Shown here: positions 1 to 29,291 of the stretch, in pieces
Position numbering within the stretch: position 1 is the first letter of the stretch
How the letters are laid out: the number at the start of each line of letters is the position of its first letter
Origin: a virus
Reading direction: 5' to 3' (one strand)
Virus record (IMG/VR): IMGVR_UViG_3300028829_004944
Location: 1 to 29,291 of that record
Length of the DNA stretch: 29,291 nt
Made by a program: the position numbers and the translations under genes
The notes under the pieces: model-generated
Database searches by the model: none
What the model was told of the DNA's origin: nothing
The model's input: only the letters and a program-made list of their open reading frames with translations

Positions 1-257
1 TCGGACGATCCGCAGGCGACACAGGCGAAGCCGTCGCGCCGCTTGACGACCTCGGCGGTACGCCGCCACCGTCGAGTACCGACGATCGCGTGATGCTCCG
101 CCCGTACCCGGAGCCCGCGCTCGGTCCTCTTCGAGTCGTCCTTCGGTCGCCTCTTCGCGACCCTCGCTCGATAGGCGGGCAGGCAGCGCGGGCAGCGGCC
201 GGAGGTCGGCGCGGTCGTTAGGTCTCCGCAGTCGAGGCAGATCGTCGAGATCGGAAT
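1..257 (-). CDS. HNH endonuclease, N-terminal part (runs off window)
   Basis: About 85 codons are visible before the left edge cuts the gene. The N-terminus carries a CxxC pair (ICLDCG) and a second one (GRCPRC), a zinc knuckle often found in front of phage HNH domains. After a basic linker comes RRW-R-V-RRDG-ACVACGSS, the usual start of an HNH fold, in which the CVAC cysteines belong to a structural zinc site. The catalytic H-N-H residues would lie beyond the edge. The open frame has no ATG or GTG. A GGGAG element six bases ahead of an ATT at 257 suggests ATT initiation, but this is uncertain. Phage HNH proteins of this kind often sit beside the terminase genes and help packaging (family knowledge), so terminase and cos may lie just outside the window. 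Confidence 0.72.
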   Translation of the reverse strand, partial: MPISTICLDCGDLTTAPTSGRCPRCLPAYRARVAKRRPKDDSKRTERGLRVRAEHHAIVGTRRWRRTAEVVKRRDGFACVACGSS

Positions 258-299
258 CGTTCGCTCCCTTCTCCGTCGATCGGATCGTAGTCCGAAGAG

Positions 300-343
300 C
301 GAGAGCCCGGTCCCGCCTCTCGCGAGTACGGGCCGGGCTCTCG
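300..343 (-). terminator. Hairpin terminator before the HNH gene
   Basis: An 11-bp inverted repeat (CGAGAGCCCGG at 300-310 with its complement at 333-343) is extended by CCCG/CGGG inside the stem around a roughly 13-base loop. On the minus strand the hairpin is followed by GCTCTTCGG, with no long T-run. That is normal for the other hairpins in this GC-rich genome. It lies between the stop of the HTH gene at 373 and the HNH gene. Confidence 0.6.
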
Positions 344-372
344 TCGGTCGCACGGAGGTTAGACCGGGCCGA

Positions 373-600
373 CTAGCGGCCGACGGGAACCGTAGCGGAC
401 TTCTCGGTCGCTCGCGAGACGATCTTGTAGATCGCCGACTGCGAGAGTCCCGTCGCCTCCGCGAGAGCGAGAGCCGGGACGCCGGACTCGACGGCCTCGA
501 TAATCGCCGACCGTCGCTCCTCCTTCGTCGCCTGGTACTTCTCCTCGATCTTCCGGATCTTCCGGATCTCGGCCGTCGCCGTCTTCGTATTAGGCGTCAT
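373..600 (-). CDS. Small helix-turn-helix DNA-binding protein
   Basis: This 75-residue protein has a very basic, Lys/Arg/Glu-rich first half (residues 10-31), likely one long helix. A compact helix-turn-helix follows at about 40-65: ALALAEATGLSQSAIYKIVS, with the classic Ala-x3-Gly-x-S pattern of resolvase/Trp-repressor-like HTH units. It probably binds DNA as a small regulator or terminase-like accessory. The start at 600 overlaps the upstream stop by one base (TGATG), so translation is coupled to the preceding MerR-like gene. It is the last gene before the terminator hairpin at 300-343. HTH assignment is from pattern only; the target is unknown. Confidence 0.7.
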   Translation of the reverse strand: MTPNTKTATAEIRKIRKIEEKYQATKEERRSAIIEAVESGVPALALAEATGLSQSAIYKIVSRATEKSATVPVGR

Positions 601-1073
601 CAGTTCGTCGCCTCCTCGGTCGTAGTCGTCGTAGCGAGACGATCGAGAAGCCGACGGAAGAACGATCGCTTCGGATCGTTCTCGCTCGGCGTCTTCGTTA
701 CGGGCTCGCTCTCCTTCATCTCGTACTGCTTATCCCGCCAACGCCGAGCGGCGTCGAGCGAACGGAACGACCGGCGCCGGGCTTCCTTCGCGACGTACAC
801 CGTGACGTAGTACGTCGTCTTCCCGTCGATTCGCTCTCTCATCTGTATGCATCGGTCGGCCGTCTTCCGCGTCGGAGTCGGGAGCCGCCTCCGTCCTGAC
901 TCCCCGCGCGGATACCTCTCGTCGAGCGAAGCGAGATCTTCCGCGCGGAAGTACCTCCGGCCCTTGATGATCGTCGACCCGACCATTCCGATCCTCGCGT
1001 ACTCCCGGAGAGTCGTATCCGTACAGTCGCTGATCTCGATAGCCTCGTCGATACCGATCCATCCGTACCTCAT
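600..1073 (-). CDS. MerR/excisionase-like HTH fused to an arm-type DNA-binding domain
   Basis: 157 residues from the ATG at 1073, chosen because GGAGGTAGGGCT precedes it and it overlaps the upstream stop (ATGA); the longer open frame upstream is out-of-frame noise. Residues 1-50 (GWIGIDEAIEISDCTDTTLREYARIGMV... then GRRYFRAEDLASL) have the winged-helix layout of MerR/excisionase proteins. Residues about 78-118 (RERIDGKTTYYVTVYV...RRSFRSLDAARRWRDKQ) look like the three-strand-plus-helix arm-binding or AP2 fold of tyrosine integrase N-termini. The tail is basic and Thr-rich. Two DNA-binding modules and no catalytic domain suggest an architectural or regulatory protein, perhaps excisionase-like. 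The role is inferred. Confidence 0.62.
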   Translation of the reverse strand: MRYGWIGIDEAIEISDCTDTTLREYARIGMVGSTIIKGRRYFRAEDLASLDERYPRGESGRRRLPTPTRKTADRCIQMRERIDGKTTYYVTVYVAKEARRRSFRSLDAARRWRDKQYEMKESEPVTKTPSENDPKRSFFRRLLDRLATTTTTEEATN

Positions 1074-1312
1074 AGCCCTACCTCCGTGTCGAGGACCGCT
1101 TCCGGTCCGAGATGTTCTTCGATTACTTCGTCCTGCCTCTCGACGATCAGCCACGCGCGGAGCGCGGCCTCCTCGCTCTCTTCGACGAGAGCGACGATCT
1201 CGGCGATCGCGTACTCCGGAACCCCGCCGACCGCGTCGAGGAGTTCCCTCGTCCGCTTCGCGGGCTCCGCGTCCTTCTTCGTCCGCGCGTCGCGGCAAGT
1301 CTCGCAGGTCAC
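1070..1312 (-). CDS. Hypothetical protein with N-terminal CxxC
   Basis: An 80-residue acidic protein that I do not recognise. It begins MTCETCRDA, so one CxxC pair lies at the very N-terminus; there are no further cysteines, so a complete zinc site would need a partner or dimer. The rest is mostly helical and Glu/Ala-rich. It overlaps both neighbours by four bases (ATGA at 1309-1312 and at 1070-1073), placing it inside a translationally coupled run of small early-type genes ending with DNA-binding proteins. No function assigned. Confidence 0.62.
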   Translation of the reverse strand: MTCETCRDARTKKDAEPAKRTRELLDAVGGVPEYAIAEIVALVEESEEAALRAWLIVERQDEVIEEHLGPEAVLDTEVGL

Positions 1313-1554
1313 CAGGCGGTCCTCTCGTCGATCCGATCGGCGATCCGCTCGACCGCCCGGCGATCGAGCGTCGTCCGGGAGAACCCGAGACCCTCCGCGA
1401 CTCCGACGACCGCGGCCATCGCGTCGTGATAGGGCTCGCAGGCTCCCCAGGTTCCGCAGTCGAGGTGCTCCGGCCGCTCCGCGTGAACGAGCGGCGCGAG
1501 TTCGAGTAGCGCGGCCCGGACCTCGACGAGCCCGTCGACGATCGTCTCGCTCAT
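1309..1554 (-). CDS. Hypothetical small phage protein
   Basis: 81 residues from the ATG at 1554. A GTG nine bases further upstream stays in frame but sits directly on the AAGGAG element, whereas the ATG has an eight-base spacing and overlaps the preceding stop as ATGA, so the ATG is preferred. The protein contains HLDCGTWGACEPYHDAMAAV, with two cysteines and two histidines that could bind a metal, followed by a helical segment with LGFSRTTLDRRAVERIADRI that vaguely resembles an HTH. No family recognised. It belongs to the coupled run from about 1972 down to 373. Confidence 0.6.
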   Translation of the reverse strand: MSETIVDGLVEVRAALLELAPLVHAERPEHLDCGTWGACEPYHDAMAAVVGVAEGLGFSRTTLDRRAVERIADRIDERTAW

Positions 1555-1766
1555 CGTCCCCACTCCTTCCTCGCGGCGGTCGCGAACCGATCGCGGTCGA
1601 ACCTCGGGTTCTCCTTCTCGAACTTCTCGGAGAGATCGAGGATCGCTCCGTCGAGTACCTCGGACCAGGGGACGCGCTCGGAGAGCCCGTCCTCCTCGTC
1701 CCTCGCGTACGACCTCCCGATCTTCGAGAGGACGCTCGCGATCGCTTCGTAGTCGCGCCTCGTCAT
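1551..1766 (-). CDS. Hypothetical small phage protein
   Basis: 71 residues from the ATG at 1766, preceded by GAAGGAGCGAGCG and overlapping the upstream stop as ATGA. The start is MTRRDYEAIASVLSKI and the tail is rich in aromatic and charged residues (FEKENPRFDRDRFATAARKEWGR). Short proteins beginning with a DYxxIA-type helix are common in actinophage early regions (from memory of such genomes), but their function is not known. No catalytic motif or membrane segment is visible. Confidence 0.62.
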   Translation of the reverse strand: MTRRDYEAIASVLSKIGRSYARDEEDGLSERVPWSEVLDGAILDLSEKFEKENPRFDRDRFATAARKEWGR

Positions 1767-1972
1767 CGCTCGCTCCTTCCCCACTCGACTATGACCCCGG
1801 AGATCTCGTCTCCGTACTCCTTCTCGATCGAGACGAGAGCCTCGATCCATCGTCCCTCGAATACCTGGCCGACCGTCCTCTCCGGATACTCGCCGTCCCG
1901 GAGGAACGTGATCGCGACGTCGCAGAAGTCCTCGCCGTCCTCGATCGTCGGCTCGACGACGACGCGGATCAT
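1763..1972 (-). CDS. Hypothetical small protein
   Basis: 69 residues from the ATG at 1972. It shares its frame with the first 247 codons of the next gene upstream, so it can look like the C-terminus of one long protein. The stretch between them (about 1973-2060) is codon-like only in another frame, whose stop overlaps this ATG as ATGA, and GAGCAGGTGACCCG precedes the start. I therefore call it as a separate gene. The protein begins MIRVVVEPTIEDGEDFCDVAI and alternates strands and helices. Unknown function. Confidence 0.6.
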   Translation of the reverse strand: MIRVVVEPTIEDGEDFCDVAITFLRDGEYPERTVGQVFEGRWIEALVSIEKEYGDEISGVIVEWGRSER

Positions 1973-2806
1973 CGGGTCACCTGCTCGATCTTCGCGTTCG
2001 CGATCTCGATCCGACGGGTCAGGCGAGCGATCAATGCGACGTACTCCTCCGGCGAACGCTCCCGTCACCGCGTTGTAGAGATCGTCCGGCTCCGGCTTGA
2101 TGATCTCCGCGACCTCGACGTCCTCGATCCGCTCGACGTCGTACCCGATCATCCGGACCTGGTCGAGGAGCGAGTCGGCGATCTCCTCGGTCCGGATCGC
2201 CTCGGCGAGCGAGTCGGCGAGGACGACGCGGACGGCCGCGGTCAGGCGCGCGCCGACCCACCAGCCGGGCCGCGCGATCTCGTCGTCGAAGAGCGAGCGG
2301 ACGTACCACACCGCGTACTGCTGCGACGTAACCGCTGCCCCGAGGCCAGCCTCGAAGACGTCGCCGTCCGAGTCGATACCGAGCCCGGAGTTATTGACCG
2401 ACTCTCTCGCGCCGAGCCCGTACCGGTAGCCGACGAGGTCTCCCTGAACCCGGCGAGCCGACCGTCGGATCTCGTTCCTCCGCGGAGCGGCTCCCTCGAT
2501 CCGGACGAGTCCCTTCTCGATCAGGGAGCGGAGTGCCTTCTCCCGCGCCGCGTCCGAGAGGCGGCGAGTCCCGCCGACGAAGCGACCCTTGTCGACCGAG
2601 TACCCGTCGAAGTAGATCGCGCCGCCGACTCCGTCGAGCGACGTCCCGCTGATACCGGCCGACGCGACGATCCCGATCTCCGCGCGGCTAAGTCCGGCGA
2701 CGATCTCCGCGATCTCGCGGCGAGCCGCGTCCCTCTTCTCGACGACCTCGTCGGTCCGGCGAATCGCCGGGAGCGTCGTCTTCTCGATGTTCGTGATGCT
2801 CTGCAT
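1969..2806 (-). CDS. Hypothetical protein with an apparent +1 frameshift near its end
   Basis: Starts at ATG 2806 behind CCACGGAGGGCTAGAC. The first ~247 codons look coding, with several helix-rich stretches and DVEVAEIIKPEPDDLYNAVT near the shift. Beyond a GGG run (plus-strand CCC at 2061-2063) this frame turns into the Arg/Asp/Ser/Pro-rich pattern of noncoding frames, while the +1 frame becomes codon-like and reads ERSPEEYVALIARL, then a helix, stopping at 1969. Skipping one G gives exactly 279 codons (278 residues). Possible causes are a sequencing error, a real mutation or programmed +1 slippage. A separate tiny gene starting at a TTG is less likely. Function not recognised; it heads the small-gene run 2806-373, behind the hairpin at 2834-2861. 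Confidence 0.58.
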
Positions 2807-2833
2807 GTCTAGCCCTCCGTGGCTTCGACGTGT

Positions 2834-2861
2834 CCCGGCCGGGCGGGATTGCCCGGCCGGG
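2834..2861 (-). terminator. GC-rich hairpin terminator
   Basis: A perfect 11-bp stem (CCCGGCCGGGC at 2834-2844 with its complement at 2851-2861) encloses a six-base loop. It sits between the stop of the gene at 2874 and the leader of the gene starting at 2806. There is no T-run after it on the minus strand. It closes the single-gene unit that begins at the promoter at 3260-3289, so readthrough would be needed for the genes to its left unless they have their own promoter. Confidence 0.6.
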
Positions 2862-2873
2862 TTCCTTCGGTTC

Positions 2874-3221
2874 CTACGCCGCGATGTAGCGGTAGTCCTT
2901 CATCTTCCGGTCGTGCGCGTTGATCGAGCGAGTCCGCTCGACGACCGTCTCCGGGTCCGAGTCGAGGACGATGACATAGTCGGCGTCTCCCGCGTTGATC
3001 GCCGCCTCGTAGCCGGTCCTCGGGACGTAGACGCGAGCGACCTGACGGCGAGCGGTCTTATCGACCCAGATCGTCCACTCGCTGGTGTTGCGACCCGTCG
3101 GGTCGTTCTTGATGATCGTAAGCATCTCGCCGTCGTCCTCGATCTCCAGGAGGTCGGCGTGCTCGCGGCTGACGCTCTTCGCGACTCGGTAGGCGATCTC
3201 GATCTTCTCTGCGGTCTTCAT
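2874..3221 (-). CDS. Hypothetical protein in a promoter-gene-terminator cassette
   Basis: 115 residues from the ATG at 3221, behind CCACGGAGGGCCGAGAG. The longer open frame upstream would translate the promoter and is rejected. The protein starts with a helical, charged segment (MKTAEKIEIAYRVAKSVSREHADLLEIEDDG) and continues as a mixed strand/helix domain with SEWTIWVDKTARRQVARVYV and YVIVLDSDPETVVERTRSI. No family is recognised. It is alone between its own promoter (3260-3289) and a hairpin (2834-2861), the layout of a phage moron, so it may act against the host or affect lysogeny. That role is inference. Confidence 0.65.
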   Translation of the reverse strand: MKTAEKIEIAYRVAKSVSREHADLLEIEDDGEMLTIIKNDPTGRNTSEWTIWVDKTARRQVARVYVPRTGYEAAINAGDADYVIVLDSDPETVVERTRSINAHDRKMKDYRYIAA

Positions 3222-3259
3222 CTCTCGGCCCTCCGTGGCTTCGATTGCTTGATGGGGGA

Positions 3260-3289
3260 AGTATAACCCGACCGTCGGACGAATGTCTA
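3260..3289 (-). promoter_or_regulatory. Sigma70-type promoter with palindromic operator over the -35 box
   Basis: On the minus strand TAGACA (3284-3289) and TATACT (3260-3265) are 18 bases apart, each one base off the vegetative consensus. The -35 box is centred in a perfect inverted repeat, TCGGAC-N9-GTCCGA at 3275-3295, so a dimeric protein bound there would block RNA polymerase. The block CTAGACATTCGTCCGA recurs at the promoters at 4840, 5169 and 12490, and with one change at 28993. This copy has the best -10 box, along with the one at 28993. It drives the gene at 2874-3221. Confidence 0.78.
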
Positions 3290-3302
3290 GTCCGAACGAG
3301 AA

Positions 3303-3330
3303 CGGGCTCCGAGGAGATCCCCGGAGCCCG
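3303..3330 (-). terminator. Hairpin terminator upstream of the 3260 promoter
   Basis: A 9-bp stem, CGGGCTCCG (3303-3311) with its complement (3322-3330) and a ten-base loop. On the minus strand it is followed by TTCTCGTTCGG. It lies between the stop at 3394 and the promoter/operator at 3260-3295, ending the unit that begins at the promoters at 4840 and 5169. The 172-base gap from 3222 to 3393 is thus filled by this terminator, the promoter and a leader. Confidence 0.65.
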
Positions 3331-3393
3331 AACTCGGGAGCCGCTTCCGACTCCAATGAAGGGAGATAGTCGGTCGGCTTCCTCGGCGGTTAC

Positions 3394-3594
3394 TTAGTCG
3401 AGCCCGGAGGAGCAGATACTCCGGGCAAGGCGACTCGCCGCTTCGCGTAGATCGTCGTCGTCGTTCTCGGTCGTCTCCTCGTCGGTCTCCTCGTCGGCTC
3501 TCTCGAAGATCGCCGCCGCCTCGAACTCTAGGGAGATCCCGCAGAAGCGGCATCGCCGGTCGTAGTTCAGGACGTGTCCGTCGCGGCAGGGCAT
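3394..3594 (-). CDS. Small zinc-ribbon protein with acidic tail
   Basis: 66 residues. The first 20 hold C3, H7, C15 and C18 (MPCRDGHVLNYDRRCRFCG), enough for a single zinc-knuckle site. A very acidic linker follows (about residues 33-48, Asp/Glu/Thr-rich), then a short helix ending SICSSGLD. Such mini zinc proteins with acidic tails may be DNA mimics or partners of host proteins, but nothing specific is recognised. It follows the stop of the gene at 3600 by five bases and is last before the hairpin at 3303-3330. Confidence 0.62.
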   Translation of the reverse strand: MPCRDGHVLNYDRRCRFCGISLEFEAAAIFERADEETDEETTENDDDDLREAASRLARSICSSGLD

Positions 3595-3599
3595 CGCGG

Positions 3600-4172
3600 T
3601 TACTTCGCCCGGTACTCCGCGGCGTCTTCCTCGCAGGCCCGGATCGCGTAGCGGTAGTCGTCGAAGTTGACTCCCGGCTCGATCCGGTTATAGACCGCGC
3701 GGCTCGAACCGGGAACGCTCCTCCCGCGCTCGTCGATCGCGCGCTCGTAGGCAGTCCATCCGAACCGCTCGATCTTCTCGGCCTTCGGCCTCCCGTTCCG
3801 GAAGTACCGGCGCACCGTCCGGTACTGCGCCGAGACGACGAACTCGAATCCGGGACGGACCGACGGAGCCCGGTACTCGTTCGACGGGTAGCCCTCGAAC
3901 TTCTCCCATCCGAGGCGACGGCGCGGAAGCCGACGACGCTTCTCGGTCTCGATCCGGAACGCCTCGACCTGACCGCGCCGGAGAAGATCGACGCGAGCGA
4001 CCGCGTCGTCGAGGTCGTCGTAGAACCCGAGCCCGTACGTCCTGGTCACGTCTTCGTCGATCCTCTCGTGACTGACCTCGTACCTCCCCGGCGCGGACTC
4101 GTAGCCGAGGTAGAGGATCGTCGCCGTCCCGAACGGGAGGTCGTACCTCGCGATCGTCTCGATGTCGTTCAT
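3600..4172 (-). CDS. Hypothetical protein
   Basis: 190 residues, start ATG 4172 behind GGGAGAGAACG. The protein is rich in Arg, Tyr and Asp/Glu. The N-terminal part (MNDIETIARYDLPFGTATIL...YEVSHERIDEDVTRTYGL) looks like a beta-sheet domain. The middle is basic (EKRRRLPRRRLGW, about 77-90), and the C-terminal part has many Tyr/Arg residues (YRTVRRYFRNGRPKAEKI; YNRIEPGVNFDDYRYAI). No motif that I can tie to a family, no membrane segment. It is one of four genes transcribed together from the promoter at 4840. Confidence 0.62.
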   Translation of the reverse strand: MNDIETIARYDLPFGTATILYLGYESAPGRYEVSHERIDEDVTRTYGLGFYDDLDDAVARVDLLRRGQVEAFRIETEKRRRLPRRRLGWEKFEGYPSNEYRAPSVRPGFEFVVSAQYRTVRRYFRNGRPKAEKIERFGWTAYERAIDERGRSVPGSSRAVYNRIEPGVNFDDYRYAIRACEEDAAEYRAK

Positions 4173-4182
4173 CGTTCTCTCC

Positions 4183-4440
4183 CTATCGCCCGCGTCGGGC
4201 GAGTCGCTTCTCCGTCTTCTCCTCCGACCGCGCCGGAGGGAAGATCTCGATCTCCTCGTACGGGATCTTCGACCGCTTCGCCTCGATCCCGTATCCGCCT
4301 CCCGACTCGACCTCCGCGTAGCGGTAGCCGCTCGTCGAGAGGAGCCGCCCGAACCGCGCGGCTCCCTTCCCCTTCCTCGCCGTCTCGAAGTACCGGACCG
4401 TCGTCCCGGCGTCGAGCGACCGTGCCTCGTCGCGAGTCAT
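4183..4440 (-). CDS. Hypothetical small basic protein
   Basis: 85 residues. It begins MTRDEARSLDAGTTVRYFETARKGKG, which looks like a short beta-barrel entry (LDAGTTVRYFE), and continues with YRYAEVESGGGYGIEAKRSKIPYEEIEIF before a charged Lys/Arg/Glu tail. The pattern of a strand-rich core with a loaded tail fits a small SH3- or OB-like fold, but I cannot name it. Its ATG overlaps the preceding stop by four bases (4437-4440), so it is coupled to that gene. Confidence 0.6.
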   Translation of the reverse strand: MTRDEARSLDAGTTVRYFETARKGKGAARFGRLLSTSGYRYAEVESGGGYGIEAKRSKIPYEEIEIFPPARSEEKTEKRLARRGR

Positions 4441-4805
4441 CGGGCGATCTCCTCGGCGTAGGCGATCGACTCGGTCTCGACGTAGGACGGGTTGTTCAGC
4501 GAGTCGCCGCCGAGGTGGATTCGGATCTCCCGCTCGTAACGAACGCGGCTCCCGACCTCGATGTACGGAGCGAGACGGATGACGCCGATGTGCGTACCTC
4601 CGAGCGGCCGCGGCGTCTCGGAGTGGATCTCCGCGACCTCCGTCGAGCGGCCGTCGATACCGAGGTTCATCGCGGCGATACGGTCCTCGGCGTATCCCCA
4701 GTCGTTCCCGTCGATCGCCTCGGCGATCTTCGCGAGAGTCTCCTCGCGCGAGACCCCCGTCTCGATCTCCGTCGTCCTACCGTCTGCGTGCTTGATGAGA
4801 ATCAT
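4437..4805 (-). CDS. Hypothetical protein under its own dispersed promoter
   Basis: 122 residues starting at ATG 4805 with CACGGAGGCCGAG in front. It opens MILIKHADGRTTEIETGVSREETLAKIAEAIDG and later contains EVGSRVRYEREIRIHLGG. The piece IETG-(x)n-helix resembles the end of the neighbouring protein at 4867-5133 (RIETGITLAEAIEVARRID), hinting at a shared small fold, though the similarity is too short to prove relatedness. It is the first gene behind the promoter at 4840-4869. No function recognised. Confidence 0.62.
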   Translation of the reverse strand: MILIKHADGRTTEIETGVSREETLAKIAEAIDGNDWGYAEDRIAAMNLGIDGRSTEVAEIHSETPRPLGGTHIGVIRLAPYIEVGSRVRYEREIRIHLGGDSLNNPSYVETESIAYAEEIAR

Positions 4806-4806
4806 C

Positions 4807-4877
4807 TCGGCCTCCGTGCCTCGATTGACTGATAGGGGAACCCTACTCCTATCCTCGGACGAATGTCTAGTCGATCC
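4807..4877. repeat. 71-bp direct repeat, copy A (promoter plus leader)
   Basis: Aligns without gaps to 5136-5206 with only four differences in 71 positions. The repeat carries the ribosome-binding site, the start of the transcript, both promoter boxes and the last codons of the upstream gene. The two copies flank the gene at 4867-5133, so recombination between them would remove that gene cleanly and leave one intact promoter. Confidence 0.85.
4840..4869 (-). promoter_or_regulatory. Dispersed-family promoter
   Basis: TAGACA (4864-4869) and TAGGGT (4840-4845) are separated by 18 bases on the minus strand. The conserved block CTAGACATTCGTCCGA is intact, but the upstream half of the inverted repeat has decayed (GTCGAT at 4870-4875 instead of GTCCGA). 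The -10 box is weaker than at 3260. The stop codon of the upstream gene (4867-4869) lies inside the -35 box. It drives 4437-4805 and the three genes after it. Confidence 0.68.
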
Positions 4878-5133
4878 GTCGGGCGACCTCGATCGCCTCG
4901 GCGAGCGTGATCCCGGTCTCGATCCGAACCTCGTCGCCGTCGATCTCCCGCGTCACCGAGTAGCCGGTATTCCGGTTCCCCTCGCGGATCGCGTACTCGC
5001 CGACGTACGCGAACCGACGGCCGTCGGCGTCGAGAGTCCATCGGATTCCGTTCGCGTCGGTCCAGGAGTACGCGGCGCTCGTCCGCGGGTACATCTCCCT
5101 CGTCGCCGCTGCTCGCTCTGCGTAATAGTTCAT
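4867..5133 (-). CDS. Hypothetical protein flanked by direct repeats
   Basis: 88 residues, start ATG 5133, with CACGGAGGCCGACG ahead. The N-terminus is Ala/Arg/Tyr-rich (MNYYAERAAATREMY), and the middle is a likely beta domain (YSWTDANGIRWTLDADGRRFAYVGEYAI). It ends EIDGDEVRIETGITLAEAIEVARRID. Its TAG stop forms part of the -35 box of the next promoter. It is bracketed by the 71-bp repeats at 4807-4877 and 5136-5206, so gene plus one repeat forms a mobile-looking unit. No function recognised. Confidence 0.62.
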   Translation of the reverse strand: MNYYAERAAATREMYPRTSAAYSWTDANGIRWTLDADGRRFAYVGEYAIREGNRNTGYSVTREIDGDEVRIETGITLAEAIEVARRID

Positions 5134-5135
5134 CG

Positions 5136-5206
5136 TCGGCCTCCGTGCCTCGATCTACTGATACGGGAAACCTACTCCTATCCTCGGACGAATGTCTAGT
5201 CGATCC
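5136..5206. repeat. 71-bp direct repeat, copy B (promoter plus leader)
   Basis: Second copy of the repeat at 4807-4877, 67 of 71 positions identical. It also covers the last codons and stop of the initiator gene (5196-5906), so both upstream proteins end in the same RID tripeptide. Less complete versions of the same leader lie at 3222-3295, 12450-12525 and 28954-29022. Confidence 0.85.
5169..5198 (-). promoter_or_regulatory. Dispersed-family promoter
   Basis: TAGACA (5193-5198) and TAGGTT (5169-5174) have an 18-base spacer on the minus strand. The block CTAGACATTCGTCCGA is perfect; the upstream arm of the inverted repeat is degraded, as in the copy at 4840. The TAG stop of the initiator gene is embedded in the -35 box. 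It drives 4867-5133. Confidence 0.68.
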
Positions 5207-5906
5207 TCTTCCCGGCCGCGAGACGCTCGACGAGCGACGAGAGTTCCGCCCGTCCCTTCCGTTCGAGTTCTCCCGCCGACTCCGACGACGATCCCCCCGA
5301 AGGGATCGGCGTCGTCGGAGAAACTTCTCTATACGGAGTAACCCCTTTAGGGGTTACTCGTTTCGTGGTGACCGTTACATCGTCCGGATTGCGACCGTTC
5401 GGCGACAGCCCTCCGGTCTTCTTCTTCGCGCGGTGTCGCCGGACCCGCTCTCTCGTCCGCTCCCTCTCGCGGTCCTTCGCGGCCTTCGAGTCCGCCGCCG
5501 TCGGCTGATAGTCGAGGTAGTCGTGAACCTCGTACCCGTCGGCGATCTCTTCCCATAGCCCGACCTCGACGAGACGCTTTACGAGCCGCTGCCGACGACG
5601 ATCGAGAGCCCGCTTCGCCTTCCGCTCGTCGTCGGTAACGTCGCCGCCCTGTAACGGTGTAACGGTATCTGAAACGCCGTTACGCGGCGACAGCCCGGCG
5701 ACAGCCCGGCGACAGGGGTCGGGCCAGACTTCGAGGTCGACGAAGTCGGCGACGAGCGACGGGACGACGTCCTTCGGGATCTTCCCGTCGGTTAGATGAC
5801 TCGCCGCGTACCCGATCGAGCGGAGGTAGAGGAGCATCCCCGCTCCCTTTACGGCGACGAGTTTCGGATGCGAGAGCGCGGTCGCCTCGATACGAACCCA
5901 GGGCAT
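5196..5906 (-). CDS. Probable phage replication initiator / DNA-binding protein
   Basis: 236 residues. The opening MPWVRIEATALSHPKL with GAGMLLYLRSIGYAASHLTDGKIPKDVV matches the winged-helix N-terminus common to actinophage and integrative-element replication proteins (start with W/F-VR, ...HPK..., ...LTDG.IP...). A long basic region follows (DDERKAKRALDRRRQRLVKRL; RERERTRERVRRHRAKKK at about 142-162). The C-terminus, Ser/Gly/Glu-rich then helical, could contact a helicase or loader. By analogy with DnaD- and lambda-O-like initiators it likely opens the origin and loads the replisome. The gene carries unusual repeats at 5281-5359 and 5635-5717, supporting an internal origin. Family assignment is from pattern memory. 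Confidence 0.6.
   Translation of the reverse strand: MPWVRIEATALSHPKLVAVKGAGMLLYLRSIGYAASHLTDGKIPKDVVPSLVADFVDLEVWPDPCRRAVAGLSPRNGVSDTVTPLQGGDVTDDERKAKRALDRRRQRLVKRLVEVGLWEEIADGYEVHDYLDYQPTAADSKAAKDRERERTRERVRRHRAKKKTGGLSPNGRNPDDVTVTTKRVTPKGVTPYREVSPTTPIPSGGSSSESAGELERKGRAELSSLVERLAAGKRID
5281..5359. repeat. Two inverted repeats inside the initiator gene
   Basis: First, TCCGACGAC (5281-5289) plus GATCCC pair with GGGATC and GTCGTCGGA (to 5319), with a three-base bulge. Second, 5336-5359 is a perfect 24-base palindrome built on GAGTAACCCCT. Both lie in the last quarter of the gene, far from any gene end, so they are unlikely to be terminators for it. The AT-rich centre of the second is unusual in this GC-rich region. 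Confidence 0.7.
5635..5683. repeat. GTAACGG iteron-like cluster
   Basis: GTAACGG occurs at 5651-5657 and 5659-5665 as direct copies eight bases apart and at 5677-5683 inverted. A GTAACGT variant is at 5635-5641. Another inverted copy lies at 5372-5378, beside the palindrome whose arms also begin GTAACC. The motif is scarce elsewhere in what I read. It may be a recognition site for the protein encoded by the same gene. Confidence 0.55.
5685..5717. repeat. Tandem 11-bp repeats, three copies
   Basis: CGGCGACAGCC is repeated at 5685-5695 and 5696-5706, and as CGGCGACAGGG at 5707-5717; a further full copy stands at 5400-5410. The 11-base period is not a multiple of three, so the three units are read in three different frames within the initiator protein. 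About one helical turn per unit would place binding sites on one face of the DNA. Confidence 0.8.
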
Positions 5907-6113
5907 CTACTCGTCTCCCCGGTCGAGGAGAGCGAGGGCTTCGTCCGCCGCGCGATGACAGTCGCGGGTCAGTCGCCATTCGAGTTCCTCGATCGCGCGA
6001 ACCTCCTCGGCGGTAATCCGATCTCCTCGGGCGATCTTCTCGCGGATCAGCGTTAGCGCGGCGGGAGCCCGGACGGACGCCGCGCCGATCGCTCCGGGGT
6101 CGTCGCCTACCAC
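5907..6113 (-). CDS. Hypothetical small helical protein
   Basis: 68 residues with a GTG start at 6113 behind GGAAGG, overlapping the methyltransferase stop by seven bases. The sequence is Ala/Arg/Glu-rich and almost entirely helical (ALTLIREKIARGDRITAEEVRAIEELEWRL; HRAADEALALLDRGDE). No motif recognised. Its stop abuts the start of the initiator gene (TAG followed directly by ATG), so it is part of the same transcript as the ParB-like/glycosyltransferase/methyltransferase run and the initiator. Confidence 0.6.
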   Translation of the reverse strand: MVGDDPGAIGAASVRAPAALTLIREKIARGDRITAEEVRAIEELEWRLTRDCHRAADEALALLDRGDE

Positions 6114-6820
6114 GACGTCGCCTTCCGCGCGACGAGTCCCTCGAAGCCGAGAGCCCGGTAGAAGGAGAAGACGTCCGAGTACCCGGCCGACCGGAGGAAC
6201 TCGCGGTTCGCCTCCGGCGTCGCCGGGAAGACGACCGGGTTCATCTTCGACTCGGTAACGAACCCGGTCGACGTCCGGAACTTCTCGTACGCCGTCGTCG
6301 TTACCCGATCCGCGTACGGGCTCGGCTCGACGATCTTCTCGACGAGGACGATGACGCCGTTCGGGTTCGTGATCCGGTAGAGGTCGCCGAAGAACGCCGG
6401 ACGCTTCTCGACCGGGATGTGATGAACCGCGAGGACGGCGAGCACGACGTCGTATCGGATCGCCGGTCCGAGATCGCGGTCGTTCGCCGACCGCTTCGCA
6501 TGGCCTTCGGCGAAGTCGTTTACGACGGTGACGTTCGGGAATCCGGAGAACCGATCTCTCGCGACTCGGTAAACGGGCTCGCGTTCCTCGACGGCGAAGA
6601 CGTTGGCACCCGCCGTCGCGAACGGAGCGACCGCGTCGCCGCGTCCGGTCCCTACGTCGAGGACGTACGCTCCTCGGATCTCCCGGCAGGGCGGGAGCGC
6701 CGACGATACGACGAGCGGGACGAGCGAGCGGAGAGCCGAGAGTGCCGGGATCGACCGGGCCAGCATATGCTTCTCCGTATCTTCGAGCGTCGCGCGATCC
6801 TTCGCGTTCCCTTCGGTCAT
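6107..6820 (-). CDS. CmoA-like SAM-dependent methyltransferase
   Basis: 237 residues, a complete class I fold: motif I VLDVGTGRGD at 53-62, an acidic loop VFAVEERE at 75-82, YDVVLAVLAVHHIP at 123-136, and GVIVLVEKI at 155-163. The segment ARSIPALSALRSLVP near the N-terminus and the tail (YEKFRTSTGF...REFLRSAGY...FYRALGFEGLVARK) resemble CmoA, which makes carboxy-SAM for tRNA U34 modification. CmoA uses an arginine after the equivalent of TGF (Arg199 in E. coli, as I recall) to hold the carboxylate. Here the stretch reads TESKMNPV, with no obvious arginine, so ordinary methyl transfer is possible. The start overlaps the glycosyltransferase stop (ATGA). A role in DNA-base decoration is inferred from context; tRNA is the alternative. 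Confidence 0.72.
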   Translation of the reverse strand: MTEGNAKDRATLEDTEKHMLARSIPALSALRSLVPLVVSSALPPCREIRGAYVLDVGTGRGDAVAPFATAGANVFAVEEREPVYRVARDRFSGFPNVTVVNDFAEGHAKRSANDRDLGPAIRYDVVLAVLAVHHIPVEKRPAFFGDLYRITNPNGVIVLVEKIVEPSPYADRVTTTAYEKFRTSTGFVTESKMNPVVFPATPEANREFLRSAGYSDVFSFYRALGFEGLVARKATSW

Positions 6821-7728
6821 GACCTTGCCTCCGTAATCGGCGTTGGCTGTTCCTGAAACCTATCGAGGAGCCCTCGGAGATACTCGGACTCGACCGGCCG
6901 GACCTCTTCGAGCCGGAGCCCGAACTCGTCGCGGGCCGGTAGCGCGGCGAGGTCGACGTCGTCCCGGAGTTCGAGCGGCGTCGTGAAGCGTCCCCAATCG
7001 ACGACGTGCTGCGGCCTGCCCCATCGCCACCCGGTCGTAACGATGCCCGGCCACGCGGATTCGAGGGCTCGCGCCATACGGAGCCGCCCGTCTCCCTGAT
7101 ACGAGATCGGACCCTCCGCCGTATAGTTCCCTCCCTTCACGGTCATCGTCGTCTTCTTGTCGATCATGAAGACGTTGACCAGGACGGTCGCGAACCCGTC
7201 GGCGAGTACCTGTAGGCAGAGATCGGTGTCGTCGTTATAGAGGAGCCGCCACCGGTGCGGGATCGCGTTATTGACCAGCGTGCCGGAATAGACGTGCACG
7301 TTCGTACGGTACGGCGGCGACGTCGGCGTGACGAACATCTGGTAGTTGAACCCGGCGAGAGCGACGTTCCGGTAGCGGTCGACGAACTCCTCGATCGCCC
7401 GGAAGCCGGGACCGGAGTCGCAGGGGATACGCTCGCCTCCGTAGAGGCGACGAACTCCCCCGATGTTGTCGTCGAGTTGCCAGTGCCTCTTCGCGCCGAT
7501 CGACAGCGAGTGATCCATACAGAAGTTCCTCGCGAAGATCAGCCCGCGGTTCGAGTCCGGGAGGACGAGTATCTGCTTCTCCGGGACGACCCTCCGGTAC
7601 TCGTCGAACTCCTGCTCCTCGACGACGAGGTAGAAGGGAACGCGATCGCGGGTCAGGAACTTAGCGGTCAGCGCGGAGTCGTATCGGCTCTTGCTCGGAA
7701 CGTAGACCGGGTACTTCGGAAGGCTCAT
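6817..7728 (-). CDS. TET-associated-type glycosyltransferase (TAGT-like)
   Basis: 303 residues from the ATG at 7728, which overlaps the ParB-like stop (ATGA); the longer frame upstream only shadows the ParB-like gene. It opens YPVYVPSKSRYDSALTAKFL, then LPDSNRGLIFARNF (57-69) and HWQLDDNI (82-89), a DxD-like metal/nucleotide-sugar site of a GT-A fold. A second acidic motif NDDTDL lies at 165-170. These features match my memory of the TET/JBP-associated glycosyltransferases, a family that also includes a domain of animal GREB1. In phages they add sugars to modified bases. No TET/JBP dioxygenase or cytosine methylase is in this window, so the substrate is open. Neighbours: ParB-like and CmoA-like genes. 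Confidence 0.7.
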   Translation of the reverse strand: MSLPKYPVYVPSKSRYDSALTAKFLTRDRVPFYLVVEEQEFDEYRRVVPEKQILVLPDSNRGLIFARNFCMDHSLSIGAKRHWQLDDNIGGVRRLYGGERIPCDSGPGFRAIEEFVDRYRNVALAGFNYQMFVTPTSPPYRTNVHVYSGTLVNNAIPHRWRLLYNDDTDLCLQVLADGFATVLVNVFMIDKKTTMTVKGGNYTAEGPISYQGDGRLRMARALESAWPGIVTTGWRWGRPQHVVDWGRFTTPLELRDDVDLAALPARDEFGLRLEEVRPVESEYLRGLLDRFQEQPTPITEARS

Positions 7729-8354
7729 CGAGAGACCTCCGGCTTCGATACGAACCGGAGCGAGGCGAGATCCTTCTTCGCGCGGTTCGGCCACCACACC
7801 GAGAGCGTCCCCCGCGTCCCCTTGTGGATCGTCTCGATCCCGAGTACGTCGAAGAGGGCGTCGCGGTCCTCCTCCGTCTCGCATGAGATCACGACCTTGT
7901 AGGACTCGGTCGCCGGGAGGAACTCCGGGAGCCCGACCCATTCGTGATCGGCGTCCTTCGACGCCGCGTTGATCTCGTCGATCTCCTCGTCGTCGGCTTC
8001 CCCCTTCCGCGTCGCGAGTGCCTCGACGAGTTCCTTCGAGACGCCGCCGTCGGCGGGAGCGTCGAGGAACGTCATCTGATCCGCGGACTCGACGAGTTCC
8101 TCCGCGACTTTCATCCGGACCGCGATGTGTGTCCAGCCGAGTTCGCGAGCGGCGGTCAGTAGGTGCTGCCGCGCGACGACGTCGACTCCGTTCTCGGCGA
8201 CGAGTACCGGACGGACTTGTCCGGTATCGACGAGCGCCTGCTTGACCCGAGCCGGGTCGCCTCCGCCTCCGGGACTATCCCGGAGATCGCCGATCGCGAC
8301 GAGGTACGGCCGGAGCATCTCCGACCCTTGCCACTTGCCTGTCAGTTCTTCCAT
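7725..8354 (-). CDS. ParB-like domain protein
   Basis: 209 residues, ATG 8354, preceded by GGCACGGAGGCCGTAGAACG. Residues 14-82 follow the ParB N-terminal pattern: LRPYLVAIGDLRDSP, then RVKQALVDTGQVRPVLV, then a GxHR-like spot reading VVARQHLLTAARELGW and an IAVRMKV strand. The C-terminal part (about 152-190: YKVVISCETEEDRDALFDVLGI...GTLSVWWP) is the small domain often joined to ParB domains in DNA-modification clusters. ParB domains bind CTP and clamp DNA; in modification clusters their exact job is unknown. There is no ParA gene, so chromosome-style partitioning is unlikely. It leads the coupled run with the glycosyltransferase and methyltransferase. Confidence 0.75.
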   Translation of the reverse strand: MEELTGKWQGSEMLRPYLVAIGDLRDSPGGGGDPARVKQALVDTGQVRPVLVAENGVDVVARQHLLTAARELGWTHIAVRMKVAEELVESADQMTFLDAPADGGVSKELVEALATRKGEADDEEIDEINAASKDADHEWVGLPEFLPATESYKVVISCETEEDRDALFDVLGIETIHKGTRGTLSVWWPNRAKKDLASLRFVSKPEVSR

Positions 8355-8381
8355 CGTTCTACGGCCTCCGTGCCGTCGTAG

Positions 8382-8879
8382 TTACGAGACTGCCTCGACG
8401 TTCGCCCGGTACGCGGCGTATGCCATCAGGAGAGCGTCGAGCCCGTCCTGCCGGACGTCTTCTCCTTCCGGGTAGATCTCGACCGCGAGAGCCCGGACGT
8501 CGTCCTTCTTCGCGTTCCCCTTTAGCCCGGCTCCCTTCTTCCATTCGCCCGGCGTCGGTCGCCAGATAGGAGCGTCGGGCCAGATCGTCGTCGCGATACC
8601 GGCGACGATCCCCGCGGCGTCCGCGACGCGGAGCATCGACTGTATTCCTCGCCCGCCTCCGACTCGCTCGACGACGACCTGCGCGACGAGCCATCCTCGT
8701 TCGGAGACGGTCGCCTTCGAGAGAGCGGCGTACGCGCATTGCTCGTACCAGCCCTCGCTGCTAATCGGAGTCCATCCCGCGAGGAGGGCTTCTCCGTTCG
8801 TCGCGTCGAGGACGCCGAAGCCGATCCCCGGAACCTGCGCGTCCAGACCGAGTATGACCGGCCTGTAGTTCGTCGTCAT
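8382..8879 (-). CDS. RuvC-like Holliday junction resolvase
   Basis: 165 residues with an RNase H-like layout. VILGLDAQVPGIGFGVLD (8-25) gives the first acidic residue at D13, AQVVVERVGGGRG (66-78) gives E71, and QDGLDALLMAYAA (144-156) gives the last pair D145/D148, as in RuvC and its phage relatives. The segment PGEWKKGAGLKGNAKKDDVR is the basic DNA-contacting loop typical of the family. It would cut branched DNA before packaging or during recombination. The start shares one base with the stop of the zinc-finger gene (TGATG). Length is close to RuvC (about 170). Confidence 0.8.
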   Translation of the reverse strand: MTTNYRPVILGLDAQVPGIGFGVLDATNGEALLAGWTPISSEGWYEQCAYAALSKATVSERGWLVAQVVVERVGGGRGIQSMLRVADAAGIVAGIATTIWPDAPIWRPTPGEWKKGAGLKGNAKKDDVRALAVEIYPEGEDVRQDGLDALLMAYAAYRANVEAVS

Positions 8880-9175
8880 CAGTTACCTCCGATTCGGTGT
8901 CGCTCGGCCGGGGAGAAGCCCGACCAGCAGGAGTTGCAGTAGCGTCCGCGGTTATAGAGAGAGAGCAGGGATCGGCAGATTACGCATCGACGCGGAGCCG
9001 CGAGTCGATCGTCCGTGTTCGCCGGGTAACGCTCGCCTCGCATCCTCGTCACTCGCTGCTTCCTCCGTACCCTCCGTAGATCCTCCGAGCAGTCGGAGGA
9101 GCAGGTCAACCTATTCGGCGGCGAGCCGGGGATCGCGCCTCCGCAGATTATGCACTCGGAGTCGACGATCCCCAT
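8879..9175 (-). CDS. Double zinc-finger protein
   Basis: 98 residues with two four-cysteine sites: C8, C11, C25, C29 and C64, C67, C80, C83. The first (CIICGGAIPGSPPNRLTCSSDC) resembles the treble-clef knuckle at the start of phage HNH and endonuclease VII-like nucleases; the second (CVICRSLL...YCNSC) is similar. Between them is a strongly basic stretch (RRVRRKQRVTRMRGERY). No catalytic H-N-H follows, so it is most likely a DNA- or RNA-binding adaptor, perhaps for the RuvC-like enzyme directly downstream. Confidence 0.72.
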   Translation of the reverse strand: MGIVDSECIICGGAIPGSPPNRLTCSSDCSEDLRRVRRKQRVTRMRGERYPANTDDRLAAPRRCVICRSLLSLYNRGRYCNSCWSGFSPAERHRIGGN

Positions 9176-9182
9176 CGCCCGC

Positions 9183-9659
9183 CTACCCGTAGAAACAGCG
9201 GTGGGCGCCCCAGGCCGTTATCCCGAAGCGATCGCGGATCGCGTCGCCGACGAGGATCGTCTCCCACTTATCGCCGGACCAGAGCCGGTAGGGACTCCGG
9301 GCGGCGTACCAGGTCGAGCGGTAGATGCCGAGCCCGCCACCCCATGTCGGTCCTTGATGCGACCACCGAACGCCGTCGCCGTACTTCGAGTAACCGGGCT
9401 GCTCGCACCGACCGAGCCGGACGAAGCCGCGCCAATCCGGGACACGCTTCGCGACGTCGCGGCGCGTCGGGTTCGGCGGGAACTTCATCGCGTCCCGCTT
9501 CCTCTGCTTCCGGTACGCGGCGAGGCAGAGAGCCTTCTCCTTCCCTTCGTGGAGGTAGCAGGGTCGCCGCTTCCCGGCTCCGTCCGCGCGGAACGCGAAG
9601 AGAAGGAGGAAGCCGAGGACGATCGCTGCCCAGAAGAGGAGTGCCGCTCGCCCGCTCAT
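9183..9659 (-). CDS. Membrane-anchored Rpf/transglycosylase-like protein
   Basis: 158 residues. An N-terminal membrane segment (about 5-23, ALLFWAAIVLGFLLLFAF) without a clear signal-peptidase site suggests anchoring with the rest outside. The C-terminal domain (about 75-156) has WRGFVRLGRCEQPGYSKYG...GGGLGIYRSTWYAA...TAWGAHRCF, the layout of resuscitation-promoting factors and related lytic transglycosylases, with E86 as the expected catalytic glutamate. Four cysteines (34, 45, 85, 155) could form disulfides. It would cut peptidoglycan. It stands among DNA-metabolism genes, far from the lysis genes at 13770-15090, so a role other than final lysis is possible, such as superinfection exclusion or a late lysis helper. 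Confidence 0.68.
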   Translation of the reverse strand: MSGRAALLFWAAIVLGFLLLFAFRADGAGKRRPCYLHEGKEKALCLAAYRKQRKRDAMKFPPNPTRRDVAKRVPDWRGFVRLGRCEQPGYSKYGDGVRWSHQGPTWGGGLGIYRSTWYAARSPYRLWSGDKWETILVGDAIRDRFGITAWGAHRCFYG

Positions 9660-9940
9660 GCGAGACCCGTCGCGTCGGGATGCCGGACCCGGCGCATCGC
9701 GATATAGAGGACGCCGTCACCGATCTCCTGGACGACCTCGTTATCGAACCGGGAGGAGTCGACCCAGTCGAGCCACTCGCGGCGGTAGAGACGCTCGCCG
9801 TTCCGGTAGCGGGCTTCGAGCATCTCGACGAACGCCGCCGTCCGAATGTCGGGCGAGCCGACGAGCCGGACGAGTTCGGCGTACGCCGGAGAGAGTTCGG
9901 CGCGGATACGCGGCCAAGCGTCTTCGGTCGGAGCGATCAT
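9656..9940 (-). CDS. Hypothetical protein
   Basis: 94 residues, helical: ELSPAYAELVRLVGSPDIRTAAFVEMLEARYRNGERLYRREWLDWVDSSRF, then a strand pair (GDGVLYIAMRRVRHP). Proteins with a similar E-A-R-Y-x-G...YxxEW core occur in actinophage genomes without known function (my recollection). Both ends overlap neighbours by four bases (9656-9659 and 9937-9940), so its translation is coupled with the Gp3-like gene upstream and the transglycosylase-like gene downstream. Confidence 0.62.
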   Translation of the reverse strand: MIAPTEDAWPRIRAELSPAYAELVRLVGSPDIRTAAFVEMLEARYRNGERLYRREWLDWVDSSRFDNEVVQEIGDGVLYIAMRRVRHPDATGLA

Positions 9941-10929
9941 GCTTCCTCCTCGATCTCGGGAGCGTCGCCGAACGCCGACGTCGCTCGCTCGTATTCCTCG
10001 ATCTTCGCGATCGCGGCCGGGAGATCCTCCGCGATCTTCTCGATCGACCGTACGAGCCTATCGACCTCGTCGGGCCGGAGGTCGTCGAGAGACGCTCCGG
10101 GACGGTCGGCGACGAGAGCGTAGATCCGCGGGAGGAGAGCCCGGTCGATCCCGAGGTCGTCGGCTCGCGCGTAGACCGGAGCCGCGACGGGCTCCTCGTC
10201 TCCTGGTACGAGTAGCGGCTCGTCGAGCCCGGACGCGATCTCCTTCCGCGCCGGGCTCGCGATCGAGCGCGGCGGCGGGATCGGATCGCCGGACGCGATC
10301 GTCGCCGTAAAGTCCCCCGCCGTCTCCTGTATGTCGATCACCGGGACGGCGTACCGGCGAGTCCCCTCTCCCTTCTTCCGCGAGACCCTCTGCTCTAGCC
10401 GGAGGATCGCCGGGACGAACGCTCCGTTCTTCGCGCCGAGAGCGAGGAGGTCGAGCATCGTCGGGACTTCGGTCGCGGCGTTCCATCCGTGCGACTCGTA
10501 TCGCCAGACTCCGAGGCCGGGAATCTTCGTCAGCATGACGGAGACGCGGAGCGTCGGCTTGCAGCGCCGGTTCTCCGGGTCGCAGGAGCAGGGAGCGTCG
10601 TTCAGGAGATCGCGGACGCCGTCGCAGCGATGGTCGGCTCCTCCCCCGGACCATGACTCGTACCAGAGCGAGTAGGGCTCGGAGGTCGGAGGGATAACCG
10701 CGTCGAGCGCCGAGACCTCCGTGAAGAGTTCGTACTGCCCCGGCGTCGGAGCGTCGTCCCACGGCCGGACGGTTCCGCCGTAGACGTCGGCCGCGGCTTC
10801 GAGCGCGGCTCGGTTCGCGGAGGTCAGCCTCCAGGTTTCGAGTTTCTTCGGAGCGCCCCGGTCGGACTTCGCGCCCGCCCGGATTCGCCCGACCTCGTGG
10901 AACCTCCGCTGAATGTCGAGGATCGCCAT
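9937..10929 (-). CDS. phiC31 Gp3-like protein (recombination directionality factor family)
   Basis: 330 residues from ATG 10929, which shares one base with the preceding stop (TAATG). The much longer frame upstream is a shadow of the nuclease gene. It begins MAILDIQRRFHEVGRIR, then KKLETWRLTS, SLWYESWSGGG and a cysteine cluster C102, C114, C116, C123, followed by PGLGVWRYESHGWNAATE. This is the conserved core of the Gp3-like family named after the phiC31 factor that reverses serine-integrase recombination. The C-terminal third (Pro/Asp/Glu-rich, then helical) is variable. No integrase is visible here, and members occur in phages without one, so a general DNA-metabolism role remains possible. 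Confidence 0.74.
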   Translation of the reverse strand: MAILDIQRRFHEVGRIRAGAKSDRGAPKKLETWRLTSANRAALEAAADVYGGTVRPWDDAPTPGQYELFTEVSALDAVIPPTSEPYSLWYESWSGGGADHRCDGVRDLLNDAPCSCDPENRRCKPTLRVSVMLTKIPGLGVWRYESHGWNAATEVPTMLDLLALGAKNGAFVPAILRLEQRVSRKKGEGTRRYAVPVIDIQETAGDFTATIASGDPIPPPRSIASPARKEIASGLDEPLLVPGDEEPVAAPVYARADDLGIDRALLPRIYALVADRPGASLDDLRPDEVDRLVRSIEKIAEDLPAAIAKIEEYERATSAFGDAPEIEEEA

Positions 10930-11750
10930 TAGATCTCCTCCGCGTCGAACTCGTCCTTGATCCGTTCCGCGACGTTCGCGGCCGGGACCGGGATCGCGTC
11001 GAGGATCGCGGTCTTCGAGGTCTCGCGCATCCAGCGGAAGCATTGCGAGACGTAGAGGAAGTAGCGGAAGATCTCCTCGTCGGCGCGGACCCGGATTAGC
11101 CGATAGTCGTTCGGCGTGATGTGAAGGACCGCCGCGCCGTCGGTCGCCGGGATCTCGGCCTCGGTCCCGTCCGGGAGCCCGAGGAACTCCGCGTGACGGT
11201 ACGCCGCGAGTTGCAGCGCGTACTCCGGGTAGACGTCCTTCGACGTCTTGACGTCGAGGAGGAGCGTCTCGTCTCCGATCTCGACGATCGCGTCGAGCGT
11301 TCCGGCGTAGCGGTACTTCCGCGAGAATACCGCGGCCTCGGACGCGAGCCACTTCGGGCCGAAGTCCTCGACGAACCGATCGAAGTGCGCCATCCGAGGA
11401 GCGACGTCCTCCGGGTACTCCGGCCGGGACTGACCGAGGACCGCGGCCTCGATCGCGTCGTGTACCGCCGTCCCGAGGTTCCCTGCCGCGTCCCGCTTCT
11501 CCCACGGCGCTCCCTTCAGGAGCCGGATCGCTCCGGCCTTCGGGAGCGTCGTCCATTCCTCGCGGTACTCGACGGCGTACTCGGCGACCATCTTCGCGGC
11601 CCATGCTCCGAGCCAGGGCTTCCCGAGCGCGGAGAGTTGACTCGTTACCGAGTAGAAGGACTCGTCGCCCCAGGAGTAGGAGCGGCCGTCCCGCGTCGTC
11701 TTCCGGAACTGATCCGCGTTCGACGTAATCGGCTTCTTCGGCTCGGTCAT
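10929..11750 (-). CDS. RecB/Cas4-like exonuclease
   Basis: 273 residues from ATG 11750. The PD-(D/E)XK nuclease motifs are in order: GTAVHDAIEAAV (93-104), YAGTLDAIVEI (148-158, D153), LLLDVKTSK (163-171, D166 and K168) and ALQLAAYRHAEF (178-189, Q180, Y184). There are too few cysteines for the Cas4 iron-sulfur cluster, so it is a plain RecB-family exonuclease as found in many phages, probably making single-stranded ends for recombination. No annealing protein is obvious beside it, unless the Gp3-like protein directly downstream plays that part. The start overlaps the stop of the 43-residue membrane protein (ATGA). Confidence 0.82.
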   Translation of the reverse strand: MTEPKKPITSNADQFRKTTRDGRSYSWGDESFYSVTSQLSALGKPWLGAWAAKMVAEYAVEYREEWTTLPKAGAIRLLKGAPWEKRDAAGNLGTAVHDAIEAAVLGQSRPEYPEDVAPRMAHFDRFVEDFGPKWLASEAAVFSRKYRYAGTLDAIVEIGDETLLLDVKTSKDVYPEYALQLAAYRHAEFLGLPDGTEAEIPATDGAAVLHITPNDYRLIRVRADEEIFRYFLYVSQCFRWMRETSKTAILDAIPVPAANVAERIKDEFDAEEI

Positions 11751-11878
11751 GGCAGCAGCCTCCCGAGTCCCTCGACGGTCGGCCCGACGTCCCCGGCGAG
11801 CCAACTCGCGAGGACGAGCCCGAGCATGAATCCGAGGAGCCCGCGGGACGCGCGGCTCCGATCGCGATCGGTCTTCAT
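11747..11878 (-). CDS. 43-residue single-pass membrane protein
   Basis: From ATG 11878 behind GGAGAAAGGAAAGTCGA. A basic N-terminus (MKTDRDRSRASRG, residues 1-13) precedes one hydrophobic segment (LLGFMLGLVLASWLAG, about 14-29) and a short polar end, so the positive end should stay in the cytoplasm. Its stop overlaps the nuclease start by four bases, which ties the two in translation. The ribosome-binding site resembles those at 14027 and 24099. Function unknown; too small for comparison by eye. Confidence 0.6.
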   Translation of the reverse strand: MKTDRDRSRASRGLLGFMLGLVLASWLAGDVGPTVEGLGRLLP

Positions 11879-11956
11879 TCGACTTTCCTTTCTCCGTACG
11901 ACTTAGGTCCGAGCACGTTAGCGGAAGAGCCGGACGCGAGTCCACCCCGGAACGAC

Positions 11957-11982
11957 GACGGGCTCCCCGGAGGGAGCCCGTC
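11957..11982 (-). terminator. Hairpin terminator after the 12009 gene
   Basis: A 10-bp stem, GACGGGCTCC at 11957-11966 and its complement at 11973-11982, with a six-base loop. It is followed on the minus strand by GTCGTTCC. It ends the one-gene unit that starts at the promoter at 12490-12519. The rest of the gap 11879-12008 holds only a weak TCGGACCTAAG sequence near 11910 that I do not call a promoter. Confidence 0.65.
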
Positions 11983-12008
11983 GGCCCGGCGCGGTATCGG
12001 CTCGCGGT

Positions 12009-12449
12009 CTACCGCTCGCCGCCGTTGATCGCCTCGACGTAGACGCCGACGTTCCCGCGGGCGATGATCTGATCCGCGGCCTTCGCCGCGAGGATCGCGG
12101 TGCTGTGCCACGAGACGACGACGTCCTGCTCGCAGAGAGCCTCTGCCTTCGCGAGCCGCTTCTGCTCCTTCGCGATCTGCTTGTCGTAGCGCTCGTCCTC
12201 GATCCAGAGGAGTTCGCACTGGCCGCGCCGGACGTAGAGGGTGTCGCTGTCTCCGACGGTCGTCGCCTCGTCGCGGTGCTCCATCGCGTAGGCGCGGTCG
12301 GCCTCGATACGCTCGATCGACCGGATAATCCCGGCCCGCGTCTGGCCGGTCTCGTCGACGGTGACGCGGCGGACGACGACGTACTCGTAGTCGCGCTCGG
12401 TGTTCCTGGTCTCGATCTTCCCGGTCTTGGTCTGGTGCTTGATCTTCAT
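12009..12449 (-). CDS. Hypothetical protein in a promoter-gene-terminator cassette
   Basis: 146 residues from ATG 12449, behind CACGGAGGGCGATACCG; the open frame continues upstream through the promoter but that part is not coding. It opens MKIKHQTKTGKIETRNTERD and carries YEYVVVRRVTVDETGQTRAG, a helical middle (YDKQIAKEQKRLAKAEALCEQD) and a C-terminal VVVSWHSTAILAAKAADQIIARGNVGVYVEAI that could be an alpha/beta unit. No family is recognised. It stands between replication genes under its own promoter and terminator, like the genes at 2874 and 28396. Confidence 0.64.
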   Translation of the reverse strand: MKIKHQTKTGKIETRNTERDYEYVVVRRVTVDETGQTRAGIIRSIERIEADRAYAMEHRDEATTVGDSDTLYVRRGQCELLWIEDERYDKQIAKEQKRLAKAEALCEQDVVVSWHSTAILAAKAADQIIARGNVGVYVEAINGGER

Positions 12450-12489
12450 CGGTATCGCCCTCCGTGGCGTCGTTCTCCTTACGACGACA

Positions 12490-12519
12490 ACACTACTACA
12501 CCTATCGGACGAATGTCTA
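12490..12519 (-). promoter_or_regulatory. Dispersed-family promoter with palindromic operator
   Basis: TAGACA (12514-12519) and TAGTGT (12490-12495), 18 bases apart on the minus strand. Like the copy at 3260, the -35 box is centred in a perfect TCGGAC-N9-GTCCGA inverted repeat (12505-12525). The -10 box is poor, and the leader downstream differs from the other four except for the final CACGGAGG ribosome-binding site. Drives 12009-12449. Confidence 0.68.
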
Positions 12520-12529
12520 GTCCGAACGA

Positions 12530-13543
12530 TCAGTCGAGCCAGAGGAGGTACTCGCCGGTGACGATCCCGCGCTCCGGATGAACGAAGTGAAGTCGCTGCG
12601 CGGGCTTCCCCCGAGCGGCGACGAACTCCCGCGCGTACTCGGACCCGGACTCCGTCGACGGCGTCATGAAGACGCGCCCGCCGTTCGGGATCGTTAGCGT
12701 CATCGCTTGGTGGAAGTGCCCGAGGTAGCAGTCGGTCCACGGCTCGGTAACGCCGGACGACCACGCGGTCGCCTTCCGCGAGATCCCGAACGCCGGAGTG
12801 TTCCCGCCGAACGACTTGATCTGATCGCCGTGTACGAGCAGCGCCCGGTAGTTCCCGACCTCGACGATCTCGTACCAGGAGGAGGGCTCGCGCCATTCGA
12901 GCCGGGACTGATTCGCGAGCCGGTCCCGCGCGATCTTCCCGACGATCCGGTCGAGGTTATCCTCGCGCGGCGAGTCTCCCTTCCGACCGATCCGGCCGTG
13001 ATTCCCGGAGACCTCGTAGACCGCGACCTCGCGGAACGCTCCGAGGAGCGAGAGGACCGCTTCCTCGATTACGCCCGACGCCCGGAAGACTTGCGCGAAC
13101 GCCGTCGAGTCGACCTCGTATGCCTGCCCCGGAAAGATCGAGACGTTCTCGACGAGGTCGCCGCCGAGGAGGAGGACGGCCGACTCGACCGGATGGTCCG
13201 CCCGCTGGATCTCCGCGAGCCGGATCGTCTTCTCGACGGCCGACCGGACTCGCGCGACGGCGACGTCGGAGTCGTACGAGTCGGTCTCCTTCCCGAGTTG
13301 CCAATCGGTTAGGTGAAGGAGAGCGACCTCCGGGTCTCCCTTCTTCTTCCGCCGCGGCGGAACGGCGACGGGCTTCGGAGTCCCGACGACGGTCGCCGCG
13401 TCCTTCGCCGCCGCGTAGATCGCCTCGACGAGATCGGAGGTCTTCGCCTTCGCCGCGGAGAGTTGACGCTGTAGCCGCGTCGCCGTCGCTTCGAGTTCGG
13501 CGATCCGCTCCTCGTACTCGAACTCGTCAGCGAGAGCAGGCAC
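12530..13543 (-). CDS. Metallophosphoesterase with N-terminal coiled coil
   Basis: 337 residues, GTG start at 13543 behind AAGGGGATCT, overlapping the HTH gene by 17 bases. Residues 8-50 form a coiled coil (EYEERIAELEATATRLQRQL). The calcineurin-like motifs are all present: LLHLTDWQLGK (75-85, D80), LLLGGDLVEN (124-133, D129), VSGNHGR (178-184), LVHGDQI (236-242) and YLGHFHQ (273-279). Phage enzymes of this type are usually called SbcD-like nucleases or phosphodiesterases; which substrate is used cannot be told from sequence. The small HTH protein before it is a common partner in actinophages. Confidence 0.83.
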   Translation of the reverse strand: MPALADEFEYEERIAELEATATRLQRQLSAAKAKTSDLVEAIYAAAKDAATVVGTPKPVAVPPRRKKKGDPEVALLHLTDWQLGKETDSYDSDVAVARVRSAVEKTIRLAEIQRADHPVESAVLLLGGDLVENVSIFPGQAYEVDSTAFAQVFRASGVIEEAVLSLLGAFREVAVYEVSGNHGRIGRKGDSPREDNLDRIVGKIARDRLANQSRLEWREPSSWYEIVEVGNYRALLVHGDQIKSFGGNTPAFGISRKATAWSSGVTEPWTDCYLGHFHQAMTLTIPNGGRVFMTPSTESGSEYAREFVAARGKPAQRLHFVHPERGIVTGEYLLWLD

Positions 13544-13763
13544 AGATCCCCTTACGATGCGATCCGATCCCCTTCGGGTCGGCCTTGATCCCGCGACGCT
13601 TTAGGGCTCGGGAGATCGCGGCGTTCGTAATCGTCGTATCGGCGATCGCCTTCTCGAAGTCCGCGTAGTCCTCCTCGGAGAGTTCCTCCCGGAGACGGCG
13701 GAAGACACACCGGTTAGCGGTCGTCGCCTTCTGCTCCTCGGCGATCTCGTCGAAGAGACCCAT
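13527..13763 (-). CDS. Small helix-turn-helix-like phage protein
   Basis: 78 residues: MGLFDEIAEEQ, then CVFRRLREELSEEDYADFEKAIADTTITNAAISRALKRRGIKAD, ending in a basic HRKGICAC tail. The segment TITNAAISRALKRRG has HTH spacing, and the conserved end (H-R-x-G-x-C-x-C) recalls a widespread actinophage family of about 80 residues found just before a metallophosphoesterase. Probably DNA-binding; its partner is likely the enzyme encoded downstream. The three cysteines could help to bind zinc. Confidence 0.68.
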   Translation of the reverse strand: MGLFDEIAEEQKATTANRCVFRRLREELSEEDYADFEKAIADTTITNAAISRALKRRGIKADPKGIGSHRKGICACSR

Positions 13764-13769
13764 CGCGGT

Positions 13770-14027
13770 CTAGTCGACGACGTCGTAGTCGTCGGGCTCG
13801 ATCGGCTCCTCGTCGACGAGGTCGTCGATCTCGACGATCGGCTCCTCGGCGCGGACGGCCTGCCACGAACGGAGGAGAGCCATCAGAGCGGTTAGCCCGG
13901 CCGCGAGCCCGGCGAGCCACGCCGGAGCGGTTCCGGTCTCGACCCAGGCGACGACGAACGCGGTCGCGGCGGCGAGCGCGGCGACGATCATCGCGATCGT
14001 CGAGGGACCGATAGAGACGCGGTTCAT
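13770..14027 (-). CDS. Putative holin, two membrane segments
   Basis: 85 residues. Two hydrophobic stretches at about 9-29 (STIAMIVAALAAATAFVVAWV) and 37-55 (WLAGLAAGLTALMALLRSW) are separated by a short turn. An acidic tail follows (EEPIVEIDDLVDEEPIEPDDYDVVD). Size, topology and position directly after the endolysin gene are what is expected of a class II holin, but sequence alone does not prove it. The leader AGAAAGGAACTCGA is nearly the same as at 11878 and 24099. An alternative is an antiholin or a phage membrane protein of another kind. Confidence 0.62.
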   Translation of the reverse strand: MNRVSIGPSTIAMIVAALAAATAFVVAWVETGTAPAWLAGLAAGLTALMALLRSWQAVRAEEPIVEIDDLVDEEPIEPDDYDVVD

Positions 14028-14039
14028 TCGAGTTCCTTT

Positions 14040-14813
14040 CTAGGTGGTCTTCCCGAGCGACTCCGCTTTCGGAGCCGCCGTCTTCCGGAGTCGCGAGTAC
14101 GGACGGAGTCGCCGCCCGAGTCGCTCTTCGAGGATTCGCTGCGCGTTATCGCGGCTCGCCTTCGACGACCAGGGGCCATAGACGCGAGTCGGCCCGTCGT
14201 AGAAAGCGTAGCCGCCCTTCCAGCGAACGCGACGAACGCGGGCTCGCCGGTCGGCCGGGAGCCGACGGATGATCCGCTCGCGCCACGACCGGATCTTCCA
14301 CGGCCCGCGGAGAACCGGCGTCGCCGCGACGTCTTCGAGGTAATAGTCGCGGCGGGGAGCCGACGGAACGTATCCGGCTCGGACCTCTCGCGGAGCGACG
14401 AAGACGACGCCGGAGCCCGCTCCGTACGCGCGGCGGCGGTAGGCGACCGAGTCGCTCGTATTGCCTTCGACGGTTAGGCAGACGCCGCCGCCGAGATCGC
14501 GGACGACGATCCCGACGTGCTTGCCCGGCCAGAGGATCATCGCGCCGGGGATCGGCCTCGGGTAGATCGCTCCGGCTCGCTTCGCCCGCGCGAAGATCTC
14601 CGCGGTCGACGGGTGCGCGATCTTCTGATCGTCGACTCCCGCCGTCGTATACATCGCGGCGGCGAACGCCCCGCACCACGGCCAGCCGTAGCCGAGCCCC
14701 CAGGGTGCTTGCCATCGGTCCGGGTACGGGTTCCCTCGGTTCGACCCGAGCGGGTTCTCCCGGACTCCGACGTACCTCTCGGCCGCTCTCGCGACTCTCT
14801 CTCCTGCCGTCAT
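14040..14813 (-). CDS. CHAP-domain endolysin
   Basis: 257 residues. The N-terminal CHAP domain has C47 in GYGWPWCGAFAAAMY, H99 in PGKHVGIVV, and E116/N118 in LTVEGNTS, the usual Cys-His-Glu/Asn set of peptidoglycan amidases/endopeptidases. It spans about residues 5-135. The C-terminal 100 residues are very basic (WRERIIRRLPADRRARVRRVRW; GGYAFYDGPTRVYGPWSSKASRDNAQRILEERLGRR), probably a wall-binding part. No signal peptide, so it needs a holin to reach the wall, matching the membrane proteins encoded on both sides. Confidence 0.85.
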   Translation of the reverse strand: MTAGERVARAAERYVGVRENPLGSNRGNPYPDRWQAPWGLGYGWPWCGAFAAAMYTTAGVDDQKIAHPSTAEIFARAKRAGAIYPRPIPGAMILWPGKHVGIVVRDLGGGVCLTVEGNTSDSVAYRRRAYGAGSGVVFVAPREVRAGYVPSAPRRDYYLEDVAATPVLRGPWKIRSWRERIIRRLPADRRARVRRVRWKGGYAFYDGPTRVYGPWSSKASRDNAQRILEERLGRRLRPYSRLRKTAAPKAESLGKTT

Positions 14814-14826
14814 CCTCGTACCTCCT

Positions 14827-15090
14827 CTAGAGGATCGCTGCGACGATTCCGACGATCGACCCGATCGACGCGGAGACCGCGGCGACGGCGACGACCATCC
14901 GGCCGATACTTCCCCGGCCGTCTTCCTCTCCCTCTCGCTTCGCCTCGGCGAGTTCGAGAGACTTCAGCCGTCCGTTTAGGTCGGCGCGGTAGCCGACGAC
15001 CTCGTCCTGTAGCGCGTTCATATCCTTACGCTGCTCGCGGCGTAGTTCGTCGAGCAGAGCGTAGAGGCGGGTCACGTCGGTGGAGGTCAC
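14827..15090 (-). CDS. XhlA/holin-like membrane protein
   Basis: 87 residues from a GTG at 15090, just after the upstream stop at 15093; an in-frame GTG at 15114 has no ribosome-binding site. Residues 8-55 are a charged helix (RLYALLDELRREQRKDMNAL...GRLKSLELAEAKREGEE), then GSIGRMVVAVAAVSASIGSIVGIVAAIL at 60-87 is a C-terminal membrane segment. This helix-then-TM order is that of XhlA-type haemolysin/holin partners. Together with the endolysin and the two-TM protein at 13770 it forms the lysis module. Confidence 0.65.
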   Translation of the reverse strand: MTSTDVTRLYALLDELRREQRKDMNALQDEVVGYRADLNGRLKSLELAEAKREGEEDGRGSIGRMVVAVAAVSASIGSIVGIVAAIL

Positions 15091-15092
15091 GG

Positions 15093-15614
15093 CTAGGACG
15101 CCTGCCCGATCCACGCGGCCGAGAGGAAGGTGTAGGGCGTGTCAATCGTCCGGGCCGTGTTCGCGCTGTTGTTCTGATAGACCTGCGCCTCTAGGTAGTC
15201 GGCCGCGGCGAGGTCGTAATAGCCCATGACCTGCTGGCCGCTGCGGCTGTTATTCGGCCCGCGCTCGTCGATGCCGACGTTCCCGCCATTCTTCAGAATC
15301 GAGATGCGCGTGTCGTCGCTTACTCCCGCCGTGTAGCGAACGCTGGCGATCACCAGATAGACGCCCGCCGTGTTGATCGTGATCCGGCTGTTGTTCGTGG
15401 CGTTGTCGTGCATCCCGTCCGTGTCGAAGTCCTCGGCGTCGAAGGCGAGGATGATGTTCGATGCATCGCCGATGGACGCCCCGGAAGTCTGCTTCACGCG
15501 GCACATCGGCGGGACGCGGTAGTTCTCTACGTTCTCCAGGATCAGGTTATGCGCGGCGGCGGTATAGACGTCCCCGGTGCTGACGTCGCTGAATGTGTTG
15601 TAGTCCTTAGCCAT
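15093..15614 (-). CDS. C1q/TNF-like virion appendage or receptor-binding protein
   Basis: 173 residues. A short N-terminal region (about 1-32, FSDVSTGDVYTAAAHNLILENVENY) probably attaches to the tail. Then comes a beta-rich domain with the signature of C1q/TNF jelly-rolls: ITINTAGVYLVIASVRYTAG, SILKNGGNVGI, MGYYDLAAADYLEAQVYQNN, ending TFLSAAWIG. Such domains cap phage fibres and bind host surfaces as trimers (family knowledge). Codon use differs from neighbours: AGC, CTG, GGC and AAC are common here where TCG, CTC and GGA prevail elsewhere. It lies after the tail-tip gene, where host-range proteins are found. Confidence 0.7.
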   Translation of the reverse strand: MAKDYNTFSDVSTGDVYTAAAHNLILENVENYRVPPMCRVKQTSGASIGDASNIILAFDAEDFDTDGMHDNATNNSRITINTAGVYLVIASVRYTAGVSDDTRISILKNGGNVGIDERGPNNSRSGQQVMGYYDLAAADYLEAQVYQNNSANTARTIDTPYTFLSAAWIGQAS

Positions 15615-15623
15615 CGGTCCTTC

Positions 15624-16886
15624 CTAGTAGCCGAACGTCGCTTCCGGATCTCCGAACTCCGAGAGCCCGAAGAGTAACTGACTCCCGTCCGCGCCTCGCG
15701 CCGATAGGAGGAGTTTAGTCGAGAGATAGTTACCTCCTCCCGAGATGGTCTGCTCGATCTGCTCGACGTGATACGAGCCGATCGTCCCGCCGAAGAGCCC
15801 GGAGCCGAACTCGCTCCGGCCGAAGACGAATGCGTCGAACTCGACGGGAGCCTCGACGCGATCGCCGATCCCGATCGAGAGCGCGGTCGCGAGCGACTCC
15901 GGAGAATCGTTCTCGACCAGGATCGAGACCGGAGCCTGCGGCGTCGCGAGCCGGGCGATAAGCCACCGGGCGAGATTCCCGGACGCGGCGAACGACGGGA
16001 TGTACGGCGAGTCGAGCGAGAGGTCGGAGATCCCGTACGTCGACTGACTCGTCGCGTCCTCCTCCGTTACCGTCGAGCCTCCGGTCCGCGTTACCCGGAC
16101 GCGGTTCGTGATTCGGTCGAGGTCGATCGACGAGCCGACGTCGACCTGCCCCTCCGCATTGAACGTCGCCGCGATCGTCGTCGTCTCGGCTCGCGCGTTC
16201 CGGTCGCGGTATACGGCGGTCCCGGCTCCGTCGATAAAGAAGACGCCGCGCTCCGCGGCGAGGAGTTCCTCGATGATCGCGAGCGCCGACTTGTCGCCGT
16301 TCGGGTATCCGAACGACGCGAGCGTCGGGTCGACCTCGTCTCCTCCTCCGGCGTCGAGATCGCGACGAGCGGGATCGGTCCATAGCGCCCGATCGAGGAC
16401 GAGCCCGATCGCGTCCGACGTATTCTCGACTCCGGCCGCGATCGCTTCGAGGATCGTGAACGACGGGTTCGTCCGCGAGAGCCAGAGGAAGAGATCCTCC
16501 GCGGAGACTTTCGCGACGCGGGTGTTCGAGTCCCACTCGATCGTTCGGACGAACCCGTAGAAGAGGTCGTACGTGACGTCGCCGGAGCCCGAGTCGTAGA
16601 CCGCGCGAATCCGAACGGGACGCATCGGAGCGAAGCCGGGAGACTCGAACGCAATCGGCGAGGTCAGCGAGTTCGGGTTGTAGAAGTCCGGGTTGCTCGG
16701 ACGCGAGAGAGAGAACTCCGCGGTCCCGGCCTGGAACGCCGCGAGCCGGTCGGATCGGCCTCGACGTATCCGGACGTCGTTCGCGTCCGCGGAGACGTCG
16801 TCGTACGTCCCGGAGAAGTCGCCGACGCCGAGCCCGTCGAGCGTGTCGGTCCATCCGACCTCGACCGTGATCGTTGGAACGGGCAT
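15624..16886 (-). CDS. Minor tail / tail-tip protein
   Basis: 420 residues following the tape measure. It begins with strands typical of tail-hub proteins (PTITVEVGWTDTLDGLGVGDFSGTYDDVSADANDVRIRRGRSD), with VRIRAVYDSGSGDVTYDLFYGFV and a later helical stretch ALAIIEELLAAERGVFFIDGAG, as in actinophage minor tail proteins that resemble the baseplate-hub family. The C-terminus holds three related FG(x)SEFG/FGG segments (FGRSEFGSGLFGG; FGLSEFGDPEATFGY). It is the only large gene between tape measure and appendage, so distal-tail functions may be merged in it or missing. Tail location is secure from position; exact role is inference. Confidence 0.72.
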   Translation of the reverse strand: MPVPTITVEVGWTDTLDGLGVGDFSGTYDDVSADANDVRIRRGRSDRLAAFQAGTAEFSLSRPSNPDFYNPNSLTSPIAFESPGFAPMRPVRIRAVYDSGSGDVTYDLFYGFVRTIEWDSNTRVAKVSAEDLFLWLSRTNPSFTILEAIAAGVENTSDAIGLVLDRALWTDPARRDLDAGGGDEVDPTLASFGYPNGDKSALAIIEELLAAERGVFFIDGAGTAVYRDRNARAETTTIAATFNAEGQVDVGSSIDLDRITNRVRVTRTGGSTVTEEDATSQSTYGISDLSLDSPYIPSFAASGNLARWLIARLATPQAPVSILVENDSPESLATALSIGIGDRVEAPVEFDAFVFGRSEFGSGLFGGTIGSYHVEQIEQTISGGGNYLSTKLLLSARGADGSQLLFGLSEFGDPEATFGY

Positions 16887-16889
16887 CGG

Positions 16890-19800
16890 CTAGTACGCCG
16901 CCGAGACGATCCGGGCGAGTTCCGGTTCGAGGCGACGGGCGAACTCCCGCGCGTCGAACTGATTGCCGTCGACCGTCACGTTGACGACTACGCCGCCGCT
17001 CGCCGCCGCTCCGGACGGAAGCGCCGAGCCCGCGACGCGAGCCGACGACTTCGCGAGCCCGGCCGTATCGACCGAAGAGAAGAGCGTCGAGGAGAACGGC
17101 GAGAACCACTCGTCGAGTTTCGAGAGCGGACCCTTCTTCGCCGGGGAGCCGAGACGGAGGTAGGGCTCGACCTTCTTCGCGAGGGCTCGCGCGACGACGG
17201 TGTCGAGGTCGTCGAGATTCTTCCGGAGGTAGTTCAGGTAGTTCTGCCCGGCCTGCTTCCCGAAGACGGCGAAGAGCCGCGAGATCTTCGCGAGTTGATT
17301 CTGCGCGGGCTTCTTCCCGCGAGCGAGGATCGCCGGAATCCGCGCCATCTGATTCTGAAGTCGCCGGAGATCTCCCTCGGCGGCGACGCGGTCGCTCTCC
17401 CTCTCGGCTTCGAGGAGAAGACGTCGCGCCTCGAAGTCGTCCGAGATCTGCTGACGTTCCGCCGCGGCGTTCGCCGCGTGAACTGCCCGAAGCCTCTCGG
17501 CCTCGGCGTTTACCCTGGCCCTCTCCTCTTCCGCCCGGACCTGCTCCCGCTGCCTCGCCGCTTCCGCTTCCGCTTCCGCGCTCGCCCGGTCGATCTCGGC
17601 CTGCGCGTCCCGCGCGTCCCGCTCCGCTTCCGCCGTCTTCCGGAGTTCGGCGATCTTCGTCTCCCGCTCGACCTTCGCGACCTCGGCCTGTGCCTCTGCA
17701 ATAAGCCTCGGGTCTCCGATCCTCTGTGCCTCGGAGAGACGGGCTCCGGCTTCGGTCCGACGAGCCGAGAGATCTTCCGCGGCTCCGGCGTCTTCGAGCC
17801 GGGCGAGTTCGGCTTCCGCCGCGGTCGGCCCGAGCCTGATCGACTCGATCGAGGAGATTCGGTCCTTTAGCGTCGACTCGATCCCGTCGAGGTTACGCGA
17901 GAGCGTCGCGTCGATCGACGAGAGCGAGTTCTGAAGCCCGGCGTCGACTCCGGCGATCGCCTGACTAAGACGACCGTCGATCGCGGAGATCGCTCCGTCG
18001 AGTTCGCGGGAGAGCGCAGTAAACCGGCCGACGATAAGCCGCCCGTCGGCTCCGACGCGGTCGGCGTACGCGCCGAGCCCGGTCTTCTCCGTAGTCTCGA
18101 TTCCGGCGAGGACCGACTCCCGGAACTGCTCGAACGCTTCCTGCGCCGGTCCGCTCGCGTAGTCCCGGATCTTCGACGGGTCGAGAGCGTTCTTCATCGT
18201 CAGTCGGATCTTCTTCCCGTCCTTCTCCGTCTCGCGGAGGACGTCGAGCATCCCGGCTCCGACCTCGGCCTTTAGAGCCTTGAACCCTGCCTTCGTCAGA
18301 TCGATGATCGACGGCGAGCCCTTCTCTCGCGGGTCGACCTTCTTCAGCGCGGCGCGGGTTCGGTCGGCCCACTTCTTCGCGGCGTTATAGCCCGACTCGC
18401 CGCCTGCCTCGATCGCCTCGACGTACGACGCGAACTGCGGCTTGACGTCGCCGACTCCCTTCAGGAGTTTCGCGATCGCGTCCTTCTGTGCCTGTGCCTT
18501 CGTCTTCCCGGACTTGACTCCGTTCTCGACGTCGGCGGCGAACGTCTTTAGTTGCCCGGCGTCCGCGTTCGCGAGTCCGAGGAGCGTCGCGCGGAGATCG
18601 TTCGCGGCCGGAGTCGTCCCCTTGACCTTGGTCGCGAGATCCGCCGCCGCTCCCTGGAGACTCTTTAGCCTCGACTCGGTCGTCCGGCCCGACTTCGAGA
18701 TCGCCGAGAGTTCCTTCCGGAACTTCTCGTATGCCTGCGGAGCCGCGGCCTGCGTGATCGGATGGAAAGCCCGTTCGAGATCCTTCAGATCCTTCTCGGT
18801 ATCCCCGGTCGCCGACGCGACGCGGACGAGAGCCGAAGCGAAGTTCGCCGACGAGGAAGCGACCGCCCGCTGCGACTGCGCGACGTCGCGGTTCGCGAGG
18901 TTCGACTGCCTCCGAGCCTGCGCGAGCCCGACCTCGGCCCGTTCTATAGCGAGGGTATCCCCGGCCGACCGAGCCTGCGCGAGCGTCCTCTCCGCTTCGC
19001 GTACGCCGATTGCCGCCGACCTCTGCTGGATCTGCGCGTCGATCATCCGGTCGCTCGCCGTCGCGAACCCTTGCTGCGCCGTCTTGCTGTTCGTCAGCGC
19101 GGTCGTATAAGCGTTCGTCACCGTCGTTAGGTGCTGCATCGCCGCGGCGTTCGAGTCGGTACGCCGGGCGAACGTCGCGAAGAGAGCCACGGCCGCTCCG
19201 ACTCCGACGATTACCGCGCCGACCGGACCGCCGACGAAGCCGAGCATCGCGGTTCCGAGGATCGAGAGACTCCGCTTCGCGACTCCTCCGGCCGCGGAGA
19301 ACCGAGTCATCCCGGCCTGCGCCGCGGTCAGACCAGGAGCGAGCCCGGCCGTCTTCGCCGAGACGCGGCCGAAGCCGCCGACGAGGAGACTCGTCGCGGA
19401 CGAGAGCCCGGTAATCGCCGCCGTCGTCGCCTGGACCGCGGCGAGAGCCCGGAACGAAGTCACGAGCCGGGAGACGAACGCGACGGCCTTCGTCGCGACG
19501 AGAGCCCCGAGAGCGATCGCGAGCGCGGCCGTACCCGCCGTCGATCCGAACGCGGCGCGACCGACCGACGAGATCGCTCCGGCGATCTTCCCGAGCGGCG
19601 GTCCGATCGCCGCGACGAGGTTCGAGAACCCGTTGAGCGTATCGGTTACGGCGGGCATGATCTGATTCCCGAACTCGATCAGAGCGATGTTCATCTTCGC
19701 GACGGCCCGCTGCATCTTCGCGGAGCCCGTATCGGCGACGGCGGCGTAGGCGGAGTCGAGCATCCCGGTCGAGTTCGCGACCTCGTCCATCACCTTCTTG

Positions 19801-20738
19801 TTCGCCTCGAAGCCCGCGCCCATAAGATCCATGACGCCGACGAGGGCTCGGACGTTTCCGAATACGGCGGTCTGCGCCTCCTCGTTATCGCCGAAGGCTT
19901 CGGTCAGAGTCGTCAGAGTCGCGAAGAGACCCTCGCGTCCGATCTGATCCCGAAGCCCGGCCGCGGAGAGACCGAGACCCGCGAGCGTCTCGTCAGCCTC
20001 CTTCGTCGGCTTTAGGAGCGAGAGGAAGATCTGCCGGAGTTGCGTCGCCGCTTCGTCCGCGTTCGTTCCCGTCTTCGACATAGCGGCCATCGCGCCGCCG
20101 ACCTGATCGAACGAGACTCCCATGTTCGCTGCGACCGGGATCACCTTGCCCATCGCTCCGGCGAGTTCCTCCGACTCCAACTTTCCTTGCTGTACCGCTT
20201 TCGCGAGGACGTCCGTCGCCTGACTCGCGGAGATGTTCTCCGACCCGTAAGCGTTGACGACCGACGTCGAGAGGTCCGCGATGTCCTTGATCTCGCCGAG
20301 CCCGGAGACGGAGCCCTTCAGCGAGGCTTCGAGGACTTCCATCGCTTCGGCTCCGCGGAGCCCGGCCGACGTGATGAAGAAGAGAGCGTCCGCGGCTTCC
20401 GGCGCGGACTTCCCGTACTGCGCGGAGAGACGCTTGACGCCGTCGCTCATCGAGTCGACGGCCCCCTGCGAGACGCCGACGAGTCCGACGATCTTCTGCA
20501 TCGACGTCTCGAACTCGGCGGCGGTCGAGACCGCGGACTTCGCCGCTAGCGCGAGCCCGGCTCCGATCCCGATCGCCGCGACGCGGATAGCGCGGAAGGC
20601 TTTAGTCGACGCGAACGACGACCGCTGCGCCTGCCCCTGGAACCTCTGCGCCGACGCTCCCGCGGCACCGAACGCGCGAGCCGCTCCGGTAGCGTCGCCA
20701 CCGATAACGACCTCGACTCGCCGCGCCCTCGTCGCCAC
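16890..20738 (-). CDS. Tail tape measure protein
   Basis: 1282 residues, GTG start at 20738 immediately after the GT chaperone stop, with AAAGGACGTTAG ahead. The N-terminal VEVVIGGDATGAARAFGAAGA and the TP901-type core (FETSMQKIVGLVGVSQGAVDSM...ALFFITSAGL...MAAMSKTGTNADEAATQLRQIF, to about residue 330) are diagnostic. Hydrophobic stretches lie near 45-65, 400-420 and 490-525. A long Ala/Glu/Arg coiled coil runs at about 1000-1160. Tape length sets tail length: at roughly 0.15 nm per residue this gives a tail near 190 nm. The largest gene in the window, encoding a protein that also helps to deliver DNA. Confidence 0.95.
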   Translation of the reverse strand: MATRARRVEVVIGGDATGAARAFGAAGASAQRFQGQAQRSSFASTKAFRAIRVAAIGIGAGLALAAKSAVSTAAEFETSMQKIVGLVGVSQGAVDSMSDGVKRLSAQYGKSAPEAADALFFITSAGLRGAEAMEVLEASLKGSVSGLGEIKDIADLSTSVVNAYGSENISASQATDVLAKAVQQGKLESEELAGAMGKVIPVAANMGVSFDQVGGAMAAMSKTGTNADEAATQLRQIFLSLLKPTKEADETLAGLGLSAAGLRDQIGREGLFATLTTLTEAFGDNEEAQTAVFGNVRALVGVMDLMGAGFEANKKVMDEVANSTGMLDSAYAAVADTGSAKMQRAVAKMNIALIEFGNQIMPAVTDTLNGFSNLVAAIGPPLGKIAGAISSVGRAAFGSTAGTAALAIALGALVATKAVAFVSRLVTSFRALAAVQATTAAITGLSSATSLLVGGFGRVSAKTAGLAPGLTAAQAGMTRFSAAGGVAKRSLSILGTAMLGFVGGPVGAVIVGVGAAVALFATFARRTDSNAAAMQHLTTVTNAYTTALTNSKTAQQGFATASDRMIDAQIQQRSAAIGVREAERTLAQARSAGDTLAIERAEVGLAQARRQSNLANRDVAQSQRAVASSSANFASALVRVASATGDTEKDLKDLERAFHPITQAAAPQAYEKFRKELSAISKSGRTTESRLKSLQGAAADLATKVKGTTPAANDLRATLLGLANADAGQLKTFAADVENGVKSGKTKAQAQKDAIAKLLKGVGDVKPQFASYVEAIEAGGESGYNAAKKWADRTRAALKKVDPREKGSPSIIDLTKAGFKALKAEVGAGMLDVLRETEKDGKKIRLTMKNALDPSKIRDYASGPAQEAFEQFRESVLAGIETTEKTGLGAYADRVGADGRLIVGRFTALSRELDGAISAIDGRLSQAIAGVDAGLQNSLSSIDATLSRNLDGIESTLKDRISSIESIRLGPTAAEAELARLEDAGAAEDLSARRTEAGARLSEAQRIGDPRLIAEAQAEVAKVERETKIAELRKTAEAERDARDAQAEIDRASAEAEAEAARQREQVRAEEERARVNAEAERLRAVHAANAAAERQQISDDFEARRLLLEAERESDRVAAEGDLRRLQNQMARIPAILARGKKPAQNQLAKISRLFAVFGKQAGQNYLNYLRKNLDDLDTVVARALAKKVEPYLRLGSPAKKGPLSKLDEWFSPFSSTLFSSVDTAGLAKSSARVAGSALPSGAAASGGVVVNVTVDGNQFDAREFARRLEPELARIVSAAY

Positions 20739-21187
20739 CTAACGTCCTTTCCTCTTCGCCTCGCGGTTCTGCCGCTTTACCATGTCCCCGAGGAACTCTA
20801 ACTCGCGCCGCGTAAACCTCTCGAACTCCCACGGTCGGATTCCCCACCGTTCGAGATGCTCGGGTCGCCAGAGATCGCGAGCCCTTAGCCTTCCGTCGGC
20901 GCGGACTCCTTCGCGTCGACGCTTTCGGACAAAGGGTCGTTCTCGTCCTCCTCGTCTCCCCACTTGACCGAGATGAACTTCTCGGCTCGCGCGTCGTCGA
21001 GCGAGTAGTCCGCGTCGTCCCGACGCTTGATCAGATAGACGAGGTAGATCGTCGCCCGGATCGAGCCGAGGTCGATCTGTCCGATCGGCGATCCGATGAA
21101 CTCCTCCATCGCTTCGAGTTCGCCGAGTTCGAGATCGTCGAGGTCGTACGCCTTGCCGTTGACCGAGATCTTTCCGATAACGCTCAT
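20739..21187 (-). CDS. Tail assembly chaperone GT, -1 frameshift product
   Basis: The shorter chaperone frame (20885-21187) changes by a -1 slip at CCCTTTG (20930-20936) into a frame that ends at 20739, giving a 149-residue fusion. The downstream frame adds RPEHLERWGIRPWEFERFTRRELEFLGDMVKRQNREAKRK, a helical part like the T section of lambda GT that contacts the tape measure and tube. The added frame has no good start of its own (only GTG 20963 without a ribosome-binding site), which supports frameshift expression. Position just before the tape measure is as expected. Confidence 0.82.
20885..21187 (-). CDS. Tail assembly chaperone G (unshifted)
   Basis: 100 residues: MSVIGKISVNGKAYDLDDLELGELEAMEEFIGSPIGQIDLGSIRATIYLVYLIKRRDDADYSLDDARAEKFI, then an acidic tail (DEEDENDP) and TAA. 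This is the pattern of phage tail chaperones, with a strand pair followed by helices. It is made in larger amount than the GT fusion and helps the tape measure fold and the tube assemble (family knowledge). The acidic tail before the slip site is typical. Confidence 0.8.
   Translation of the reverse strand: MSVIGKISVNGKAYDLDDLELGELEAMEEFIGSPIGQIDLGSIRATIYLVYLIKRRDDADYSLDDARAEKFISVKWGDEEDENDPLSESVDAKESAPTEG
20930..20936 (-). other. -1 ribosomal slippery heptamer
   Basis: On the minus strand C CCT TTG (written in the G reading frame) fits X XXY YYZ exactly, with GAC CCT TTG as the unshifted codons and CCC TTT after the slip. It lies about four-fifths of the way into the chaperone gene, where tailed phages place this site. 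A simple hairpin beyond it was not obvious to me. Confidence 0.75.
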
Positions 21188-21198
21188 GCCGTCCTCCG

Positions 21199-21588
21199 TT
21201 AGAGACCGTAGCGGTTGATGTAATGCGAGATCGCGTTCGCGACGTCGCGGACGACCCGGTCCTGGGTCGCGTCGAGAGCCGGGTTCAGGTAGGCGCGGGG
21301 ACCGTACTCGCGCATCCCTCGCCCGCCGTATTCGTAGACCGCGCCGTAGAGGAATCCCTTGCGTCGCTTCGTCGCTCGGATCGCGACTCGCTTCTGCGAA
21401 GCGATCGCCCGGATAGAGCCGCGGAGGGCTCCGGTATCGACCGGCGCGAGAGTCTTCGCGAGATTCGTCGTCGGCCTCGCGGCCTTGATCAGATCCTTCT
21501 GTAGTTCGCGGGCTAGGCCGCGATCCACGGACCGGAGATCCTTCGTCAGTCTCGTCAGTCCGCGGACCGCGACGTAGCCGCGAGCCAT
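21199..21588 (-). CDS. HK97 gp10-like head-tail/tail-completion protein
   Basis: 129 residues from ATG 21588, sharing one base with the stop of the tube gene (TAATG). The core APVDTGALRGSIRAI (about 48-62) is the hallmark of HK97-gp10-like proteins, and YGAVYEYGGRGMREYGPRAYLNPALDAT matches the later conserved tyrosine-rich part. The usual place of this family is before the tail-tube gene; here it comes after it, an order change. It is strongly basic. A longer open frame upstream is a shadow of the tube gene. Confidence 0.75.
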   Translation of the reverse strand: MARGYVAVRGLTRLTKDLRSVDRGLARELQKDLIKAARPTTNLAKTLAPVDTGALRGSIRAIASQKRVAIRATKRRKGFLYGAVYEYGGRGMREYGPRAYLNPALDATQDRVVRDVANAISHYINRYGL

Positions 21589-22568
21589 TAGGAGGCGGTG
21601 TCGTCCGTCTGGTACTCGATCGAGATCGGACCGTTCGACCCGTCGTACACGGCCTTGAACGACAACTCGTGGGTCAGGACGTCCGGCCCGCCGACGTTCG
21701 GAGTCGCGCCGTCGAACCGAGCGTTGTCGATGTAGACCTTGACGTACGGCGAGAAGCCGGACTCGATCTCGGTCGCGGCGGTCCACTGCGCGGAGACAGC
21801 GGCCTCGGTCCCGGAGACGAAGCGGTTGTAGTTCGTCAGCCCGTCGAACTCGACGGTCATCGAGCCCTCGATCGTCGTCATGTCCGCGATGATCGGCTCG
21901 GACATGGTCGCGGCTCCGAGGAAGTAGCGGTCGTCCTTCAGACCGTTGTTGATCGTGACCTCGAAGTCCGTTACGACGCCGACCGTCCCCCCGGCGATCT
22001 GGATCACGCCCTGGGTCCATACGAACAACTGATTGCCCGTCGGATACGACGCGGTCGCGAGCGACTCGCTCGTCGACTCGGTCTGCGCGACGAGCCCGAT
22101 CTCGGCCTGGAGGATCTCGTCGACCGAGTTCGAGAGGGTAAGTTCGGAGATCTTCGCTCCGGCGTACGAGAACGGCTGCACGGTGCCAGATGAATCCGGT
22201 CGCCCGACCTGGCAGGTCAGCCCGAGCCCGTACGGGTCGCCGAGCGTATGCGTATGAAGGCGAGTGCTCGTCGCGCCGTCCGGAGTCGTGATCGCGACCG
22301 CGCCGAGAGCGTGCTTCGCGAGAAGCCCGAAGGACTTGCTCGGCACGTCCATCGTGATCGAGCCCTCGACCCGCTGCTGACCAGCGGCCCAGCGGTCGGT
22401 ACGGAGCACGCGGTTGTTCGCGCGGAGCCCGGCCGACTCGACCCTTTCGACCGAGAGGGAGAGATCCTCCTCGTTGAACTCGTACCAGTGATCGGGAGCA
22501 ACGTACGTCCCCCAAGTCGACTCGGCGGCGAGACCGATCTGCGCCGCGAGCCCTGAACGGATAGCCAT
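21588..22568 (-). CDS. Major tail tube protein
   Basis: 326 residues. MAIRSGLAAQIGLAAESTWGTYVAPDHWYEFNEEDLSLSVERVESAGLR is the opening common to siphovirus tube proteins of Gram-positive phages. Repeated strand pairs follow (GSITMDVPSKSFGLLAKHALG; ELTLSNSVDEILQAEIGLVA; VVTDFEVTINNGLKDDRYFLG; GSMTVEFDGL), and the C-terminal end is VLTHELSFKAVYDG. It stacks in hexamer rings to form the tube. Overlaps the gene before it by one base. Confidence 0.85.
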   Translation of the reverse strand: MAIRSGLAAQIGLAAESTWGTYVAPDHWYEFNEEDLSLSVERVESAGLRANNRVLRTDRWAAGQQRVEGSITMDVPSKSFGLLAKHALGAVAITTPDGATSTRLHTHTLGDPYGLGLTCQVGRPDSSGTVQPFSYAGAKISELTLSNSVDEILQAEIGLVAQTESTSESLATASYPTGNQLFVWTQGVIQIAGGTVGVVTDFEVTINNGLKDDRYFLGAATMSEPIIADMTTIEGSMTVEFDGLTNYNRFVSGTEAAVSAQWTAATEIESGFSPYVKVYIDNARFDGATPNVGGPDVLTHELSFKAVYDGSNGPISIEYQTDDTAS

Positions 22569-22792
22569 TAGCCCTTATCCTTTCCGGCCGTCTTCGCGGC
22601 CTTCTCCGGAGCGGCCTCGGGCTTCGGCTCGATCGCCTTCGCCTTCGACTCGCGCCACGTTGACTGTACGATCAGACCCGCGGCGATGGAGTCGTCGACC
22701 TCGACGGACTCGCCGCGACGGACGACGATCGCCGGACCGTCGCCGAGCGGAATCTCCACGGACTTGTTCGGTCCTCGATACTCGACCTTCAC
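22568..22792 (-). CDS. Small head-tail region protein
   Basis: 74 residues, GTG start at 22792. A small beta domain (MKVEYRGPNKSVEIPLGDGPAIVVRRGESVEVDDSIAAGLIVQSTWRE, 1-48) resembles short actinophage connector proteins with an R-x-GE-x-V-x-V-DD...GL motif. The tail is Lys/Glu/Ala/Pro-rich and disordered (AKAIEPKPEAAPEKAAKTAGKDK). Position is between tail terminator and tube. The role is unproven; a minor structural or assembly factor is likely. Confidence 0.65.
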   Translation of the reverse strand: MKVEYRGPNKSVEIPLGDGPAIVVRRGESVEVDDSIAAGLIVQSTWRESKAKAIEPKPEAAPEKAAKTAGKDKG

Positions 22793-22809
22793 GGCGGGGT
22801 GTTCCTTTC

Positions 22810-23250
22810 CTAGATGCGCGCCTCGACCGAGACGCCGAGAGTAAGTAAAGCGGATCTCGTGGTATCCGAGGCACCGACTTCGAGATCGAACGGAGAGGCG
22901 ACCGAAGCGACTCGGCAGTTCTCGGAGAGAGTCGGGTCGTCGCGGAGTACGTCCTCGATGTTCGCGGCGATCGCGTACGCGCGAGCGACCGCTTCCTTCG
23001 TCTGCTGACCCTCGCGGATAACGATTACGAGGACGGAGATCGTGTACTCCTCGTCCTTCGCGAGTTTCCCGAGCGATGCCCAGACCTGCTCGCCCTCGAC
23101 GCCGAGGACGTTTATCGACTCGCGTCCGGGGTCCGGGAGCGGAGGTCCGTAGTTGACCCTGACTCCCTGAAGTTGATGGGGGTTGCCGGTCCTCGCTTCG
23201 AGAGCGTCGACGAGAGCGTCGATAACGTCCGGGACGGTCGACGACGCCAT
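22810..23250 (-). CDS. Tail terminator-like protein
   Basis: 146 residues: MASSTVPDVIDALVDALEART, then VRVNYGPPLPDPGRESINVLG, DEEYTISVLVIVIREGQQTKEAVARAYAIAANIEDVLRDD and a final RSALLTLGVSVEARI strand. The helix-strand-strand-helix-strand order and place between connector and tube match the gpU/gp17-like tail terminators that stop tube growth and join tail to head. The start abuts the stop of the connector gene (TAG then ATG). Confidence 0.72.
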   Translation of the reverse strand: MASSTVPDVIDALVDALEARTGNPHQLQGVRVNYGPPLPDPGRESINVLGVEGEQVWASLGKLAKDEEYTISVLVIVIREGQQTKEAVARAYAIAANIEDVLRDDPTLSENCRVASVASPFDLEVGASDTTRSALLTLGVSVEARI

Positions 23251-23883
23251 CTAGAACGCGCCTCCGCTTCGACGGTACGGAGCGAGGAAGCGGCGAGTCG
23301 CCGGAGGAAGAGCGTGTGTCGCCGGACCCTCCGGTGCGATCGCCTGCGGCTCCTCGATCCCGGCGAGAGCGAGTTCGGTCAGGTCGCGACGGAGCGCCGA
23401 GGTTACGGCGACGATCGCCGCTCGCTCGACGTCGTCCGGCACGGTCGCGAATCCCCAGGAGCCCGCGACGTCGACGAGCGTGTAGCCGAAGTCCCGAGCG
23501 GTATCCGACGTATGCAGGTTCGTCAGGTTCCCGGCGAAGCGGATCGAGAGGTACGTCCCGTCCCTCGGCTGGAGCGGGAGCAGTTGATAGTCCTCCGTCA
23601 CGGTCAGCGTCGTCGAGGACGCGGACTCCGGGTTCAGGACGACGGAGGTCGCCGCGCGGAGATCGTACGGCGAGAGGTCGAGGACGAGCGAGCCCGACGG
23701 GAGAGAGAACCTCCGAGTCGCCGACGCGGTCGCCGGAGCGAACTCGCGGTCGACCTCTCGGATGATCGCGAGCGAGACGTCGGCGATCAGCGTCGAGATC
23801 AGCGAGTCGCGCGTCGTATCGGACGTCGGGAGTTCGAGCGTCTCGCGTACCGCGGCGAGCGTCGTCAGGTCATACGCGGCCAC
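23251..23883 (-). CDS. Head-tail connector/adaptor protein (gp6-like)
   Basis: 210 residues. It begins with a helical part MAAYDLTTLAAVRETLELPTSDTTRDSLISTLIADVSLAIIREVDREF, the four-helix start of HK97 gp6/SPP1 gp15-like adaptors (residue positions 5-48). A beta insertion follows (RRFSLPSGSLVLDLSPYDLRAATSVVLNPES...YLSIRFAG), then a helix DDVERAAIVAVTSALRRDL. It attaches to the portal and forms the first ring of the neck. Longer than simple gp6 proteins (about 100) because of the middle beta part. Confidence 0.75.
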   Translation of the reverse strand: MAAYDLTTLAAVRETLELPTSDTTRDSLISTLIADVSLAIIREVDREFAPATASATRRFSLPSGSLVLDLSPYDLRAATSVVLNPESASSTTLTVTEDYQLLPLQPRDGTYLSIRFAGNLTNLHTSDTARDFGYTLVDVAGSWGFATVPDDVERAAIVAVTSALRRDLTELALAGIEEPQAIAPEGPATHALPPATRRFLAPYRRSGGAF

Positions 23884-23892
23884 GAGAGAGGG

Positions 23893-24099
23893 CTACCGGG
23901 TCTCGGGCTTCTTCTTCGTACGCGAACTCGCCGGTCGCTTCTCCGCGCGAGCGGAAGGGATCTCTCCCTCGGCTCCGATGTTCCGGAGTTCGGCGTCGAC
24001 GTCCTCGACCCGCTTGTCGAGACTGTTCGCAACGTACGCGGCCCGCTCTTCGAGCAGAGCCTCGATGTACCGCTTCCGCGACTCTTCCGAGATCGCCAT
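23893..24099 (-). CDS. Small coiled-coil protein after the capsid gene
   Basis: 68 residues: MAISEESRKRYIEALLEERAAYVANSLDKRVEDVDAELRNIG (1-42) is a single amphipathic helix pair; a basic, disordered tail follows (ARAEKRPASSRTKKKPETR). Similar short proteins with EALLEERxxYV...VxxVDAELRRLG occur right after the capsid gene in actinophages, function unknown (my recollection). Its ribosome-binding site AGAAAGGAAACTCGA is almost the same as at 14027 and 11878. Confidence 0.68.
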   Translation of the reverse strand: MAISEESRKRYIEALLEERAAYVANSLDKRVEDVDAELRNIGAEGEIPSARAEKRPASSRTKKKPETR

Positions 24100-24124
24100 T
24101 CGAGTTTCCTTTCTTCGCGTCGTC

Positions 24125-24156
24125 CCCCGGAGCCCGGCGCGAACCGGACTCCGGGG
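24125..24156 (-). terminator. Hairpin after the major capsid gene
   Basis: CCCCGGAG (24125-24132) pairs with CTCCGGGG (24149-24156) around a 16-base loop that contains a further GCCCGG/CCGG pairing possibility. It lies 16-47 bases beyond the capsid stop, before the next small gene. A partial terminator here would keep capsid RNA high relative to connector and tail RNAs. Confidence 0.58.
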
Positions 24157-24171
24157 AAAGCGACGAGATCA

Positions 24172-25452
24172 TTAGAACGCGGGAGTGACCAGCCCGGTCC
24201 CGTCGATCGCTGCGATGCCCTTCGCGTACCGCTCGGAAGCGAACGCGGAGTAGCCGAACACCTGCAGGCGGACCTCCAGCGTGTCAGAGAGCGGCTGCTC
24301 CATGACGCGAGTCCGGATCTCGGCTTCCATCAGGACGAGGTCCGGCATGTGCACGACGTAGATCGTGTCCTGATTGGTGCCAGCGCCGAGGTTCGTCGGG
24401 ATGTTCGCGTCGATGACGACGGGAAGCCCGGCGATCGTTCCGACGACGCCGCCGTTCTGCTCGCCCGCGGCCTGATTCAGGCCACCCTGCTGGAAGAGCG
24501 GGAACGTCGACGAGAGACCGGCTGCGAAGAACGCGGCCCGGCGCGGGTGCATCACGATGTGCGTCGGGTACATGTACCGCGTCGAGGCGATCTTCTGGAT
24601 CGCGTCATAGATCTTCGGCAGAGCCTCCGCCGCGGTCGGCGAGGCATCGGTGTACGTCACGGTGTTGATCGAGGCGACGTTCGCCAGACCGACGTGCTCG
24701 TTCGAGCCGGAAGCGCCGACGAGCAACTGACGGTCGACCTCCGAGTCGTAGGCGTTCAGGAGGTCGCGGAAGACGACGGCGTCGAACGACGGGTCCGAGC
24801 GGTCGAGCAACTGCTGACTGATGTCGACCTGACCGGCCACGGTCCGGACGTACGTCGTCACGGTCGAGGTAGTCGGGTCGGTCTCCTGGACCGAGCCGCC
24901 GTCCGTCTGGGCAGCGACGGCAGCGCCGGTCGCGACCTTCGGGAGCGTGAACGAAGTCCCGCTGGCGGGCAGCGCGGCCTTCGGAGTCACGTCGGCGAAC
25001 GGTCGTCCGGCGCGAGGCACCTCGACCATGTACTGCGAGAGGTACACGGGCGGGATGAACCCGTTACTCGCCGAAGAGACGTCGCGCTCCTCGGTCTCGG
25101 CGCGGTGGCGCATGAGGCGGTCCATCGCGTCGCGGTCGTTCTTAGCCGTGATCAGATCGCGGAAGAACGACGTCCTCCCGTCCGGGCGGTACGTCCGCTC
25201 CTCCGAGACGACCGCGACTCGCGGCTCCTCGGCGGGAGTCAGGACCGGAGCCGAAGAGCGAGCCTCCTCGATCTTCTCCAGCCGCTCGATGATCTTCTCG
25301 CGACGCTCGACCTCGGCCTCGGCCTTGCGAGCCCTCTCTTCGAGAGCGTCGAGGTCCGAGTCCTCGTCGGTGTTACTAAGCGCGGCGACGGCGTCGGCCA
25401 TCTCGTCAACGGCGGCGTCGTACGCGGCGCGGGCCTCGGTGAAGTCGCTCAC
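24172..25452 (-). CDS. Major capsid protein, HK97 fold
   Basis: 426 residues, GTG start at 25452 overlapping the protease stop (GTGA). Residues 1-66 are a coiled-coil delta/scaffold domain (DALEERARKAEAEVERREKIIERLEKIEE), which the upstream protease probably cuts off near 70-90. The rest shows HK97 capsid features: FFRDLITAKNDRDAMDRLMRHRAETEERDVSS, GFIPPVYLSQYMVEVPRAGRPFADV, FRDLLNAYDSEVDRQLLVGASG and the late GLPVVIDANIP...VVHMPDLVLMEAEIRTRV. It makes up the head shell. Placement between protease and connector is standard. Confidence 0.9.
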   Translation of the reverse strand: MSDFTEARAAYDAAVDEMADAVAALSNTDEDSDLDALEERARKAEAEVERREKIIERLEKIEEARSSAPVLTPAEEPRVAVVSEERTYRPDGRTSFFRDLITAKNDRDAMDRLMRHRAETEERDVSSASNGFIPPVYLSQYMVEVPRAGRPFADVTPKAALPASGTSFTLPKVATGAAVAAQTDGGSVQETDPTTSTVTTYVRTVAGQVDISQQLLDRSDPSFDAVVFRDLLNAYDSEVDRQLLVGASGSNEHVGLANVASINTVTYTDASPTAAEALPKIYDAIQKIASTRYMYPTHIVMHPRRAAFFAAGLSSTFPLFQQGGLNQAAGEQNGGVVGTIAGLPVVIDANIPTNLGAGTNQDTIYVVHMPDLVLMEAEIRTRVMEQPLSDTLEVRLQVFGYSAFASERYAKGIAAIDGTGLVTPAF

Positions 25453-27032
25453 CTGGGACCATCCTTTCGTAGATGCTTACGGAGACGGGTCTCCCAGAGG
25501 GAAGCCCGGAGACGGACCTCTTCGGTCCGTCGGGTACTCCGACCGCCGTCGACCTCCTCGACCGACGAATCGGGAACGTCCGCGGGCTTCTCCCGCGCGG
25601 CGTCGGAATCGGCCTCTCCGGGGAGGAGACGGCCGGACTCGATAGCGCGGTCGAAGACCGCGGCCTTCGTCTCCGGGTATGCCGGAAACGGAACTAGGGA
25701 AACTTCATAGAGACGGGAGATCCCGTCCTCGCGGATCGTACGGAGCGGAGTTCCTCCGGAGGAGTCCCAGGAGTCGCCGCCGTCCGCGAGCGAGAAACGG
25801 AACGACATCTGCGAGACGGAGCCCGCGTTCATCTTGCCGATGACGCGGGCCGTGTCCGGGTCGGACATGTCGACGCGAGCCCAGATCCGGAGACCGTTCT
25901 CGTCCTCGCGGAGTTCGAGAGTCCCGGCCGTCGTCCGCGCCATGATCGTCGCGTCGTCGTGATTGTAGAGGAGAGCGACGTCGGCGTTCGCTTCGAGCGC
26001 CGCGCGGAACGCTCCGCGGTCGAGCGTCTCGACGAACCCGCCGAGATCCTCGGAGCGGGCTCCCCAGATCGCGGCGTATCCGCGGATCGTCCGGTACTCC
26101 TTCCCGGCTCCGGACTCGCGCCATTCGACGCCGCCTCGGATCGTCGACCTCTCCGGGCTCGGGCTCTCTCCTCTGCTTGCCATGCCGGGATCGTAACCCG
26201 AGTCGTCGTCCTCGACGCTTTCCCCGGAGTCGACGCCGGGGATCGAGAACTTACAGAACCCTCCGGGCTCGACCTCGCCGTCGACGATCTCGCAGAGCCC
26301 GTCGCGGTAGAAGAGGCAGGCGGCGCAGTTCGTCTCGTACGGGTTCTCGCTTTCGCGGAGGTAGGAGCATCCGTCCGGGCCGGAGTCCTTCGAGAACTTC
26401 CCGAGCGTCTCGACGATCCACTCGTACTTCTCGTAGAGGATCTTCTGCCGCGGCGAGAGCCCGCTCTCCTCGACGTCGTCGCCGGGCTCGTCCTCCTCGG
26501 CGCGATCCTCGAAGCGGTAGCCCTCCGACTCTAGTTCGGCGACTTTCCGCTCGGACCACGCGGCTCCGGCTCCGTCCGGGTCGAGAGGGTCTCCGGCCCA
26601 GAGGAGCCAGGCGACCGCGCCGGGTCCGGGATAGTCGTCGTTCTCCGGGTTCGAGTTCTTCGGAGAGTCGAGGTCCGGTCGATGACGAGCGAACCACGCT
26701 CGCATCTTCACGACTTTCTCCGGGGAGACCGCGTCGCCGCGGGCGATCGCTCGCGCCTCGCGTACGGTCGCGTCGACGACGCCGTCACCAGCCTTCCCGT
26801 CTTCGTAATACGCGACGCCGCGGGCGGCGAGGTCGCTCATCTCGGAGGTAGGAGTCAGGTCGACGTCCGAGACGGCCCGGCCCTCGTACTCGCTCTCCGC
26901 GATCGCGAGCGCGGTTATCTGATCGACCGCCGACTCCTCCGTCTCGTGGCATCCGACGGACTCTCCGGTCTCGTCCTTGACGACGGCGTACCCGGAACAG
27001 TCGGGATGATCGGTCTCTACGTGCCAGGGCAT
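25449..27032 (-). CDS. Prohead protease fused to extra N-terminal domains
   Basis: 527 residues, over twice the usual size. The C-terminal part (about 300-465) is the S78/U35 protease: YRTIRGYAAIWG, LLYNHDD (H358), SVSQMSFRF (S410) and LYEVSLVPFPAYPETKAA (E443). Ahead of it are three pieces: PWHVETDHPDCSGYAVVKDETGESVGCHE (1-30, two Cys), a helical domain at about 65-170 (KMRAWFARHRPDL...AVAWLLWAGDP), and a five-cysteine segment C222, C236, C239, C247, C260 (GCSYL...NCAACLFYRDGLCEIVDGEV...FCKF) resembling HiPIP-like iron-sulfur or zinc modules. It cuts scaffold and capsid delta domains inside the prohead. Starts directly after the portal stop. Confidence 0.82.
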   Translation of the reverse strand: MPWHVETDHPDCSGYAVVKDETGESVGCHETEESAVDQITALAIAESEYEGRAVSDVDLTPTSEMSDLAARGVAYYEDGKAGDGVVDATVREARAIARGDAVSPEKVVKMRAWFARHRPDLDSPKNSNPENDDYPGPGAVAWLLWAGDPLDPDGAGAAWSERKVAELESEGYRFEDRAEEDEPGDDVEESGLSPRQKILYEKYEWIVETLGKFSKDSGPDGCSYLRESENPYETNCAACLFYRDGLCEIVDGEVEPGGFCKFSIPGVDSGESVEDDDSGYDPGMASRGESPSPERSTIRGGVEWRESGAGKEYRTIRGYAAIWGARSEDLGGFVETLDRGAFRAALEANADVALLYNHDDATIMARTTAGTLELREDENGLRIWARVDMSDPDTARVIGKMNAGSVSQMSFRFSLADGGDSWDSSGGTPLRTIREDGISRLYEVSLVPFPAYPETKAAVFDRAIESGRLLPGEADSDAAREKPADVPDSSVEEVDGGRSTRRTEEVRLRASLWETRLRKHLRKDGPR

Positions 27033-28244
27033 CTACTCCTCCGGGTTCGGCGCACCGCCGACCGGCGTGATCTGTACGGACTCCCCGCCGTCGACGGGCG
27101 GGCGGTTCTCCATCTCGCGGATCTCGTTCGTCGAAAGCCACCCTCCCTGCTTCGCCGAGAGGTACGCCGCGTACCGGGCGGCGGTATCCGGGCGAAGGAG
27201 CGAGTCGACGAGGAACTCCGGGAAGAGGTCCGTCCCGCCGAAGAGATCCGGGTCGGCGCGAAGAGCGAGTTCGATCCGGCGAAGCCGGGGGGCGAGAGAG
27301 AACTTCAGGAAGCGGTCGGCCTCTTCATGAGCCGACGACGCGGTCGCCGATCCCTCCGCCGCGAGGAGCGACGGCGGGACGTTGAAGATCCTCGCGACCT
27401 CCCGGACCGAGAACTTCTGCGCCTCGACCGCGAGAGCGTCTTCGAGCGAGATCGGCACCTTGTCGAGTTCCGCGCCGGACGCGAGGACGGCCGGGCGGTG
27501 CGAGTTCGTCACGCCGCCGTGGGTCGCCTGCCATACCTCCAGGATCTGCTTCGCCTGCTGCGACGTAACCGCTCCGGGGATCTTGATCGCGAGTCCCGGC
27601 GAAGCGTCGTTCGCGAAGTAGCGTCCGACGAACTCGGCCATCGCGACGGCGTTCCCGAGAGAGTTCCGATGAAGTTGGATCGGCGAGAGACCGATGATCC
27701 CTCCGCGTAGGGTCATCCCTCGGATGTGAAGGATCTCCGAGGAGGTCAGCCCGGTCGTTCGCTTCCCGTTGACGAGGACGTCGTATCGACGGTCGAGCGT
27801 CTCGCGGTCGCGGTAGACGTAGACGATCTCCGGGTCGAGCGGGACGAGTTCGACGACCCGCCCGTTCTGCTTCACCTTCTGGACGTATGCGTTCCCGAAT
27901 CCTTCGAGCGACGCCGTAACGTCCGAGAGGAAGTCGAACGACGACTGCTCTCGGTTCGGAGCGTCGTGGAGTAGCCGGTACTGATCCGACTCGTACGCTC
28001 TCCCGCGCGTCGGACCCGAGCCCTCGTAGACGAGGAGCGGGAGCGAGGCGATCGTCTCGGAGACGAGACGGATCGCAGCGGAGACGGCCGGGAGCCCGGC
28101 CGCGGCGTCCGGCGTCACGACGCGGTTCGTCGCCGAGACGTACGAGAGACCGGGGAGCGGGATCGCCGAGGAACCCCACTCGGCTCTCTCCTCCGCGGAG
28201 GGCTTCTCGCTCGACTTCTGCCAGGGGAACCTAAACTCTGCCAA
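27033..28244 (-). CDS. Portal protein, HK97 family
   Basis: 403 residues. The start is TTG 28244 (MAEFRFPWQK), with GCGAGGTAACGG as ribosome-binding site. Typical portal segments: AGLPAVSAAIRLVSETIASLPLLVY, YRLLHDAPNREQSSFDFLSDVTASLEGFGNAYV, LVPLDPEIVYVYRD, EILHIRGMTLRGGIIGLSPI, and QKFSVREVARIFNVPPSLLA. It forms the dodecamer through which DNA is packed and released. Its C-terminus ends in a short Gly/Pro/Glu-rich tail. It heads the structural gene run; no clear promoter was found in 28245-28346, so its RNA may come from readthrough past the hairpin at 28347. Confidence 0.9.
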   Translation of the reverse strand: MAEFRFPWQKSSEKPSAEERAEWGSSAIPLPGLSYVSATNRVVTPDAAAGLPAVSAAIRLVSETIASLPLLVYEGSGPTRGRAYESDQYRLLHDAPNREQSSFDFLSDVTASLEGFGNAYVQKVKQNGRVVELVPLDPEIVYVYRDRETLDRRYDVLVNGKRTTGLTSSEILHIRGMTLRGGIIGLSPIQLHRNSLGNAVAMAEFVGRYFANDASPGLAIKIPGAVTSQQAKQILEVWQATHGGVTNSHRPAVLASGAELDKVPISLEDALAVEAQKFSVREVARIFNVPPSLLAAEGSATASSAHEEADRFLKFSLAPRLRRIELALRADPDLFGGTDLFPEFLVDSLLRPDTAARYAAYLSAKQGGWLSTNEIREMENRPPVDGGESVQITPVGGAPNPEE

Positions 28245-28346
28245 CCGTTACCTCGCGGGCTCCGTCGAATCTCGGAGACGAGCGGAGCGAAGATCGAAGA
28301 CGTCCTCGACGAGAGAGACTAGACGAGAACTCGGTCCCTCTACGAC

Positions 28347-28370
28347 GAAGGGCTCCCGGAGGAGCCCTTC
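28347..28370 (-). terminator. Hairpin terminator between 28396 gene and portal
   Basis: A perfect 10-bp stem (GAAGGGCTCC at 28347-28356 with its complement at 28361-28370) closes a four-base loop. On the minus strand it is followed by GTCGTAGAGG. It ends the one-gene unit that starts at the promoter at 28993. The rest of the gap 28245-28395 shows only the portal ribosome-binding site. Confidence 0.7.
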
Positions 28371-28395
28371 TCGTACCGCGTCGACTTCGTCGAGG

Positions 28396-28953
28396 CTACT
28401 GCTCGATCGCCTTCCGGACGAGCGGAGCCCATACCGGGACGTTGACGTCCTGGAGCAGAGCGTGCATGACCCATCCGATCTGCGCCTCGCGAACCGCCGT
28501 CGAGGTCGTCGGCTTCGAGTTGATCTCTTCCCAGAGGATCGCGAGACCGAGACGGTACTCCGCGGTCGGAGGACGGAGCGCATCCGAGTAGCGAACCGAC
28601 TCCGGACCCGTCCGGTAGCGGACGTCGTCCCAATCGCTGTGGGCGAGCGTCGCGATCGCGCGAGCGATCTGCTTCATCATCTGACGCTCCCCGAGGTTCG
28701 GGCTTATCTTCGCGAGGATCGCGGCGGCGTCGTCGGCCGCGCGGTTCCCGCTTCCGGCGTAGCGTCCGAGGACGACGACGATCCGCGCGTAGTCCTCGCT
28801 GCGAACCTGCCAATCCGGGTGACCTGTGATGTGCTCGTTCGCCTCCGTAACCCGAGCCGCGAGAGTCGCCTTCTCGCCGGACTCGATCTCGGCCCGCATC
28901 TTCGCGACTGCCGTCGCGGTCCGCTCGTCGTACTTGCTCTCGGTGCTGTTCAT
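28396..28953 (-). CDS. Hypothetical protein in a promoter-gene-terminator cassette
   Basis: 185 residues from ATG 28953, behind CACGGAGGCCGATACCG. Helix-rich: TATAVAKMRAEIESGEKATLAARVTEANEHI, then YARIVVVLGRYAGSGNRAADDAAAILAKISPNLGERQMMKQIARAIATLAHSDWDDV, then EYRLGLAILWEEI and IGWVMHALLQDVNVPVWAPLVRKAIEQ. No family or motif recognised. It has its own dispersed-family promoter and a terminator, isolated just ahead of the portal gene, so it is probably an accessory gene expressed apart from the late genes. Confidence 0.65.
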   Translation of the reverse strand: MNSTESKYDERTATAVAKMRAEIESGEKATLAARVTEANEHITGHPDWQVRSEDYARIVVVLGRYAGSGNRAADDAAAILAKISPNLGERQMMKQIARAIATLAHSDWDDVRYRTGPESVRYSDALRPPTAEYRLGLAILWEEINSKPTTSTAVREAQIGWVMHALLQDVNVPVWAPLVRKAIEQ

Positions 28954-28992
28954 CGGTATCGGCCTCCGTGCCGTCGACTAACTGATAGGGGC

Positions 28993-29022
28993 ACTATAGA
29001 CGAACTATCGGACGGATGTCTA
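28993..29022 (-). promoter_or_regulatory. Dispersed-family promoter
   Basis: TAGACA (29017-29022) and TATAGT (28993-28998), 18 bases apart on the minus strand, a near-consensus pair. The block between reads TCCGTCCGA, one base different from the other copies, and the upstream arm of the inverted repeat is lost (GGCGAC). The stop codon of the gene on the right lies in the -35 box. The leader CCCCTATCAGT...CACGGAGGCC is shared with the copies at 4840 and 5169. Drives 28396-28953. Confidence 0.76.
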
Positions 29023-29291
29023 GGCGACAGGAACCTCCCGAGGGTCGTCGACGATCTCGATCTCGGCGTCGTTCGCGGCGTCCGCGAGGAGTACGCCGTG
29101 CCCGAGGTCGTAGCCGCGGAACGGGACGAAGAAGTACGAGACGTTCATCGCTCCCTTCGCGGCGTACGAGTCGACCGCTCCCTCGGCCTCGAAGTACGCG
29201 ACCTCGAACCGAGAGTCGGCCTTCTTCCGGGAGAGCCACTCGACGATCTCTCCGCTCCGGGAGCAGCAGTCGCTCCAGGAGCCGAAGACGG
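29020..29291 (-). CDS. Hypothetical protein, C-terminal part (runs off window)
   Basis: The visible 89 codons run from the right edge to TAG at 29020-29022. The sequence includes GSWSDCCSRSGEIVEWLSRKK, then ADSRFEVAYFEAEGAVDSYAAKGAMNVSYFFVPF and GYDLGHGVLLADAANDAEIEIV. It is probably a mixed alpha/beta protein, with a neighbouring cysteine pair. An internal ATG (29168) is possible as a start, but the frame stays codon-like to the edge. Codon pattern (third-position G/C) supports coding. No family recognised. Its stop is shared with the -35 box of the promoter at 28993. Confidence 0.6.
   Translation of the reverse strand, partial: VFGSWSDCCSRSGEIVEWLSRKKADSRFEVAYFEAEGAVDSYAAKGAMNVSYFFVPFRGYDLGHGVLLADAANDAEIEIVDDPREVPVA

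Follow-up and report, generated by a model that had tools for sequence, protein, structure and literature searches.

The ParB-like, TAGT and methyltransferase genes described here are best read as a DNA hypermodification cassette, as an earlier note on the same DNA had proposed, and it is a real possibility, though short of a probability, that their ParB/WGMP-TAGT part glycosylates phage DNA and that the methyltransferase then decorates the product. In this mechanism, the ParB-fold domain and the adjoining domain that we name WGMP below would bind or position the DNA and the TAGT, the TAGT, drawing on a nucleotide-sugar donor, would attach a sugar to the phage DNA, either at a hydroxyl of a modified base or on a sugar already in place, the co-translated class-I methyltransferase would O-methylate the product (at a sugar hydroxyl or carboxylate) using ordinary SAM, and the decorated DNA would be hidden from host restriction. 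DNA is probably the acceptor of the TAGT, and it is tentatively on the sugar that we place the methyl group. The identities of the parts, the overlaps of their genes, the conservation of the ParB/WGMP-TAGT arrangement and the recurrence of methyltransferases and sugar-nucleotide enzymes beside it are computed results.

The window, by which we mean the entire IMG/VR record IMGVR_UViG_3300028829_004944 (29,291 bp, 66% G+C), is probably a genome fragment. It comes from an uncultured bacterial virus with a siphovirus-like gene set (portal, protease, capsid, tape measure and further tail genes, on the minus strand) and includes a DNA-metabolism block of exonucleases, a Gp3-like recombination directionality factor, a RuvC-like resolvase and a replication-initiation-like protein, within which the four ORFs of the cassette sit. 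These are all on the minus strand and overlap end to end, exactly as the earlier note had described: the ParB-like protein (209 aa, 7725..8354), directly preceded by the RuvC-like resolvase (8382..8879, minus strand; phrog_1770, 3.8e-8), the TAGT glycosyltransferase (303 aa, 6817..7728), the class-I SAM methyltransferase (237 aa, 6107..6820) and an orphan ORF with a GTG start (68 aa, 5907..6113). At the first two junctions (7725-7728 and 6817-6820), the stop and start codons share an ATGA, an arrangement suggestive of translational coupling; at the third (6107-6113), the orphan ORF overlaps the methyltransferase stop by 7 nt, and it abuts the next gene of the operon, which starts at 5906 and encodes the replication-initiation-like protein (5196..5906, minus strand; phrog_2447, 1.1e-26). 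The orphan has no match in Pfam, PHROG or NCBIfam and no homologue in the related TAGT loci. Elsewhere in the window, the product of 9183-9659 has a hydrophobic stretch at its N-terminus and a sequence pattern reminiscent of resuscitation-factor-like transglycosylase domains, possibly a sign of an actinobacterial host; it matched no family.

The earlier note had made its TAGT assignment dependent on an HMM match, and the 303-aa product covers the full PF20691 model with 151.5 bits (cut-off 27.5; 3.9e-44), matches phrog_842 (3.4e-34) and carries LDDN and N-[DE]-D-x-D motifs (NDDTDLCLQ in the window) that are conserved in an alignment of the window protein with 12 relatives. By sequence, it classifies as a true TAGT. 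The name of the family originates in its association with TET/JBP enzymes, which is not required for membership in PF20691. A sequence search of the PDB returned no relative of the window TAGT; related loci numbered 77 in a first scan, and a profile gave at least 594 matches. The characterised T6 member attaches a second glucose to already glucosylated hmC in DNA, and the TAGT fold is a GT2-like GT-A fold (PMC13216743). According to the same 2026 paper, 288 of 753 phage genomes encode TAGT homologues but neither an α- nor a β-glucosyltransferase, and TAGT function is yet to be defined (PMC13216743); for the branch to which the window protein belongs, we found no biochemistry on any member. The window TAGT shares with the T-even β-glucosyl-HMC-α-glucosyltransferase (PF20691, phrog_842) the same domain above the Pfam cut-off and the same conserved motifs, but differs from it in having a ParB-WGMP partner, and a hydroxymethylcytosine pathway is not seen in the window.

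That this partner is ParB-like, as previously suggested, is weakly indicated by sequence (phrog_8071, 4.6e-7; no Pfam match) and further by its fold and by homologues beside other TAGTs. In a Foldseek search, its AlphaFold model (pLDDT 78) retrieved Noc, ParB, KorB, PadC and sulfiredoxin (E from 3e-5, probability 1.0), and the N-terminal domain is thus predicted to have the ParB-N/Srx fold. The window copy is degenerate, as it reads VARQ where relatives have the ParB motif AGHG, and the conserved GHG/GHHR-type motif is not present in it. The last ∼70 residues, for which the protein was split before searching, constitute a separate family with the pattern EWxGMPEF ... KTKSxWYP, which we name WGMP and which no Pfam model matches. 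In the window, the domain spans residues ∼137-204 of the ParB-like protein (7743..7946, minus strand; EWVGLPEF...KGTRGTLSVWWP) and was recognised by jackhmmer and through TAGT fusions in isolates.

We searched for this domain in 161 related TAGT loci, 112 of them non-redundant, and found it in 147 of the 161; as the loci were picked as close relatives of the window TAGT, the counts for these loci apply to that branch rather than to all TAGTs. Upstream of the TAGT it occurs in 99 of the 112 non-redundant loci, fused to ParB in 75 and standalone in 24, mostly at a spacing of no more than 100 nt; in a dozen loci the gap is some 400-1,070 nt, and usually holds a second TAGT or another ORF. It lies downstream in 4 loci and was not found in 9, in 4 of which the TAGT is at a contig edge. 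About 19 of the 112 loci hold more than one TAGT. WGMP is also joined to the TAGT N-terminus in the isolates POP12 and PTm1 and, more weakly, in Vibrio phages 1.076.O and 1.124.O, and in locus L037 the ParB region and the TAGT form a single ORF. The upstream adjacency, together with these fusions, marks WGMP as a partner module of the TAGT: the constant unit is WGMP and TAGT, with ParB as a frequent addition, and the adjacency of ParB/WGMP and TAGT, recurring in 99 of 112 non-redundant relatives, exceeds chance. ParB-TAGT often directly precedes terminase and portal genes (e.g., loci L003, L005, L006, L014 and L023), which suggests that the modification is linked with packaging.

Related loci also hold companion enzymes. 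A second family of class-I methyltransferases, with no detectable similarity to the window methyltransferase, is present in 8 of the 112 non-redundant cassettes and is joined in front of ParB in locus L013. Among PF08241 methyltransferases of the relatives, 5 of 11 non-redundant ones lie within 1.2 kb of the TAGT, where 0.9 would be expected (P about 0.001, or 0.007 with a 2-kb limit; the window is excluded from this count). Genes for UDP-glucose dehydrogenase occur in 4 of the 112 loci and SDR sugar-nucleotide enzymes in 9; the SDR proteins of loci L142 and L119 match UDP-glucuronate decarboxylase (4e-121, PDB 4gll, and 4e-88, respectively), and that of L028 is GalE-like. UDP-glucose 6-dehydrogenase or UDP-glucuronate decarboxylase (UDP-xylose synthase-like) genes adjoin ParB-TAGT at L026:2766-3650 and in L062, L067-L069, L119, L142, L156 and L172. 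By their sequences, such genes point to phage-made sugar donors and to a possible xylosylation of DNA. The identity of the transferred sugar is a matter of inference; with dehydrogenase, decarboxylase and GalE-like genes beside TAGTs, the donor sugar probably varies and would include UDP-xylose-type donors. The earlier note had missed both the WGMP domain and these sugar-nucleotide enzymes. Phage DNA is known to be pentosylated in the T-even arabinosylation clusters of RB69 and Bas46 (PMC13216743, PMC13390438), a likeness to those cassette relatives that hold sugar-nucleotide enzymes able to make pentosyl donors; the glycosyltransferase system is different, however, and the window itself is without pentosyl-donor enzymes.

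The methyltransferase had been described as CmoA-like, with a possible carboxymethyl-type role. The 237-aa product matches Methyltransf_25 (Pfam, 5.7e-10) and phrog_4752 (1.4e-20; annotated as tRNA methyltransferase) and falls in a CmoA/CysG/MM_2633-like group. The CmoA likeness holds at a distance, at 33 bits against the NCBIfam model TIGR00740 (cut-off 193) and with CmoA among the fold matches, but CysG-type O-methyltransferases match equally well: the folds nearest to its model are CysG (2e-15), MM_2633 (7e-15) and CmoA (3.5e-14), which are small differences; the model has a pLDDT of 75 and was built from just eight sequences, seven of them CmoA-type. The carboxymethyl part fares worse. Six CmoA-type phage proteins score 89-166 bits on TIGR00740, with the experimentally verified S-B43 enzyme at 115.6, and in the alignment the window enzyme has a 6-residue gap where CmoA has the helix with K198/R199 (198-203), has HHI in place of the LQF motif, is without the W-x-F N-terminus and has GTGRG, not CmoA-type residues, in its SAM-binding loop. 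K198 is kept in all 11 aligned CmoA-type sequences; R199, which in E. coli CmoA contacts the carboxylate (PMC4482062), is not invariant, being Glu in S-B43 CmoA. The E. coli CmoA sequence in this alignment was entered by hand, and a later profile search reached the PDB entries of CmoA through the phage proteins. A carboxy-SAM synthase identity was rejected on these active-site residues and the TIGR00740 score.

The carboxyl O-methyltransferases CysG and BelI depend on a metal and have a His-His-Asp site (PMC11408123), and theirs is the closest or near-closest fold to the window enzyme. The histidines at residues 133-134 align with the HHD motif, whereas the aligned Asp (D191) was not seen on reading by eye in a region with pLDDT below 50, and R187 is apparently not kept either; the biological setting is also unrelated. 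As the motif is only partly kept, we do not assign the enzyme to CysG. A canonical DNA methyltransferase was likewise rejected, since DPPY/NPPY and PCQ motifs are absent from the product, which makes direct base methylation by it unlikely. From its sequence and model, the protein is best called a class-I SAM methyltransferase that is distantly CmoA-like and unlikely to be a carboxy-SAM synthase. A search of viral contigs found no close relatives of it, and a search with Alcaligenes CmoA as the query found no relatives; nor does its family stand beside a TAGT in any relative sampled, including the closest, L002, so that the window is the sole place in our samples with a CmoA/CysG-type methyltransferase beside a TAGT.

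In spirit, the CmoA idea was right, since elsewhere phage CmoA and a cytosine transferase make carboxymethylcytosine, although it is unsupported for the window enzyme: phage CmoA and the C5-carboxymethyltransferase CmoX yield 5-carboxymethylcytosine in a pathway to which an amide ligase and ParB are often added (PMC12783734). With the CmoA-CmoX-CmoY pathway of S-B43 (PMC12783734), the window shares a ParB-type partner, the same broad methyltransferase group and a compact phage cluster; it differs in that its enzyme is without the CmoA active-site features, CmoX and CmoY are not seen, and a TAGT is present instead. CmoA/ParB or similar arrangements also occur in PaBG, TurkishDelight and Evaa. 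The clusters of Streptomyces phage TurkishDelight (L096) and Gordonia phage Evaa (L095) are of CmoA type with ParB and methyltransferases, annotated as generic methyltransferases only, and are candidate 5-carboxymethylcytosine systems in actinophages; that of TurkishDelight also holds a gene with a glutamine amidotransferase domain. CmoA clusters and TAGT cassettes have homologous ParB domains (E to 1e-34); a search for WGMP in the CmoA clusters found none.

For the window's own methyltransferase, we think it very improbable that a divergent CmoA makes carboxy-SAM for a C5-carboxymethyltransferase encoded outside the fragment, giving 5-carboxymethylcytosine to which the TAGT or another enzyme adds a sugar. 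The residual TIGR00740 score, the fold match, the demonstrated phage pathway with its frequent ParB (PMC12783734) and the homology of that ParB to the one in the window speak for it, against which stand the altered active site, scores far below those of CmoA-type phage proteins, the absence of a CmoX-like gene from the window, and a lack of overlap above cut-off in our samples, with a TAGT in none of 21 CmoA-type phage records and CmoA in none of 42 TAGT records. It is also unlikely, though deserving of weight, that the enzyme is an operon passenger acting on tRNA, protein or a small molecule while ParB-TAGT glycosylates DNA alone. Its family's confinement to this one TAGT locus, the commonness of overlaps in compact phage operons and the tRNA annotation of phrog_4752 are what such a passenger would show; against this, a different methyltransferase family has come to occupy this slot several times over and is even fused to ParB, methyltransferases are enriched near TAGTs, and in PaBG the phrog_4752-type protein belongs to a ParB/C5-methylase/asparagine-synthase cluster rather than standing among tRNA genes. 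The methylation step of our preferred mechanism rests on gene coupling and on this repeated recruitment of a different family, and could be wrong.

The glycosylation step is backed by conservation, fusions and the characterised homologue, and the alternatives here concern the acceptor. By the classical TET route, the 5hmC or 5hmU that the TAGT glycosylates would come from a TET/JBP enzyme and a C5-methylase encoded elsewhere in the genome; we hold this route to be rather unlikely, and it is compatible with glycosylation followed by methylation. The name and history of the family favour it, as do two neighbourhoods: a TET/JBP-family protein (L019:12456-13331) two genes downstream of ParB-TAGT, with a second ParB between, which also counts in favour of DNA glycosylation as such, and, in the closest relative, a short C5-cytosine-methylase-like protein (L002:7269-8054, 261 aa) ∼1.3 kb upstream of ParB-TAGT. 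Family searches in the window found no TET/JBP, C5-methylase or thymidylate-synthase family member, in agreement with the earlier note as to the first two. Against the route, TET/JBP turned up in 1 of 50 related records and C5-methylase in 6 of 50, several of these records being longer than 60 kb, and the thymidylate-synthase fold was present in 1 of 38; given that many records are fragments, these are lower bounds; the label TET-associated, applied earlier to the window's glycosyltransferase, does not suit this branch. The scarcity of acceptor-making enzymes among relatives would fit a TAGT branch that glycosylates a non-DNA target (a protein of the virion or the host, or a polymer of the cell surface), as would the GT2-like GT-A fold (PMC13216743) and the many cassettes adjoining terminase and portal genes, but we consider this improbable, since a ParB-type domain partners the TAGT in 75 of 112 loci and the characterised TAGT acts on DNA (PMC13216743). 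Counting against our preferred mechanism are that neither the window nor most relatives show a source of the acceptor hydroxyl (TET, C5-methylase or hydroxymethylase), though many records are fragments, that the methyltransferase family of the window stands beside a TAGT in the window alone, and that the window has no sugar-nucleotide enzyme.

More speculatively, and with rather less confidence, ParB/WGMP-TAGT may represent a widespread, largely TET-independent system of DNA glycosylation with variable donor enzymes, including those of UDP-xylose type, in which the window phage would methylate the DNA-borne sugar. To our knowledge, a methylated sugar has not previously been described as a DNA modification of this kind. 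Testable handles on TAGT function, namely on the base, the sugar and the role of the partner domain, come from the ParB/WGMP partner and from the genes for UDP-glucose dehydrogenase and UDP-glucuronate decarboxylase nearby, and new DNA decorations bear on restriction, on CRISPR evasion and on DNA-glycosylase defences.
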